The notes beneath the pieces were generated by a model, which saw only the letters and a list, made by a program, of their open reading frames with translations, did no database searches and was not told the DNA's origin. The position numbers and the translations under genes are program-made. Shown here piece by piece: positions 1-64,000 of a DNA stretch of 64,000 nucleotides. This DNA is from Teretinema zuelzerae (GTDB lineage Bacteria > Spirochaetota > Spirochaetia > Treponematales > Treponemataceae). The DNA is taken from NCBI RefSeq assembly GCF_021021555.1, contig NZ_JAINWA010000003.1, positions 1,054,001 through 1,118,000 of the forward strand, in the 5' to 3' direction. Each line of letters starts with the position of its first letter. Position 1 is the stretch's first letter.

Positions 1-1
1 G

Positions 2-106
2 GAGAAAATCTTCGTAAAAGCGAAAACCGGAGAGGGCATAGGGTTCATCGGCAGAGGCGAAGCCGTCCAGGCGTGGACGGTCTGCCTTCTGAGCAAGCCG
101 GACTAA
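2..106 (+). CDS. C-terminal end of an unidentified protein (cut by window edge)
   Basis: An open frame enters from the left edge and stops at TAA (104-106), giving the last 34 residues and ending in LLSKPD. The third codon position is mostly G or C, as in the real genes here, which supports coding. It converges on the coiled-coil gene, whose stop lies 17 bases further on. Too little is visible to name a family. Confidence 0.45.
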   Translation, partial: EKIFVKAKTGEGIGFIGRGEAVQAWTVCLLSKPD

Positions 107-123
107 GGCCGATCCGCAAAGCC

Positions 124-3100
124 CTATTTCTGAGGCAATTCCAAAATCAGTTCAACCTCGCCGCGCGACAGATGCAGGGCGCGAGCTATTTCGTCGACCT
201 TCCAGCCCTGATGCGCCAGCTTCACGACATTCTCCCGTATTCCGACGGGAGGAGCTCCCTTCGTCTTTTTAGCCGGTCCGTCTTCCTTTAGAATGTCTCC
301 CAGAAGCTTCAACTGGTCTTGGGACTGTTTGGAAATTTCTTCGAGCCGGGTCTCGGTTCGGGCGAGCCACTCGCGGGATTTCTGCATTTTTTCTATGCGT
401 TCTTCGATATCGGAGAGCGTGGAGTCCAGCGTCGAAAGACGCTCGACGGCGGTTCCGATCTTGTTCTTTTCTTCGAGCAGGGCGTCCACGTCCCCGCGAA
501 GTCCGGTAAGCTCGCCGGGCATGACGGACATGGACTTGCGGTATTCCTGCAGCTCGGACTCGAACTCTTTCAGCATTTCAAAGGCCCGGTCGATGCCGAC
601 GACGGTTTGATCGAGCACGAGGCCCTTTTTCTCAAGCCGTTCGTATCTGCCGTTGACCTCGGCGATGGAATCCTCGAAGCGCCTGATCTGCACCTGGTAC
701 TGCTGAATATCGTCGTCGGTGACGGTGAGTTCCGCCATCTTCCGGTCGACCGATTCGGAGAGGGCCATGAGATTGGTGAAATCGGTTTCCAGAAGATCGA
801 TGCGCTTTTTCTCCGACAAAACCTTGCTGACTTTCTGCGTCGCTTCCTCTTCGAGCTTGCGCACCCTGTTGTACTGCTGTTCGAGCGAGTTCATGCTGTC
901 GCGGTATACGTCTAGACGCGAAACCTCTGCCCGCAGGCTTTCGATATCCGATTCCAGGGCGACCTTGAGCTGATCCGCCCGCTCGAAAATCTTCGTCTGG
1001 GCGATGAAGCCCTTTTGCTTCCGGTCGATTTCCTCGAGGTTCTTTGAAAGATCCGCGGCGTCAGACTGGAGCTTCTGAAAGAGCTTGTCCCGGTTCTGGT
1101 CGACTGTTTCGCGGATTTCCTGCACCATGAGCTTGAGCGACCGCAGCGTTTGGTCGGTTTCGATTCCGGTTTCGCGGATCTGGCGTTCGGTCTCGGCCGA
1201 CATGGTTTGGTACGACGCCCGGAACTCTTTGAGGGCCTCGGCGGATCGATGGTTGAAGTCCTCGCCGGCCTTGGACATTGCATCGCGGAGGGAGGAAATT
1301 TGAGCTGCGAGTGCGGCGCGTTCGTCCTCCGTTCCCGCGAGGAATTCCCTGAAAGATGACTCCCAGGACGACTGTATGTTCGAGATGGATTCCGCGGCAG
1401 AGGTCTCCAGAGCGGCGACGCGGTCTTCGACCAGGGCGCGGGCCGAGGCCAGATTCTGTTCGTTCTTGGCCTGCCAGGCGGAGAAATCGGAGCGGATGCC
1501 TTCGATAAGGGTTTCCGCGTCCGACCTGGACGCGTCCATCGAGTGCGCGAATTCCTTAGTGCGCTGCTCGATTTCGCGCTCCTGCCTGCGGAGGGCTTCC
1601 TGTATGCTGTGCGCGTGGGCGTCGAGTTCGGTCTGGGCGTGCTGAGCGGCTTTGGAACGAGCCTGTTCGAATTCGGCGCGGTATTGTTCGACGAAGGAAA
1701 GCAGGGACTGATCGCTCGCGGTGATTCGGCCCCTGAGCTCCGATTCGATCGCAGAAATCTGCTCCTCCAGCCGATCGGACTGGACCCGGTACTGCTCCGC
1801 GATGTCCGACAGCCGCTCCTTGAACTGGACGGCCTGGCGGGCCTCTGTTTCCTTGAGCGAAGATTCGCTTTCAGCCGTGAGCGCGTCGAGGCGGGCGTCG
1901 ACGTTGGATTTCCAGTTGTCGAGGGCGGCTGTGATAGCCTCGCCGCGGCGGGCGAGGTCGGAGAAGAAGTCGTCCTCGAAGACCTTGAGCTTTTCGGAGA
2001 CGTTCTCGTAGGCGCGGGCCTTCAATTCGTTCAAGCCCTGTTCAAGCGACTGCATTCTTGAGGAAAGCGTTTCGCCGGAAGACAGGAAGCGTTCCGAGAA
2101 TTCCTTGTAGCGGTTTTGCTGTTCCTGGACGAAGCCGGAAAAATCGTTTTGCACCTGGCGGGCCGTATCGGCCATCCGATTCCTGAGTTCGCCGTCCAGG
2201 CGCTCGACGTCTCCGATATGCGTTTCGAAGCGTTGGAGCCGGTCCGCGAGTTCCGAGCGCAGCAGGGAAAGAGAGGACTGAACCTCGCCGGAGGCGCGGC
2301 TGAAATCTCCTGAAATTTTCGATGAAACCTGTTCGAGCTCTTTTTCGAGCCGGGACGAGGCTTCCGAGAGTGACGCGGACTGGGACTCGTCCATAGATGC
2401 GATGCGGTTGAGTATCGCCCGGGAAGAGTCTTCCGCTCCGTGGACGGCGGTTTCAAGCCGTTCGCGGACGCTCCGTTCGAAGGTTTCAATCTCGCTTTCG
2501 ATGGCGGAGGAAATCGAAGCGACGCGCGAATCGAGCTCGCTGACCCGTTCGTTCAGGCCGCCGAGAAGGGTTTCAGAGCGCTCTTGAGCGGCGGATTCCG
2601 AATCCCGCAGAGAAGACTCGAGAGACGCAAGACGGGATGAGTGATCCTGTTCGGTTGCCGATATTTTGGTTTGAGCCGCCTGTACGAAGCGGGCGATCTC
2701 GGATTTGATCGAAGAAAGACGCTCTTGAGACTCGTCGCGCAATTCGTCGATGGAAGACGAGACTTCCTTTTGCGCGGCGGAAAGAGAGGAAAGAAGCTCG
2801 GTGCGGGACGCATCCAGCGCGTCGAAGGTTTCGCTTCTCAGCGTTTCCACGGACTCCCTGGAGTGAGAGCGGAGGGCGGCGATGTCCCGCTCGGATTCGC
2901 TGCGCAGGGTTTCGATGATGCGCGCGGATTCGGTTTTAGCGATTTCTGCGGCCTTCGACGTATCTGTACGTACGGCTTCCTCGAGCCGGGCGATGTCCGC
3001 ACGGGCGGCCGCGAGGGCTTCCGCAGTTTCGGTTTTTAGGGCGTTCGAGAGCGAAGCAGTTTCGGTTTGCAGGGACTCCGAGAGCGCCGCAGTTTCCCCG

Positions 3101-4179
3101 ACGACGGCGATTTTCAGGCTGTCGATGTCCGCGCGGGCGGCCGCGAGGGCTTCCGCAGTTTCGGTTTTAAGGGCGTTCGAGAGCGAAGCAGTTTCGGTTT
3201 GCAGGGACTCCGAGAGCGCCGCAGTTTCCCCGGCGACGGCGATTTTCAGGCTGTCGATGTCCGCACGGGCGGCCGCGAGGGCTTCCGCAGTTTCGGTTTT
3301 AAGGGCGTTCGAGAGGGCTGAGGATTCGCTCTGCCAATCGGAGCGGAAGGCTTTCAACTGATGCTGGGCATCCTGCAGCTTTTCGCGGGCCAGTTCGTTC
3401 AGGGCCGCAGTTTTCTCTTCGATGGCGGCTTTATATTTCGCGAGCCTTTCGGAGGCCTGCTCTTTCAGTTTCTGGAAGGAGGAATCCTCGAGGGAGTCAG
3501 CGCGCTTGGCGGCTTCCGCGAAGCCCTTTTGGAAGAGCGCCGTGAGGCCGGTCGTCGTCTGGTTCAGGATGTTCTCGGTTTCGCTCCGGGTGGATTCGAT
3601 TTTTACGGAAAGATCCCGGACGGTTTCCTTCCAGCCGGTGATGGTTTCGGCGTGAATATTTTCAATAACGATTTTATTCTGTCGGGCGAAGTCGTCGCGC
3701 AGAGCCGGGATCGCGGCGGAGATTTCCTCGATCTGTTTGCGGGATGCGAGGATTTTCCGTCCGAGGGAATCGGCGAAATCCGATTCGGAGGCAATGCGCT
3801 TCAAGTTTTCCTCGGCAGCGGAAGTCATCTCCATCAGCTGCTTGATGGTTTGCTCGTAGGTGTCTATGCGCTTTCCCATGTCGGCGATCGCCTGGGTGCG
3901 CTGGAGGAGCGCTTCTTCCCGGCGGGTTATATCTTCGCGAATGGACTCGAGGCGCTTCACGGCGGCTATCGCGCGCTGCTGCTCGACGTCGAGGGAAATA
4001 GTCGATTCTTCCAGCTTCCCGGTTTTTTCCTTGATGAAGGCTTCCAGGTCTTCCTTGAGCTTGTCGCCGAATTTTTTAACTTTTTCGATAGAGCGGTTAC
4101 TTTTATCCAACTGGCGGAAAACGATAACCAGGGTACATGATAATATGAGGGTTATGATGTTTCCGGGAGTAAAAAACAT
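124..4179 (-). CDS. SpiroCoCo-type giant coiled-coil protein
   Basis: 1351 residues. An N-terminal membrane segment (about residues 5-22, IITLILSCTLVIVF) is followed by more than 1200 residues of Glu/Lys/Ser/Ala-rich coiled coil and a small C-terminal helix-turn-helix-like motif (KVDEIARALHLSRGEVELIL). This layout matches the spirochaete SpiroCoCo coiled-coil family, presumed to be a membrane-anchored structural filament; that role is inferred. Residues near 290-395 are a tandem 44-residue repeat. The start is the ATG at 4179, 36 bases after the HAD gene, with only a weak purine-rich site upstream. It is the last gene of the leftward ExbB-ExbD-TonB-HAD set. No enzyme motif is visible. Confidence 0.8.
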   Translation of the reverse strand: MFFTPGNIITLILSCTLVIVFRQLDKSNRSIEKVKKFGDKLKEDLEAFIKEKTGKLEESTISLDVEQQRAIAAVKRLESIREDITRREEALLQRTQAIADMGKRIDTYEQTIKQLMEMTSAAEENLKRIASESDFADSLGRKILASRKQIEEISAAIPALRDDFARQNKIVIENIHAETITGWKETVRDLSVKIESTRSETENILNQTTTGLTALFQKGFAEAAKRADSLEDSSFQKLKEQASERLAKYKAAIEEKTAALNELAREKLQDAQHQLKAFRSDWQSESSALSNALKTETAEALAAARADIDSLKIAVAGETAALSESLQTETASLSNALKTETAEALAAARADIDSLKIAVVGETAALSESLQTETASLSNALKTETAEALAAARADIARLEEAVRTDTSKAAEIAKTESARIIETLRSESERDIAALRSHSRESVETLRSETFDALDASRTELLSSLSAAQKEVSSSIDELRDESQERLSSIKSEIARFVQAAQTKISATEQDHSSRLASLESSLRDSESAAQERSETLLGGLNERVSELDSRVASISSAIESEIETFERSVRERLETAVHGAEDSSRAILNRIASMDESQSASLSEASSRLEKELEQVSSKISGDFSRASGEVQSSLSLLRSELADRLQRFETHIGDVERLDGELRNRMADTARQVQNDFSGFVQEQQNRYKEFSERFLSSGETLSSRMQSLEQGLNELKARAYENVSEKLKVFEDDFFSDLARRGEAITAALDNWKSNVDARLDALTAESESSLKETEARQAVQFKERLSDIAEQYRVQSDRLEEQISAIESELRGRITASDQSLLSFVEQYRAEFEQARSKAAQHAQTELDAHAHSIQEALRRQEREIEQRTKEFAHSMDASRSDAETLIEGIRSDFSAWQAKNEQNLASARALVEDRVAALETSAAESISNIQSSWESSFREFLAGTEDERAALAAQISSLRDAMSKAGEDFNHRSAEALKEFRASYQTMSAETERQIRETGIETDQTLRSLKLMVQEIRETVDQNRDKLFQKLQSDAADLSKNLEEIDRKQKGFIAQTKIFERADQLKVALESDIESLRAEVSRLDVYRDSMNSLEQQYNRVRKLEEEATQKVSKVLSEKKRIDLLETDFTNLMALSESVDRKMAELTVTDDDIQQYQVQIRRFEDSIAEVNGRYERLEKKGLVLDQTVVGIDRAFEMLKEFESELQEYRKSMSVMPGELTGLRGDVDALLEEKNKIGTAVERLSTLDSTLSDIEERIEKMQKSREWLARTETRLEEISKQSQDQLKLLGDILKEDGPAKKTKGAPPVGIRENVVKLAHQGWKVDEIARALHLSRGEVELILELPQK
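2992..3316 (-). repeat. 132-bp tandem repeat inside the coiled-coil gene (about 2.5 copies)
   Basis: The same sequence recurs at exact 132-bp spacing (for example the CGGGCGGCCGCGAG core at 3002, 3134 and 3266), with only a few differences between copies. It encodes a 44-residue unit containing ALKTETAEALA and SLQTETASLSN. 44 residues is four 11-residue turns, so the unit keeps coiled-coil register. Confidence 0.9.
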
Positions 4180-4215
4180 TGCCGGGCCTGCCCTTTTTGT
4201 ACAGAATAATATCAG

Positions 4216-4905
4216 TTATTCTAGCACAAACCGCTCTAATTGGCGATAGGAGTAAAAGGAAATATCGGCTTCGGGAATTCTCTTGCCCAACAGCCAGGCA
4301 AGGGGACTGACGATGCAGGCGGTGAGCATGCCGGCGTTCGAAGCGCCGCGCACGTCGGATCGGACAGAGTTTCCGACGTAGAGGATGCGGTTCGCGGGAA
4401 CGCCGAGAGCCTTCGAGAGATCCTCGAAGGGAGCGGCAGAGGGCTTCAGGGCTCCCGAATTTTCCGAACCGAGAACGGCTTCGCACAGTGGAGCGAGGCC
4501 CCACACGTCTCCTTTCTGTTCGGGAAGAAAATCCGATAAGAGGCCGAGCTTCAATCCGTCTTTTTTAAGGGCCAGAAAACATTCACGGACGTGAGGAAAA
4601 AGGGGCACGCGCGAAAAGACGGGCTGCCAGCCCCGATACACGAGAGAGTCCAGGCGTTCGCGCTCCTCTTCAGGAGTTCGTCCCGTCCGTTTCGCGAGGA
4701 GCCCCGCCTGCCATTCGAAAAAATCGGATCTGGTTTGGCCGGGGTGTTCTTCCTGCCATATCCGCATTTCGGCGCGGACGCGTCCGAACTGAGCGAGCCA
4801 GAGGCCGCGGCGCAGCACGAAGGGAATCAGGCGGACGAAGAGGGACGGGTCGGGATACAGGGTCCCGTCGATATCAAAGGCAACTGCGTCGATTCTGGAT
4901 CTCAT
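4216..4905 (-). CDS. HAD-family hydrolase (phosphatase-like)
   Basis: 229 residues. Motif I FDIDGTLYPD (about residues 10-19) carries both nucleophile and acid/base aspartates; motif II is LGLLSDF; the KPS stretch gives the motif III lysine; and GNSVRSD supplies the acidic Mg2+ site. This is a soluble phosphatase of the HAD superfamily; the substrate cannot be read from sequence. Its ATG overlaps the TGA of the TonB gene by four bases (ATGA), so translational coupling is likely. The coiled-coil gene follows after 36 bases. Confidence 0.85.
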   Translation of the reverse strand: MRSRIDAVAFDIDGTLYPDPSLFVRLIPFVLRRGLWLAQFGRVRAEMRIWQEEHPGQTRSDFFEWQAGLLAKRTGRTPEEERERLDSLVYRGWQPVFSRVPLFPHVRECFLALKKDGLKLGLLSDFLPEQKGDVWGLAPLCEAVLGSENSGALKPSAAPFEDLSKALGVPANRILYVGNSVRSDVRGASNAGMLTACIVSPLAWLLGKRIPEADISFYSYRQLERFVLE

Positions 4906-5894
4906 TTTATTTTTATACTATACAGAAACCCTGCCTGTCCATCGGAAGAACCGGCTTCGAACCTCCACCGGGAAAACTCTCTCCGGAGAAAATCCTGCAC
5001 CTTGGGGGGAAGGCTCGCGGAGGGAGTGAACGAGACGCTCCCTGAAATGACAGAGCCATCGGCGCGAACCCGGAAGCCGATGGTCACATCGAGATTAGAA
5101 GTGATGAGGACAATGAGTTCCGGGGGAAGCTCTATTTTCGGGTTTGCAGGACTGAGAAGCCTTCTCGCGGCGCCTTCGAACGAAAGTTCCGGAATGGTCG
5201 AGACAGAGCGGGAATCGGATGCCGACGCCGAGGAAGCGGAAGACGACGATCCGTCGCGGGAGCCGGCCGTTGCGGCGCCGATTTCTTTGAGGCTGCGTTC
5301 TGTGGACTCCGAGGCGTCGGTTTTTTGCCGCGCGGTCGAAGAAACCGCCGAGACCGGACCCGAGGGAGAAGAGTCCACCCTTCCGGCGCTTCCTTCGAAA
5401 ACCTGATCCTGCCGGCCGCCCGAAGGGAGGCTCTTCCGTTCGACGGGAGAGGATTGTTCGGAAGCGGTAAAATCGAGGAATTCGGCCTCGCCCGTATCGC
5501 GGCTAGACGAAACAACCGGTTTATCGAAGTTTGGTATGCCCAGGCCGGAGGATTGCCGCGCCGGTTCGGCCGGCTTGGCCTTCGCGGCGGCGGGCTTCGC
5601 GGGAGCAGATTTCGCGGGCGCGGGCGGGGCTTTCTTCGCCGAAGAGGGAGCCGCTTTGTTCGCCGCCGGAACGCGTTCGGGCTCCTGAACTTCCGCGATT
5701 TTCTGCGGAGCCGGGGGCGGAATTTCGCGCTCAGGGGGGTTAAGGAGAATTTTCACCGATTGGTATTCGACAGTCTTCGGCGGGCGCAGGGTTTCCGGAA
5801 AGAGCATGAAGAAAAGCCCGATAACCGCGTAAAAAAGAAGAGAAAACAATGCGCTTTTCTTGAGGCGATCGCGGTCCGACTGGTTAAAATCCAT
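4902..5894 (-). CDS. TonB-family energy transducer
   Basis: About 330 residues. A short cytoplasmic N-terminus and one membrane helix (LFSLLFYAVIGLFFMLF) lead into a long periplasmic Pro/Ala/Lys-rich spacer (repeated PAKSAPAKPAAAKAK-type segments), a Ser-rich stretch and a C-terminal globular domain (LDVTIGFRVRADGSVISGSV) of TonB/TolA type. It should couple the proton motive force harvested by ExbBD to an outer-membrane partner. GTG at 5897 and ATG at 5894 are adjacent; ATG is chosen, with AAGGGG upstream. It lies 15 bases after exbD. Confidence 0.8.
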   Translation of the reverse strand: MDFNQSDRDRLKKSALFSLLFYAVIGLFFMLFPETLRPPKTVEYQSVKILLNPPEREIPPPAPQKIAEVQEPERVPAANKAAPSSAKKAPPAPAKSAPAKPAAAKAKPAEPARQSSGLGIPNFDKPVVSSSRDTGEAEFLDFTASEQSSPVERKSLPSGGRQDQVFEGSAGRVDSSPSGPVSAVSSTARQKTDASESTERSLKEIGAATAGSRDGSSSSASSASASDSRSVSTIPELSFEGAARRLLSPANPKIELPPELIVLITSNLDVTIGFRVRADGSVISGSVSFTPSASLPPKVQDFLRREFSRWRFEAGSSDGQAGFLYSIKIK

Positions 5895-5909
5895 CACTTC
5901 GGCAACCCC

Positions 5910-6311
5910 TTACTCCCGCGTCCGGAGATTTACGCCGACGAAGCCCGTTCTCCGCAGGGAGTCCAGGACGTTGACGATCCGTCCGTTCGGCACGGCAGAG
6001 TCGGCTTCAAGGCTCACCGGGACGGCATCCCGTGGAATGTCCGTGCCGAGGGCTTCGAGGGCCGCGTCCAACGCTTCCATCTCCACCCGTTCGGTGTTGA
6101 CGTAGAGGCCGCCGTCTGCTTCCACCGTGATGGTGATGCCGTTCGTGCGCACGCCCTGGGCGGTCGAGGATTTTGGAAGATCGAGGGAGATGCCCGGCAG
6201 CACCGCGAAGGTTGTGGAAACCAGAAAAAAGAGGATGAGCTGGAACACCACGTCGATCATGGGAACCAGATCGACGACCGCGCGCGTTTCGAGTCTCCGC
6301 TTAAACTTCAT
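5910..6311 (-). CDS. exbD: ExbD/TolR biopolymer transport protein
   Basis: 133 residues, usual ExbD length. The N-terminal membrane helix VDLVPMIDVVFQLILFFLVSTTF contains the family's proton-path aspartate (MIDV). The remainder is a small periplasmic domain. It overlaps the 3' end of exbB by 11 bases and precedes tonB, so the three form one unit of a stator-type proton channel plus transducer. Confidence 0.92.
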   Translation of the reverse strand: MKFKRRLETRAVVDLVPMIDVVFQLILFFLVSTTFAVLPGISLDLPKSSTAQGVRTNGITITVEADGGLYVNTERVEMEALDAALEALGTDIPRDAVPVSLEADSAVPNGRIVNVLDSLRRTGFVGVNLRTRE

Positions 6312-6924
6312 GCTTTTTCTTCTCCGCGACCAAAAGGAGAACCAGGTCGCTCACGGACGCTTCCATTTCCGTTACCATGCGGTTCACCTCCGCGATGAAG
6401 TAGTTGTAGAAAATGATGGCGGGAATGGACACGATAAGGCCGGTCGCGGTGGTAACCAGGGCTTCTGAAATGGCGCCGGCGAGAACGGCGGGATTTCCCA
6501 TGGAGCCCATGTCCCCCAGGACGCCGAAGGCCTGGATGTTGCCGGTAACGGTTCCCAAAAGGCCGAGGAGGGTCGCTATGTTCGCCACGGTGCCGAGGGT
6601 GGAAAGATAGCGTTCAAGCCGGGGAATTTCCCGGTTCGCCTGATTCATCACCGCTTCCTTTATGGAAGCCTCTGAAAAATCGCGGTAGGCGATTCCCGTC
6701 TTCATCAGCCGGGACACGGGGCTTTCCACGGTATCGCAGATGGCCGCGGCTTCGTCGTAATGGCCCTTGTCGATGCTCGCGCGGATGCGCGGAAGGAGAT
6801 CCCGCTCCCCCTTTTTAATGCCGCTGTAGAAAATGAGCCGCTCGATGATGATCACCGTGGCTATCACGGCGCTGAGCGCTATCGGAATCATTACCGGGCC
6901 GCCGCCTATTAAAATTGAAAACAT
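6301..6924 (-). CDS. exbB: ExbB/TolQ/MotA-family proton channel subunit
   Basis: 207 residues with three membrane helices: one near the N-terminus (VMIPIALSAVIATVIIIERLIFY) and a pair in the second half (VANIATLLGLLGTVTGNIQAF and TTATGLIVSIPAIIFYNYF), the arrangement of ExbB/TolQ. A TTG at 6930 is in frame, but GGAGG sits immediately before it and six bases before the ATG at 6924, so the ATG is the start. It works with ExbD as the inner-membrane motor for the adjacent TonB. Confidence 0.92.
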   Translation of the reverse strand: MFSILIGGGPVMIPIALSAVIATVIIIERLIFYSGIKKGERDLLPRIRASIDKGHYDEAAAICDTVESPVSRLMKTGIAYRDFSEASIKEAVMNQANREIPRLERYLSTLGTVANIATLLGLLGTVTGNIQAFGVLGDMGSMGNPAVLAGAISEALVTTATGLIVSIPAIIFYNYFIAEVNRMVTEMEASVSDLVLLLVAEKKKHEV

Positions 6925-6945
6925 GTACAACCTCCAGAGTATTGA

Positions 6946-6982
6946 GCGCTTCGGAAAAAAAGCGAGTTTTTTTTCGAAGCGC
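6946..6982 (-). terminator. Stem-loop between the barrel gene and exbB
   Basis: GCGCTTCG (6946-6953) pairs with CGAAGCGC (6975-6982), extended by an A7/T8 stretch, with a 5-base loop. It may end or attenuate transcripts from the barrel gene, or protect the exbB message; there is no separate U tract outside the stem. Confidence 0.5.
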
Positions 6983-6989
6983 CCGTGTA

Positions 6990-8663
6990 TTAAAAGTCCA
7001 CGCGGGCAGACGCTGAAAAAGATCCGCTGCGCAGGGCGTAATTTCCAAGCCGGTACCGGGTTTCTCCCAGCATCGGAGACAATCCGTCTTCTACGGACAC
7101 GATGAAAGACAGCATGTCGGCGGGCCGCAGGGTCGCGGTTACGCCGATTTCGGGCAGGGCCTCGTAATCCAGCGCGACGAGGGCTTGCGCGCGCGCGTCC
7201 CAGAGGGGACGCGGACCGGGGGACTTAACTCCGGCTGAGAAGCGGGCCTCGTGGGCGCCGTCCTTCCAGAGAAGATCGAGCCACTGGGCGTTCCAGGCGG
7301 CTTCCAGTGTGAAGACCGACGGCGTCCAGGCGAGGGCAAGCGAGGACTCCAGGCTGTTGCGCTCGACCCGGGCCGTTTCTAAAAGCGAGGACTGATCAAG
7401 GGTATCGGTAACCGCGAGGACGCCGCGCCCGAAGGCAGTCTTTTTCCACGCAAGGGCGGTCGAAAAGGAAACCCGCTCGGCCGGCGTCACCGAGGCTTGC
7501 GCTTGAGCGAACCAGTCGGAAGAAAGCGCGCTTAAGCGGTTCCGCTCGACGAAGGGATGATCGGGAGCGAGATCCCAGGGGGACGCGCGGTCGGCGCTCA
7601 AGCCCGCCGAGACGTGGATAAGACTCAACGCCTCCAGAGGATGGTCGAAGTCGAGAGCCGTGGCAAAGGGGGCGAGAACGCCGTCTTCGCTATCGTAGCG
7701 GAGTCCGCCTGAAAGCGACGCGCGGAAGAAGCTCCGTTCCCAGAGGAGAGACAGATCCCCGGAGCCCTGATGGAATTCGCCGATATCGGCCATGCCTTCG
7801 AAAAAGTAGCCGCCGAAAAGAGATATATCGGCGGTTCCGCCGAAAGCGGAGCCGGCCCAGCCGGCTGAAATGCCGGGGATGATCTGATAGGAGGCGGCGT
7901 CGGTTATTGTTTCGTTAACATAGGGTTCGACTGATCCCGCAAGGGAATCGGGAGAAGCCAGGCGGGAAAGGCCGGCGAAGGAGGCTCCCCAATAGGCTCC
8001 GGGAGCGGATTCAGTCCGGGATGAATAGGCGCCGTTCCAGGCGATTTCACGCGAACTCAAGGACCAGTAGCGGTCGTTTTTGCCCTGAAAACCGTCCGAT
8101 CCGGAAGAGAGGGAGGAGTCGAGGGACCAGACGCCGGTTTGGATTCCGGGTGTATGGCGGACGGAGGCGCGGAGATCGATCGACCGGTCGAAGAAGGCTT
8201 CGCCGACGGATGAGCCGGTGTAGGCGTCCGCCGCGTCGTAGGCGAAATGCAGGGATGCCTCGGGAGAGCCGGAAGAGGCGCTTCGAGCTTTCGAGCCGTG
8301 GACGAAGAGTTCGCCCTTGAGGAGTCCCGGATAGCCGGCCCCGAGAAGAGCGTAGCCTATGACCGGGCGCGGGGCTTCGGGAACGTCCGGGACGGGAAGC
8401 TCCCGGGAAACGGGTTCCGCGGGAAGCGGTTCGGCTTCCGCGGCGGGAGGATCTTGCGGAAGCGGAACGGGAGGATATTCCGGGACGGCCGCCGGAAAGG
8501 GGGACGGCAGCGAAGGCAGCGCGCCTTCAGGAACGGCGTTGCCGGTGTTGCGTATGCGGGTTTCGATGTCCGGCACGGAAATGTCGGAGGCGAAAGCCCT
8601 GAAAGCAGTCAAAATGAGAAGAGAAGCTGCATATCGGTATTTCAGTTTCAATTGTTTGTTCAT
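6990..8663 (-). CDS. Putative outer-membrane beta-barrel protein
   Basis: 557 residues. An N-terminal export signal (SLLILTAFRAFAS) is followed by a Pro/Glu-rich linker (about residues 35-95), then about 450 residues of alternating aromatic/polar strands ending in SASARVDF. A terminal Phe is typical of outer-membrane barrels. No TonB-receptor plug or TonB box was recognised. SD GGAG lies seven bases before the ATG. The gene begins just after the TPR gene's stop and is followed by exbB-exbD-tonB, so the barrel is a plausible partner of that energy system; this is inference from context. Confidence 0.6.
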   Translation of the reverse strand: MNKQLKLKYRYAASLLILTAFRAFASDISVPDIETRIRNTGNAVPEGALPSLPSPFPAAVPEYPPVPLPQDPPAAEAEPLPAEPVSRELPVPDVPEAPRPVIGYALLGAGYPGLLKGELFVHGSKARSASSGSPEASLHFAYDAADAYTGSSVGEAFFDRSIDLRASVRHTPGIQTGVWSLDSSLSSGSDGFQGKNDRYWSLSSREIAWNGAYSSRTESAPGAYWGASFAGLSRLASPDSLAGSVEPYVNETITDAASYQIIPGISAGWAGSAFGGTADISLFGGYFFEGMADIGEFHQGSGDLSLLWERSFFRASLSGGLRYDSEDGVLAPFATALDFDHPLEALSLIHVSAGLSADRASPWDLAPDHPFVERNRLSALSSDWFAQAQASVTPAERVSFSTALAWKKTAFGRGVLAVTDTLDQSSLLETARVERNSLESSLALAWTPSVFTLEAAWNAQWLDLLWKDGAHEARFSAGVKSPGPRPLWDARAQALVALDYEALPEIGVTATLRPADMLSFIVSVEDGLSPMLGETRYRLGNYALRSGSFSASARVDF

Positions 8664-8666
8664 TCA

Positions 8667-10573
8667 TTACTCCAGTAAAAGAGAGGCCCGGCGGGTCCAG
8701 AGGGAGTCGGGCCATTTTTTCTCCATCGTCGCGAGGGTTTTATCCGCGTCGCCGGTTTGTCCGGATTGGAGGAAGCTGTCGACGGCGCCGTAGAGGGCTT
8801 CGGCGGAGCGTTCGGCGTCGAGGGAGGAGAAGATAGCGCCGGCGGAGAGGAAGGCGGAGGAGGCTTCGCGGAAGGAGCCGTTTTCTCGCAGCGCGCTTGC
8901 CAAAAGGGTCCAGGCGGTACCGAAAATACTGCGGTCGTTCCGTGAGAGAGAGTCGAAGGAGGACGGGCTTCTGGAGGTGATTTCGCGCAGCAGGTCCAGG
9001 GCTTCGCTGCGTTTATTCCAGTCCGCGAGCCAGACGCGGGCGAGGCGCAGACCGGCGGAGCGGCCTTCCGCTGTGGAGGCGCGGCCGGAGCGGAGGTAGG
9101 CGCTGTGGAGGGAGGCGACGTCCGGGGAGAGCCCCTTCGAGAGGGAGGAGAGTTCCTCGATTTCGCGTTCCATGTCGTCGAGGCGGGCTTCTTCGCTCCA
9201 GGCGGACTGGTAGGCGCGGGCGTGGGCGAGAGCGGCGGCGTATTCGCCTTTTTCCTTGGAGAGGCGGATGAGGATGCGGTAGGACTGGGGCGCGGCGGAG
9301 CCTTTGGGAAATTTTCGGACGCATTCTTCGAGCCAGAGAATGCCCAGGTCGGGGTTGCCGGAAGAGCCCAGGGACTCGCCGCCGAGGCGGAGGACGGGTT
9401 CGAGGTAGCGGCCGGAAGGCCAGGTTTTGCGGTATTTTTCGAAAAGGGCGACGGCTTTGCGGAAGTCGCCGGCGACGAACCAGTTTTCTCCGGCGCGGAA
9501 GAAGGCTTCCTCCGCGAGCGGATCTTTGGGGAAATCGGCGTGGACGCGGAGCCAGCGTTCCTCCGCCAGGGCGGGTTTGTTCTGGCGGGCGGCTATTTCG
9601 CCGTACATGAACCAGGCGCGGGGCGCGAGGGCTGTTCTGCCGCGGGTCGCGGAGCCGTCGGCTACGCCGGAAAGCACTTCGCCGGCGGGGGCGTATTTCT
9701 TTTTATCGATGAGGATCGAGGCCTTGAGCAGGGACGATTCGGCGATTTCCGGGCCCGAGGGGCGAGGCGCACCGCGCGTTCGGCGAGCGGAAGGGGGTCG
9801 ATTCCGGCCTGAACGGCCGCGAGGGCGGCGGTGGTCGCGCCCTGCCAGGAAAGCGGGTGGGAGTTCCAGCCGTCCAGGTAGCCGGTGAAGGTGCGCACGG
9901 AGTCGGCCCAGAGGCCGAGCCGGTATTGGCTGTAAGCCAGATAATAGCGGCTCCAGGGCGCAAGGTCGGGGAAGCCGGCTTCCTGATCGGGGGTAAAACG
10001 GGACAGGGAGTCGACGGCCTGTTTCCAGTCGCCCTCGCGGACGGCGGAAAGCCCTGACAGGTAGCGGGAGAGGGCCCAGGCTGCAGGATCGGTTTGGCGG
10101 AGAGAGGGAAAGGCAGCGTCGAAGCTTGAAAGCCGGGCCGCGGTTCCTTCGTCAGCGACGCGGAACCAGGAGAGGTAGACCTGGGGATCGGCGGTTTTAC
10201 CGGAATCGAGGCGGGATTTCAGGATCGAGCGGGCTTCGCCGGTTTTACCGAGCTTATAGAGGGCTTCTCCGTGCCAGCGGGCCGCCTGATCGGCTATTTC
10301 CTCCGGAGCGGCAGTTTGGCGGCTGCTCCAGGAGAGAGACTTGCTCCAGTTTCCCTGTTCGCCTTCAAGGCGGGCAAGCTCGAGGAGGTACCAGGGCTGG
10401 AGTTCTCCTGCACGGGGCAGCGCCTTTTCCAAATGAGCGACGGCCTCGCGGGCGGGAAGCGCCCTGGCGGCCAGAAGATCATCGCGCGGGTCGGCGGCGA
10501 GGCTGCCCGGGAAAGCAAGCAGAAAAGCGAGAATAGTTACGCTATGAACAACGCACGATGCGGTTTTCGGCAC
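8667..10573 (-). pseudogene. Exported TPR-like protein, interrupted by one frameshift
   Basis: The reading frame begins at a GTG (10573, preceded by GGAAGGA) with a signal peptide (VTILAFLLAFPGSLAADP) and runs as helical TPR-like repeats to about 9760. It then goes out of frame, ending in an Arg/Pro-rich tail unlike the rest. From there the same protein continues in another frame (EIAESSLLKASILIDKKKYAPAG...) to 8667. One extra base in the GGGG run at 9759-9762 restores a single product of about 635 residues. Periplasmic or outer-membrane scaffold role inferred. It overlaps none of its neighbours and ends three bases before the barrel gene. Confidence 0.75.
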
Positions 10574-10629
10574 AAAATCCTTCCTTGCGATTAAAAGTAA
10601 CGAAGACGGGCGATGGTAACACCGTTTTT

Positions 10630-11973
10630 CTACGGCCAGAAATAGCCGGTTTGCGGCACGCGCACGCGAACCAGGTGCACCCAGGCGTCGGAATTGGCAG
10701 AAACGAACTTCTCCGGAGGCGTTTCGAGGGCGCTTTCGAACACGGCGACATGAAAGGCGCCCGCGTCGTCGAACCAGGGGAAAAAGAGGGCGATGTGATG
10801 ATATTGGCGGAGAAGCGGCTCCCCGCGTTCGCGGCTTATCGCGCCGAGATAGAAGTGGCCGCCTTCGCTCGCGGCGAGGTAGTAAAGATAGGGCATGAGC
10901 TCGGAAACCTTGTAGCCGACCGCCTCCTGGTAGCCTGAGGAGGCGGAAAACGGTTCGACGGTCACGTCTACGCCCGAATTCGAAGGAAGCTTGGTCCGCC
11001 TGAGGCGGGCAGAAACCGCGGCGGAGGCGAGGTGGCGGGTCCAGTTCAGGCCGAAATACAGGTCGCGCGAATCGCGGAAGGGCTCGGTGAAGTGCGTTTT
11101 CGGGGAAGAGGTTTCACCCTTCAGCGCGTCGATGCGGGTGTTCGAGCCGGTGATCGGTTTTATCGCGCCGTCTACGACCCATTTGGCGAAACCGGAGCAG
11201 TTCACGCCGCCTTCAAGGGCGCCGGGAAGGCTGCCTTCGGGGAGTGCTTTCAGTATATCGGCGGGAGTCTGCGGCTCTCCCGAAGCGATGAATACGGGGT
11301 TTCCGTCGTGGTCGAAGGCGCCGTCGTCGAGGTAGACAAGAGAGGGAAGGCGTTCGCGGAGGGTTTCGACGGCAGAGGCCATGTCGCGATAATCGGCGCC
11401 GACGGGGCGCAGCAGATGCCAGGGAACTGCGGAGGCGGTAAGGGAGACGATGTGTTCGAAGGGACGGGTGAAAACCGACGAAAAGGGAATGCCGACGGGT
11501 ATGTCGCGGACCAGGGGAAGGCCGTGGATTTCCAGAGTCAGGCGCGAAATGGAATCGTTTTCGGTTCTTCCTGCGGCCCCGGGCGCAATGATGACTTTCA
11601 CTTCCGGGTCCGGAACCGGATACACGACGATGCCCAGGGGTTCTCCCGAGCGGAGATCGCGTTCGAGAATCCAGGTTCCCTGCCGGCCGGAGGCGTAGAG
11701 GGGAGAAAACGAGACTTCAAGGGTTGAACGGTCGGCCGATTGCGAGACGGAAAAGGAAAAGGGATGGACGCCCGATTCCATGCACAGCTCGTCCTTGAGG
11801 CCGAGAACGGAGGACGGGTCCGCCGACAAGCAGGATTCCGCCATTTTCGTGCGGATTCCCGCCGATTCGACGAATCCGGACGGGACGGCGGCGGACGGAG
11901 GAGAAGCGTAGACTGAAATCGCCGCGCCGAGGCACAGGAGGGCGGCGATGGATCGCGTATGTAGTCGTTTCAT
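10630..11973 (-). CDS. Exported protein with cysteine-peptidase-like NCSGF and HHIAL motifs
   Basis: 447 residues with a signal peptide (SIAALLCLGAAISVYAS). The N-terminal half is strand-rich with no family recognised. In the C-terminal half GGVNCSGFAKWV and, about 160 residues later, YHHIALFFPW recall the catalytic Cys and His of NlpC/P60-like or papain-like folds. A possible role is periplasmic peptidoglycan or peptide hydrolysis, but the match is motif-level only. AAAGGG lies close before the ATG. It is the upstream neighbour of the TPR/barrel/ExbBD-TonB set on the same strand, separated by 56 bases. Confidence 0.5.
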   Translation of the reverse strand: MKRLHTRSIAALLCLGAAISVYASPPSAAVPSGFVESAGIRTKMAESCLSADPSSVLGLKDELCMESGVHPFSFSVSQSADRSTLEVSFSPLYASGRQGTWILERDLRSGEPLGIVVYPVPDPEVKVIIAPGAAGRTENDSISRLTLEIHGLPLVRDIPVGIPFSSVFTRPFEHIVSLTASAVPWHLLRPVGADYRDMASAVETLRERLPSLVYLDDGAFDHDGNPVFIASGEPQTPADILKALPEGSLPGALEGGVNCSGFAKWVVDGAIKPITGSNTRIDALKGETSSPKTHFTEPFRDSRDLYFGLNWTRHLASAAVSARLRRTKLPSNSGVDVTVEPFSASSGYQEAVGYKVSELMPYLYYLAASEGGHFYLGAISRERGEPLLRQYHHIALFFPWFDDAGAFHVAVFESALETPPEKFVSANSDAWVHLVRVRVPQTGYFWP

Positions 11974-12005
11974 ATCCCTTTGGTTATCGGCACGCCGGCG
12001 ATAAA

Positions 12006-12052
12006 GCTGAACCGGAGCCCGGGCGCGGGCCCGGACTCCGAAACGGTTCAGC
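12006..12052 (-). terminator. Long GC-rich hairpin after the activase gene
   Basis: GCTGAACC (12006-12013) pairs with GGTTCAGC (12045-12052), with a second inner stem of GAG.CCGGGC type. It lies just beyond the activase stop and before the next leftward gene. No U tract follows, so termination would be weak or factor-assisted. Confidence 0.45.
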
Positions 12053-12085
12053 GGTTCAGCGGTTCGCGCAGGCCCGGACCGGCGG

Positions 12086-15000
12086 TCAATGGGCGCCGGC
12101 TGTCTTCGTTTCGTCCGGGTGGGCGCCCTTGGGAGCGTTCGCCAGCAGAAGCTTCAGACGGTTCAGCTGGTTGACCTCGCTCGCGCCCGGATCGTAATCG
12201 ATGGCGGCGATGTTCGATTGCGGGAAGCGGCGGCGCAGCTCCTTGATCATGCCCTTTCCCGTGACGTGGTTCGGGAGGCAGGCGAAGGGCTGAACGCAGG
12301 CGATGCTGGGAACGCCGGTGTGGATCAGCTCGATCATCTCCGCCGTGAGGAACCAGCCCTCGCCCGTCATGTTGCCGAGCTGAACGATGTCGTCGACCCC
12401 GTCCTGGAGTTTGTAGATGGACTCGGGCGGAGTGAAGCGCACGCTCGCGGAAAGCTCCTTCTTGATCTTCCATCGGTACAGTTCGAGGAACCATACCAGA
12501 AGGTGCGCGGTGCGCTCGGAGGATTTCGGGAAGGCGAGCTTTTTGTGCTTGTACACGCCGTTCACGAACGAATAAAAGAGGAAGTCCGCGAGATCGGGAA
12601 CCACGCACTCGGCGCCTTCGTTTTCGATGGTGCCGAAAATGTCGTTGTTGGCGGTGGGGTGGAACTTGACCAGAATTTCGCCGACGACGCCGACCCTCGG
12701 CTTGTGGACCTGTTCGAGGGGAAGGGAGTCGAAATCGCGGACGATGTCGCGGACGAGCCGGTGGTAGCCGGAGATCGACAGGGACTTCAGCTGGGCCGCC
12801 GCTCGGGTGTTCCATTTTTCGTACATCTCGTTCGCCGAGCCAGGTACGCTTTCATAGGGACGCGTGCGGTAGAGAACCCGCATGAGGAGGTCGCCGATCA
12901 TGACGGACATCATCGAGCGGTGGATGAGAGCCGGAGTCATCTTGAACCCCGGGTTCTTCTCGAACGATTGGGCGCTCAGTGAGATGACCGGGATGTGGCC
13001 CCAGCCGATGTCCGAGAGGGCGCGCCTGATGAAGCCGATGTAGTTCGTAGCGCGGCAGCCGCCTCCGGTCTGCGTGATCAGAAGGGCGACGCTGTCGAGG
13101 TCGTATTCGCCCGATTTCAGCGCGGAGATCATCTGGCCGGCGACGAGGATCGACGGATAGCAGGCGTCGTTGTTGACGTACTGGAGACCGTAATCGACCG
13201 CCTTCGTGTCCACGTCAGGCAGAATCACGAAATTGAAGCCCGAATATTCGAAGGCCTTCTGCAGAAGGCGGAAATGGATGGGAGACATCTGCGGAGCGAG
13301 AACGGTGTACCGCTTCTTCATCTCCTTCGTGAACACCACCCGGTGATGGGCGGAGGACTTGAATTTCAGCTTCGTCGCGTTGCGGTCGCGCTCGCGAATG
13401 GCGGCGATGAGGCTGCGCATGCGGATCCGCACGGCGCCAAGGTTGGAGCCTTCGTCGATTTTGACGAGGGTGTACATCCGGCCCTTGGCGTCGAGAATTT
13501 CCTGCACCTGGTCTGCGGTTACCGCGTCGAGGCCGCAACCGAAGCTCGTCAGCTGAACCAGTTCGAGATCGGGATTGGACGTGACGTACTGGGCCGCGCG
13601 GTAGAGGCGGTTGTGGTAGGTCCACTGGTCGACGATCCTCAAGGGGCGTTCGACGGCTCCGAGCTGGGCGACTGAATCTTCCGTCAAAACCGCGAGGCCG
13701 AGCCCCGTGAGGAGCTCCGGAATTCCGTGATGGATTTCCGGGTCCAGGTGGTACGGGCGGCCGGCGAGAACGATTCCCTTCAGGCCGCGTTCGTGGATTT
13801 CGGCAATCGTCTCCTCTCCCTTGCGGGCGACTTCGTCGCGGAAGGCGTCCTGCTCGGCCCAGCCGTCGCGGACGGCGGAAGTTATTTCCTCGAGGGAAAT
13901 GCCGAACTCGCCGCCGAGTTCTTCGAAGAGGCGCTCGACCAGACGCTTTTCGTCGTCTATGGGAAGGAAGGGGTTCATGAAGCGGATGGAGTCGTCCTGC
14001 CTGAGGGCGTCCATGTTGTTCCTGAGAACTTCCGGGTAGCTCGTTACGATCGGGCAGTTATAGTGGTTTCCGACGCCCGGATCCTCGACCTGCTCGTAGG
14101 GGGCGCAGGGATAGAAGATGAACTTCACGCCGGCTTTGAGCAGGGCCTCGACGTGGCCGTGAGTGATTTTTCCGGGGTAGCACACCGATTCCGAGGGAAT
14201 CGATTCCAGGCCCAGTTCGTAGATGTGTCGGCTCGACCGGGGAGAGAGCCGGACGCGGAAGCCGAGCTTGGTGAAAAAGGTGAACCAGAACGGGTAGTTT
14301 TCGTAGAGGTTGAGAACCCGGGGAATTCCGACGTCCCCGCGGGTTGCGGCTTCGTGGGAGAGCGGCTTGTAGCGGAACAGCCTGCGGTACTTCCAGTCGA
14401 AGAGGTTGGGAACCGGGGGCTTTTCGGGTTTTTCAAGGCCGTGGGGCTCGTCGTTGTTTTCCGCGATCATGTGGGCGGAGCTGTCCGCGTGGGTCGCCGA
14501 GCCGGCTTCCGGTTTTACGGACAGGTCGATTTCAAGGCCGCGTTCGCATCTGTTTCCGGTGATGAAGCGCCGGGGAGGCGCGACCATCTGTTCAACGGGA
14601 CCGGAGGTGACCACGCCGGAGGTGAAGGTATTGATCGTAAGCAGGCAGTTGTTCGAGCACTTGCCGCAGCGGCGCAGTTCGAGTTCGACCGCGAAGCTTT
14701 CGAGCTGTTCGGGAGTCGCGAGTCCTGTGCGGGCGTCCGCGGGCGAGCCGGCGTCCTTCCACTGGTCCAGGGCGATGAGGGCGGCTCCGTACGCGCCCAT
14801 GAGGCCGGCCACGTCCGGACGGAACACGTTGCGTCCGGAAATTTTCTCGAAGGCGCGGAGAACCGCGTCGTTATTGAAGGTTCCGCCCTGCACGACGACT
14901 TTTTCGCCGATGGCGGAGGCGTCGCGGAGCTTGATAACCTTGAAGAGGGCGTTTTTGATGACGGAATACGACAGGCCCGCGGAGATGTCGCCTACGGACG

Positions 15001-16609
15001 CTCCCTCCTTCTGGGCCTGTTTGACGCGGCTGTTCATGAATACGGTGCAGCGGCTTCCCAGATCCACCGGCTTGTCGGCGAGGAGGGCCTTGTTGGAGAA
15101 GGCGTGGATGTCCATTCCGAGGGAGCGGGCGAAGTTGTCGAGGAAGCTTCCGCATCCCGAGGAGCAGGCTTCGTTCAACTGGATCGAGGTGATGGCCCCG
15201 TCCTTCATGCGCAGGCACTTCATGTCCTGGCCGCCGATGTCCAGAAGGAACTCGACTCCGGGGACGAAGAAGTCCGCGGCGCGGTAGTGGGCTATCGTCT
15301 CAACTTCGCCGGCGTCGACGCCGAGAGCGGCCTGGAAGAGGGCTTCGCCGTAGCCTGTGGAACAGGAGCGGACGATGCGGACGCCAGAGGGAAGGCGGCG
15401 GTAGAGGTCCTTGAGGACGCGCACCGCGAGGTCTACGGGATTTCCGCCGTTCACGTCGTAGAAGCGCCAGAGAATGCGGCCGAGCTCGTCGACGAGGACG
15501 GCCTTGGTGGTGGTGGAACCGGCGTCGAGACCGAGGAACACGGGGCCCTTGACCGTATCGAGATCTGCCGAGGCGGCCATTTCAGACGCGTGGCGGACGC
15601 GGAACTCCTCTAATTCCCGCTCGTTCGCGAACAGGGGCTCGAGGCGCTGAACCTCGTGCATTTCCGCGTTCACCAGGGTCTTGAGGGCGGTCCGCAGCTC
15701 GCCGATTTCGAAGAAGCGCGCTCGCGGCGCCTTTCCCGGAACGGAGGGAGAAGCTACCGGGGTGAAGGTCATCGCCGGTCCGAGAGATTCGGCTTCGGGA
15801 AGCTCGGCCGACCAGGCGGCGCCGGCTGCCACGAAGAGCTGGGAATCTTCGGGGATCAGGATTTCATCGTCCTTGAGCTTGAGGGTTTCGATAAACCGGC
15901 GGCGGAGCTGGTCCATGAAGTGCAGCGGTCCGCCGAGGAAGGCGACGCGGCCGCGGATGGGTTTTCCGCAGGCCAAGCCGGAAATAGTCTGGCTTACTAC
16001 CGCCTGGAAAATGCTCGCGGCGATGTCTTCCCGTCTCGCTCCCTCGTTGATGAGGGGCTGGATGTCGGTTTTCGCGAACACGCCGCAGCGGGCGGCGATG
16101 GGATACAGGATGGTCGCGCCTCTTGCGAGGTCGTTGAGGCCGTCGGCGTCGGTTTCCAAAAGGGCCGCCATCTGATCGATGAAGGCTCCCGTTCCGCCGG
16201 CGCAGGTGCCGTTCATGCGCTGCTCCACCCCGCCGGTGAAGTACGTGATCTTCGCGTCTTCGCCGCCGAGTTCGATGGCTACGTCGGTTTTCGGAATGAT
16301 TTTCCGCACGGCCGTCGTGGCGGCGACCACTTCCTGGATAAAGGGCACCGAGAGCCAGTGCGATACGGCGAGCCCGCCGGAACCGGTGACTTTCACGCTC
16401 AGCTTGGGCGAGGCGTCTCCCCGGGAGCGGAATAAATCTTCTATTATAGTCAGAGCATTGTCCACGACCGAAATGATGGTGCTCCGGATATCGGCTCTAT
16501 GTCTTTCGTATTTGCTGTACAGAGTCGAGCCGTCCGCATCGAGAGCGACGACCTTTACCGTAGTTGAACCCACATCGATGCCGACGCGTATTACAGATTG
16601 TTCTTTCAT
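12086..16609 (-). CDS. Giant acyl-CoA dehydratase activase-related protein (two ATPase domains plus DUF2229/dehydratase-like part)
   Basis: About 1507 residues. Two BadF/BadG-type ATPase domains are visible: [12 protein letters not shown] with [12 protein letters not shown] and [10 protein letters not shown], then [14 protein letters not shown] with [12 protein letters not shown] and [11 protein letters not shown] (cysteines expected to hold the shared [4Fe-4S]). [11 protein letters not shown] segment follows, then a DUF2229-like region with many cysteines ([40 protein letters not shown]). These proteins use ATP to push low-potential electrons, as 2-hydroxyacyl-CoA dehydratase activators do; the target here is unknown. 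No separate dehydratase subunits lie nearby. The start is the ATG at 16609, not upstream TTG/ATG codons, because homology begins there. Confidence 0.88.
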
Positions 16610-16616
16610 GTCACGC

Positions 16617-16645
16617 ATGATGCCACAGATGCAAAAGACCTTCAA
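16617..16645 (-). promoter_or_regulatory. Candidate promoter of the activase gene
   Basis: TTGAAG (16645-16640), 17 bases, CATCAT (16622-16617), then seven bases to the ATG. There is no Shine-Dalgarno site, so the message may be leaderless. Confidence 0.35.
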
Positions 16646-16698
16646 GCCGGATTTCCGCTCTGTTCCTGAAGGAAAGTCTGTGGTATTGTCAGTGTTCT

Positions 16699-18267
16699 AT
16701 GGCTAAATCACTGGTAAAAAGCGGGTCGAGCCTGCTTGTCCTCACCCTTGGATCCCGCGTTCTCGGACTGATACGGGAGATGACGAAGGCCGCGTTTCTG
16801 GGAACCTCCGCCCTCTCGGACGCGTTTTCCGTGGCCTTCGTGATTCCGAACCTCCTGCGCAAGCTCTTCGCGGAAAACAGCGTGTCGGTCGCCTTCATCC
16901 CGACCTTCCGCAGCTATCTCGACGAAAAAAGCGCGGACGAAACCCGGCAGTTCGTTTCGGCGACCTTCACCTTCCTCGCCTGCGTTACGTCTCTTACGAC
17001 TGCGCTCGGAATGCTCGCCGCTCCCCTAATCGTGCCCTTTTTCGGCACCCCGACGGGCGAAACGGTCCTTTTGACGCGCATCATGTTCCCCTACCTCGCA
17101 ATCATTTCGATCGCGGCCCTCCTTCAGGGAATCCTCAACGGACTGAAAATTTTCTCTCCCTCGGGATTCACCCCGATACTCTTCAACCTCTGCATCATCG
17201 GACTTACCTGGCTGCTCTCCCCGTTCACGGAAAACCCGGCGCGCGCGATGGCGATCGGCGTCATCGCCGGAGGAACGCTGCAGGCGGCCTTTCAGCTCCC
17301 CTTCGTTCTCAAGCAGGGCTACGCCCTTCGCTTCGTCTCGCTGAAAAAAGCCTTCACGAATCCGGGAACCAAACGGGTAATCAGACTGGTCGGCCCGACT
17401 ATCATCGGAATGGCCGCGTATCAGCTGAACGACCTCGTAAGCACCATTCTGGCGGGAAACGCCGGGCCCGGAGTCGTGTCGAGCCTCGGCTATTCGCTTC
17501 GCTTGCAGGAACTGATTCTGGGAGTGTTCGCGGTTTCCATCGGCACGGTGATTCTGCCGGATCTTTCGGCCCAGGCGAATAAAAAGGATTGGGCCGGCTT
17601 CGCAGGACTTTTATCGGTATCCATGAAGATCATCGCGCTCATCACCATACCGGTGACCTTTTTTTCGCTGATCTGCGGAGAAAACATCATCCGCCTGGTG
17701 TTCCAGACGAGAAGCTTCACCGAAGAATCCGTGCGCCTCACGCTTTCGGCCTTTACCTGGCACATCGCGGGGCTCTACTTCATTGCGCTCAACAGGATAG
17801 TCGCTCCTGCCTTCTATGCCCAGCAGGACACGAAGTCGCCCACCTACGCGGGACTGTTTTCATTTATCGTCAACATCGCCCTCGCCCTCGTCCTCGTCGG
17901 ACCGATGAGGGGAGGCGGCATCGCGCTGGCCCTCAGCCTCGCGAGCGCGGCGAATACGGCGTTTCTTTTTCTGTTCATGAGAAAAAACGGCTCGATTTCG
18001 GCGGGAAGCATTCTCAGGTCGACGGTCGGCTACACGCTGAAAATGGCGCTTTTTTCAGCCCTGGCCGCCTGGCCCGCGGCTCTGGCCCTCCCGCGTCTTC
18101 AAGACCGGTTCGCCGGCAGCGGAAGGCTGATCGCCCAGGGAGTTCCGCTCGCGGGAACTCTCTTCCTGTTCGCGGCGGCAGGAGTGCTGCTTCTCGCGAT
18201 CACCCGCGACCGGATTCTGCTCGGAATACTGTCGAAACTGAAGAACAGAGGAAGCGGAAAGAATTAG
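16699..18267 (+). CDS. murJ: Lipid II flippase MurJ
   Basis: 522 residues, polytopic, with the MATE-like MurJ/MviN N-terminus (GSRVLGLIREMTKAAFLGTS, FVIPNLLRKLFAENSVSVAFIP), the signature of the family. It flips lipid-linked peptidoglycan precursors across the inner membrane. About 13-14 membrane helices are apparent. No Shine-Dalgarno is seen; a TATTGT box (16684-16689) lies nine bases before the ATG. It diverges from the activase and its stop is five bases from the end of the converging MFS gene. Confidence 0.95.
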   Translation: MAKSLVKSGSSLLVLTLGSRVLGLIREMTKAAFLGTSALSDAFSVAFVIPNLLRKLFAENSVSVAFIPTFRSYLDEKSADETRQFVSATFTFLACVTSLTTALGMLAAPLIVPFFGTPTGETVLLTRIMFPYLAIISIAALLQGILNGLKIFSPSGFTPILFNLCIIGLTWLLSPFTENPARAMAIGVIAGGTLQAAFQLPFVLKQGYALRFVSLKKAFTNPGTKRVIRLVGPTIIGMAAYQLNDLVSTILAGNAGPGVVSSLGYSLRLQELILGVFAVSIGTVILPDLSAQANKKDWAGFAGLLSVSMKIIALITIPVTFFSLICGENIIRLVFQTRSFTEESVRLTLSAFTWHIAGLYFIALNRIVAPAFYAQQDTKSPTYAGLFSFIVNIALALVLVGPMRGGGIALALSLASAANTAFLFLFMRKNGSISAGSILRSTVGYTLKMALFSALAAWPAALALPRLQDRFAGSGRLIAQGVPLAGTLFLFAAAGVLLLAITRDRILLGILSKLKNRGSGKN

Positions 18268-18272
18268 CGTCG

Positions 18273-19649
18273 TCAGGGATTTTTTTCCAATAGCACCGAG
18301 ACTTCCTTTTCGTGATAGCCGAACAGGAAGAGGAAACCGGTGAGGGAGAATACGGCGGCCAGAACGAGGGTGACGCGCATTCCGGTGATTCCCGCCCGGC
18401 GCGCGAATTCGGAGGCGCTTCCGATCCTGAGTAGCAGGGGTACCAGAACCACGGCGGCAAGCTGGGCGGACCGGGTGGCGAAGCCGTGGATGCCGAAATA
18501 CATTCCGCTGCGGAATACGCCGGTTTTCCGCTCCGAGGCGACTGCCAGATCTGAAATCAGGGCATTGGGCACGACGGAAAAGACCGACAGGGGGATCGCC
18601 AGAAGAAAGGCGAAAAGATAGCCCTGGCTCATCGCGGAGATCGGATATTTTCCGGCGAAGGCTCCGCCCGCTATGAACAGCATGAACATGAAAAAGGCGA
18701 TGAACAGAATCTTCCTCTTTCCCAGCCGCTGCGACACGACGTATACCGGTATGTAGAGCGCGAGATTCGCGAAGAAGATGACCAACAGGAGGAAGGCTCC
18801 GCTTTCCTGGGGCAGGGAGAGCAGTCCCGTGACATAGTACGAAAATCCGTACACGATGAAGGCCGATGAAACGCGGTAGAGAATGTCGGCTATCAGATAA
18901 TGCTTGAAATGAGAATCATGGAATACGGCGGAGACGGCGTCCTGAAAGCTGTCACGCACGGGAGAGGCCACCGTTTCCGCGCTTTCGTTCAGGAAGAGCA
19001 CGGGAAGAAGCATGCAGACCGCCGAAAGCAGGGCAAATACGGCGAGAACCGCCCGATAGCCCGCTTCCATCGACATTCCGAAGCGCGAAGAAAAAAGGGC
19101 GCCGAAAGTAAAGGCTCGGTTTCCGAGGAGGCTCGCGAAGGCGGTGGCGCAGGCCATGAGGGTGGACAGCTGCATGCGCACGCGGGGGCTTCTGCCGATC
19201 TCCGCGAGCAGGGCGAGGTACGGAACGGTATATAACGAAAGGAATACAAAAAAAAGAAGCGAGAGGACAAGAACGAATACTGAATTGAGGCGGTACAGTT
19301 CTTGAGTCGGGGGAGTGAAAACGAGAACGGAGAAGAGTGCCACGGGCAGGACGGAAAAGGCCATGAAACCGGTTCTTCTGAAGCCGCGGACCGGACTGAA
19401 GCGGTCCGAAAGCCAGCCCGCGCAGAGACAGGCGCAAGCATCTACGATGCGGCTCAACGCGATGATCAAACCGGCTACCGTGAACAGGCCGAAGAGGTAT
19501 CCCTGATACAGGTGGACGGGAAACACGGAGTCGCTTCCGGGACGGCTGACGTAAAAATCCGAAAACTGTCTGAGAACGCCGTATGAACTCAAGACCAGTC
19601 CGAACTGGCCGAGGGGAAAAAGGAGTTTCTTGCCGCGGGAGAGGGCCAT
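18273..19649 (-). CDS. MFS transporter, GPH/MelB-like
   Basis: 458 residues, about 12 membrane helices. The N-terminal half has the SRIVDACACLCAGWLSDR segment, resembling the conserved acidic loop region of glycoside-pentoside-hexuronide cation symporters, and a RSPRVRMQLS stretch; the central loop is short. Substrate not readable. AAGGAA lies eight bases before the ATG. It converges on murJ and diverges from the M24 peptidase gene. Confidence 0.8.
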   Translation of the reverse strand: MALSRGKKLLFPLGQFGLVLSSYGVLRQFSDFYVSRPGSDSVFPVHLYQGYLFGLFTVAGLIIALSRIVDACACLCAGWLSDRFSPVRGFRRTGFMAFSVLPVALFSVLVFTPPTQELYRLNSVFVLVLSLLFFVFLSLYTVPYLALLAEIGRSPRVRMQLSTLMACATAFASLLGNRAFTFGALFSSRFGMSMEAGYRAVLAVFALLSAVCMLLPVLFLNESAETVASPVRDSFQDAVSAVFHDSHFKHYLIADILYRVSSAFIVYGFSYYVTGLLSLPQESGAFLLLVIFFANLALYIPVYVVSQRLGKRKILFIAFFMFMLFIAGGAFAGKYPISAMSQGYLFAFLLAIPLSVFSVVPNALISDLAVASERKTGVFRSGMYFGIHGFATRSAQLAAVVLVPLLLRIGSASEFARRAGITGMRVTLVLAAVFSLTGFLFLFGYHEKEVSVLLEKNP

Positions 19650-19701
19650 GCCAATGTTCCTTTACAATCTGCGTTTTTCCGGCTCATGATAGCCGATTTA
19701 C

Positions 19702-19731
19702 TTTACCCTGTCAAAGAAATTGAAGTATATT
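19702..19731 (+). promoter_or_regulatory. Candidate promoter of the M24 peptidase gene
   Basis: TTTACC (19702-19707), 18 bases, TATATT (19726-19731), ten bases before the ATG. It leaves a leader of only a few bases. Confidence 0.45.
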
Positions 19732-19741
19732 GACAGAACCT

Positions 19742-20872
19742 ATGGATGAAATTGATGTTTACCTGAGACGCCGCTCGGAAATATACACCTGGATGGCGAG
19801 AAACAGCATCGCGATGGTGGTGCTTGAAGATACAGAAGGCCGCAGAGACCCCGCGGTTCGTTATTTTTCCGGCCATCCCTCCGATGCGCTGCTGATTTTA
19901 ACCATCACCGGACACTGCGTTCTCTGCCCCTGGGATGAAAACCTCGCTTATCAGAAGGCCCAGGTGGATGTGGTCGTACCATACACCGATTTCGGCCGCC
20001 ATCCAGTGGCTGCCATAAAGGGAATCGCCGAACAGGTGGGAGCCCCGCATCGCTCGCGCATAGAAATACCGGCCGTCACGCCGTATCCCGTATTTCTCCG
20101 CTACGTCGAAGCGCTCCCCGAATACGACGTGCTGTGCCGGGAAACCGGCGTACATACCGAAATAGCGCGGATGAGATCCATAAAGGACGAAACCGAAATC
20201 GCTCTCCTGGAAAAAGCCTGCGCCATCACCAACGATATCATGGACCGCATCGAAGACCAGGTTCGCTCAGGCAAGATCGCGACCGAACTCGACGTTGCGC
20301 TCTTGATCGAAAAGGAAGCGAGAAAGGCGGGAGCCGAGGGCACGAGCTTCGAAACGCTCGCCGCAGGACCTTCGCGGAGCTGGGGAATCCACGCGTTCCC
20401 GGCGTATACATCGGGGGCTTTCCCCGCCCAGGGTCTTTCGATTCTGGATTTCGGCATCAAATTTGAAGGATACTCCAGCGACGTCACCATGACCTTCGCC
20501 AGCGGCCCGTTGACGACCGCTCAGGAAAAGCAGATAACCCTCGTGGAAAAAGCGTACAAGGCCGCTTTGGAAATATACAAGCCGGGAAACTTTACAAGGG
20601 ACGCTTCGCTCAAGGTAGACGAAATATTCCGAAAGGCGAAAAAGACGATGCCGCACGGGCTCGGACACGGGATCGGGCTTGAGCCGCACGAAGGACCGGC
20701 GGTGCGAAACCGTGAAGACAACGACTGGGTGTTCGAGCCGGGAATGGCGGTCACCCTCGAGCCGGGCCTCTACGACCCAAAGCACGGCGGATGCCGGCTG
20801 GAAAACTCGATCCTCATCACGGAACAGGGAAACAGGCCGCTCACCCGCTCACGCATCGTCAGGCTCGGGTAG
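19742..20872 (+). CDS. M24-family metallopeptidase (Xaa-Pro aminopeptidase-like)
   Basis: 376 residues. A creatinase-like N-terminal domain (RRSEIYTWMARNSIAMVVL) is followed by the pita-bread catalytic domain with the five metal ligands in order: LDFGIKFEGYSSDVT (two Asp), PHGLGHGIGLEPHEG (His), TLEPGLY (Glu) and RLENSILI (Glu). It should cleave N-terminal residues before proline, in the cytoplasm. A TTG at 19730 is in frame but sits in the -10 box, so the ATG at 19742 is preferred. Its 3' end overlaps the converging DUF1667 gene by 24 bases. Confidence 0.9.
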   Translation: MDEIDVYLRRRSEIYTWMARNSIAMVVLEDTEGRRDPAVRYFSGHPSDALLILTITGHCVLCPWDENLAYQKAQVDVVVPYTDFGRHPVAAIKGIAEQVGAPHRSRIEIPAVTPYPVFLRYVEALPEYDVLCRETGVHTEIARMRSIKDETEIALLEKACAITNDIMDRIEDQVRSGKIATELDVALLIEKEARKAGAEGTSFETLAAGPSRSWGIHAFPAYTSGAFPAQGLSILDFGIKFEGYSSDVTMTFASGPLTTAQEKQITLVEKAYKAALEIYKPGNFTRDASLKVDEIFRKAKKTMPHGLGHGIGLEPHEGPAVRNREDNDWVFEPGMAVTLEPGLYDPKHGGCRLENSILITEQGNRPLTRSRIVRLG

Positions 20873-21238
20873 AGACAAAGACCGGGTCGCGACGACCGAA
20901 ACATCGGTTCCCTTCCATTTATCGAGAATCAGCTGCCCTTCCTTCACCGGAAGGGTTTTTTGTATCTTCATCAGCTCGGCGACGAGAGAAAAGACCTCGT
21001 CCTTCGGGATCGGCGCCGTGGTTCGGACCGGAATGCGGCGGGGGAAGGACAGGGGTATGTCCGCGGGAAGCCCTGAGATAGCGCAGGTCGCGGTTACGGA
21101 ACGGCGGGGATCGGTCGCCTCGCTTTTTCCGTAGGCCTCTCCGCGGGGGCAGGCATTGCCTGAAACCGAGAGCCCGGGCTCATCGGAAACGGTCAGGCGG
21201 CAGCCCCTCGGGCACACGATGCACACCATCTGTTTCAA
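20849..21238 (-). CDS. DUF1667 protein (redox partner of the G3P dehydrogenase-like set)
   Basis: 129 residues. Near the N-terminus are CIVCPRGC and GNACPRGEAYG, the four-cysteine pattern of DUF1667, probably an Fe-S or zinc site. The start is the TTG at 21238, overlapping the previous gene's TGA by three bases and six bases after GGAGG; the later ATG (21229) is too far from that site. DUF1667 genes usually follow a GlpA-like and a second FAD oxidoreductase, exactly as here. Confidence 0.85.
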   Translation of the reverse strand: MKQMVCIVCPRGCRLTVSDEPGLSVSGNACPRGEAYGKSEATDPRRSVTATCAISGLPADIPLSFPRRIPVRTTAPIPKDEVFSLVAELMKIQKTLPVKEGQLILDKWKGTDVSVVATRSLSLPEPDDA

Positions 21239-22532
21239 TTGGAACCTCCTTCGTCTCCGGTCAAGGACACGGTGCAGGCGCCCTGCCCCGCCGCGTCTCC
21301 GGCTGAAAGGCCCGCGGGAATATCGCAGGCGATCATCTCTCCCGGGGTCACCCACGACAGTTTGCGCGACCACACTTCCCTTCCCTCGCGGGTCAGGACA
21401 AGACGCGCCCGCTCGAAGGGAACGAGGGAGCGCAGGGACACCCGGGTCGCCCGGGAGGGATCGAAGGACGAAGGCACGGCATAGCGGACATTGGTTCCTG
21501 CGCGGAGCGGAATTTCCGGGCCGCGCTCATGTCCGCCGGAAGCCGGATCGCCGGCCGAATCGAGCCAGTCGGCGCAGGACTTGCCGGCCCTGATGGCTTC
21601 CTCGGCGACCCGGTCGACCAGATCATGTATGTGCAGGACGTTTCCCGCCGCAAATACGCCGGGAACGGAGGTCATCAGGCGGGAGTCGACCAGCGGTCCG
21701 TTGGTCACCTGGCTGAGCGCGACTCCGGTCCGGGCGGAAAGCTCGTTTTCCGGAACCAGGCCGACGGACAGGAGAACGGTGTCGCAGCCGATGACGAAGG
21801 ATTTTCCGGTTTGCACCGCCCCGTTTTCCATCGGCGCGATCTCGACTCCGGTTACGCGGTCGCGGCCGAGGATGCGCAGCGTCGCGTGAGACAGATGCAG
21901 GGGGATGTCGAAGTCGTTCAGACACTGGGCGATGTTGCGGGTGAGGCCGGAGGGCGAGCTTTGTATTTCGACCACTGCCGCGACCTCGGCCCCCGAGAGG
22001 GTCATGCGCCGGGCCATGATGAGGCCGATGTCGCCCGAGCCGATGATGACGGCTTTTTTTCCGGGCACATAGCCGTCGATATTGAGAAGGCGCTGGGCGA
22101 GGCCGGCGGTGAAGACGCCGGCGGGTCGCGAACCCGCGATGCGTATGTTTCCGCGGTTCCTTTCGCGGCTGCCCATCGCGAGAACGACGGCGCGGCACTC
22201 GATCAGTTCATAGCCCCGGCGGGAGGAGGATAGGCCGAGCGCGAAGCCTGAGTCGGTCCGCTCGAGGGACAGCACGGTGGTTCCATCGCGGAAGGGGATT
22301 CCGGCGGCGCGGACGCGCTGTTCAAAGCGCGAAGCGAATTCCGGGCCGGTCAACTCCTCTCCGAAATGCTGAAGGCCGAAGCCGTTGTGGATGCACTGGA
22401 GGAGGATCCCCCCATGGCTTCCTCGCGGTCGATCAACATGACGCTTTTTCCCCGTTCATGAAGGGACAGGGCCGCGGCCATTCCGGCCGCTCCGGCGCCG
22501 ATTACCGCGGCGTCGCAGGAAAATCCGTTCAC
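21235..22532 (-). pseudogene. NAD(P)/FAD-dependent oxidoreductase (GlpB/HcnB-like), one frameshift
   Basis: The first 43 or so codons hold the FAD-binding VIGAGAAGMAAALSL motif and reach MGG, then lose frame and stop. The next frame carries ILLQCIHNGFGLQHFGEELTGPEFA, the standard continuation in this family, through a second nucleotide site (VIIGSGDIGLIMARR) and NGPLVDSRLMTSVPGVFAAGN to the stop. One extra base in the C6 run at 22408-22413 gives an intact protein of about 432 residues. The ATG overlaps the stop of the GlpA-like gene (ATGA). Likely partner of that enzyme in oxidising glycerol-3-phosphate. Confidence 0.85.
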
Positions 22533-23977
22533 AGTTCGCCCTCCAGAACGAAGCTGCTTCCGCCGCGCTTCGTCACCTGATCCCAGGTCATGCCGGTTTC
22601 CCGCATGATCAGCTTGATAATCTTGTAGCTGCAGAATCCGCCCTGGCAGCGGCCCATCTGAGCCCTCGTATAAAACTTTACGCCGTCGAGAGTCGTATGC
22701 CCGCGGCGGATCGCGTCCACGATTTCGCCCTCGCTGATTTCCTCGCAGCGGCAGACGATGTTCCCGTAGGCGGGATTTTCCGCGATGAGGCGGGAGCGTT
22801 CAGCGGCGGCGAGAGCGCGTACCTTCACGGGAGAAGGAAGATAGGGGTCCCAGGAGGGATCTTCAGACAATTCCAGGCCGTCGCGGAGAAGGAGATTTTT
22901 CACGTATTCGCCGATGGCCGGCGACGCGGTAAGGCCGGGGGACTGAATGCCCGCTACATGGACGAGGGCGGGAACCTTCGCCGAAAAATCGATGTAAAAA
23001 TCCTCTCCGAGAACCGGCCGCAGTCCCGCGAAGCTGGTTATCACGTCCCGCTCGGACACAGAGGGGACGAGGGAACGGGCAGAGGCGGTGATGAGGGCGA
23101 GCTTTTCGGCCGTCGTCGAAACATCGGTTTTATCGTCGACGATGTCGGCGGTCGGGCCGATGAGGGTGGTTCCCTCGACTGTCGGGATAACGAGCATTCC
23201 CTTGGAAACGCTCGAGGGAACCGGAAACACGACCCGCTCCGGACGGCAGGGCGCGAGACGGTCGAGGAGAAAATATTCCCCCTTGCGCGCGCTGATTTCG
23301 AAAGATTCGGCTCCGAAGCAGCGGGAGACCTCGTCGGCGAAAAGCCCTGCCGCGTTCACCGCGTACCGGGTTCGCAGAGTTCTTCCGTCGGCGGACTGCA
23401 GGACCCATTCTTCGCCGCTCCGCTGTGCTCCTGAAACCTGAAAAGAAGCGAACAGCTCGACTCCGTTTTTTTTCGCGCTTTCGACCATTGAAAATACGAA
23501 GCGGTAGGATTCCACGATGCCGCCGGAGGGGGCGTACAAACCGCCGATCACTTCCGGAGACAGCTTCGGCTCGAGCTCGAGGATCCGCTCGCGGGAGCAC
23601 AGTTCGATTCCCGGAGCGCCGTTTTCCCTGCCCTGCCGATACAGGTGCTCGACGGCGAGCATTTCATCCGGATGAAGGGCGGCGACGAGTATGCCGCACC
23701 GCGTAAAGGGAAAGCCCAGTTCCCGCCGCAGACGGTCGAACTGGGCGGCGCCTTCGATTTCCAGCCGGGACTTCAGGTATTTTCCCGGATGATGAAAGCC
23801 GCCGTGGACGATTCCCGAATTCGCCTTCGAGGTGCCGAAGGAGACGTCGACCTCTTTTTCCAGGAGGGCGACGCGGATCTTATAGCGCGAAAGAGTTCTC
23901 GCTATCGAGGCTCCGCACACGCCGGCTCCGATGATCGCTACGTCGTAGGACTCAATTCCGTTCGCTGTTTTGTCCAT
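22529..23977 (-). CDS. GlpA-like FAD-dependent glycerol-3-phosphate dehydrogenase
   Basis: 482 residues. N-terminal dinucleotide site AIIGAGVCGASIARTLS; DAO-type core with GTSKANSGIVHGGFHH; C-terminal BFD-like [2Fe-2S] domain with VCRCEEISEGEI and MGRCQGGFC. Family members oxidise glycerol-3-phosphate or similar hydroxy acids with electrons passed to a partner; the next two genes are the usual partners. GGAG lies eight bases before the ATG; the N-terminus overlaps the end of the TPR gene by 26 bases. No glycerol kinase or facilitator is in the window. Confidence 0.85.
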   Translation of the reverse strand: MDKTANGIESYDVAIIGAGVCGASIARTLSRYKIRVALLEKEVDVSFGTSKANSGIVHGGFHHPGKYLKSRLEIEGAAQFDRLRRELGFPFTRCGILVAALHPDEMLAVEHLYRQGRENGAPGIELCSRERILELEPKLSPEVIGGLYAPSGGIVESYRFVFSMVESAKKNGVELFASFQVSGAQRSGEEWVLQSADGRTLRTRYAVNAAGLFADEVSRCFGAESFEISARKGEYFLLDRLAPCRPERVVFPVPSSVSKGMLVIPTVEGTTLIGPTADIVDDKTDVSTTAEKLALITASARSLVPSVSERDVITSFAGLRPVLGEDFYIDFSAKVPALVHVAGIQSPGLTASPAIGEYVKNLLLRDGLELSEDPSWDPYLPSPVKVRALAAAERSRLIAENPAYGNIVCRCEEISEGEIVDAIRRGHTTLDGVKFYTRAQMGRCQGGFCSYKIIKLIMRETGMTWDQVTKRGGSSFVLEGEL

Positions 23978-26882
23978 TATACCTGCTCCGTATCGTTTCG
24001 AGCTTGTTTTTGAACGTCGCCACGAAGCCCTGGTCGGGAAGCTCGGAGACGAGATTTTCCAGAATGCTCAAAATTTCATCGAAATCGGTTATCGATTTCA
24101 CCTTCGCCTCGCCCGATCTCACCCGGCCCAGATGCACGGCGTCGCGGATGCGTTTAACCCGCACATCGTTCTTCAACCCGGGTTTTCCGGAGAGGCGGTC
24201 GATGATGTATTCCATCTGGATGCGCTGCCCGCTGAGAAGATAATCGGCGAGCTCTTCGTCCGGAAGGGCGAGGGTGATTGTTTTCAGGTAGGTGAACAGA
24301 CCCAGAAGATCGGTCGGGCTGAGGGCCGAGAGAACCTCTTCGTACTTCGGGGGGCCAAGAACCGGCGCGCACACGGGGAATCCCGACGGGTGCCGCTGCC
24401 GGCAGGGGCGGTCGAAGGCCGATTCGTCGCCGATGACCGGATTCTCCCCGTCCGCGCCGAAATTTTCTGCCCCGATTGCGGCGCCGATCGCCGAGTCGGC
24501 GGCTTCGCCGGGCGCGAGGGAGATTTCTTCGTCGCCGGATGAGAACGATTCCTCTTCTTCGGACACTCTCATTTCATCCGGATCAAGCTCGATTTCCGAT
24601 TCAGGTAGAGAGTCCGGCTCAAAGGGAGCTTCAGGCTCGATTTCCGGTTCAGGCAGAGAATCCGGCTCGAAGGGAGCTTCAGGCTCGGGAGGGAGTTCCA
24701 GATCGGGATCCGGCTCAAAGGGAGCTTCTGGTTCGGGGGGGAGTTCCAGATCAGGCTCCGGCGGAAGCGACTCGCTCGGAGGCTCGGGGCTTTCCGGGAA
24801 CGGGGCAGGCTCGGCCGATTCGACCGGCTCGGCAGGCGGAAGCGGGGGTTCGCGGCGAGGGGGCGGAGCATCGAGCGGATTGCGGGCCGCAGGAGGCGGA
24901 GGGGAATACGGAGGGTTCGGCGAGCTTTGAACCGGCGGTTGCCGCGGAATCTCCGGAGGAGCCGGAGGTTCGTCCGCGGTTTCGGCGTCCGGTTTCAGCT
25001 GCAATTCGCTATTTCCGTCGTCGTCTCCGGAAAATCCCGGCTCGTCTTCATACCCCGGCGCCGGCTGGCCGGTTGATCCGTCCATCGGTTCTTCGAAATC
25101 CACGAGGCTTTCCAGCGGGTCGGATTCGAAATCGTCTTCCGGAGTTTCGGTCAGGTCGAGAAGTTCGTCGAAGGGCATTTCGCCTTCTTCGATCAGGTCT
25201 TCGTCTTCGAACAAATTCATGGCGTCGGACTCTTCGTCGACCGGAATGAAGGGCTCTTCCGCGGCGGATTCTTCTCCCGTTTGCTCGTCGACAGCGTCCA
25301 GGCCTTCGTCGGGAATCGAGCGCGAGCGGAGGAGTTCGAGGTTGCGGCTGATGGTCGAAATATTGCTCGAACCGTAGCGCTTTACCGCTTTTTCGTAGAG
25401 GTCGAGGGAGCCGGCGAGGTTTTGCAGGTCATCGGTGGAGGCGCGGCCGCCCTGCATGTTGACGATGTCGTCGGCGATTCGCACCGCTTCGGTGTTGTTT
25501 CCGGTTTGCTGATAGAGGAGGGAGAGGGCGGTCAGCGCGTCGACCTGTTCGGGTTCGCGCGCCAGGACTTCCTGATAGGCGGCGAGGGCTCGGTCGAAGT
25601 CGCCCATGTGTTCGTAAATCTGGCCGAGCGAAATGCGGACTTCATGGTCGCGGGGGCGCTCGTTGAGATAGGCTAGCAGCTGTTCCTCGGCCTCCGGCAG
25701 TTTTCCGGATTGCAGAAGCTGTTCGGCCAAGTCGATCCTGAAATCGATGCCGGCCGGGTCGAGGGCGAGGATGCGGGAAAAGCAGAGTTCGGCTTGCTCG
25801 TTTTCGCCGAGCTGGGCGTACATTCTGCCCTGGAGCCTGAGGGCGGCGATGTTTTCGGACTCCGTTCCGCCGAGATCGCGGAACACGGCTTTCGCCTCGG
25901 GATACTGCTGCAGCTTGACGTAGAGGCGGGCAAGATGGATCAGCACGTCCGGAAGGCCGGGCGAGCGGGCGTTCAGGGACTGCAGATCGGCAAGGGCGTC
26001 GTCGAGTTTTCCTTCCTTCTCGCGGAGCTGGACAAGGCCGAGGGCGGCGGGAATATGAAAGGGGTCGGCCTTGAGCGCGGACGAATAATAGGCCGCGGCC
26101 TCGGCGGTTCTGCCGTTCTTGGACGCGATCGATCCCATTTCGACGAGGGCGCGGGTATCGGAGGGATCGACGGCCAGGATGCGGCGGAGAGTCGAAAGGC
26201 AGGAGGCTTCGTCCTTTTGCCGCAGATAGAGGCTCGCGAGATCCCGGAGCGCGTCGAGCCAGCCCGGCTTCGTCTTGAGGGCCGCGGTGAACTCGCCGAC
26301 GGCTTCGGACGGGCGGCCGAGCGCCTCGTAGGAGTGGGCCATGTTGTAGTGGATGAACGGATGGTTGGGGTCGATCTGGAGACCGCGGCGGTAGGCCTGA
26401 AGGGCGAGGTCGTGGCGGCCGCTGAGGGCGTGGATGCTTCCCAGATGGTTATAGGCCAGAACGTCGTCGGGCTTGTTGTCGATTACGTCCGAAAAGCACA
26501 GGGCGGCCTGGGCGTAATCGCCCATCTGCTTCCAGGTGTTTCCCAGGTTATAGAGGACGGTTTCCGTGTCCTGCCCTGTTTCCCGGGCCCGGGTCAGGAC
26601 GGAGATGGAATCCTCGTACCGGCCGATTCTCCGGTATATGACGCCGAGGTTATTGAGGACCTCGACGTTGTCGGGATTGATTTCGGAGAGTTTGAGATAG
26701 ACGGACAGGGCCTGCTCCCAGCGGTCCGAGCGGGTGTAGACGGTTCCCAGCAGGTCCAGGGCCTTTCCGTGGGAAGGCTCTTGCCTGAGGAGATTGACCA
26801 GCAGTTTTTCCGCGTATGTAAAATCCCGGGCGACGAGGGCTGAGTTCGCCCGTTCCAATACCACTGTTGACTGATCTGCCAT
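23952..26882 (-). CDS. Large TPR protein with Pro/Glu-rich linker
   Basis: 976 residues from the ATG at 26882 (AGGAG seven bases upstream; longer in-frame extension has no site). Residues 1-500 are about 14 tetratricopeptide repeats (for example NPDNVEVLNNLGVIYRRIGRYEDSI). Then comes an acidic stretch, and a Pro/Glu repeat region (PPEPEAPFEPD, several copies, about residues 690-800) and a helical C-terminal domain of about 140 residues. No signal peptide, so probably a cytoplasmic protein-interaction scaffold. It lies between the LamG protein and the GlpA-like gene. Confidence 0.8.
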   Translation of the reverse strand: MADQSTVVLERANSALVARDFTYAEKLLVNLLRQEPSHGKALDLLGTVYTRSDRWEQALSVYLKLSEINPDNVEVLNNLGVIYRRIGRYEDSISVLTRARETGQDTETVLYNLGNTWKQMGDYAQAALCFSDVIDNKPDDVLAYNHLGSIHALSGRHDLALQAYRRGLQIDPNHPFIHYNMAHSYEALGRPSEAVGEFTAALKTKPGWLDALRDLASLYLRQKDEASCLSTLRRILAVDPSDTRALVEMGSIASKNGRTAEAAAYYSSALKADPFHIPAALGLVQLREKEGKLDDALADLQSLNARSPGLPDVLIHLARLYVKLQQYPEAKAVFRDLGGTESENIAALRLQGRMYAQLGENEQAELCFSRILALDPAGIDFRIDLAEQLLQSGKLPEAEEQLLAYLNERPRDHEVRISLGQIYEHMGDFDRALAAYQEVLAREPEQVDALTALSLLYQQTGNNTEAVRIADDIVNMQGGRASTDDLQNLAGSLDLYEKAVKRYGSSNISTISRNLELLRSRSIPDEGLDAVDEQTGEESAAEEPFIPVDEESDAMNLFEDEDLIEEGEMPFDELLDLTETPEDDFESDPLESLVDFEEPMDGSTGQPAPGYEDEPGFSGDDDGNSELQLKPDAETADEPPAPPEIPRQPPVQSSPNPPYSPPPPAARNPLDAPPPRREPPLPPAEPVESAEPAPFPESPEPPSESLPPEPDLELPPEPEAPFEPDPDLELPPEPEAPFEPDSLPEPEIEPEAPFEPDSLPESEIELDPDEMRVSEEEESFSSGDEEISLAPGEAADSAIGAAIGAENFGADGENPVIGDESAFDRPCRQRHPSGFPVCAPVLGPPKYEEVLSALSPTDLLGLFTYLKTITLALPDEELADYLLSGQRIQMEYIIDRLSGKPGLKNDVRVKRIRDAVHLGRVRSGEAKVKSITDFDEILSILENLVSELPDQGFVATFKNKLETIRSRYNGQNSERN

Positions 26883-26899
26883 GCTCTCTCTCCTGAACA

Positions 26900-28417
26900 T
26901 CACCGGGAAGGTGATTCTGAAATGATTCCCGCCTCGGGCCGGGCCCATGTTTCCGCGGACAGCGGGCCAGGACGGCTGGTTCCGGCGGAATCGTAGGCCG
27001 CCACCGAAAAATAATAGGTTTTGCCGTTCGCGAGCCCGTCGACGATCAGGGCGCGCGAAGAGCCGGCGTCGATGGGAGAGCGGGCCCCCAGATACTCGCC
27101 CGGCCTGTCGCCGTAATAGACAAGATAGCCCGCGGCGTCCCCGTCGACCGAGGGAGGCCAGCTCAGAGCGACGGCCTTGTCCCGGGGAGACGCCGAAAGC
27201 TTGACCGGCGGCCAGGGAGCCTCGTCCTCAAGGTAGCGCACGGTGAGCGAGGTAAGGGACGGAGTTTTGCTCCCCGTTCCGTCCGGATAGAGCTCGCCGG
27301 CGATCTGGAAGAATCTGCCCGTAAGCCCGGAAAGGGGCGCGCCGCCTGCAAGCGGGGTCCAGGGGGGATCCGATTCGGTCCATCGGTACATCTCGTCGCC
27401 CGCGCGGGCGAAAAGGGATATGCCGGTTTGAGGCGGAACATCGGAGACGGCCGTGACCGTTTTCAGAACGGAGCCGGCTCTGCCGGAGTCGATGACCGGG
27501 GTTTCAAAGCGCCCTCCGCTTTCCGGATACCGCGAGATGAGCTTCCGCCTGTCCTCGAGGGAGTCTGCGGACAGGCTCTCGCGCGAGATGAGGAACTCGT
27601 CGATGAGGCCCGAAAAGCGCGGGGCGATTTCTATATCGGCGGGAGATCCGAAAACCGCCGCGTGAACGTCTCCCGTCTCGGTTCCCGAAGAGGTAATATG
27701 GCGGATATCTTCGGTAACGCCGTTGAAACGGTACTCGAGCGCGCCGGACTGTTCGTCCCAGATGAGACGGTGATGGCCCCAGGTTCCGGGAATGAGGTTC
27801 GTCCGCCCGGTCATGGTGATCTCCAGGGGCATTCCCGCGGAGGTGACCCAGATATTGGAAAAATCCCACACCATCCGGTTATTAAAAAGGCTCGAGCGGA
27901 TGTATTGATAGAGGGAGCCGACGCGGCTGGTCCGGGAGGAACGCCACTGGAAGAGAACGCTTCCGTTTTCCGTTACCGCCGGCTGCATCCAGAATTCTAT
28001 GGTAAAAGACCCCGGATTTCCGGGCGTTGAAAACAGGCTTCCCGTTTTCCCCCGCAGTACGAGGCCGGAGCCCACCGTATTGCACAGGGCGGCTCCCCTG
28101 CCCCGCATTGCCCGGGCCTGGCCCGTCTGCAACAGAGAGGAGGAAACGGAATCGTAAAAACCGCTTCTGTCCGAAAAGGGGGCGCTGTCGAAATCGATCC
28201 GGAGATCGGCTTCCCCTACAGAAGCGGAGGCGGCGCTCGAAAGCACGAGGGCGCTTTCGCCCAGACGCCCCGGAGCGGTGTCGAGGTTCCGCACATACGA
28301 AAGACCGTCCCAGCCGGACGAGCCTCCGAAGGTCGCGGAACGCTCCGAAGCCGGGAGGGGAGACAGGGAGGAAATCAGGAGAAGCGCAACGGGTACAAGG
28401 GTGGATATTCTTTGCAT
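26900..28417 (-). CDS. Exported LamG-like / fibronectin III protein
   Basis: 505 residues from the ATG at 28417, which opens a signal peptide (LVPVALLLISSLSPLPASE). Residues about 110-310 resemble a concanavalin A-like LamG fold (SFTIEFWMQP, RLIWDEQSGALEYRFNG, GLIDEFLIS). The C-terminal 100 residues read as a fibronectin type III domain (SASPRDKAVALSWPPS, GLANGKTYYFSVAAYDSAG). Likely surface or periplasmic carbohydrate or protein binding. No clear Shine-Dalgarno. It diverges from uvrC over a short shared region. Confidence 0.7.
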   Translation of the reverse strand: MQRISTLVPVALLLISSLSPLPASERSATFGGSSGWDGLSYVRNLDTAPGRLGESALVLSSAASASVGEADLRIDFDSAPFSDRSGFYDSVSSSLLQTGQARAMRGRGAALCNTVGSGLVLRGKTGSLFSTPGNPGSFTIEFWMQPAVTENGSVLFQWRSSRTSRVGSLYQYIRSSLFNNRMVWDFSNIWVTSAGMPLEITMTGRTNLIPGTWGHHRLIWDEQSGALEYRFNGVTEDIRHITSSGTETGDVHAAVFGSPADIEIAPRFSGLIDEFLISRESLSADSLEDRRKLISRYPESGGRFETPVIDSGRAGSVLKTVTAVSDVPPQTGISLFARAGDEMYRWTESDPPWTPLAGGAPLSGLTGRFFQIAGELYPDGTGSKTPSLTSLTVRYLEDEAPWPPVKLSASPRDKAVALSWPPSVDGDAAGYLVYYGDRPGEYLGARSPIDAGSSRALIVDGLANGKTYYFSVAAYDSAGTSRPGPLSAETWARPEAGIISESPSR

Positions 28418-28425
28418 AACAGTAC

Positions 28426-28454
28426 TTATCAGAGTATCGGCAGGATGGTATGAT
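28426..28454 (+). promoter_or_regulatory. Candidate promoter of uvrC
   Basis: TTATCA (28426-28431), 17 bases, TATGAT (28449-28454), then seven bases to the ATG at 28462. The -10 box overlaps a nearer in-frame ATG (28450), which argues for the later start. Confidence 0.45.
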
Positions 28455-28461
28455 AAATCCA

Positions 28462-30522
28462 ATGAAAGAGCAGACGGAAATTCGCAAAAAACTCCATGCG
28501 GCTGCCCTGGACGCGCCGAAAACGAGCGGCGTCTATTTGTGGAAGGATGAAGCCGGCGTAATCCTGTATGTCGGGAAGGCGAAATCGCTGAAAAACCGTC
28601 TTTCATCCTACTTTACCTCTCATCGGGACATTAAAACACGCATTCTGGTGTCCCGGGCGTCGTCGATCGAATATATTACCACGGAAAACGAGTACGAGGC
28701 TCTCCTTCTGGAGAACACCCTCATCAAAAAACACAAGCCCCGATATAATATCAACCTCAAGGACGGAAAAACCTATCCGGTCATCAAGATTACCGGCGAG
28801 GACTTTCCCCGCATCTACCGGACGAGGCGGATTCAAAACGACGGCGGGCGGTATTTCGGCCCCTTCCCCGACGTGAACGCCATCGACGACTTTCTTGATT
28901 TCGTAAAACGCAATTACAAGATGAGACAGTGCCGCGTCCTGAAAAAACGCGCTCAGCCCTGCCTCTACTATCATATCGGACGGTGCAGCGCCCCCTGCTG
29001 CGGAAAAATCGACAAAGAAGGATACCGCGCAGAAATGGAGGAAATCCTCCTCTTCCTGGAAGGAGACCCCGCGGACACCGTGCCGAAACTTGAACGGATG
29101 ATGAAGGACGCCGCCAAAAATCTCGAGTTCGAAAAGGCGTCCCGCCTGAGGGACGGCATCCGGGCGATCCACGCGCTGCGCGAGCAGAACGCCGTCGTGG
29201 ACATGGACCCGGAATCCCGGGACTACGTCGCCTGGGCAGCGGAGGGCACGATGGTTACCTTCGCCGTCCTGCGCATGCGGGGCGGCAGGCTCGTTTCCCG
29301 CGACCTCTACCGGGTGCGGAGCCTCAAAGACGAAGAGGAAATTCTGCCGGAATTTCTGATGGCCTGCTACACTGATCCCCTCCAGGTTCCTCCCAGCATC
29401 TTCGTTCCCTCCGAAAGCGGACTCGCCCTCGCCGAACGCTGGTTCGCCGAAGAACTCGGAGTCGAAACCCGGATCGAGGCTGTCGCCGGAACCGATTCAG
29501 GAGAGGCCGAAGCGCGCGGCGAAACCGGGTCTCGAGCCGAGGCTGCGGACGCCGAAATCACCGCGTCAGGCGGCGCGCACAACGCGTCATCAGGAACGAC
29601 CGAAAACCGCCACCGAGCCGCGATGGCGATGGCCCGCTTCAACGCCCGCGAAGACGCCCGGCGGCGCCTGCGCGAACACGGGGACTTCCCCGCCCTCGAG
29701 GAACTGCGCAGCCTGCTCGGCCTTCCCCGCGTCCCCTCGCGCATCGAAGGCTTCGACATCGCCCATATCGGCGGACGCCTTCCGGTCGCGAGCCTCATTA
29801 CCTTTAAAGACGGAAACCCCGACCGCAAAAACTACCGCATTTTCCGCCTGAAAACCACCGACGGCGTCATCGACGACTTCGCCTCGATGCGGGAAGCCGC
29901 CACCCGCCGCTACACCCGCCTCATGAACGAGGGCGAGGATTTGCCGGATCTGCTGCTCATCGACGGAGGCATCGGCCAGGTCAACGCCGTCACCGGAGTG
30001 CTCGACGCTCTGGGCGCCGATATTCCGGTCATCGGCTTGGCGAAGCGCGACGAGGAAATCTATCTTCCCGGCCGCTCCGAGCCTGTTTCCCTGCCCCGCC
30101 GCTCGGACGCGCTCAGGCTCTTGCAGCGGGTTCGCGACGAAACGCACCGCTTCGCCACGACCCGCAACCAAAAGCTCAGAACCAAGGAAAACACCACCCT
30201 CGTCTTCGAGTCCCTCCCCGGAATCGGGCCGCGAAAGGCAGTCAAACTCCTGGACGCCTACGGCTCCCTCGAAGGCCTCGCTAAAAAAGCCGCCGAACCG
30301 GACGGAATCGCGGAAATCGCCCGTACCGCTCAAATCTCGCTCGAAGCCGCCCGAACAGCCGCGGCCGCCCTCCCCGCCCTCCTCGAGGAGCGAACCCAAG
30401 AACGGAAAAAACGCGCGCAAGGGATGGATTCCCGAACGGCATCGGGCAGGGACATGGCGGCTCTCGCCCTTCTGGCCGCCGAAACTGAACGCGACTATCC
30501 GCAAAAAGGAACCGAAAAATGA
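28462..30522 (+). CDS. uvrC: Excinuclease ABC subunit C
   Basis: 686 residues. GIY-YIG nuclease domain at the N-terminus (SGVYLWKDEAGVILYVGKA), UVR/UvrB-binding segment near residue 210, UvrC RNase H-like domain (IEGFDIAHIGGRLPVAS, LPDLLLIDGGIGQVNA), and a C-terminal helix-hairpin-helix (LPGIGPRKAVKLLDAYGS). It makes the dual incisions of nucleotide excision repair with UvrAB. A low-complexity Ala/Glu/Gly linker of about 40 residues separates the two nuclease halves. An ATG four codons upstream (28450) is possible. The stop overlaps the next gene's ATG (ATGA). Confidence 0.95.
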   Translation: MKEQTEIRKKLHAAALDAPKTSGVYLWKDEAGVILYVGKAKSLKNRLSSYFTSHRDIKTRILVSRASSIEYITTENEYEALLLENTLIKKHKPRYNINLKDGKTYPVIKITGEDFPRIYRTRRIQNDGGRYFGPFPDVNAIDDFLDFVKRNYKMRQCRVLKKRAQPCLYYHIGRCSAPCCGKIDKEGYRAEMEEILLFLEGDPADTVPKLERMMKDAAKNLEFEKASRLRDGIRAIHALREQNAVVDMDPESRDYVAWAAEGTMVTFAVLRMRGGRLVSRDLYRVRSLKDEEEILPEFLMACYTDPLQVPPSIFVPSESGLALAERWFAEELGVETRIEAVAGTDSGEAEARGETGSRAEAADAEITASGGAHNASSGTTENRHRAAMAMARFNAREDARRRLREHGDFPALEELRSLLGLPRVPSRIEGFDIAHIGGRLPVASLITFKDGNPDRKNYRIFRLKTTDGVIDDFASMREAATRRYTRLMNEGEDLPDLLLIDGGIGQVNAVTGVLDALGADIPVIGLAKRDEEIYLPGRSEPVSLPRRSDALRLLQRVRDETHRFATTRNQKLRTKENTTLVFESLPGIGPRKAVKLLDAYGSLEGLAKKAAEPDGIAEIARTAQISLEAARTAAAALPALLEERTQERKKRAQGMDSRTASGRDMAALALLAAETERDYPQKGTEK

Positions 30523-32255
30523 AACGACTTTTCACGCTCTGCGCCTGCGCATTCGCCGCCCTCGCCCTCCCGCATCCAGCCTTCGCGCACGACTCGCGCA
30601 TCCGCCTGTTTTCCGAACCGTCCTCGCTGTGGAACCGCTTCCGCGCTATAGAAAACGGGCGCAATCTCCCCACGACGATCCGCACCCTTACCGAGGCGGA
30701 GCTTCTCTATTCTGGGCTTCTGGAAGACATAGACCGAAATACTGACAACGGCGGCGAAACGGCAGGATTCGCGCCGATTCTCGCGTTCAATCCCTACCTC
30801 CTCGGCTGGAGCGGCCTTGAAACGCAACGCTGGAGCGCAGACGCCGGTTCCTCCGACCCCCTTCCCTCCGCGGGAAACCTCTCCAGAAGATCGGACCCTT
30901 TCTATGCGAACGCGTTCCGTCTCGCCGATCCGGTTATCGCCTTCGGCGTAACCTTCGCGAGCGAACATCTGTATGCCTCGACCGAGATAGACTTCAATAC
31001 CGACACCATCGCCTCGAAAAAGGGAGCGTCAGGCTACAGCGCCGTCTGGAAGCCGCTTGATTGGGCATCCTATATGAGCTTCCCCGAACAAGCCTATCTT
31101 TCCTGGACGGGAGAACAGTCGTCGATCGTCGCCGGCCGCATCGAAACCGGCGTGGGCTTGGGCCGCTCGAACCTCTTGTTAAACGGGCAGGCCCGATGGT
31201 ACGACCAGATCCAGTACAACTGGTGGTCGGACGCGTTCCGCTTTTTCGCCTTCTGGGGAACCTCGGCCACCCACCTCATGAAAGACGAGCGGGAAGTCCA
31301 GTACACGCTCAATACGCCGGGATCGGACGAAACCTCGAACACAGGCTGGGACCCGGCGAGCAACCACGACTACGCCAGCGGCGACCTCGCTCCCGTCAAG
31401 CTGTTCACGGCCCACCGGGCGGAGTTCAAACCCCACCCCCGCCTCGGGCTCGGCATTTCCGAATTCCAGCTGATCGGCGGCAAGGTCCCGGATCTGACGA
31501 ACCTCCTTCCCGTCGTGTACTGGCACAACACCTATACCGCCGGAGTGAGCAACGTCATCCTGCACGTCGACGCCTGGGGCGTGCCCGTGGACGGCCTCCT
31601 CCTCAGGGGCGAATTTCTCATGGACGACACGAAGTCGGCCGCGGAGCAGGACGCGGAGTCGAAACCGAACAGCTGGGCCTGGCAGCTCGGCGCGACCTGG
31701 GTGCTCCCGCTTTCATCCCGGGACTGGAAGGTCGCCGTCGAGGCGGAATACAGCCATGTGGACACGTGGACATACAACCGCTGGCAGCCCTGGCTCGTCA
31801 TGTACCAGCGGCAGATGACGGCCGGCGGCTGGTACGGTTACGACATCCCCCTGGGACATCCGGCGGGCGGAAATCTCGACGAGGGAACGTTGAACGTGAC
31901 CGGAGTTTCGAAAACAGGAATCAGAGTAGAAGCCGGCTACAGCGTTATGATCAAGGGGCCGGTCTACCTCGGGCAGATTATTACCGGAACAGATTCAAAG
32001 GGAGATCCTGTCTATATTCCCGTCTATTACGATTTCGACGCCTACAAAGACTTCACGGGGCTGACCCTCGCGGACATCGAAGCGAAGCCGAACCTCTACC
32101 GGCACACGATCAGCCTCTCGGCGGAGGTTCCGCTGGCGAAATCCCTGACGGCTCAGGCGGGAGCGGAATTCCGCTTCACGCAGAACGCGGGCCATGTGCG
32201 CGGCGAAACCGCCTTCGAGTCAATCTGGAAGGCGGGCTGCCGCTGGAGTTTATAG
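30519..32255 (+). CDS. Putative outer-membrane beta-barrel protein
   Basis: 578 residues. Signal peptide LCACAFAALALPHPAFA, then many amphipathic strands rich in Trp/Tyr/Gly and a final strand ending in AGCRWSL. The segment AGRIETGVGLGRSNLLLNGQARWYDQIQYN resembles barrel regions of capsule-assembly (Wzi-like) proteins, but the match is weak. Overlaps uvrC by four bases, so it is probably translated from the same message. Converges on holA, 27 bases away. Confidence 0.55.
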   Translation: MKRLFTLCACAFAALALPHPAFAHDSRIRLFSEPSSLWNRFRAIENGRNLPTTIRTLTEAELLYSGLLEDIDRNTDNGGETAGFAPILAFNPYLLGWSGLETQRWSADAGSSDPLPSAGNLSRRSDPFYANAFRLADPVIAFGVTFASEHLYASTEIDFNTDTIASKKGASGYSAVWKPLDWASYMSFPEQAYLSWTGEQSSIVAGRIETGVGLGRSNLLLNGQARWYDQIQYNWWSDAFRFFAFWGTSATHLMKDEREVQYTLNTPGSDETSNTGWDPASNHDYASGDLAPVKLFTAHRAEFKPHPRLGLGISEFQLIGGKVPDLTNLLPVVYWHNTYTAGVSNVILHVDAWGVPVDGLLLRGEFLMDDTKSAAEQDAESKPNSWAWQLGATWVLPLSSRDWKVAVEAEYSHVDTWTYNRWQPWLVMYQRQMTAGGWYGYDIPLGHPAGGNLDEGTLNVTGVSKTGIRVEAGYSVMIKGPVYLGQIITGTDSKGDPVYIPVYYDFDAYKDFTGLTLADIEAKPNLYRHTISLSAEVPLAKSLTAQAGAEFRFTQNAGHVRGETAFESIWKAGCRWSL

Positions 32256-32282
32256 CGAGATTTCAGTGCCGGACGCCGGGTC

Positions 32283-33292
32283 TCAGTACCACACGCCTGA
32301 CTCGAGAACGGCCGGCGATTCTCCGTTTTTTTCAAGGATGGCGTAGAGGCAGAGATCCAGCAGGCAATCCTGAATCGCCGTTCCTCCGGAGCGGAGCGAG
32401 AGATCCGTTGAGGCCAAAAGGGCCAGGATGCGGCCGGCGGCGGAAGCGTCCCACCGGCGAGCGGCCCTGCGGTACTGCTCGATCGCGCGCTTGCCGGAAA
32501 ACCCGGCTTTTTTCAGGGAAAACTCGTCCATCGAGCCGGTCCGCGCGAGGCGGTGCCAGTCCGCAAGGCGCCTGAAGCACCAGGTAAGCCCGGCTATCAG
32601 CTGAACAGGCGAAGAATCCTTGGAGAGAGACAGTTTTTGAGCGATCTCGACGGCGCCTTCGAGGTCGCCTTCGGTCAGGGAGTCGAAAAGGGTGAACGCG
32701 CTTTCCTCGCGGGTATGCTCGAGGATGTTCAGAACATCTTCTGCGGTAACGCGGTGTGCGGGGGATAGAGCAGTACGAAGCGGGAACAGGCGACGCGGAG
32801 AGCGTCGGTATTGTTTTCCACCAATTCCAGAATGGTCTCGACGGCCTCCTGGTCTACGGAAAAGCCTTCCTTGCGGAAGAAGCTTACGATCCATTCTTCC
32901 TTGCGGTTTTCGAACATTTCCCAGAAAATGCGCTTATGATCCTTGGGGACGCAGTTTTCAAGCTTTTTATCTACCGAGGTTTCGTCGGATACCAGCACGA
33001 GACAGGCGTCCGTAATCCCGGCCGATTCCTGAATCCAGGCGGAAAGCTGGTCGATATCGTCTTTTTTCTTGATTATTTCCGCGTTTCGAAGAACGACGAA
33101 GCGGGCGTCGGCAAAGAGAGACCCGTTCTGCAATAGGGAGATCACCTCTCCGATGCGGACATCGGCGGCGTACAGAGAATGAATGTCTAGATTCCCGGCT
33201 TTAGCGGCGCCGGCTTTCAGTTGCTCGACGGCGGCGTTCCGCTCTCCGATCTCCGGACCGGTAAAAAGCCATACAGGCGCGACGGACGGCAT
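32283..33292 (-). pseudogene. holA: DNA polymerase III delta subunit, one frameshift
   Basis: The N-terminal 180 residues (VWLFTGPEIGERNAAVEQLK, then FADARFVVLRNAEII) match the clamp-loader delta subunit; after LLYPP the frame is lost and stops. The rest continues in another frame (AHRVTAEDVLNILEHTREESAFTLFDSLTEGDLEGAVEIAQKL, a typical delta domain II-III sequence) to 32283. One extra base in the G5 run at 32760-32764 restores about 336 residues, the normal size. GGAGG lies five bases before the ATG. Loss of holA should be lethal, so a sequence error is the best explanation. Confidence 0.85.
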
Positions 33293-33311
33293 GAGTTCCT
33301 CCAGAACGGCA

Positions 33312-34436
33312 TTATAGCTTAAGAACCGCCCGTTTGTCCCCGGGTTTGCGGGAATGTTCCCGGGTTTCCGCCAAATGATTCATGCGCGCCGCTGCCCGGC
33401 CGAAATCGTCCCGGGTGGAGGCAACGACCCGCCAGGAAGAATCGCCGGCAGAAAGGCGGTCGGCCGCTTCGGAAAGAGCCCGGGCCGGGTCGGAAAACCT
33501 GCGGCTTAAAAGCCAGCACAGGCTTACCAGAATCAGCAGGGGCGGCAGCGAAAACAGAAAATAAATCCACATTCCCATGAGCGGAAGAAAGGGTTTCAGG
33601 GCGTCGATGATGACGGCCCGGTCTCCGCCCTCGGCTATCCGCTCGCGAAGGTCCTGAAAACCCTTCGGCAACACAGTCGTGTACACGCAGGCGTAGGTTT
33701 GCCCGCTGTAGCGGATTATTCTCCCCACTCTCAAAAGATCCTCGTCGCCTTCAAGGTCGAGCGGGCCGTGCGCTATCTGATCAAGGCGGGAGCGCTCCAG
33801 AAAGTGCGCGGAATCGCCGCTCTCGACGATCGTCTTCGCGCTTTCATCGGCGGGAGCCTCGTCCCCGGGGAGCAAATACACCTGGCAGGAAACCGCGTCG
33901 GGATCGATCGCCCTGATCAGGGGCATCCAATCGACGGGACGCGAGCGGTAATTGCTGATCGACAGCCCCGTCAAATACTGGTCGGCGACCCTGTTCGCGA
34001 GCCTCAGCCTGGATTCGGAATACAGCGCGGCTATCGACTCCGAATCGGCATAGGTCCGGGATACGGACAGATCGAACCACGAATCCAGGGCGGAGGAAAT
34101 ATACCGGGAGGAAACAAGGGATTGGGGGAAGGAGGAAGCCGCGACGAGCAAACAGAAGGCAAGGAAGAGCCTGTTGCCGGTGCGGGATCCGTCGCCGTTA
34201 TGCAGAGACTCGGACACCTGCAGCCAGAAAAAAATGGACAGAAAGACGAGAAGCCCGGTAGGCAGGAGCACGAGAATCAGAATTCCCCGGGGAGAGGTAA
34301 AGCTCTCGCCTGAAAAAACGCCGGGGAAGGAAGAAGACGCGAGCACATAGGAGGCAGTCGTCAAAAGCAGATATAAGAACAGGAGAAACGGAACTGTGTA
34401 GAGGGCCGAGGGAGCCCTGCGCCTGATTTGTTTCAA
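33312..34436 (-). CDS. Membrane sensor-like protein ending in a HAMP domain
   Basis: 374 residues. Membrane helices at about 13-34, 50-72 and 88-106, an extracytoplasmic region of about 160 residues, then a further helix (MGMWIYFLFSLPPLLILVSLCWLL) and a HAMP-like segment (DPARALSEAADRLSAGDSSWRV, DDFGRAAARMNHLAE). It resembles the sensing half of NtrY-type kinases but stops right after HAMP: no histidine-kinase domain follows in any frame before holA. Its ATG overlaps the ptsH stop (ATGA). Confidence 0.6.
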   Translation of the reverse strand: MKQIRRRAPSALYTVPFLLFLYLLLTTASYVLASSSFPGVFSGESFTSPRGILILVLLPTGLLVFLSIFFWLQVSESLHNGDGSRTGNRLFLAFCLLVAASSFPQSLVSSRYISSALDSWFDLSVSRTYADSESIAALYSESRLRLANRVADQYLTGLSISNYRSRPVDWMPLIRAIDPDAVSCQVYLLPGDEAPADESAKTIVESGDSAHFLERSRLDQIAHGPLDLEGDEDLLRVGRIIRYSGQTYACVYTTVLPKGFQDLRERIAEGGDRAVIIDALKPFLPLMGMWIYFLFSLPPLLILVSLCWLLSRRFSDPARALSEAADRLSAGDSSWRVVASTRDDFGRAAARMNHLAETREHSRKPGDKRAVLKL

Positions 34437-34699
34437 TCTTCCTCGAATTTGTTGTCGAAGAGGGCGACGATGGCCCCGACAGCGTCTGTTTCGTCCGGTC
34501 CCGCGGCGCAGATGGTCAGCACAGAATTATAGCTGGCTGCCATGGTGATGATTCCCATGATGGACTTCGCGTTGATCCGGGTATCCTCGCGTTCGATAAG
34601 TATTTCTGAAGAAAAACGGTTCGCCGTCTGGGCGATGAGGGCTGCGGGGCGGGCGTGGATGCCGGCTCTATTCTTGATCGTCACTTTCTGTGTAGTCAT
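34433..34699 (-). CDS. ptsH: Phosphocarrier protein HPr
   Basis: 88 residues, usual size. NRAGIHARPAA contains the phosphorylatable His (residue 15) and AKSIMGIITMAAS the regulatory Ser (residue 46) targeted by HPr kinase. hprK lies 12 bases upstream on the same message. No EI or PTS permease is in the window, so a regulatory role is likely here, as in other treponemes. Confidence 0.93.
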   Translation of the reverse strand: MTTQKVTIKNRAGIHARPAALIAQTANRFSSEILIEREDTRINAKSIMGIITMAASYNSVLTICAAGPDETDAVGAIVALFDNKFEED

Positions 34700-34711
34700 C
34701 TGCTCTATCCT

Positions 34712-35701
34712 TCAATATGAGTCATCGACGCCGTAGTAAGGCGCCCGTGCGGCGTCAGTTTCTATCCATTTCAGTACGTTTTGATTAAATTCCTTGGCGG
34801 AGAAATAGCCCATGCTCTTCAACCGCTCGTTCATGGCGGCTGTTTCGAGAATGATCGGCACGTTCCGGCCGGGCTTCACCGGAATCTCGAGCTTCGGAAT
34901 GCGGACGCCCAGGATTTCCATGGTCAATTCCTCGGTGCCGAGGCGGTCGTACACCTTGTTCGCATCCCACTCTTCGAGCTTCGCGACGATCTGCACTTCC
35001 TTGCGTTCGCGGATGGAGCCGACGCCGTACAGCTGGGTAATGTTGATGATGCCCAGGCCCCGGATCTCCATATGATGGCCGATGATCTTGTTCGCGCCCT
35101 GTCCGATCAAACTGTTGCCGTTCACGCAGGAGATTTCGACCACGTCGTCGGCTACGAGCCGGTGTCCGCGCTCGATGAGCTCCAGGGCGGTTTCGCTTTT
35201 TCCTACGCCGGAGTCTCCCATGATCAGGATTCCCAAACCGTAGACCTCAACGAGAACGCCGTGCATGGAGACCTTGGGCGCGAAGATGTTGGACAGAATG
35301 CGCAAGAGCCTGGAAGAAAACTCGCTCGATTCCAGGCCGGTCTGAAGCACCGGGCATCCGGACTGTTCCGCCATGTCGATAAAGGCCTGCGCGGGCTCGA
35401 GGTTATGGGTGAATATGCAGCAGGGCAGCTCGAAGGTGAACAACTGGTCCACCGTGTCGAGGCGGCCCTCCGATAACAGCTTGTTCAGGTAGGCAACCTC
35501 GCCCCGTCCGAACAGCTGAACCCGTTGCCAGGCGAAGGAATCGTAAAACCCGGACAGGGCGAGTCCGGGCCGGTTAAGATCCGGTATGGTTATACCCCTG
35601 ACCAACCCTCTGCGTCCGCATAGACAGCGCAGATCAAGGGAATCGTGTTCCTTGAGGTTTAAGCCAAGCAAGTCGAGTACGGAAAACCGTTTCTGGGGCA
35701 T
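34712..35701 (-). CDS. hprK: HPr(Ser) kinase/phosphorylase
   Basis: 329 residues. Walker A GDSGVGKSETALELIERGHRLVADD and the signature EIRGLGIINI are both present. It phosphorylates HPr on Ser46 and reverses this, linking carbon/energy state to gene control. There is no Shine-Dalgarno; a TATAGT box is five bases before the ATG. Followed by ptsH after 12 bases. Confidence 0.95.
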   Translation of the reverse strand: MPQKRFSVLDLLGLNLKEHDSLDLRCLCGRRGLVRGITIPDLNRPGLALSGFYDSFAWQRVQLFGRGEVAYLNKLLSEGRLDTVDQLFTFELPCCIFTHNLEPAQAFIDMAEQSGCPVLQTGLESSEFSSRLLRILSNIFAPKVSMHGVLVEVYGLGILIMGDSGVGKSETALELIERGHRLVADDVVEISCVNGNSLIGQGANKIIGHHMEIRGLGIINITQLYGVGSIRERKEVQIVAKLEEWDANKVYDRLGTEELTMEILGVRIPKLEIPVKPGRNVPIILETAAMNERLKSMGYFSAKEFNQNVLKWIETDAARAPYYGVDDSY

Positions 35702-35706
35702 ACCTG

Positions 35707-35735
35707 ACTATAACCATCCCTATCCGTCTTGTAAA
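35707..35735 (-). promoter_or_regulatory. Promoter of hprK
   Basis: TTTACA (35735-35730), 17 bases, TATAGT (35712-35707), then five bases to the ATG: near-consensus sigma-70 boxes and a likely leaderless start. The -35 box lies in the loop of the neighbouring hairpin. Confidence 0.65.
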
Positions 35736-35746
35736 GACGGATAGGG
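35718..35746. terminator. Perfect 13-bp hairpin between hpf and hprK
   Basis: CCCTATCCGTCTT (35718-35730) and AAGACGGATAGGG (35734-35746) form a perfect stem with a 3-base loop. T4 follows on the plus strand. On the transcribed (minus) strand there is no U tract, so it may set mRNA ends or stability of the hpf transcript rather than act as a classic terminator. Confidence 0.6.
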
Positions 35747-35753
35747 TTTTGCG

Positions 35754-36044
35754 TTATTTCTTTTCCTGAATCTTGTCTTTTTCCTTCTTGATCTTCTGGT
35801 CAAGAACATCCATCAATTTATTCACGCCTGCGGCGAAATCGAAGTCCTCGCTCGATACATGGGCATTGCCGCCCCATCGGAAGTTCACTGTACAATCAAG
35901 CTGGAACGTTCTGTCGTATTTGATCACCATCAGAACATCTGTAATCAATTCCTCGGCGTATTTAATCCGCTCGAGCTTCTTGTCCACAAAGGCTTTCTGA
36001 TCCTCGTCCAGAGAAAACTTGACGTCCTGTACTTTGATATTCAT
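35754..36044 (-). CDS. hpf: Ribosome hibernation-promoting factor
   Basis: 96 residues, short form. MNIKVQDVKFSLDEDQKAFVDKKLERI and the acidic/basic beta-sheet pattern with a Lys-rich C-terminus fit the HPF/RaiA family. It inactivates ribosomes in slow growth. GGAGG is six bases before the ATG. As in proteobacteria, it sits directly downstream of rpoN. Confidence 0.92.
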   Translation of the reverse strand: MNIKVQDVKFSLDEDQKAFVDKKLERIKYAEELITDVLMVIKYDRTFQLDCTVNFRWGGNAHVSSEDFDFAAGVNKLMDVLDQKIKKEKDKIQEKK

Positions 36045-36067
36045 GGTGAACCTCCTCAGATGAAATC

Positions 36068-36084
36068 CCCGGCAGACTGCCGGG
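36068..36084 (-). promoter_or_regulatory. 5'-leader hairpin of the hpf transcript
   Basis: CCCGGCA-gac-TGCCGGG, a perfect 7-bp stem with a 3-base loop. It lies just after the predicted transcription start of the hpf promoter and before GGAGG. Confidence 0.55.
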
Positions 36085-36093
36085 CTCGATTAA

Positions 36094-36122
36094 ATAATAA
36101 TACGGAACCGGCGGTAATGCAA
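36094..36122 (-). promoter_or_regulatory. Promoter of hpf
   Basis: TTGCAT (36122-36117), exactly 17 bases, TATTAT (36099-36094). Predicted start near 36087, at the foot of the leader hairpin. Confidence 0.65.
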
Positions 36123-36136
36123 AAGGAAGTTGTTCG

Positions 36137-37603
36137 TTATCGGTCGAAGGAGGATTGTATGTTGAGTTCGCCCCGGTATTTGGCAACGGTTCGGCGCGCT
36201 ATTTTTATGCCCCGGAGGGCGAGCTGGTCGGCAAGTTTCTGGTCGGAAAGATTTTCGGTCGATGACGCGATTATTTCCCGCAGGATTTCCTTCACCCCCT
36301 GTTTCGAATGCAGGCCGGAAGCGGCAGGCGAGACGAAAGCGGGGGAATCGCCGGAGGCCGGGCGAACGCGATGCGCGTAGGGAGACGGGGCGGAGGACCC
36401 CACTGAATTGCTGAAAAAATAGCGGAGCTCGAAGACGCCCCATTCGCATTGCAGGTATTTTCCGTTGGCCGCACGCGAGACGGTCGCTTCGTGGAGGCCG
36501 ATCTCTTCCGCGATATCCTTCATTCGAAGGGGAGTGAGCCGGGTCGGTCCGTACCGGAAAAAATCGCGCTGGAACACCACGAGGGCGCGGGCGAGTTTGA
36601 GTATCGTGAGATTCCGCCTGCTCAGCGTATGGATGAACCACTGGGCTTCCCTGACCGATTCCCGCGCGAAGTCCCGCGCCTCTTTTTCGGTCCCGTCGGC
36701 AGAAGCGGAAGACGGGTCTCCCCCTTCCAGATCCATGAAAAACGGTGAAATTCCCAACACGGGAATTTCCTCTTCGTTGATGATCACGGAAAAATCGTCT
36801 TCCTCCCGCGTCACGTAGACGTCGGGAACGATGTAGGAATCGGGCGCTGAATCGAACATCCTGCCCGGATAGGGATCGAGGCTGCGGATGACCTCGAACA
36901 CCGCCTCGGCGTCCTCGAGATCAAGGGCCAGTCCCTCGAGAGGCTGTTTCGAAAGCGCCCGGAGAAGGGCTTCCGGCTTTCCCTTGGCCAGGAGGTCTAT
37001 CCGTTCCTCGAGAATCCGCACCGTGGCGTAGAGAATCGGATCGTCCTTCCAGCCGTCGGGGCCTCTCCCCAGCAAACGCGCCTGGACGGAAAGGGATTCG
37101 GCGAAATCGCGGACGGCGCAGCCCCGGGGTTCGAACGACCGGATCATCGCCAGAGCTTCTTCCAGATCCGCCGCGTTATCCGCGCCCGGAAGCTCTTCCG
37201 GAGGAGCGAGATGGAAGCCGTTCCTGTCGAGATTCTGAATGAGAAGGGCCGCGAGAGCAAGCACGCCTGCTTCTGCCCTCTGATCGGCGAGCTGGGAAAG
37301 CAGATGCTCCTGCAACGTCGCGTTATGGTGAAGAACGCCCTCGATAAAGTTGCGGTGCTCGTCGCTTTCATCGTCGGATCCCGCCTGGACGTAGGTCGTC
37401 GCCGGGGCAAACTGTTCGAAATTGCGCGGAGGCTGCATGACCGGGTCGCGGATGATCTCCAGAGCGGGGTTTGTCTCAACCTCTTCCATGATCCGTTCCC
37501 GCATTTCGGCGAAGGGCATGGCCATGAGCCGTATGGATTGCACCATACGGGGACTGAGAGACAATCGCTGCTGCTGTACTAAATTCTGTCGCTGGCCTTG
37601 CAT
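36137..37603 (-). CDS. rpoN: RNA polymerase sigma-54 factor
   Basis: 488 residues. Gln-rich N-terminal activator-response region (NLVQQQRLSLSPRMVQSIRLM), core-binding domain, helix-turn-helix (MKDIAEEIGLHEATVSRAANGKYLQ) and the RpoN box ARRTVAKYR near the C-terminus. The start is the ATG at 37603 with GAGG five bases before it; the frame is open further upstream but reads as antisense to the DUF1015 gene. Transcribed with hpf-hprK-ptsH in the same direction. Confidence 0.96.
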   Translation of the reverse strand: MQGQRQNLVQQQRLSLSPRMVQSIRLMAMPFAEMRERIMEEVETNPALEIIRDPVMQPPRNFEQFAPATTYVQAGSDDESDEHRNFIEGVLHHNATLQEHLLSQLADQRAEAGVLALAALLIQNLDRNGFHLAPPEELPGADNAADLEEALAMIRSFEPRGCAVRDFAESLSVQARLLGRGPDGWKDDPILYATVRILEERIDLLAKGKPEALLRALSKQPLEGLALDLEDAEAVFEVIRSLDPYPGRMFDSAPDSYIVPDVYVTREEDDFSVIINEEEIPVLGISPFFMDLEGGDPSSASADGTEKEARDFARESVREAQWFIHTLSRRNLTILKLARALVVFQRDFFRYGPTRLTPLRMKDIAEEIGLHEATVSRAANGKYLQCEWGVFELRYFFSNSVGSSAPSPYAHRVRPASGDSPAFVSPAASGLHSKQGVKEILREIIASSTENLSDQKLADQLALRGIKIARRTVAKYRGELNIQSSFDR

Positions 37604-37652
37604 GCTATCCTCATGATACGCAGGAAAACCCCGCAGGGTCAAGAAAAGCCTC

Positions 37653-37681
37653 TTGTCCGCCCGAGCGGTTTTCCGTATCAT
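37653..37681 (+). promoter_or_regulatory. Promoter of the DUF1015 gene
   Basis: TTGTCC (37653-37658), 17 bases, TATCAT (37676-37681), six bases before the ATG. Another apparent leaderless start. Confidence 0.6.
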
Positions 37682-37687
37682 AATCGC

Positions 37688-39028
37688 ATGAAAACACCGA
37701 ATACCATGGCTCGATACGCCCTTGCCCAGCCCGAGATACTCATGCCGCGCCCGGGCGCCGATCTGTCGCGCTGGGCGGTTATCGCCTGCGACCAGTATAC
37801 CCAGGACCGCGAGTATTGGAAAAAAACCGCAGAAATAGTCGGAAGCGATCCTTCGATCCTGAACATCATTCTTCCGGAAGTGTATCTGGAAGACGCCGGA
37901 CGCTCCGAACGGCTTGCCTCCATACGCGCCGCGATGGCTGGATATCTCGGAACGGGTACCGGTTCCGACGGTGTTTTCGGCCCTCCCGTCCGGGCCTTCG
38001 TCTATCTCGAGCGGAAAACAGCCTACGGACGCACCCGCAAGGGTTTGATGGCCGCCGTCGATCTCGATTCCTATGAATGGAAACCGGACTCGAAAGCCCT
38101 CGTACGGGCGACCGAGGCGACCATCGTCGACCGGATTCCTCCGCGCATGGAAATACGCCGCGGCGCGCCCATCGAATCCCCCCACATCATGCTTCTGGCG
38201 AACGATCCCCGCAAAAGCCTGATCGAAGCGGCGGGAGAGCGCGTGCGCTCGGAGAAACCCCTGTACAGCGCGGAGCTCATGCACAAGGCAGGATCGGTAA
38301 CCGGATGGGCGATAACGGATCCCGGACACATTGCATTGATGGAAGACGCCCTTGAAAATCTCGCAAAGGAAAATACCGCGGAAGACGGATCATGCTTTCT
38401 CTTCGCCGTCGGCGACGGAAACCATTCACTGGCTACCGCCAAGGCCGTCTGGGACGAATTCAGGGCCGCGCATGCCGAAGAAGCTGCCGCGGGGGAAATC
38501 GATCTCGAAAACCACCCTGCCCGCTACGCGCTGGTTGAAATCGTAAATCTGTACGACGACGGACTCACCTTCGAACCGATTCACCGGGTTCTCTTCGGAA
38601 CAGACGCTCGAAGCCTTGCGGCCTTCCTTGCGGAAAAACTCGGCGGGACGGTCTCGAAAAACATCGCCCCGGCCGAAATGGAAGCCCTTGTCGCGGATCC
38701 GTCGGTAACGCGGTTCGGCTTTGTCTGCGCCGACGGATGCTTCGTCCTGGAAACGCCCCACCCCGCCCTGGCGGTAAGCCGCCTGCAGCCGGTTCTGGAC
38801 GATTTTCTCTCGGCGGGAGAAAAAGTTAAAATCGACTACATCCACGGCACCGACGAGGTATTCCGCCTCGGAAAGGACGCGGGAACGGTTTCCATACTCC
38901 TTCCACCCGTCGCGAAGGACAGCTTCTTCAGCACCATCGCCGGAGGCGGCCCCCTTCCCCGGAAGAGCTTCTCGATGGGAGAGGCAAGCGAAAAACGCTT
39001 TTATATGGAGTGCAGGAAGCTGTTTTAA
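37688..39028 (+). CDS. DUF1015 family protein
   Basis: 446 residues. The DUF1015 hallmarks are present: RWAVIACDQYTQDREYW near the N-terminus, the repeated LFAVGDGNHSLATAKAVWDE segment, and HPARYALVEIVNLYD. Function of the family is unknown; it is common in anaerobes and sometimes linked to acidic amino-acid or serine metabolism. The start is ATG 37688, since upstream codons overlap rpoN. No Shine-Dalgarno. Confidence 0.9.
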   Translation: MKTPNTMARYALAQPEILMPRPGADLSRWAVIACDQYTQDREYWKKTAEIVGSDPSILNIILPEVYLEDAGRSERLASIRAAMAGYLGTGTGSDGVFGPPVRAFVYLERKTAYGRTRKGLMAAVDLDSYEWKPDSKALVRATEATIVDRIPPRMEIRRGAPIESPHIMLLANDPRKSLIEAAGERVRSEKPLYSAELMHKAGSVTGWAITDPGHIALMEDALENLAKENTAEDGSCFLFAVGDGNHSLATAKAVWDEFRAAHAEEAAAGEIDLENHPARYALVEIVNLYDDGLTFEPIHRVLFGTDARSLAAFLAEKLGGTVSKNIAPAEMEALVADPSVTRFGFVCADGCFVLETPHPALAVSRLQPVLDDFLSAGEKVKIDYIHGTDEVFRLGKDAGTVSILLPPVAKDSFFSTIAGGGPLPRKSFSMGEASEKRFYMECRKLF

Positions 39029-39119
39029 GGCGAACGTACTGACTGCCCGGCGGTAAAAAAGCGAGCGGTTTGTATCCCCCGCTCTTGCAAAACGGGTTCG
39101 GGTGAGCGAAATTCAAGCT

Positions 39120-39953
39120 ATGAATTGTTTTCGCCTCCCGGACCCGTCATCCGTAGTAGATCAGCTATTCGAGATGCGAAGCTGTCTTTTCCCCCTGGTC
39201 GTTCTATTAACCCTCTTTTCCATGGCCCTGACCCTTTTATGCCTGACCTTCGGCTATGTCATCGTATTCCAAAATTTTTATTACATACCGATTTTGCTCG
39301 TCTGCATGGCCTGGCCCGAAAAAGGAATCCTCTACACATCCTTCCTCGGCGCATTTTACGTCGCTCTATGCTTGATCATCCCGACCGGACGGGACCTTTT
39401 AACGCCAGCCCTCATCCGGCTGTTCTTTTTCGAACTGGTGGCGCTCTCCACCGTATTTCTCCGCACCTGCTGGATGAAAGCCCAGGCCGGCCGGGAGGAA
39501 TTCCGCGACGAGCGGGAATGCAGGCTCAAGAAAGAAGTCGAAACCCTTCAAATGCAGCTCGACAAAAGCCTGCAGGCGAACGCGGTATACGCGGAAAAAG
39601 TCGAACTGATGAATACGGTTATAGACAACATACGGACTCCTTTGATAATTTGGAACGGAGGCGGATACATTACACGAACGAACAGCGCGTTTAAGGAATT
39701 GTTCGGAATGCCGGATGCGGAGCTCTTGGGCAGAAAGATTTCCGATATTCACGACGTCTACGACGCATGGAGGCAATCGGGTTTTTCGCCGATCGAACCG
39801 GAAATGGCCGATTCGTCGGGAAAGCCGCGGAAAATGCATTGGCTGTTTTCGCCGACTATGAAGCCGAACTCCACCGAATATATCAGAGTCGCGGCGATAG
39901 CCCTGGAAGTTGCCGACGCAAACGACTCGCAAGGACTGAAAGATAATGGCTGA
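39120..39953 (+). CDS. Membrane protein with PAS domain
   Basis: 277 residues from ATG 39120 (a GTG at 39102 is an alternative; neither has a clear ribosome site). Two to four membrane helices (PLVVLLTLFSMALTLLCLTFGYVIVF, GILYTSFLGAFYVALCLIIP, LFFFELVALSTVFL), a coiled linker (about 135-165), then a PAS domain (VIDNIRTPLIIWNGGGYITRTNSAFKELFG). There is no output domain; the PilZ gene starts within its last codons, so the pair may act together. Confidence 0.7.
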   Translation: MNCFRLPDPSSVVDQLFEMRSCLFPLVVLLTLFSMALTLLCLTFGYVIVFQNFYYIPILLVCMAWPEKGILYTSFLGAFYVALCLIIPTGRDLLTPALIRLFFFELVALSTVFLRTCWMKAQAGREEFRDERECRLKKEVETLQMQLDKSLQANAVYAEKVELMNTVIDNIRTPLIIWNGGGYITRTNSAFKELFGMPDAELLGRKISDIHDVYDAWRQSGFSPIEPEMADSSGKPRKMHWLFSPTMKPNSTEYIRVAAIALEVADANDSQGLKDNG

Positions 39954-40767
39954 AACGGATCTCGGCAGAAAGGTTTTTTTTCTCTACCCGCCCAGCGTAA
40001 TACGCGACGATTTGATAAGCCGCCTCATGGAGCATGAATACGAAGTATACATGCTCAAGGATATAGCAGTAGCCGACAAGGTCATCAGGCTCTATCCGGA
40101 TTCCATCTGCTTCGTCAACATAGACGCGGGAATGGAAGAAGAAAAATGGGAAGAATGGATTACCAAAACGCTCTCCGACCCGTCCTTGTCGACTCTCGGC
40201 ATAGGAATAGTTTCATATAATACCGACGAAGGCCTGCAAAAAAAGTACCTGATGGATATCGGGATTCAATGCGGTTTCATCAAACTGAAGCTTGGACTGG
40301 AAGAAAGCACCAGGATACTGTTGGCGACGCTGCAGGCGAACGAGGCTCGCGGAAGGCGGAAATACGTCCGGGCTAACTGCGCTCTGGATAATCTGTCGGC
40401 GATCAACCTCCGGCAGGGGCCGATACAGGCCGCCGGAAACCTCCACGATATCAGCGTCGTCGGGTTTTCCTGCATTCTCGATCCCGATCCGGCCTTCTCC
40501 AAGGGCACCGTGCTCAGGGATATTCAGCTGAAGCTGCGCGCGTCTCTGGTGCGCACCGAAGCGGTCGTGTACGGCATGCGCCAGGTTGAAGACAGAACGA
40601 TGTATGTAATGCTGTTTAAAAGCAAACTGGAAGACCACGCTACGAGCAAGATACGGAACTATATTCAGACTGCCCTGCAGATGGAGATCGAACTTCAGGC
40701 TGAACAGGCCGAATCGCCCGCTCCCGCGAAAACAGAAGAAATTCGCGACGAATTCCTGTCCCTTTAA
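39946..40767 (+). CDS. PilZ-domain protein (c-di-GMP binding)
   Basis: 273 residues. The first 130 residues have the alternating hydrophobic strands of a receiver-like fold (VFFLYPPSVIRDDLISRLM, SICFVNIDAG) without clear phosphorylation site. The second part is a PilZ domain with both c-di-GMP motifs: RRKYVR and DISVVG. Overlaps the PAS gene by eight bases. A possible role is second-messenger control of motility. Confidence 0.8.
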   Translation: MAETDLGRKVFFLYPPSVIRDDLISRLMEHEYEVYMLKDIAVADKVIRLYPDSICFVNIDAGMEEEKWEEWITKTLSDPSLSTLGIGIVSYNTDEGLQKKYLMDIGIQCGFIKLKLGLEESTRILLATLQANEARGRRKYVRANCALDNLSAINLRQGPIQAAGNLHDISVVGFSCILDPDPAFSKGTVLRDIQLKLRASLVRTEAVVYGMRQVEDRTMYVMLFKSKLEDHATSKIRNYIQTALQMEIELQAEQAESPAPAKTEEIRDEFLSL

Positions 40768-40769
40768 TC

Positions 40770-41000
40770 TTATTTTCGAAACGCCTCTTTCAATTTTACC
40801 TGAACGAATTCAAAACTCCCCTCGCCGTGGACGAGAACGCAATCGGAACAGTCCTTCACTCCGTCCCTGACGGTATAATTGCCGCCGCACTCGAAGGTAT
40901 ACAGCGGGCAATAGCAAAAGAGACAGTTTTGATTTTCCAGATGATGGCATGGATAGAATTCGCAAGCAGTATTCGAAAAGTGCTTAAACCCTTCCGGCAT
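40770..41000 (-). CDS. Cysteine-rich small domain protein
   Basis: 76 residues with eight cysteines in a conserved order: ACEFYPCH, NCLFCYCPLY, ECGGN and DCSDC. This matches the family known as the cysteine-rich small domain (zinc-ribbon-like metal site). Function unknown. Last gene of the leftward TerB-DUF4180 operon, seven bases behind DUF4180; it ends two bases from the PilZ gene. Confidence 0.8.
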   Translation of the reverse strand: MPEGFKHFSNTACEFYPCHHLENQNCLFCYCPLYTFECGGNYTVRDGVKDCSDCVLVHGEGSFEFVQVKLKEAFRK

Positions 41001-41007
41001 GCAGGCC

Positions 41008-41358
41008 CTACTTTACGAACGCGCGAAGAACTTCCTTCACGGTTTTTTTGAACACTATCTGCCGGGTTTGATTGCTTTCCCAGATGAAATCCCGCAGACT
41101 CTTGCTCTCCAGATTCTCGAAATCCCCGACTATGCCGATGTACAGTTTATAATTGCTCGCCTTTTGCAGAATTTCGCCGGCTAACCCGGTAGAAAGATCG
41201 AAAAAATCCCCGGTAATCTGCTCTTTCCGGAACACGATCCGTTTTATCGAATAATCCGACACAATGTCCAGAAGGTCCTGAGGACCGTTCAGTATCAAAT
41301 CTTCATCAAGAATTTCGAGAATCCGTATTCCCTGAATATTGAATTCGCGCGTTTCCAT
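41008..41358 (-). CDS. DUF4180 protein
   Basis: 116 residues, standard length of DUF4180 (NGPQDLLDIVSDYSIKRIVFRKEQITGDFFDLSTGLAGEILQKASNY layout). Small cytoplasmic protein of unknown function, related in fold to STAS-like domains. GGGAG lies eight bases before the ATG. Middle gene of the three-gene operon. Confidence 0.85.
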   Translation of the reverse strand: METREFNIQGIRILEILDEDLILNGPQDLLDIVSDYSIKRIVFRKEQITGDFFDLSTGLAGEILQKASNYKLYIGIVGDFENLESKSLRDFIWESNQTRQIVFKKTVKEVLRAFVK

Positions 41359-41376
41359 CTTTTCATCTCCCTATTT

Positions 41377-41913
41377 TCAATCGTTTTCAGCAGCCGGCGA
41401 AGACAGAATTTCTTTCGAGGCCTGTTCAATTTCCGTACGCAGGGCATCAGATACCGATCCGGCCTTGCAGACTTCGTCAAGAAGAGGACGCAATTTTCGG
41501 TAGGGACAGGATTCGGCCAGTTCAGGCCGGGTATCGAGCCAGGCGGTCAAGGTTGAAATCTCCTTATCGTTGACCTCGCCGTCCGCGAGAATCCCATGTA
41601 AAATGCCCTCGAAGCGCTGCATTGCGGCCGACAGGCAGGTACGATACCCGGAAGAGCAGCTCAACTGGTCGACGAACCACTTCAAGTCTTCGATTTCAGC
41701 CGCCGACAGCACCCCGTCGTCGACTATGCGGTCGATATAGGGCAGGAGCTGTACGAAAGGGCTCCTGTCGCCGTAGGGACGATACTGATCGCACCACCGG
41801 GACAGCTCCTGTATCTCTTCGGTTGTCACCTGGTTATCCAGAAGAATGCCGCTCAGCAAGCCTTCAAGATGCTGAAAGGCAGACGACACCTCTTTTTGGT
41901 CGATTTCCGCCAC
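41377..41913 (-). CDS. Protein of two TerB-like helical repeats
   Basis: 178 residues from GTG 41913, which has GGGAG six bases upstream (a TTG at 41934 does not). Two similar helical halves: HLEGLLSGILLDNQVTTEEI...LSRWCDQ, then RFEGILHGILADGEVNDKEI...LTAWLDT. The D-x-x-V-x-x-x-E pattern recalls TerB-like domains, often attached to BRCT or stress proteins. Function unknown. Confidence 0.65.
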   Translation of the reverse strand: MAEIDQKEVSSAFQHLEGLLSGILLDNQVTTEEIQELSRWCDQYRPYGDRSPFVQLLPYIDRIVDDGVLSAAEIEDLKWFVDQLSCSSGYRTCLSAAMQRFEGILHGILADGEVNDKEISTLTAWLDTRPELAESCPYRKLRPLLDEVCKAGSVSDALRTEIEQASKEILSSPAAEND

Positions 41914-41961
41914 AAAACGCTCCCGATTCCGCAAAATTGTATGTGAACTTTAAGACTTATC

Positions 41962-41990
41962 ATTCTATCCTATTTTTCGAACTCTGGCAA
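41962..41990 (-). promoter_or_regulatory. Promoter of the TerB-like/DUF4180/Cys-rich operon
   Basis: TTGCCA (41990-41985), exactly 17 bases, TAGAAT (41967-41962). It leaves a leader of about 40 bases before the GTG. Confidence 0.6.
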
Positions 41991-42011
41991 AAGATCGAAA
42001 AACAGCCGTTC

Positions 42012-42040
42012 TTGACCCTTATCGGCCAGACCTTTACAAT
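42012..42040 (+). promoter_or_regulatory. Promoter of the decarboxylase beta/gamma pair
   Basis: TTGACC (42012-42017), exactly 17 bases, TACAAT (42035-42040), followed by an AAGGCGG ribosome site. Near-consensus sigma-70. Confidence 0.7.
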
Positions 42041-42072
42041 TATACGCATATATTTATAAGGCGGTGCATTTT

Positions 42073-43221
42073 ATGCTCGAAGAAATTGTACGATTTTTTT
42101 CAGCGGGGATACTCTCCATCGGACTGAAAGAAATCGCCATGTACCTGATCGGAGCGGCCCTGATCTGGCTTGCTATCGAGAAGGACTATGAACCGATGCT
42201 CCTGCTCCCGATCGGTTTCGGCGCCATCCTCATCAATCTTCCGCTGGGAACGGTGTGGGAGATGTACGGAGAGCCGGGAATCCTGCAGACGCTTTTTAAC
42301 GCGGGAATTCTCTCGGAAGTATTTCCACTCCTTATCTTCATCGGCGTGGGAGCGATGATCGATTTCTCTCCCCTCTTTCAGCGCCCCTGGCTCATGCTTT
42401 TCGGAGCGGCCGCGCACATCGGCATTTTCGTCACGGTAATCATCGCCATGGCCTTCGGCTACGACCTGAAGGAAGCGGCATGCATCGGCGTAATCGGAGC
42501 GGCGGACGGCCCGACGACTATCATCGTAACCAAGCAGTTCGCAAAGGACCTCCTCGGTCCGATCATGGTGGTCGCCTATTCGTACATGTCGCTGGTCCCC
42601 ATTATTCAGCCCCCGGTCATACGCGCGCTAACGACGAAAAAAGAGAGGCTGATCAGGATGCAGGCGGTCGATCACCAAATTCCCCGCTCGGTTACCATCA
42701 GCTTTCCCATCATCGTTACCATTGTATCCTGCCTCCTGGTACCCATGGGCGCGCCCCTCATCGGCTTTCTCATGTTCGGAAACCTGCTGCGCGTCTGCGG
42801 AGTGCTGGAAAAACTCTCCTCGACCGCCCAGAACGAGCTGGCCAACATAGTAACCCTTCTCCTCGGCATAAGCGTCGCGGCTTCCATGCGAGCGGACGCC
42901 TTCCTCCGGCTGGAGACACTGGGAATCATGGCCCTCGGCCTGATCGCCTTCATCATCAATACCGCCGGAGGCGTTCTCTTCGCGAAATTGATCAACCTCT
43001 TCCTCCCGAAGACTAAAAAGATCAATCCGATGATCGGCGCCTGCGGAATCTCTGCCTTCCCGATGTCCAGCCGGGTTATTCAGAAAATGGCATTGAAGGA
43101 CGATCCGCACAACATCATCCTGATGCACGCGGTTAGCGCGAACGTATCGGGACAGCTCGGTTCGGTTATCGCCGGAGGTCTTCTTTTGGCTCTGGTGCCG
43201 CTTTTAGCAGGAGGAATGTGA
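42073..43221 (+). CDS. Na+-translocating decarboxylase beta subunit
   Basis: 382 residues, polytopic. LIFIGVGAMIDFSPLFQRP and the GVIGAADGPTTIIVTKQFAKDLLGPI segment carry the Asp central to Na+ transport in OadB/GcdB/MmdB, and HAVSANVSGQLGSVIAGG closes the C-terminal core. It pumps Na+ using decarboxylation of biotin-bound CO2. The start is ATG 42073, eight bases after AAGGCGG; the GTG at 42064 overlaps that site. Followed by a small gamma subunit; no alpha subunit or biotin carrier lies nearby. Confidence 0.93.
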   Translation: MLEEIVRFFSAGILSIGLKEIAMYLIGAALIWLAIEKDYEPMLLLPIGFGAILINLPLGTVWEMYGEPGILQTLFNAGILSEVFPLLIFIGVGAMIDFSPLFQRPWLMLFGAAAHIGIFVTVIIAMAFGYDLKEAACIGVIGAADGPTTIIVTKQFAKDLLGPIMVVAYSYMSLVPIIQPPVIRALTTKKERLIRMQAVDHQIPRSVTISFPIIVTIVSCLLVPMGAPLIGFLMFGNLLRVCGVLEKLSSTAQNELANIVTLLLGISVAASMRADAFLRLETLGIMALGLIAFIINTAGGVLFAKLINLFLPKTKKINPMIGACGISAFPMSSRVIQKMALKDDPHNIILMHAVSANVSGQLGSVIAGGLLLALVPLLAGGM

Positions 43222-43223
43222 TT

Positions 43224-43355
43224 ATGGCTCAAATAGAACAGGGATTGATTCTGCTTGCGGTCGGCATGGCGGTGCTCTTCATTTTCATGGGGCTGATGAT
43301 CGTCATCCTCCACTACTTCCAGAAAATCGCCGCGCGCTTTTCCCCGAAAGACTGA
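43224..43355 (+). CDS. OadG-like gamma subunit (43 residues)
   Basis: A short frame starting two bases after the beta stop encodes MAQIEQGLILLAVGMAVLFI... with one membrane helix (LLAVGMAVLFIFMGLMIVILHY) and a short basic tail ending in SPKD. The VGMxxVFxFL-type helix and position after the beta subunit identify the gamma subunit, which assembles the complex. AGGAGG is nine bases before the ATG. It is shorter than most OadG proteins (usually 80 residues or more). Confidence 0.85.
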   Translation: MAQIEQGLILLAVGMAVLFIFMGLMIVILHYFQKIAARFSPKD

Positions 43356-43422
43356 TCGCGCCTCGGCGCCCGCCTCAACTCAGGCGGGCGCTCACGATCA
43401 AGTCCCGTCGCCGCACTAATAG

Positions 43423-43451
43423 AAAAAGCAGCCGCTAGGGCTGCTTTTTTT
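43423..43451 (+). terminator. Terminator after the beta/gamma pair (hairpin copy 1)
   Basis: A5-GCAGCC-gcta-GGGCTGC-T7: a strong bidirectional intrinsic terminator, 67 bases after the gamma stop. Confidence 0.85.
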
Positions 43452-43585
43452 GTGCCGGCGATGGGACTTCCCTACGGGCACCCTTTGCGAATCCGACTCA
43501 GGGCGCAAAGGGTATCCCTCGCGCCCTCCTCCCTCGCCTTCGCTCGGCGGGCGCTCACGATCAAGTCCCATCGCCGCACCAATAG

Positions 43586-43614
43586 AAAAAGCAGCCGCTG
43601 GGGCTGCTTTTTTT
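43586..43614. terminator. Bidirectional terminator hairpin, copy 2
   Basis: Same hairpin as copy 1 with one loop change (GCTG), A5 and T7 flanks. Confidence 0.75.
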
Positions 43615-43714
43615 GTGCCGGCGATGGGACTTCCCTACGGGCCGCCCTCGCGCCCTCCTCCCTCGCCTTCGCTCGGCGGGCGCTCACGATCAAGTCCCGT
43701 CGCCGCACTAATAG

Positions 43715-43743
43715 AAAAAGCAGCCGCTGGGGCTGCTTTTTTT
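43715..43743 (-). terminator. Terminator after tRNA-Leu (copy 3)
   Basis: Same hairpin directly after the tRNA 3' end on the minus strand; reads GCAGCC-CAGC-GGCTGC-T5 there. Confidence 0.85.
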
Positions 43744-43744
43744 G

Positions 43745-43827
43745 TGCCGGCGATGGGACTTGAACCCATACATCCTCGCGAATAGTGGATTTTGAGTCCA
43801 CCGCGTCTGCCATTCCGCCACGCCGGC
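43745..43827 (-). tRNA. tRNA-Leu (anticodon CAA)
   Basis: 83 bases. The acceptor arm pairs GCCGGCG with CGCCGGC, discriminator A. Anticodon stem GTGGA/TCCAC encloses the loop CTCAAAA, anticodon CAA (reads UUG). The long variable arm of leucine tRNAs is present, and the T arm is ATGGG-TTCAAGT-CCCAT. CCA is not encoded. It is transcribed in the direction of the P-type ATPase, 27 bases behind that gene's stop. Confidence 0.95.
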
Positions 43828-43854
43828 GGGAATGGTTAGGATGTTAGCATAAAA

Positions 43855-45921
43855 TCACCGGCTTTGTCTATTGCCGGCGGAAACTCCCTTCAGGGAGGGG
43901 ACCCGGCGGGCTCGGAGCGAGTTGAGCGTGGCAAGAAGCGCTACGCCGACGTCCGCGAACACGGCCTCCCACAGAGTCGCGATGCCGAACGCGCCGAGAA
44001 CCAGGAAACCGAGCTTAACGGCAAAGGAGAGAACGATGTTTCCGGCTACGACGCGGCGGGTCCAGCGGGCCGATTGAATAGCCCAGGACACGGACAGGGG
44101 ATTATCGTTCATCAGCACGACATCGGCGGCTTCCACCGCGGCGTCGCTGCCAAGGGCTCCCATCGCGATTCCGGCGTCGGACCGGGCAAGCACCGGAGCG
44201 TCGTTTATGCCGTCTCCGACGAAGACGGCAGTGCCACGACCCTTGTCTTCCAACTTCGTTTCAGACTGAATCCGTTCGAAAAGGGCGACTTTTTCATGCG
44301 GAAGAACCGCCGAATGCCACTCAACTATTCCCGCCTTCTTCGCCATCGCCGCGACGGCAGGCTCGGTATCTCCGGATATCATGACGATCCGCTCGATGCC
44401 GAGACTCTTCAGAGACGACACGGTTTGAGGAACATCGCTCTTGAGCATGTCCCCCAGAACCAGCGAGCCGAGATAGACGGAGCCCGCCGCCGCGGCGATC
44501 AACGTGCCGTCGTCCCCGGAAGAGGACGCGTCATCAGGGACGGCGACCCCGGCCGAGCGCAGATAGGTCAGAGAGCCGACAAGCAAACGTTCGCCCTTAT
44601 ATGCGGCTGATACTCCGTATCCCGCTTTTTCGGAATACTCTGTTATATCGGAATCGCTGACGGAGAGGCCTTCGGCCTCGGCGAATTTACGCACAGCGAC
44701 GGCTGCCGGATGCGTTGAATGCAGTTCGCCGGCAAGAGCGAGCTCAAGAAGGCGTTCGGGCGCGATTCCGGCCGCCGGACGCACGGAACGAACCGCGAAT
44801 ACGCCCTTCGTAAGGGTGCCCGTTTTATCGAAGACGACGGTTTTCGCCTTGGCGAGCACATCGATGAAGTCGGCGCCTTTCACCAGAACGCCCAAGGAGG
44901 CAGCGCCGCCGATCCCTCCGAAATACCCCAGCGGGACCGATATTACAAAAGCGCAAGGACAGGAGATGACCAGGAACACCAGCGCTCTGGATACCCACGC
45001 GCTGAAAAGAGCCCAATCCAGCACCTCCGCGCGGCCGAGCAAAAACAGAGCCGCCGGAGGAAGAAGCGCCAGTAAAAGAGCGGAAACGGTAACTATCGGA
45101 GTGTAGATTTTCGCGAAAGAAGTGATCATTTTTTCAGCCCGGGCTTTTCGGTTCTGCGCCTCTTCTATGAGATTAAGCATTTTGGCGGCGGCTGTTTCGC
45201 CGTACGTGGAGGTCGTCCGGATTTCAAGCAATCCGCCGCCGTTTACGAAGCCGGCTAGGACAACGGACCCTGCAGTTATTTCGCGGGGGAGATTTTCGCC
45301 GGTCAGCCGGGAAGTGTCGGCGGAGGAACTGCCCGCGGTCACGATGCCGTCGAGGGGAATTTTCTCCCCCGGCAGCACGCGGATGACGCTTCCTTCCGGC
45401 ACTTCGGCGGGATGCCGGATTTCGCCCGATTCGGCTATCCGCGCCGAATCCGGGCGGACGTCCACCAGGTCGGTGATGGAGCGCCGGGAGCGGTTTACGG
45501 CGGACTCCTGAACCATCTCGCCGAGGTTGAAAAAGAGCATGACGGCCGCGCCTTCGCTCCACTGCCCGATTATAAAGGCTCCTATAGTCGCGACGGACAT
45601 GAGGAAGTTTTCATCGAACACCTGGCCCCGGACAATGTTTCGAAGCGCGCTGTATAGTACGCGATACCCTGAAATCAGCCAGGAGAAAACAAAAAGAAGG
45701 CGGGGAAGCACTATCAGGGCTGATCCCGGGATGAAGGCCGGCTGCAAGAACTGAATTCCAAGCGCGACCGCGAAGAGTACCGACGAAGAAATAAAACGAG
45801 CCGCAAGAAGACGAATCTCGCGGCGCGCCCGTTTTTCAAGTCCGGACGGAACGCGCGAAGCCGGAGAACCGCCCGACGCGGAGGGCCCGCAGGAACCGGT
45901 TGAACAACAGGAACAGGACAT
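43855..45921 (-). CDS. Heavy-metal P1B-type ATPase (Zn/Cd/Pb export type)
   Basis: 688 residues. The N-terminus starts MSCSCCSTGSCG, a Cys-rich metal site in place of a full HMA domain. Core motifs: SCPCAFVISVP (CPC metal site), DKTGTLTKG (phosphorylated Asp), STHPAAVA (HP motif) and GDGINDAPVLARSDAGIAMG. It should export Zn2+/Cd2+ across the inner membrane. GGAGG precedes the ATG by four bases. It lies one base after the ArsR-type repressor gene. Confidence 0.92.
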   Translation of the reverse strand: MSCSCCSTGSCGPSASGGSPASRVPSGLEKRARREIRLLAARFISSSVLFAVALGIQFLQPAFIPGSALIVLPRLLFVFSWLISGYRVLYSALRNIVRGQVFDENFLMSVATIGAFIIGQWSEGAAVMLFFNLGEMVQESAVNRSRRSITDLVDVRPDSARIAESGEIRHPAEVPEGSVIRVLPGEKIPLDGIVTAGSSSADTSRLTGENLPREITAGSVVLAGFVNGGGLLEIRTTSTYGETAAAKMLNLIEEAQNRKARAEKMITSFAKIYTPIVTVSALLLALLPPAALFLLGRAEVLDWALFSAWVSRALVFLVISCPCAFVISVPLGYFGGIGGAASLGVLVKGADFIDVLAKAKTVVFDKTGTLTKGVFAVRSVRPAAGIAPERLLELALAGELHSTHPAAVAVRKFAEAEGLSVSDSDITEYSEKAGYGVSAAYKGERLLVGSLTYLRSAGVAVPDDASSSGDDGTLIAAAAGSVYLGSLVLGDMLKSDVPQTVSSLKSLGIERIVMISGDTEPAVAAMAKKAGIVEWHSAVLPHEKVALFERIQSETKLEDKGRGTAVFVGDGINDAPVLARSDAGIAMGALGSDAAVEAADVVLMNDNPLSVSWAIQSARWTRRVVAGNIVLSFAVKLGFLVLGAFGIATLWEAVFADVGVALLATLNSLRARRVPSLKGVSAGNRQSR

Positions 45922-45922
45922 A

Positions 45923-46312
45923 TTACCTCCCCTCTCGCAAGTGCTCGAGGCCGACGCTCACGAGAATTCCGACATGTTCGTCGTCTATAGAATAGAAAAT
46001 CTGCTTGCCGTCCCGTCGGGAGCGGACGATCTTCGCCTGTCTGAGGACTCTCAGCTGATGCGAAACAGCCGACTCGCTCGCGCCGAGGGTCGCCGCTATG
46101 TCGCACACGCAGAGTTCGCCGTACATCAACGCTGATACGATGCGTATTCGGGTCGAATCCCCGAAGGTCTTGAAAAAATCTCCCAGCTCCGCCAGCAGTT
46201 CTTCGGCCGGCATGCGGGACTTCACGCAGGAAACCATATCCTCATGTATGCACTGAGTTTCGCACGCCTCTATTCCGGAGGCTGTTGCGTCTGATTGTAT
46301 TTCTTCTTTCAT
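45923..46312 (-). CDS. ArsR/SmtB-family metal-sensing repressor
   Basis: 129 residues, winged helix (ELCVCDIAATLGASESAVSHQLRVLRQAKIV). It carries both classic metal sites: alpha-3N type cysteines (CETQC and MVSC in the N-terminus plus CVC) and the alpha-5 site, with D, H, H and E spaced as in SmtB (DEH, then 10 residues, HLRE). Sensing of Zn/Cd/Pb and release of the operator is expected. The ATG has no ribosome site; the operator starts two bases before it. Followed by the ATPase. Confidence 0.9.
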   Translation of the reverse strand: MKEEIQSDATASGIEACETQCIHEDMVSCVKSRMPAEELLAELGDFFKTFGDSTRIRIVSALMYGELCVCDIAATLGASESAVSHQLRVLRQAKIVRSRRDGKQIFYSIDDEHVGILVSVGLEHLREGR

Positions 46313-46313
46313 A

Positions 46314-46335
46314 CATATGAATATATGTTCATATG
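46314..46335. promoter_or_regulatory. Operator of the metal-efflux operon
   Basis: CATATGAA-TATATG-TTCATATG, a perfect 8-bp inverted repeat with a 6-base centre, the form of SmtB/CadC sites. It covers the -10 box and reaches to two bases from the start codon. Confidence 0.8.
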
Positions 46336-46348
46336 ATCACCTTGTCAA
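46320..46348 (-). promoter_or_regulatory. Promoter of the ArsR-ATPase operon
   Basis: Perfect TTGACA (46348-46343), 17 bases, TATATT (46325-46320), seven bases to the ATG. The operator overlaps it. Confidence 0.8.
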
Positions 46349-46377
46349 TAGACGATAACGGAGAAAAAAACTATATT
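46349..46377 (+). promoter_or_regulatory. Candidate promoter of the DUF2721 gene
   Basis: TAGACG (46349-46354), 17 bases, TATATT (46372-46377). Back to back with the ArsR promoter. Confidence 0.4.
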
Positions 46378-46395
46378 AAACGAAAGAGGTATCGT

Positions 46396-46809
46396 ATGGA
46401 TTTCAATATAACTACGCCGACGCTCCTGTTCTCCGCGATTTCGTTGTGGATGCTCGCGTTCACCAACCGGTTTCTGGCGGTCGCCGGTCTTGTCAGGCAA
46501 TTCGTCGCAAAATATGAGACCGATCCCCAGGAGGGGATTCGCAAACAGCTCAAAAATTTCACCCTCAGGCTGAAGCTGATCAAATACACCCAGCTGTTCG
46601 GCGTGTTAAGCTTTCTTCTGTGCGTCGTCTGCATGCTTCTCGTATTTACCGGTTCGATTCTCGTAGCCGAACTGGTATTCGCGGGAAGCCTTGTCGCCCT
46701 CATGGGTTCGCTCTTTTTTTCCTTCTGGGAAATACTGATTTCGATCGGCGCTTTGAATCTTGAACTCGCCCGCCTTGATCAGGAAAGCCGAAAAAAAACC
46801 TCCCGGTAA
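46396..46809 (+). CDS. DUF2721 membrane protein
   Basis: 137 residues from ATG 46396 with GAGG six bases upstream. N-terminal helix (LLFSAISLWMLAFTNRFLAVAGLVR) and two later helices (LFGVLSFLLCVVCMLLVFTGSI, VAELVFAGSLVALMGSLFFSFWEI) match DUF2721. Function unknown. Its stop lies in the loop of the terminator that serves glnN. Confidence 0.85.
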   Translation: MDFNITTPTLLFSAISLWMLAFTNRFLAVAGLVRQFVAKYETDPQEGIRKQLKNFTLRLKLIKYTQLFGVLSFLLCVVCMLLVFTGSILVAELVFAGSLVALMGSLFFSFWEILISIGALNLELARLDQESRKKTSR

Positions 46810-46819
46810 AACCGGGAGG
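46791..46819 (-). terminator. Terminator of glnN
   Basis: On the minus strand CCTCCCGG-loop-CCGGGAGG is followed by a run of eight U; the DUF2721 stop codon sits in its loop. Confidence 0.8.
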
Positions 46820-46846
46820 CGATGATTTGGGAGAGAATCGATGAAG

Positions 46847-46876
46847 AAGCCGGGAATCATTTCCCGGCTTTTTTTT
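46847..46876 (+). terminator. Terminator of the DUF2721 gene
   Basis: AAGCCGGGAA-tcat-TTCCCGGCTT followed by T6. The T run reaches the glnN stop codon. Confidence 0.8.
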
Positions 46877-48968
46877 ATAAACGGAACAGCAGGTCTTCGT
46901 AGGTCGGCATCGGCCACAGATCTTTGGGCATAAGCTTTTCAAGGCGGTCGACGGGAGCGCGAAGTTCTTCCATCGCGGCGAATACTGCGTCGCGGCTGGC
47001 TTCAGCCTGTTCCAGCGCATCGGACACGCCTTTTGCCTTGATTCTCGCGGCGTCGAGCTTGACGGCAATTTGCGCGGCTTCCTCTACGGCACCTGCGATG
47101 TCCGCAAGGCGGGTCTTGAGCGAGGCGCACGGCACCTTGGACGCTTCCAGCGCGGAAACCTGGGCAGCCAAATCTACGGCGTATGCGGAACAGACGGGAA
47201 GGATTTCGCGGGTAGCCATTTCAAAGGCTACGCCGGCTTCGATATTGATCTGCTTGGAGTATTTTTCCAGGACGATGTCGAGCCGGGCGTGGATTTCTTC
47301 CTTGGTGAACACCTTGTGCTTGGTGAAAATGCGCACCGATTCGTCGGAAGCGAAGTGGGGCCAGGCGGCCACTGAGCTGGTCAGGTTCGGCAATCCGCGG
47401 CGGACTGCTTCGGTCACCCAGTCTTCGGTATAGCCGTTTCCGTTGAACACGATGCGGCTATGCTTTTTCCACGTATCAGTGACGATGTCCTTGACCGCTG
47501 AGGGCAGATCCTTCGCTCCTTCAAGTTTCCCGGCGATGCCGTCGAGCACTTCCGCGACTATCGTGTTGAGTACGAAGTTCGGGCCGGAAATCGATTCAGA
47601 CGAGGGAACCATGCGGAACTCGAACTTGTTGCCGGTAAAGGCGAAGGGACTCGTTCTGTTGCGGTCGGTCAGGTCCTGGGGAAGCTTGGGCAGGGTATTT
47701 ACGCCGAGAGCGAGCTTCTGGCCTTCCTGGGACACGACGGGTTTGCCGTTCGCGATGCCTTCGAAAATAGCCTGCAGCTGATCGCCGAGGAATACGGAGA
47801 TGATCGCCGGGGGAGCTTCGTTGGCGCCGAGGCGGTGATCGTTACCGGTGTTCGCCGCGGAAAGGCGGAGCAAGGGAGCATAGGTATCAACGGCCTCGAG
47901 TACGGCGGAAACGAAGACCAGGAAGGTCAGGTTTTCGCCCGGGGTTTGTCCGGGATTCAGGAGATTGAGCCCGTCGTCGGTGCCGATCGACCAGTTGTTG
48001 TGCTTTCCTGAGCCGTTCACGCCGCGGTAGGGCTTCTCGTGAAGGAGGCAGACCAGGCCGTGATGGCGGGCGACCTTTTTCAGCGTCATCATTACCAGAT
48101 GGTTCTGGTCGGTGGCGACGTTGGAAACGCCGTAGATGGGCGCGAGCTCGAACTGATTGGGGGCCACCTCGTTATGCTGAGTTTTCGCGGGGATTCCGAG
48201 CTTCCACAGCTCTTCATTGACTTCAGTCATGAAGGCGGAGGCGCGCTCCGGAATTTTTCCGAAATAGTGGTCTTCCATTTCCTGGCCCTTCGGAGGGAGG
48301 GCGCCGAACACTGTGCGTCCGGTAAGGAACAGATCCTGGCGGGCGTTGAAAAATTCCTCGGAGACCAGGAAGTATTCCTGTTCGGGTCCGACCGAGGTGA
48401 TGGCCCGGCTGGAAGTGGTGTTGCCCATGGCACGGAGCACCCGCATCGCCTGGGTATTGATCGCCTGCATCGAGCGCAGAAGCGGAGTTTTTTTATCGAG
48501 GGCTTCGCCGTGATAGCCGACGAAGGCGGTGGGGATGACGAGAGTCTTGCAGCTGCCGTCCTCGCTCAGGAAAGCGGGGCTGGTGACGTCCCACGCCGTG
48601 TATCCGCGGGCTTCGAAGGTCGCGCGGAGGCCGCCGGAGGGGAAGCTCGACGCGTCGGGCTCGCCCTGAAGAAGCTCTTTTCCGGAGAATTCGAGAATCG
48701 CACGGCCGTCGCTGGTGGGGGAAATGAATGAATCGTGTTTTTCGGCCGTCAGGCCGGTCATCGGCTGGAACCAGTGAGTGTAGTGGGTTGCGCCTTTTTC
48801 GATGGCCCAATCCTTCATGGCGTTCGCCACGACTTCGGAACAGGCGACCGTCAACTCGGTCTCGCCGGCCTGAACGCTCTTGAGTTCCTTGTAAATCGCC
48901 TTGGGAAGACGATCCCTCATGACTGAATCGCCGAATGCATTGATGCCGTACATTTCATTAAAGGGCAT
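46875..48968 (-). CDS. glnN: Glutamine synthetase type III
   Basis: 697 residues, the size of GSIII (type I is about 450-470). GSIII hallmarks: [23 protein letters not shown] in the N-terminal domain, ATP/glutamate core [18 protein letters not shown] and GSGKHNNWS, and a long C-terminal helical part. It makes glutamine from glutamate and ammonium. GGAGG is seven bases before the ATG. It works with the gltBD genes 6 kb to the right. Confidence 0.94.
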
Positions 48969-49050
48969 ACCTCGACCTCCTCGTATCCGGTAAACCGGAA
49001 GTGGCCTGCATACCCCTTTGCATACATGGCTGTTTCTACTGTTTTGAATA

Positions 49051-49080
49051 TTTATACCATATTTCAGTTTTTTTATGCAA
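49051..49080 (-). promoter_or_regulatory. Candidate promoter of glnN
   Basis: TTGCAT (49080-49075), 18 bases, TATAAA (49056-49051), leaving a leader of about 75 bases. A TTATGCA heptamer overlaps the -35. Confidence 0.55.
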
Positions 49081-49131
49081 TTGCCTGAAAAGAGGAATTC
49101 GAATCAATAGACGTTTTTCTGTAAAAACAGA

Positions 49132-50142
49132 TCATCGACGAACCGGACGCTCGAGGCTCAGCCTGTCCCAGACAAGGGGATCTTCCTGTCCGAGCTTCCA
49201 GAAGCCGATTTTTTTTACCCCTTCGTCCCGATACAGGCGGGCACGGGAATACGCCGACAACCAGTCCTCGAAAAAAACCGTGACGAATACGTCCTGGGTA
49301 TAAGTAAAGGTGGGGATTCCGTCCAGGCGTTCTACGCCGGAAACCGACTTTTCCTCCATCACCGAACGGAGCGTGCTGAACCGGTAGGCCTTAGCGGGAT
49401 TCACGTCCGCCCAAGCCCTGCCGTAAAACGGGAGGCCCATCACCAGTTTTTCATCGCCGAAGCGTTCAAGGGCCCAGAGCGAAACCTTCCGCCCCCATTC
49501 GAGGGTCGCGATGGGACCCGGCTTGCTGCCGCTCCAGTGTTCGTCGTAGGCCATGACGAGAACCCTGTCCGCGACGAGGGAAAGGCGCGCGTAATCGTAG
49601 GCGTCGCGGGACAATTTCCTCGTTCTCGCCGGTATCGCGACGCTCAGCGTTTTTTTGCCGATTCCGCGCTTGAGCTCCTGCAAAAAGGAAAAGAACCATT
49701 CATCGTCTTCGGGAAGCACCATTTCAAAGTCTATCTGAAGGCCGTCGTAGGGTTTCGCGGCCGCGACGCAGTCCGCTATGAGCTTGCTTCGCAGCGGAAG
49801 AGACGGGTCGAGGCAGAGGTGGGTAAGCGCGCGGTTCGTAACTTCGGCTACGACGAGATGAACGCGCCCGGGGAAATCCTTGATCGCCGAGCGGACAGGA
49901 ACCCCCGTCAACCGCCCGGAGAGACTGAGCCCCGCTCCGAAGAAACCGATGTCCGAAACGGCCGGGGGAGCAGAAAAAGAAGGAGCTTCGACGTCGTAGA
50001 CATACCCCCATATTTCAGAAAAACCCGCTTTGGGCCACTTGCGATCCTCGCGTTCAGGAGAAACGTCTGCAAAAAAGGGAACTGAAAGAGCTGCAAGAAG
50101 GATGAACAGGATTTTTCGATAGGCTGACGCTGCGGTATTCAT
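49132..50142 (-). CDS. GH18-family exported glycosidase (YaaH/chitinase-like)
   Basis: 336 residues from ATG 50142. Signal peptide IRKILFILL-type (ILFILLAALSVPFFADVSP). The fold shows the GH18 catalytic motif YDGLQIDFEM (DxxDxE form, Glu acid), then VLVMAYDEHWSGSKPGP and VMGLPFYGRAWA. It may cut cell-wall glycan; YaaH-type proteins act on peptidoglycan. No Shine-Dalgarno is evident, so a TTG six codons upstream cannot be excluded. Confidence 0.85.
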   Translation of the reverse strand: MNTAASAYRKILFILLAALSVPFFADVSPEREDRKWPKAGFSEIWGYVYDVEAPSFSAPPAVSDIGFFGAGLSLSGRLTGVPVRSAIKDFPGRVHLVVAEVTNRALTHLCLDPSLPLRSKLIADCVAAAKPYDGLQIDFEMVLPEDDEWFFSFLQELKRGIGKKTLSVAIPARTRKLSRDAYDYARLSLVADRVLVMAYDEHWSGSKPGPIATLEWGRKVSLWALERFGDEKLVMGLPFYGRAWADVNPAKAYRFSTLRSVMEEKSVSGVERLDGIPTFTYTQDVFVTVFFEDWLSAYSRARLYRDEGVKKIGFWKLGQEDPLVWDRLSLERPVRR

Positions 50143-50166
50143 GGATTCAGAATACCACAAGAAGAG

Positions 50167-50196
50167 GAAGGGGAGAATGCTAAAATCCTCCCCTTC
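50167..50196 (-). terminator. Hairpin after uraA
   Basis: GAAGGGGAG (50167-50175) pairs with CTCCCCTTC (50188-50196). The base after it on the minus strand is only weakly T-rich (CCTCTTCTT). Confidence 0.5.
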
Positions 50197-50217
50197 GGTT
50201 AAACGGCTTGCGCTAAA

Positions 50218-51504
50218 TCAGTCTTCCTGAACTTTAGAGTCGAGAGTTTTCGGAAGGATGAGGTTTAAGAGAATTCCGACGACGGTAGCGAGGGCTACTC
50301 CGGCGAGCTGGAACTGGAGACCCTGTCCGATCGGGAAGGCGAGCTTTCCGCCGCCGATTCCGATCACCAGGATGACGGAGGTGATGGTCAGATTGCGTTT
50401 GCACTTGAAATCCACTCCGCTTTCCGCGATGGTGCGCAATCCGCTGGAAGCGATGATGCCGAACAGCAGCATGGAGATGCCGCCCATGACGGGGGTCGGG
50501 ATGGTCTGGATGACGGCGCCCACCTTGGTTACCAGGGAAAGCAGAACCGCGACGACGGCTGCTCCGCCGATGACCCAGACAGAATAGACGCGGGTGATCG
50601 CCATGACGCCGATGTTTTCGCCGTAGGTGGTGTTAGGCGGTCCGCCCCAGAAAGCTGCCCAGGCGGTCGCGAGGCCGTCTCCCAGGAGGGTGCGGTGCAA
50701 GCCGGGCTTCTTGTAAAAATCCGCTCCGACGACGCGGCTGGTCACCATGATGTCGCCGAGATGTTCGCAGATAGTGGCGAGCGACACGATGATGAAGGTA
50801 AGCGAGGCCATCGCATTGAATTTCGGCATCTGGAAGGTCGGAAGGCTGAACCAGGCGGCCTTCGCCACTACGTCGAAATTGATCAGGTGATAGGCCGGAA
50901 AGAAGGCGCCCATGACGAGGGTGAAAAGATAGCCGGCGACGAGGCCGAGAAGGATGGGAATTACGTTGAAAAAGCCCTTGAAGAAGATGTTCGCGACAAT
51001 CGCGACGGCAAGGGTGAAGCCCGCGATGGAGAAATGAACCAGGCTGTAGTTTCCCGCGCTGTCGTTCATGGCCATGCCCATGGCGGTGGGCGCGAGGTTG
51101 AGTCCGATGACGATGATGACGGAACCGATGACGACCGGCGGCATGACCCGGTCGAGCCAGGAGGTTCCGGTCAGCTTGATGATCCCCGCGACGACGGCGT
51201 AGAACAGGCCCGCCACTACGGCGCCGCCGAGGGCGTAGGCTCCGCCGAAGGCCGCGGTAATCGTGATGATCGGGGTGATGAATGCGAAGGACGAACCAAG
51301 GAAGGCCGGTACCTGGGCGCCGGTGATCAAAATGTACAAAAGCGTTCCCGAGCCGGCGGCGAACAGGGCCGCCGAGGGACTGAGACCGGTGAGCATGGGA
51401 ACGAGAACCGTAGCTCCGAACATGGCGAATACGTGCTGAAAGCTCAGCGGTATCCATTTCTTCAGCGGGGGCCGTTCATTGACCCCGATAATCTGGTGTG
51501 ACAT
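50218..51504 (-). CDS. uraA: Uracil/xanthine permease (UraA, NCS2 family)
   Basis: 428 residues, polytopic. FGATVLVPMLTGL, GSSFAFITPI and GGPPNTTYGENIGVMAITRVYSVW (the NCS2 signature region with the central Glu) are present. It imports uracil, probably by proton symport. GGAGG lies eight bases before the ATG. No pyrimidine-salvage gene sits next to it. Confidence 0.92.
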   Translation of the reverse strand: MSHQIIGVNERPPLKKWIPLSFQHVFAMFGATVLVPMLTGLSPSAALFAAGSGTLLYILITGAQVPAFLGSSFAFITPIITITAAFGGAYALGGAVVAGLFYAVVAGIIKLTGTSWLDRVMPPVVIGSVIIVIGLNLAPTAMGMAMNDSAGNYSLVHFSIAGFTLAVAIVANIFFKGFFNVIPILLGLVAGYLFTLVMGAFFPAYHLINFDVVAKAAWFSLPTFQMPKFNAMASLTFIIVSLATICEHLGDIMVTSRVVGADFYKKPGLHRTLLGDGLATAWAAFWGGPPNTTYGENIGVMAITRVYSVWVIGGAAVVAVLLSLVTKVGAVIQTIPTPVMGGISMLLFGIIASSGLRTIAESGVDFKCKRNLTITSVILVIGIGGGKLAFPIGQGLQFQLAGVALATVVGILLNLILPKTLDSKVQED

Positions 51505-51567
51505 CTGTTAATCCTCCGCCGGGCAGGATAGCATGAAGAAAGACGGCGACACAAGAATAAAAAAGCG

Positions 51568-52245
51568 TCAGGAGGCGCGCGGCTGGGGCGCTTCGGGATT
51601 CGGCTCGGGAGGAGACTCCAGAAAGCGGAGAACCATGACTATTTTTCGCAACGCTTCCGGCAGGGCTTCCCTCAGAGGGCGCCTGAAATCCGGAGACTCC
51701 GGGGAAAGGGCGACGACCCGGCCGGATATGTCGGTCATCTGCGGAGGAACGGCGCCGAAGCGTTCGAGAAGCTCCGCCGCGGAGTACTGTTTTCGGAGTG
51801 ACGCTCCGCCGTCGCGGGCTTCAAGGGGAAGGAACTTGCAGGGCTTCCAGCGGGCGAGGCCGTCTTTTCCGCGATCCCCGGTATAGCCGAAAAGCCGGCA
51901 GATCAGGTTTCGGCCGCCGTAGACCGTACAGTGATAGGGAGTCGCAGGGTCGAAGAACATGCAGCCGCGCTCGGGATCGGAGCGGGGAGACCGGAAGGCG
52001 TCTTCCAGTATCGAAAAGGCGCGTTCCCTTTGATGATGGAGCATCCATACGGCAAGGTAGAGCGCCTCGCTTTCGAGCACGTCCGGTTCGAAATCGACGC
52101 AGCATTGTCCGCAGCCGTCCGCGCACGAGAACGGCGAGACTTTTTTCCATTCGCGCTGCTGCGAATCTATCTCAGCGTAGACGGCATCCAGTCCGTTTAC
52201 GATTTCCCAAATGCGCGTGCCTTCAAAAACATCAGCCTCGATCAT
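51568..52245 (-). CDS. YkgJ-family cysteine-cluster protein
   Basis: 225 residues. Cys pattern SCADGCGQCC, GCMFFD, YHCTVY, ICRLFGY and KPCKFLP fits YkgJ / FliB-like zinc- or Fe-S-binding proteins (PF03692); some relatives methylate lysines of flagellin. The C-terminus is Pro-rich. GGAG lies six bases before the ATG. Confidence 0.8.
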   Translation of the reverse strand: MIEADVFEGTRIWEIVNGLDAVYAEIDSQQREWKKVSPFSCADGCGQCCVDFEPDVLESEALYLAVWMLHHQRERAFSILEDAFRSPRSDPERGCMFFDPATPYHCTVYGGRNLICRLFGYTGDRGKDGLARWKPCKFLPLEARDGGASLRKQYSAAELLERFGAVPPQMTDISGRVVALSPESPDFRRPLREALPEALRKIVMVLRFLESPPEPNPEAPQPRAS

Positions 52246-52327
52246 GAGTGTCTCCAGGAGCAGGATGATACACGAAGCGAAGGATTCGTTTCAATCGAGG
52301 AAGGCCCCGCAACGGAAGAAAAACGGC

Positions 52328-52357
52328 TTGCCTGACGAGGGGGTAAACCGGTATAGT
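52328..52357 (+). promoter_or_regulatory. Candidate promoter of the amino-acid-binding protein
   Basis: TTGCCT (52328-52333), 18 bases, TATAGT (52352-52357), followed by a leader of about 33 bases. Confidence 0.5.
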
Positions 52358-52396
52358 GAAGCCGCATTGTGGTGTACACTAAATGGAGGTAACTAC

Positions 52397-53206
52397 ATGA
52401 AAAAGTCGACAGCTATCGTTGCTGGTCTCGCGTCGCTTCTTCTCATCGCCGCCGGATTTACCGGCTGCGCGAAAAAAGAAAGCGGCAAACTCGTCCTCGG
52501 CACGTCCGCGGATTATCCCCCCTATGAATTTCACGCGCAAATCGACGGGAAAGACACGATCGTAGGATTCGACGTGGAAATCGCCAAGGAAATCGCGAAA
52601 GACCTCGGTCTCGAGCTCGAGATCAAGGATATGGATTTCGACGGCCTCCTTGCGGCCCTCGCGACCGGCAACGTTGATCTCGTCATCGCCGGCATGACTC
52701 CGACCGAAGAACGCAAGCAGAACGTCGACTTCTCGGAAATCTACTACTACGCCGAGCACGGCGTGATTATCCGCAAAGCGGACGCCGAGAAATACGGAAC
52801 GGCGATGAACTCGCTTGAAAACGTCATGATCGGAGCGCAACGGGGCGCCATCCAGGTCGGTCTCGCGAAAACATACCTCAAGGGCGTTCCCGCCGAAGAA
52901 GCCGAAGCTCCCCACGCTCAGATCAAGGAATTGGGAAAGCTTCCCGACCTCGTCATGGAATTGAAGAACTCCAAGATCGAAGCGGTCGTCGCCGAGCTTC
53001 CCGTGGCAAAGGCCTATCTCGGAGCGAATTCCGACCTCATGCTCGCGTCCTACACCATCGTCGACGACGCGGGCGGCTCAGCCGTCGCCGTGAAGAAAGG
53101 AAACGCGAAGATTCTCGAATCCGTCAACAAGACGGTAGCCCGCCTCGTTTCCGAAGGCAAGATCGAAGCCTTCGTCGCCCAAGCGAGCGAGATGGTCGAG
53201 TACTGA
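52397..53206 (+). CDS. Amino-acid ABC transporter substrate-binding lipoprotein
   Basis: 269 residues. Lipoprotein signal with lipobox FTGC; then the SBP_bac_3 fold (VLGTSADYPPYEF, GFDVEIAKEIAKDLGLELEIKDMDFDGLLAALATGNVDLVIAGMTPTEERKQNVDFS). Binds a polar amino acid in the periplasm. GGAGG is seven bases before ATG 52397, so upstream codons are excluded. The permease and ATPase that fit it are 8 kb away (61584-63006), beyond gltBD. Confidence 0.92.
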   Translation: MKKSTAIVAGLASLLLIAAGFTGCAKKESGKLVLGTSADYPPYEFHAQIDGKDTIVGFDVEIAKEIAKDLGLELEIKDMDFDGLLAALATGNVDLVIAGMTPTEERKQNVDFSEIYYYAEHGVIIRKADAEKYGTAMNSLENVMIGAQRGAIQVGLAKTYLKGVPAEEAEAPHAQIKELGKLPDLVMELKNSKIEAVVAELPVAKAYLGANSDLMLASYTIVDDAGGSAVAVKKGNAKILESVNKTVARLVSEGKIEAFVAQASEMVEY

Positions 53207-53235
53207 TAGACCGAATCGTCCGTTTCGGATGACAG

Positions 53236-53278
53236 GCCCTCGTTCCGCCGAACAGCGTCGGAACGAGGGCTTTTTTTT
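53236..53278 (+). terminator. Terminator of the binding-protein gene
   Basis: GCCCTCGTTCCG (53236-53247) pairs with CGGAACGAGGGC (53259-53270), then T8. Strong intrinsic terminator separating this gene from the chemoreceptor. Confidence 0.92.
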
Positions 53279-53290
53279 ATTCCCGGAAAT

Positions 53291-53319
53291 TTGTATCGAA
53301 GGAGCGCGCATCCTATACT
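53291..53319 (+). promoter_or_regulatory. Promoter of the chemoreceptor gene
   Basis: TTGTAT (53291-53296), 17 bases, TATACT (53314-53319); the ATG lies 31 bases after the -10. Confidence 0.65.
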
Positions 53320-53350
53320 GTTAATGATACCAGACACAGAGGAGCTTTTC

Positions 53351-55237
53351 ATGAAAAAGATTTCCCGGTTTATCACAGCGGTCAATACGTCGATTTTTTC
53401 TGCGGTTATCGCTGTATTCACCCTGATCGTCGCAGTAAACACCGTGTCCATCATCCAGAAAGACTATGAAGCGATGTCCGAGGAATGGGCGGTCGCCTGG
53501 GGAAACAGGATAGACGGCCTGTTCCAGGAACGCATCGCCTTCATCAAGAGTTTTCAGAGTTATATAGAAGCGAACATTACGGAAGAGATTCTCGCGGACG
53601 AAGACCGACTCGCGGCAGAATTTAAAAATTACGACCGCCTTACGATTCCCGTTATGAAGCAGGAAAATTTTCTGGACCTGTACGTCTGGTTCGCGCCGGA
53701 GGTCACCGGCAATGTTCAGCAATACGCCATTCAAAACTACAAGCTCGACGGCGAACTGTCATGGACGACTAATTCTCGCTACGCGAGGGCGGATATGAGC
53801 GGAGGCGCATGGGCCTGGTACACCGACGCCGAAAAGAACGGAATGACGATCACCGAGCCCTATGAATGGGAGGGCTTCGAAGATCTCATCGTTTCGATTT
53901 GCCTCGACGTGAGGCTGAACGGGAAGCATATCGGGGTTGTCGGCTCGGACATGTTCATCGGAGAGTTCCAGAACGATTTCTACGCCGAAAAAATCCTTGA
54001 GACCGGATATTTCGCCATCATGGACGACAACGGCAAGCTGATCTTTCATCCCGAACTCGCCGGGCAGAATATATCGGAGCTCTTCGGCGCGAACAGCGAA
54101 GCCGTTCTATCACGGATAAACGGATCTGAAACAGGCAAGGGAATACTCACGCTCCGCGACGGACTGAATACGAGGCTCGTCGGCTACACGACCCTCGTCA
54201 ACGGCTGGAGGCTGATCGCCGTCCCCACCCTTTCGGAGATTTACGCGCCCATGTACCGCTTTATCATGGTTCTGATACTCATCGCGATCGCGGGAATCAT
54301 CCTGCTTGCGCTGCTGTCCATTCTCGCCGGAAGATCGATATCGCGGCCGGTCGCCGCCATCGCCGAGGTGCAGCAAGAAATCGCCGGCGGAAATCTGGGA
54401 GTCAAAATAGAGCAGAAATACAGCGACCGCGAAGACGAGCTGGGCGTTCTGGCCAGGGCGAGCAGCAGCATGATAGAAAATATTACGCGAATCATTGAAA
54501 ACACCCGGGATTCCTCCGCCGTTGTTCTGGCAAGCTCCAACGAAATAACCGGAGCCTCCCTGCAGCTCAGCTCGGGCGCGTCCGAACAGGCCGCTTCGAT
54601 GGAGGAGGTCTCGAGCTCGATGGAGCAGATGGCCTCGAACATACGGCAGAATTCCGAAGGCGCCGAGGAGACCTACCGCATCGCGAAGGAAACGGCAGTC
54701 GAAGCCGGACGCGGCGGAGAGATGGTTGACAAATCGGTGAGCGCGATACGCCAGATTGCGGATAAAATTTCGGTTATAGAGGAAATATCGCGGAGCACGA
54801 ACATGCTCGCGCTGAACGCGGCGATCGAGGCCGCGCGCGCCGGCGACGTAGGCAAGGGATTCGCCGTAGTCGCGAGCGAGGTCCGCAAGCTAGCGGAGCG
54901 CAGCCAGGAAGCCGCGGCGGAAATCAACGAGCTTTCAAACGAAACCGTGAAGACCGCCGAGGAAACCCTCGTAATAATTCAATCGATCGTACCGAAGATT
55001 TCCCAGACGAGCGAAATGCTGCAGGAAATATCCTCGGCGAGCCATGAACAGAGCATCGGCGCCGAGCAGATCAATCAGGCGCTCAGCCAGCTCGACAAGG
55101 TCGTACAGCAGAACGCCGCATCGAGCGAAGAGCTTTCCGCCACTGCCCAGTCGCTGACCTCGAGGGCGGAAAACCTTCAGGAAACCATTTCGTACTTCAG
55201 GGCCGACGGCGCTCTCGCGCTCGATGAGCCGGATTAA
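53351..55237 (+). CDS. Methyl-accepting chemotaxis protein
   Basis: 628 residues. Membrane helix (about 10-32), a periplasmic dCache-like sensing region (about 33-295), second helix (MVLILIAIAGIILLALLSIL), HAMP linker (SRPVAAIAEVQQEIAGGNLGVKIEQ) and a long signalling coil with the hairpin tip STNMLALNAAIEAARAGDVGKGFAVVASEVRKLAERS. Senses a small ligand and signals to CheA. GAGGAG lies six bases before the ATG. It follows an amino-acid-binding protein and may share its ligand. Its stop overlaps gltD (convergent) by four bases. Confidence 0.95.
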   Translation: MKKISRFITAVNTSIFSAVIAVFTLIVAVNTVSIIQKDYEAMSEEWAVAWGNRIDGLFQERIAFIKSFQSYIEANITEEILADEDRLAAEFKNYDRLTIPVMKQENFLDLYVWFAPEVTGNVQQYAIQNYKLDGELSWTTNSRYARADMSGGAWAWYTDAEKNGMTITEPYEWEGFEDLIVSICLDVRLNGKHIGVVGSDMFIGEFQNDFYAEKILETGYFAIMDDNGKLIFHPELAGQNISELFGANSEAVLSRINGSETGKGILTLRDGLNTRLVGYTTLVNGWRLIAVPTLSEIYAPMYRFIMVLILIAIAGIILLALLSILAGRSISRPVAAIAEVQQEIAGGNLGVKIEQKYSDREDELGVLARASSSMIENITRIIENTRDSSAVVLASSNEITGASLQLSSGASEQAASMEEVSSSMEQMASNIRQNSEGAEETYRIAKETAVEAGRGGEMVDKSVSAIRQIADKISVIEEISRSTNMLALNAAIEAARAGDVGKGFAVVASEVRKLAERSQEAAAEINELSNETVKTAEETLVIIQSIVPKISQTSEMLQEISSASHEQSIGAEQINQALSQLDKVVQQNAASSEELSATAQSLTSRAENLQETISYFRADGALALDEPD

Positions 55238-56694
55238 GGCAGCGAGGTCTCTCCCATAAGGAAGAGATCTATCGACCGGGCAGCGGCGCGGCCCTCGTTG
55301 ATCGCCCACACGACCAGAGACTGGCCGCGGCGGGCGTCACCGGCCGCGAACACTTTGTCGGTTGCGGTAGAAAAGGCTCCGTACGCGGCGGCGGCGTTTC
55401 CCCGGTTGTCGCGGGCGACTCCCAGAGACTCGAGCAGCTTTTCCTCGGGGCCGACGAAGCCAAGCGCGAGGAATACGAGATCGGCTTCGAAATATTCTTC
55501 GGAACCGGGAACTTCCTGCATAACGAATTGGCCGGCTTCGTTCTTTTTCCACTCAACCCTGACGGTTTTTATTCCCTTCACGTTGCCGTTTCCGTCGTCC
55601 ACGAATTCCTTCGTGGAAATGCAATACTCGCGGGGGTCTTTTCCGAAGGCGTATTCCGCCTCGGCGTGTCCGTAATCGATCTTCAGCGTACGAGGGAAGG
55701 TCGGCCAGGGCATCTCGGGAGTGCGGCTCGCGGGAGGCTTCGGCAACAGCTCGAAATTGACGACGCCTGAACACCCCTGGCGGATGGCGGTTCCCAGGCA
55801 ATCGTTGCCCGTATCACCGCCGCCTATCACCACGACTTTTTTACCCCTGGCGTCGATGGCCGGCCGGGCCGACGATCCGGAAAGAAGATTTTCGGTGGAA
55901 CCCTTGAGGTAGTCCATCGCGAAATGCACTCCGGAAAGGGAGCGGCCGGGAACGGAAAGATCGCGGGGCTTGGTCGAGCCGGTCGCTATCAGAACCGCGT
56001 CGAATTCCTTCATGAGGGATTCGGCGGAAACGTCCACCCCGACCTCAATCGATGTCTTGAAGACGACGCCCTCGTCCTTCATCACTTGTACGCGGCCGAG
56101 CACCAGATCCTTGTCGAGCTTCATGTTCGGGATGCCGTACATCAGCAGGCCGCCGGGACGGTCGGCTCGTTCGAAAACGACGACCGAGTGGCCGGCGCAG
56201 TTGAGCTGATCGGCGGCGGAAAGGCCTGCCGGACCGGAGCCGACTACCGCGACCTTTTTCCCGGTGCGGAACTTCGGCGGCATGGGCTTGATCCAGCCCT
56301 TTTCGCGCGCGTTGTCGACTATCCAGCACTCGTTGTCCTTGATGGTCACGGGATCGGAACCGATGCCGAGGACGCAGGCGCCCTCGCAGGGAGCCGGACA
56401 TACGCGGCCGGTGAATTCCGGAAAATTATTCGTCTTGCGAAGGCGGTGCCAGGCTTCCTCTTCGCGTCCGCGGAACACCAGATCGTTCCACTCGGGGATG
56501 AGGTTGCTGATAGGGCATCCGTAGCTCGACTGGCAGAAGGGCACGCCGCAATCCATGCAGCGGGCGCCCTGCTCTTCGCGTTCGCTTCTCTCAAGCGGCA
56601 GGACGAATTCCTTGAAATCCAGAGAGCGGACCTCGCTCGGCCGCCAGGGAGTCTTGTGCCTGCCATACTCCAAAAAACCGGTTACCTTACCCAT
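55234..56694 (-). CDS. gltD: Glutamate synthase small subunit
   Basis: 486 residues. N-terminal Cys-rich [4Fe-4S] region (ARCMDCGVPFCQSSYGCPISN, VCPAPCEGACVLG), FAD site (VAVVGSGPAGLSAADQL), NADP site (VVVIGGGDTGNDCLG) and LALGFVGPEEKLLE. It supplies electrons from NADPH for glutamate formation. Overlaps the end of gltB by eight bases. Confidence 0.95.
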   Translation of the reverse strand: MGKVTGFLEYGRHKTPWRPSEVRSLDFKEFVLPLERSEREEQGARCMDCGVPFCQSSYGCPISNLIPEWNDLVFRGREEEAWHRLRKTNNFPEFTGRVCPAPCEGACVLGIGSDPVTIKDNECWIVDNAREKGWIKPMPPKFRTGKKVAVVGSGPAGLSAADQLNCAGHSVVVFERADRPGGLLMYGIPNMKLDKDLVLGRVQVMKDEGVVFKTSIEVGVDVSAESLMKEFDAVLIATGSTKPRDLSVPGRSLSGVHFAMDYLKGSTENLLSGSSARPAIDARGKKVVVIGGGDTGNDCLGTAIRQGCSGVVNFELLPKPPASRTPEMPWPTFPRTLKIDYGHAEAEYAFGKDPREYCISTKEFVDDGNGNVKGIKTVRVEWKKNEAGQFVMQEVPGSEEYFEADLVFLALGFVGPEEKLLESLGVARDNRGNAAAAYGAFSTATDKVFAAGDARRGQSLVVWAINEGRAAARSIDLFLMGETSLP

Positions 56695-59600
56695 TCACAG
56701 CCTCCTTGCCGGCAACGTTCGCCTGAGCGAGCACTTTTTTGTAGTCGTGCGGAATGACCCGTACGAAAGATTTCTTCATTGTTTCCCATCCGCCGAGAAC
56801 GGACGCCGCGACTCCGGATCCGGTCGCCTCCCTATGGCGGGAAATCAGATCCTTGAGCTCGGCCCAGTCTTCCGCGGCGGGCTCTTCCAGAGACACCATG
56901 CCGGTGTTGCATCTGTCGCGGAAGGTTCCGTCCGAATCGAGAACCCAGGCGATTCCGCCGGACATTCCCGCGGCGAAATTGCGTCCGGTTTTTCCGAGGA
57001 CGACGGCTCGTCCGCCGGTCATGTATTCGCAGCCGTGGTCTCCGACGCCCTCGACGACGACCCGCGCGCCCGAGTTTCTGACGCAGAACCGCTCCGCCGC
57101 GATGCCCCGGATGAAGCCTTCTCCCGAAGTGGCGCCGTAGAAAGCGACGTTTCCTACGATGATGTTCTCCGACGGCTCGAAGGGAGACGCTTCAGGAGGA
57201 GCGATCACGAGGGTTCCTCCGCACAGGCCCTTGCCGACGAAGTCGTTCGCGTCGCCGACGAGATTGAAGGCTATTCCCGAGGAGAGCCAGGCGCCGAAGC
57301 TCTGGCCCGCGGAACCGCGGAAGTTCACCCTGACGGAACCTTCCGGAAGGCCGCGGTTTCCGTTCTTCTTGGCGACGGTGTGGCTCAGCATGGTGCCGAC
57401 TGCGCGGTCCGTATTGCACACCGCCGAATCGACGACGACAGACGTGCTCGATCCTTCGATTACGGCGGAGCATTTCTTGATAAGTTCGCGGTCGAGTACT
57501 GAATCGATGCCGTGGTTCTGTTCGATGGTCTTCCGCACGGGGGCGGAAGGATCTGCTCCGACGATCGGCGCGAGAAGGGCGTCGAGCGTAATGCCGGCGG
57601 ACTTCCAGGTGCGCACCGACCGGTCCTCTTCCAGAAGATCGACCCTGCCCACCAGTTCGTTCCAGGAGCGCACACCGATGGAGGCCATTACGGCGCGCAT
57701 ATCCTGAGCCACGTACCGGAAGAAGTTTTCGATGTACTCGGGCTTTCCGGTGAACATTCCGCGGAGCCGGGGATCCTGGGTCGCGATTCCGACGGGACAG
57801 GTGTTTTTATGGCACTTGCGCATCATGACGCAGCCGAGGGTGATAAGGGGCGCAGTCGAAAAGCCGCACTCCTCGGCGCCGAGAATCGCCGCGATAACGG
57901 CGTCCCGCCCGGTCTTGAGCTGGCCGTCCGTCTGCAGGGTGACGCGGGAGCGCAGTCCGTTGAGCACGAGGGTTTGGTGCGTCTCGGCGATTCCCAGCTC
58001 CCAGGGCAGGCCCGCGTTGCGGACGCCGGTGAGCGGAGACGCTCCGGTTCCGCCGTCGTGGCCGGAGACCAGAATGTGGTCGGCATGGCCCTTCGCGACG
58101 CCGGCGGCGATGGTTCCCACTCCGACTTCCGATACGAGCTTTACGGAAATGCGGGCGCCCGGATTGGCGTTCTTCAGATCGAAAATCAGTTCCGCAAGAT
58201 CTTCGATGGAATAAATATCATGATGAGGGGGCGGGCTGATGAGTCCGACTCCCGGAGTCGAACCGCGGGTCCTGGCGATCGCGGGGTCGACCTTGTGGCC
58301 GGGCAGCTCTCCGCCTTCTCCGGGCTTCGCGCCCTGGGCCATCTTTATCTGTATTTCGTCCGAGTTCGTCAAATACTCGATCGTGACGCCGAATCGGCCG
58401 GACGCGACCTGCTTGATCGCGCTCCGCTTCGAGTCTCCGTTCGCAAGAGGCTGGAAGCGTTCGCGGTCTTCGCCGCCCTCGCCGGTATTGCTCTTTCCGC
58501 CGAGGCGGTTCATCGCGATCGCGAGCGTCTCGTGCGCTTCCTTGGAAATCGAGCCGTAGCTCATCGCTCCGGTAACGAAGCGCTTCACGATGGACTCGAC
58601 GCTTTCAACTTCGTCGATTGAAACAGGAACAATGGGCTCGCCGCGGGCGTTCTTGCCTTCGCGGAATTTCAGGAGACCGCGGATGGTCGCCTGCTCGGCC
58701 GAACGGGCGTTCTGCCTGGCGGAGAACCTCGCCCACGCGGCGGGATCTCCGCTGCGGCAGGCCTGCTGGAGGTCAGCGATCGACTCGGCGTCCCACATGT
58801 GTTTTTCTCCGCCCGAGCGGACATGGATGTCGCCGGCGCTGCGGTACTCGTCGTAGGGGCGCGATTCCCGGGCGGGCCACGCGTCCAGATGGCGCTCGAG
58901 GGCCTCGCGGGAAAGCTCGGCGAAGCCGGCTCCCCCGATCCTGCTGGCTGATCCGGCGAAGCAGCGGTTCATGACCTCTTCTGCCAGGCCGACTGCCTCG
59001 AAAATCTGGGCGCCCTTATAGGATTCAAGCGTCGAGATGCCCATCTTTCCGAACACCTTCCGCATGCCCTTGGCGACGGCCTTGATGTATCGGCCTTCGA
59101 TCTCGCCGGCGGGGACGGGCTCGGACCAGGATTTGCGGGCGTCGATCTGACGGAAGGCCTCGAATGCGAGCCAGGGGTTTACCGCGTCGCAGCCGAAGCC
59201 GACCAGGGCGCAGAACTGATGTATTTCGCGCGGTTCGGCGGACTCGAGCACGATGCCGATCCGGGTGCGCGAGGATTCCCGTACCAGATGCTGATGGACG
59301 GCTCCCACCGCGAGCAGGGCGGGGACGGCGAGGCGCGCAGAGGATACGGAGCGGTCCGAAAGAACGACGAGGCGGCAGCCCTCCGCGATGGCGGCGATTG
59401 TTTCGTCCTCGATGCGCGAAAGGGCGGCTTTGAGCGCGGTTCCGGGAGCGGAAGAGGCGTCCTGAGAGGACGCGGCATGCTTCGCCTCGGCCGCCGCCGC
59501 TTCGACCGGATAGGTGATGTCGATGACGCGGGTTTTCCAGCCCGCTCCGCCTGTGTTCTTCAGCCGGGCGAGTTCGGAGTCAGTGAGTATCGGGTAATGG

Positions 59601-61303
59601 AGACGCAGTCGCCTGCAATGTTCCGGAGAAGGCTCCAGGAGATTTCCTTCCGGTCCGATGCAGGATTCGAGGCTCATGATCAAATCCTCGCGGATCGAGT
59701 CGATCGGGGGATTTGTAACCTGGGCGAAAAGCTCCTTGAAATAATCGGAGACGAGCTTCGGCCGCGACGAGAGAACCGCTAGCGGAGTATCGTTGCCCAT
59801 CGAGCCGAGCGCTTCCTGCGATCCTTCGACCATGGGCTTGAGCAGCATTTCTACGGTTTCCAAACTGTACCCGAAAGCCCGCAGGAGCTTCAGATAGTCT
59901 TCTTCTGACGGCGACGGGGAAAGCCGCCCGGCGGGGAAGGATTCGAGGGCGAGCTCGTTGTTTTTCAACCATTCTCCGTAAGGATGGGCGGTCGCGATCT
60001 TGCCCTTGATTTCCTCGTCCCCGATAATCCGGCCTTCCTTGAAATCGACCAGAAACATCTTGCCGGGTTCGAGACGGGTTTTCTTCACGATGCGGGAGGG
60101 ATCGATGTCCAGAACACCCACTTCGCTCGCCATGATGACCATATCGTCGTTCGTGATCCAGATGCGGCTCGGGCGCAGCCCGTTGCGGTCGAGCACCGCG
60201 CCGATCCATTCGCCGTCGGTGAAGGAAATGGAAGCGGGACCGTCCCAGGGTTCCATCATCGAGCTTGAATAACGGTAGAAATCGCGCTTGGAAGAATCCA
60301 TGTCGGCATGGTTTTCCCAGGCTTCCGGAATCATCATCATGACGGCTTCCGGAAGGCTTCTGCCGCCGAGGAGGAGAAGCTCGAGAACGTTGTCGAAATT
60401 GCCCGAGTCCGAGAGATCGGGTTCGGTCACCGGAAAGGCCTTCGCGAGATCGGGACCGAACAGGGGGCTGGACAGCATTCCCTGGCGGGAAATCATTTTG
60501 TTGACGTTCCCCCGAAGCGTGTTGATTTCTCCGTTGTGGGCCATGTAGCGCAGCGGCTGCGCCCGGTCCCAGGAGGGGAAGGTGTTCGTGGAGAAGCGCG
60601 AGTGAACCATCGCGAGATGGGACACGTAGTCGGGATCCGAAAGATCGGGAAAATAGGGAACGAGCTGGTCTGGGGAAAGCATTCCCTTATAGACCATGAC
60701 CCGGCAGGACAGGCTGCAAATATAGAAATGGCTGTCGGGGTCCTTGTCGGTTCCGCGCAAAAGATGGGTCGCCTGTTTTCTGACGACGAAAAGCTTGCGG
60801 TCGAAGGCCTCCGGATCGGGGGCAGCGGCGGGATCGGCGCCGGCGAAGAGCATCTCCATGACCGGTTCGCTCGCGAGGGCGGAAGGACCGAGCCCGGCGT
60901 TGTTCACGGGAACGCGGCGCCAGCCCAGGAGCGAAAGCCCGGCTTCGGAGAGAAGAGCCGAGATGGACGCCTTGCAATCGGCGCGAAGCGTTTCGTCGAC
61001 GGGAAGAAATACGATCCCGGAAGCGTAGCGGCCTTCCGGAGGAAGGGAGAAACCTGATTTTTCAGCGGCTTTTCTCAAGAACAGATCGGGAAGAGCGGTG
61101 AGCATGCCCGCGCCGTCGCCGGTGTTTTCCTCGGCTCCGCGCGCTCCGCGATGATCCATCCGGCAGAGCACCTTGGCGGCGTCTTCTATAATTGAATGGG
61201 TACGCTTTCCCTTGATATGGGCAATGAATCCGACACCGCAATTTTCTTTTTCGCAAGCAGGATCATACAGACCGCACTTTCCGGGACGTTTCACAAAAGG
61301 CAT
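56687..61303 (-). CDS. gltB: Glutamate synthase large subunit
   Basis: 1538 residues. Class II glutamine amidotransferase with a Cys nucleophile (ENCGVGFIAH; Cys22, so a short propeptide may be removed), central domain, FMN-binding synthase domain (GHDGGTGASPLTGVRNAGLPWE), [3Fe-4S] motif CHKNTCPVGIATQ, and C-terminal Gly-rich beta-helix (VVVEGVGDHGCEYMTGG). Converts glutamine plus 2-oxoglutarate to two glutamates. GAGGAG is six bases before the ATG. Confidence 0.96.
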   Translation of the reverse strand: MPFVKRPGKCGLYDPACEKENCGVGFIAHIKGKRTHSIIEDAAKVLCRMDHRGARGAEENTGDGAGMLTALPDLFLRKAAEKSGFSLPPEGRYASGIVFLPVDETLRADCKASISALLSEAGLSLLGWRRVPVNNAGLGPSALASEPVMEMLFAGADPAAAPDPEAFDRKLFVVRKQATHLLRGTDKDPDSHFYICSLSCRVMVYKGMLSPDQLVPYFPDLSDPDYVSHLAMVHSRFSTNTFPSWDRAQPLRYMAHNGEINTLRGNVNKMISRQGMLSSPLFGPDLAKAFPVTEPDLSDSGNFDNVLELLLLGGRSLPEAVMMMIPEAWENHADMDSSKRDFYRYSSSMMEPWDGPASISFTDGEWIGAVLDRNGLRPSRIWITNDDMVIMASEVGVLDIDPSRIVKKTRLEPGKMFLVDFKEGRIIGDEEIKGKIATAHPYGEWLKNNELALESFPAGRLSPSPSEEDYLKLLRAFGYSLETVEMLLKPMVEGSQEALGSMGNDTPLAVLSSRPKLVSDYFKELFAQVTNPPIDSIREDLIMSLESCIGPEGNLLEPSPEHCRRLRLHYPILTDSELARLKNTGGAGWKTRVIDITYPVEAAAAEAKHAASSQDASSAPGTALKAALSRIEDETIAAIAEGCRLVVLSDRSVSSARLAVPALLAVGAVHQHLVRESSRTRIGIVLESAEPREIHQFCALVGFGCDAVNPWLAFEAFRQIDARKSWSEPVPAGEIEGRYIKAVAKGMRKVFGKMGISTLESYKGAQIFEAVGLAEEVMNRCFAGSASRIGGAGFAELSREALERHLDAWPARESRPYDEYRSAGDIHVRSGGEKHMWDAESIADLQQACRSGDPAAWARFSARQNARSAEQATIRGLLKFREGKNARGEPIVPVSIDEVESVESIVKRFVTGAMSYGSISKEAHETLAIAMNRLGGKSNTGEGGEDRERFQPLANGDSKRSAIKQVASGRFGVTIEYLTNSDEIQIKMAQGAKPGEGGELPGHKVDPAIARTRGSTPGVGLISPPPHHDIYSIEDLAELIFDLKNANPGARISVKLVSEVGVGTIAAGVAKGHADHILVSGHDGGTGASPLTGVRNAGLPWELGIAETHQTLVLNGLRSRVTLQTDGQLKTGRDAVIAAILGAEECGFSTAPLITLGCVMMRKCHKNTCPVGIATQDPRLRGMFTGKPEYIENFFRYVAQDMRAVMASIGVRSWNELVGRVDLLEEDRSVRTWKSAGITLDALLAPIVGADPSAPVRKTIEQNHGIDSVLDRELIKKCSAVIEGSSTSVVVDSAVCNTDRAVGTMLSHTVAKKNGNRGLPEGSVRVNFRGSAGQSFGAWLSSGIAFNLVGDANDFVGKGLCGGTLVIAPPEASPFEPSENIIVGNVAFYGATSGEGFIRGIAAERFCVRNSGARVVVEGVGDHGCEYMTGGRAVVLGKTGRNFAAGMSGGIAWVLDSDGTFRDRCNTGMVSLEEPAAEDWAELKDLISRHREATGSGVAASVLGGWETMKKSFVRVIPHDYKKVLAQANVAGKEAVNG

Positions 61304-61546
61304 CTTTGTCTCCTCTTAAACTGGTACCCGGAATTCCCGGGAATACTTCGACCAACCCTGGAGAAAGAACGCCTTTGCTCTTTCGAAGGACAGTTACAGC
61401 TATTGAAATGTGTACCAAAACAAGGCAGTATGTCCAGAGGAAAAAACGTCAATTTACCGAATTTAATGAATAATTATGCATCTTATGCATTTTTTTACGT
61501 ATAAATAGTCAAAAATCCAGCTGATCGACTCAATAACAAAAGCCCC
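61304..61546. promoter_or_regulatory. Divergent control region between gltB and the ABC permease
   Basis: 243 bases without a gene. The gltB leader holds a perfect ATTCCCGGGAAT palindrome (61333-61344) overlapping a CCCGG/CCGGG stem. A direct repeat TTATGCAT-C-TTATGCAT lies at 61474-61490, in AT-rich DNA. A TTGACG box (about 61450, minus strand) may be the gltB -35, but its -10 is poor. Confidence 0.4.
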
Positions 61547-61575
61547 TGTGCAGGAAGAAAAAAACCGTCTATAAT
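61547..61575 (+). promoter_or_regulatory. Promoter of the ABC permease gene
   Basis: TGTGCA (61547-61552), 17 bases, perfect TATAAT (61570-61575), eight bases before the ATG; no ribosome site, so leaderless is likely. Confidence 0.55.
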
Positions 61576-61583
61576 CCACGTTT

Positions 61584-62276
61584 ATGAAATTCACGTTTCT
61601 CACGAAGTACTGGTCGTACTATCTCATCGGAGCGAAAAACACCATCCTGCTCGCGTTTCTCGCGGTTATTTTCGGAGTCATGATCGGGTTGATCCTCGCG
61701 GTATTCAGGGTCGGAAAGAACCGGCCCCTGCGGTTTCTGGGAACAGCCTACGTCGAGTTCATCCGGGGGACGCCCCTCCTTGTCCAGCTGTTCATCGTCT
61801 ATTACGGACTTCAGGCTATCGGAATCCGTTTTCCGGACAGCCCCTTCATGAACCGCCTTCTGGGCATCAATTTCGCGGATTTCATGGCCGGAGTCATCAC
61901 CATGGGCATCAACTCGGGCGCCTATGTATGCGAAATTTTCCGTTCAGGGATTCAATCAGTCGACAAGGGACAAAGCGAGGCGGCCCGCTCGCTGGGGATG
62001 TCGTACGCGAAGACGCTGCGACACATCGTCATACCGCAGGCGGTCAGGAACGTCCTGCCGACCCTCGGAAACGAGTTCGTCGTCGTTATAAAAGAATCGT
62101 CGATAGTTTCGGTGATCGGAATCGCGGAGCTCATGTACAAGGCGAACACCGTGAGGGGAAACACCTTCCAGCCATTCGAGCCCCTGCTGATCGCGGCCCT
62201 CGTATACTTCCTCCTCACCTTCCCGCTCTCGAAATTCCTCGCACGCGTCGAAAGGAGAATGCGCACCCATGATTAA
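61584..62276 (+). CDS. Amino-acid ABC transporter permease
   Basis: 230 residues, His/Glu/Gln/Arg/opine (HEQRO) type: [42 protein letters not shown], and the EAA loop [42 protein letters not shown]. Forms the membrane pore. Its end overlaps the ATPase gene by eight bases. It lacks a binding-protein gene beside it; the one at 52397 fits. Confidence 0.94.
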
Positions 62277-63006
62277 AGTAGAAGCACTGCACAAGAATTT
62301 CGGCAAGCTCCACGTTCTCCGCGGCATAGACGAACATATCGAACAGGGAGAAGTCGTCGTAATAATCGGACCCTCGGGTTCCGGAAAAAGCACCTTCCTC
62401 CGCTGCCTCAACCTCCTGGAGGAGCCGACCGCCGGAAAAATCTGGTTCGACGGAGTCGAGATAACCGACAAAAACGAATGGAAGCGCGGAGGGCTCGACG
62501 CTCACCGCAGGGACATGGGGATGGTTTTCCAGCATTTCAATCTTTTTCCCCACATGAACGTGCTTGAAAACATAGTCCTGAGCCCGGTTAAGGTAAAGGG
62601 AGTTCCGCGGGCGGAAGCCGAAGAAACAGCGAAGGAGCTGCTTGAACAGGTCGGGCTGATGGACAAAATCCTCGCCCATCCGGCCCAGCTTTCAGGCGGG
62701 CAAAAGCAGCGCATCGCGATAGTGCGGGCCCTCGCCATGAGGCCCAAGGTCATGCTCTTCGACGAACCGACGAGCGCCCTCGATCCGGAGATGGTCGGGG
62801 AGGTTCTCTCCGTCATGAAAAATCTGGCGGGACAGGGGATGACGATGGCCGTTGTGACCCATGAAATGCGCTTCGCCCGGGAAGTCGGGTCGCGCATTCT
62901 GTTCATGGATGAAGGAATAATCAGGGAACAGGGTACGCCGGAGGAACTCTTCGGAAACCCGCAGCACGCCCGTACACGGGAATTCCTCGCGAAGGTGACC
63001 GGCTAA
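62269..63006 (+). CDS. Amino-acid ABC transporter ATP-binding protein
   Basis: 245 residues. Walker [10 protein letters not shown], signature LSGGQKQR, Walker [13 protein letters not shown], with the GlnQ-like [15 protein letters not shown]-loop region. Drives import with the upstream permease. Its stop is 13 bases from the converging phosphoesterase. Confidence 0.95.
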
Positions 63007-63019
63007 AGCGCATCGCGCC

Positions 63020-63727
63020 CTAGGACTGCCGATAGGCGGAGTCGAACCAGTAGCGGCCCATCAGACCCTGGTTGGCGATGTAAAAATCGGCGCGGGGCGC
63101 GAGCTCGGCCCGATCGATCTGCAAGACGGCGAACCCGGCGGACGAGCCGCCTCGGGGGCGGGCGGCGCTTCCGGGATTCAAGGCGGCGATCTTGCCGTAT
63201 TCCTCGAAAAAAGGAACATGGGTGTGGCCGAATACCGCAACGTCGCAATCCAGGGCGCGCGCGGAATCCACGAGAATCTCGGGGCTCACGTCAACCGAAT
63301 GGCGATGCCCGTGAACAAGCAGTATCGAAGAGCCGGCGACCCGAACAACCTGGCGGGAGGGAACCGGTATCGTCCGCCCCGGGGCTTCTTCGGGACTGGA
63401 CTCGGGAAAGCCCGAAGGCAGGCCGACCCGATAGCTGTCGCCGTCGCCGTTTCCCGCGACGAAACAGACGAGAGGCGGAAGCGCATCCCTGAGCCGTTCG
63501 TTTTCGAGAACGTTTTCAACATATTCGGCGACATCCCACATGCCGTCTCCGGCAAAAAGCAGAACATCCGACTGCGGCCCGAATTCCCTGACGATAGCCT
63601 CGAAAACTCCGTAATGCCCGTGAGTATCCGAAATAATCATTACAGACGCCCGCTCCGCTGAGGCGATCCGCTCGGCATCCTCTTCCGACCCCAGATACCC
63701 TTTGGCAGTCAACGACAGTTCATTCAT
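63020..63727 (-). CDS. YfcE-like metallophosphoesterase
   Basis: 235 residues from ATG 63727 (GGGAGG eight bases upstream; further upstream codons belong to the next gene). Metal motifs: IISDTHGHYG (D-x-H), FAGDGMWD, GNGDGDS, LVHGHRHS and FGHTHVP. Family members hydrolyse phosphodiesters in the cytoplasm. The ATG lies within the upstream gene's stop region (8-base overlap). Confidence 0.9.
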   Translation of the reverse strand: MNELSLTAKGYLGSEEDAERIASAERASVMIISDTHGHYGVFEAIVREFGPQSDVLLFAGDGMWDVAEYVENVLENERLRDALPPLVCFVAGNGDGDSYRVGLPSGFPESSPEEAPGRTIPVPSRQVVRVAGSSILLVHGHRHSVDVSPEILVDSARALDCDVAVFGHTHVPFFEEYGKIAALNPGSAARPRGGSSAGFAVLQIDRAELAPRADFYIANQGLMGRYWFDSAYRQS

Positions 63728-64000
63728 CCAGTCCGCCTCCCGGAAGCGCTTCCTCGGGAGCCTCGTCCGGCGCGGTTCCTCCGGAAACAGGCGCCGCGCC
63801 GCCGGCGGCATCGGCTATCCGCATGTCGAGAACGGCATGATTGAACGAGCGCAACCCTGAATCGGAATCGATCCAGGGCTCGAATCTCCATGACAGCGCG
63901 TATTTTTTCTTTCCCGACGCTTTTCTCGCGGCGAGGAGGCTTTCGGAAAGAATCGGGACAGGATTCGCTCCCGCGTCGAGTTTTTCGGCGGCGAGGGCTG
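63720..64000 (-). CDS. C-terminal part of an unidentified protein (cut by window edge)
   Basis: A frame open from the right edge ends at TGA (63722-63720), giving about 92 residues. It contains KKKYALSWRFEPWIDSDSG and an Ala/Gly/Pro/Glu-rich tail (PVSGGTAPDEAPEEAL). It overlaps the phosphoesterase start, indicating one operon. No family recognised. Confidence 0.6.
   Translation of the reverse strand, partial: ALAAEKLDAGANPVPILSESLLAARKASGKKKYALSWRFEPWIDSDSGLRSFNHAVLDMRIADAAGGAAPVSGGTAPDEAPEEALPGGGLDE

Follow-up and report, generated by a model that had tools for sequence, protein, structure and literature searches.

The nearest known system to the arrays reported here is the set of rtT repeats at the tyrT locus of Escherichia coli K-12 (tyrT/tyrV; RttR/RtT sRNA; Rfam RF00391; "tpr"). 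The rtT units are 178 nt long and arranged in tandem. Each opens with the final 19 nt of tRNA-Tyr, beginning in the T-loop (the copies at +0, +178, +356, and +534 are exact), and carries an inverted tail arm (GCGGGGAAGGAT) and a hairpin-rich spacer. Such repeats were found in 4680 of 5426 E. coli genomes, at 1 to 9 places each and in numbers that vary between strains; they were missing from 746 of the 5426 at this sensitivity, and 18 occurrences lay on plasmids. Integrative elements that target tRNA genes with a tyrosine recombinase carry a block of identity from the T-loop to the 3' end, restore the tRNA, and can form tandem units. Here, we report a tandem array behind the tRNA-Leu(CAA) gene of Teretinema zuelzerae, within a 64,000-nucleotide stretch of its genome (the window), and the family of structured spacers, S, to which it belongs.

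Like the rtT repeats, S arrays are made of tandem units that open with the neighboring tRNA's 3' tail (T-loop onward) and that contain an inverted tail arm and a hairpin-rich spacer. The rtT repeats differ in being confined to one tRNA species, in their greater length and different sequence, in a junction one base further 3', and in a unit with no obvious terminator. With the integrative elements, S shares an att-like core at the tRNA 3' end that restores the gene, but its unit has no integrase and no gene, and one spacer serves many tRNAs with different tails. REP/BIME sequences and MITEs are, like S, short, gene-less, palindromic, present in many copies at separate sites, and probably moved in trans; unlike them, S has a strict site at tRNA/tmRNA 3' ends, where the local tail is copied, and a 125-nt multi-hairpin core. 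Set against the MITE/REP pattern, the ends of S comprise an inverted T-arm at one end plus the tail duplication, and no transposase was identified.

Array at tRNA-Leu(CAA)

The features of the array are listed below in tRNA sense. R1 is a covariance model built from an alignment of 24 spacers, all from spirochaetes; a slash marks the junction within the T-loop.

43744..43827, minus strand: tRNA-Leu(CAA) gene (ARAGORN; Rfam tRNA, 59.7 bits)
43745-43761: 3' tail of tRNA-Leu(CAA), from T-loop TTC/AAGTCC on
43715..43741, minus strand: unit 1 terminator hairpin, AAAAAGCAGCC..GGCTGCTTTTT (inverted-repeat scan and sequence)
43692..43708, minus strand: unit 1 inverted tail, plus strand AAGTCCCGTCGCCGCAC (pairs with the tRNA tail over 16 nt, 94% complementary)
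43633..43691, minus strand: unit 1 spacer S, short form without two distal hairpins
43616..43632, minus strand: second exact tail copy of tRNA-Leu(CAA) (17-mer search)
43586..43612, minus strand: unit 2 terminator hairpin (inverted-repeat scan)
43563..43579, minus strand: unit 2 inverted tail, plus strand AAGTCCCATCGCCGCAC (inverted-repeat scan, tail search)
43470..43562, minus strand: unit 2 spacer S, short form plus an extra hairpin (ACCCTTTGCG..CGCAAAGGGT)
43453..43469, minus strand: third exact tail copy of tRNA-Leu(CAA) (17-mer search)
43423..43449, minus strand: unit 3 terminator hairpin (inverted-repeat scan)
43400..43416, minus strand: unit 3 inverted tail, plus strand AAGTCCCGTCGCCGCAC (sequence)
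43385..43399, minus strand: unit 3 truncated S (GATCGTGAGCGCCCG) (sequence; R1 remnant, 12.2 bits)

The 17-nt tail (TGCCGGCGATGGGACTT) lies inside the tRNA gene (43745-43761) and recurs exactly at 43453-43469 and 43616-43632, as a first-pass annotation of the sequence had correctly placed it. The window holds five matches at up to 3 mismatches, where chance predicts 0.4, and every shuffle gave fewer than five. That annotation had described the sequence following each copy as unrelated; read in tRNA sense, each copy instead precedes the same terminator hairpin and arm and follows the shared spacer. The order is thus tail, terminator hairpin, inverted tail, S (starting with GATCGTGAGCGCCCG and ending with CCCGTAGGG), and next tail. 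The three units, set 163 and 129 nt apart, form a 117-nt direct repeat (80-98% identity) in which the arms make up inverted pairs, and the array comprises two full units and a partial one, whose truncated S runs into a hairpin behind the convergent oadG gene. R1 matched the spacers of unit 1 (43625-43698; 48.3 bits; E, 8e-11) and unit 2 (43462-43569; 37.5 bits; E, 6e-8).

Inverted arms had been proposed for all copies and are present in all of them, with a one-base difference between copies; the arm that had been quoted, AAGTCCCATCGCCGCAC, occurs in the middle copy only, and the other two read AAGTCCCGTCGCCGCAC. The CCA after the middle arm had been likened to a mature tRNA tail, but it is not one, because CTA stands there in the other two copies. 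A CCA-bearing copy of a mature tRNA was rejected as the source, the CCA being found in one arm only and the copies extending into DNA downstream of the tRNA. Long spurious open reading frames run through the array on both strands (43450-43813; e.g., 113 amino acids on the minus strand) and resemble tpr, the arginine-rich, "protamine-like" gene annotated in the E. coli repeats. Frames spanning the array had no match in Pfam; a protein-coding repeat was rejected on this count and on the single-base indels and strict stem covariation of S.

Other copies in the T. zuelzerae genome

A DNA search of the same genome returned a second locus, in which the spacer core is the same but the tail, terminator, and inverted arm all differ. 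Screening of 47 distinct tRNA genes for tail arrays located others at Thr-CGT (three extra tails) and fMet-CAT, together with an inverted arm (a remnant) at Ala-CGC; the Pro-CGG and Leu-CAG arrays are displaced by islands, ~42 and ~38 kb from the intact tRNA. The covariance model extended the list to elongator Met and to ssrA, the tmRNA gene (recognized from its sequence). Each of the 12 model matches in this genome (E up to 1) falls at a tRNA/tmRNA 3' end or a displaced fragment of one, and S stands behind Leu-CAA, Thr-CGT, Pro-CGG, Leu-CAG, both Met-CAT genes, and tmRNA. Tail arrays after ssrA genes were seen at loci L106 (G000:C1:669194-672315) and L147.

The islands (loci L063, L009, L035, and L065) are ~38 kb long at tRNA-Leu(CAG) (G000:C3:1173395-1212018) and ~42 kb long at tRNA-Pro(CGG) (G000:C3:762147-804335). 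In both, a tyrosine recombinase gene is the first gene, adjoining the intact tRNA, and the far end holds the tRNA 3' half and then the old tail array; the recombinase match of the Leu-CAG island is partial and just below the Pfam cut-off (stretch cut). The arrayed tRNAs of this genome (Leu-CAA, Leu-CAG, Thr-CGT, Pro-CGG, both Met-CAT, and the remnant at Ala-CGC) all have C at anticodon position 34. A bias to C-first anticodons fails at the level of the order: S is also found at Ser-UGA, Ser-GCU, Gln-UUG, Val-UAC, and other tRNAs.

Spacer S across the order

A blastn search with the Pro-CGG unit gave matches in 29 of 59 relatives, mostly adjoining tRNA genes of many kinds; a few weak matches, in coding DNA, were due to chance. 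With R1, S was found in 128 of 194 genomes and in 41 of the 56 genera of the order, as well as in some other classes of the phylum, patchily and at 0 to at least 18 copies per genome. Named records returned by an exact-pattern search of a public genome collection were all spirochaetes or Treponema MAGs. Carriage by phages was rejected, two pattern matches on viral contigs being chance hits in other surroundings with no tRNA. No Rfam family matches S, and searches of the open-access literature on rtT/tyrT and on spirochaete tRNA repeats turned up no account of such a family.

Among the highest-scoring matches, 127 strong, full-length ones were inspected, bearing in mind that R1 includes 6 to 7 nt of T-arm per flank, which favors tRNA-like flanks. 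Within the stretch taken around each match, a tRNA or tmRNA gene lies just upstream on the same strand in 120 of the 127, and 26 kinds of tRNA/tmRNA gene act as hosts. The seven others comprise four on displaced fragments (Lys, Met, Leu, and tmRNA) and three orphans. The local gene's own tail is copied at the end of 109 matches, exactly over 16 nt in 88, a fraction that is an upper estimate because the matches were chosen for high score and R1 carries the T-arm flanks; blastn matches without these flanks likewise lie at tRNAs. The first-pass annotation had asked whether copies sit only at tRNA ends, and they lie almost only at tRNA or tmRNA ends.

The tail copy begins at a single point of the T-loop, TTC/RANTCC (T-loop position 57 to the gene end), and the junction is sharp: for 70 of the 84 first units, the shared sequence extends a single base upstream. 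The tail itself, 17 to 18 nt, is the minimal direct repeat, and the inverted arm is mostly 8 to 10 nt, sometimes up to ~25. Units are ~130-190 bp long, carry no gene, and also occur between tRNAs inside serine tRNA operons. These comparisons show that a unit is made up of the tail, a stretch in which a terminator is often present, an inverted repeat of the T-stem strand or more, and a conserved multi-hairpin S ending in ...GGAAGGC. They also show that one and the same S recurs behind many kinds of tRNA, accompanied each time by the tail of the local gene. Integron attC sites, the core of which is GTTRRRY, were considered and were not supported on inspection, as S ends at TTC/RANTCC. At three loci (L105, L132, and L083 1-900), S or a displaced tRNA end is inverted relative to the neighboring tRNA, as if palindromic ends had allowed inversion. 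The window array is one degraded member of a real, family-wide feature; an assembly artefact, which had been raised as a concern, is ruled out by the presence of units in many independent genomes.

Fold and covariation of S

The fold of S (24 spacers) has three main covarying stems and an enclosing stem formed by the inverted arm and the next tail. Compensatory change occurs in 24 of 31 pairs, 92.9% of cells are paired, and the covariation score is 0.62 (0.18 shuffled; 0.03-0.14 when slid). Selection at the RNA level would tolerate G-U far more than A-C. The share of G-U among stem pairs is 1.4% in S, compared with 8.8% in tRNA stems of the same loci and 13% in column shuffles, and G-T to A-C mismatches stand at 45:28 in S stems versus 107:1 in tRNA acceptor stems, where the register was picked for best pairing and the A-C count thereby somewhat lowered. 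Because covariation is almost purely Watson-Crick, with G-U near absent, the constraint on S looks to be one at the DNA level: either a single DNA strand is recognized in its folded form, or replication corrects one palindrome arm against the other. If true, S is a clear case of compensatory changes signaling DNA structure and a trap for RNA-family discovery.

Inheritance and spread

At tRNA-Leu(CAA), two relatives of the same genus (G006 and G007) have a plain tRNA with one terminator and no unit. A third (G009), which resembles the window in having a cation-ATPase gene upstream, carries a single unit, with the shortened form of the spacer also seen in the window and a compensated stem (GGACCC/GGGTCC against GCGCCC/GGGCGC). 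Outside its own array, the nearest neighbor of S was in the same genome in 29 of 127 cases (shuffled mean, 1.7; largest, 5), and the Met and Leu-CAA elements of G045 are 13% apart with different tails. Where the nearest neighbor in another genome was taken, it stood at the same tRNA in 27 of 117 cases versus 3.8 when shuffled. The spacers carry two signals, inheritance with the tRNA locus and spread between tRNAs within a genome; movement is not frequent, since S shows inheritance by locus. The tail follows the target, not the element, so that target-site duplication fits better than a carried att core. These comparisons covered one genome per species, and hence no clean pair of empty and filled sites in near-identical strains.

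Interpretation

We read the window as holding a short tandem array of a gene-less, non-autonomous insertion element specific to tRNA/tmRNA 3' ends, with the tail duplicated as the target site, and rate this reading slightly above even odds (roughly 0.55). As a DNA intermediate folded into hairpins, S would enter at the T-loop, and the enzyme would probably be supplied in trans. The tRNA would stay intact because the element duplicates the 17- to 18-bp tail as its target site, and recombination between identical tails would then lengthen or shorten the arrays, as seems to happen in the rtT arrays of E. coli. Adjacent units sometimes have near-identical terminators, for which tandem duplication alone suffices. 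A "mobile palindromic element" was the closest of three guesses in the first-pass annotation, given a family at many tRNAs in many genomes.

Neither an enzyme nor an autonomous copy was found for the S element. A candidate autonomous element between two S copies (L213; G208:C6:14200-19800) turned out to be an island flanked by two tRNA-Met 3' ends, with a near-identical S unit behind each; the 3.8-kb insertion carries an ATPase-like gene.

It seems rather unlikely that S is instead a structured RNA derived from transcription of the tRNA, comparable to the annotated E. coli RtT sRNA, that serves the host, for instance in the control of tRNA maturation or of stress, with units kept by selection. 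The strong covarying fold with conserved loops, an orientation almost always that of the tRNA, and partial inheritance by locus would suit such an RNA; units between tRNAs within operons must be transcribed, and, in read-through RNA, pairing of the tail with the inverted arm would be favored over the tRNA fold. However, G-U pairs are near absent, G-T and A-C mismatches are near-equal, a terminator separates S from the tRNA at many loci, presence is patchy (0 to at least 18 copies per genome), and almost any tRNA is used, with no fixed partner. A narrower role, in which the inverted arm controls tRNA processing at the Leu gene itself, is highly improbable. The pairing of the tRNA 3' end with the downstream arm, on which that suggestion was built, holds up as an energy: folding predicts -64.1 kcal/mol with arm pairing versus -48.2 kcal/mol without it, a gain of ~16 kcal/mol on read-through (energies rather than exact structures are compared, since the plain MFE structure predicted for the isolated tRNA departs from a perfect cloverleaf). 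The arm, however, is located after the terminator, and the predicted fold of the tRNA part is unchanged in the window transcript up to that terminator. In same-genus relatives, the tRNA is retained and followed by a plain terminator, and the arm is only 8 to 10 nt at most family loci. Processing control is not the best reading, because the terminator intervenes and the covariation looks DNA-level; the predicted tail-arm pairing could make read-through transcripts unproductive, probably as a by-product at most loci, where the arm is short.

Passive growth of the arrays, in which the tail and downstream DNA are duplicated by repeated island integration/excision or unequal crossing-over while gene conversion preserves the similarity of S, itself just an old flank, is improbable. 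Arrayed tRNAs are also island targets (Pro-CGG, ~42 kb; Leu-CAG, ~38 kb; tyrosine recombinase genes adjoining the tRNA), the 3.8-kb insertion in G208 sits between two units, and units within an array are near-identical, all of which would fit. The Pro-CGG and Leu-CAG islands recombine upstream, around the anticodon, and not at the T-loop junction of S, and a single structured S that recurs across 41 genera and behind 26 kinds of tRNA/tmRNA gene is no accidental flank. A plain integration scar, which had also been suggested, cannot account for a shared structured spacer at tRNAs with different tails.

Relation to rtT and TD-2 repeats

The rtT model (RF00391) had no match in the window at E up to 10 or in 40 loci at E up to 0.5 or 0.05. 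In the reverse search, the best matches of R1 on 12.2 kb of E. coli DNA, including two other tRNA operons, were the rtT units and the tyrT-tyrV spacer, with E values of 7.5e-4, 3.7e-3, 5.3e-3, and 0.11, which are not independent tests because the rtT repeats are alike. These sequence matches suggest that the S and rtT spacers may be homologous. A wider proposal, which we regard as tentative and somewhat doubtful, is that the elements form an unrecognized class of mobile element that enters as hairpin-folded DNA, recognizes the T-loop in general, duplicates the 17- to 18-nt tail as its target site and so leaves the host gene whole, and extends from spirochaetes to E. coli, with rtT/tpr as a relic. 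If true, a large part of a bacterial phylum has a safe-haven insertion element of tRNA genes that is not in Rfam, the E. coli rtT repeats are one case of a general phenomenon, and nature supplies a system that can target almost any tRNA gene and leave it intact.

The TD-2 repeats of Treponema (Rfam RF03162) are, like S, tandem hairpins of spirochaetes with apical loops that often read CANGGANG. Unlike S, they are dispersed, are abundant in a genus (g15) nearly without S, and have no tRNA tail in the inspected copies. The TD-2 model had no match in the T. zuelzerae genome, and its two matches at L074 (1395-1496 and 1777-1873) lie outside the S unit. A common enzyme for TD-2 and S is possible. 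The TD-2 copies at L214-L225 and L074 are in tandem and have the loop CANGGANG in common with S.
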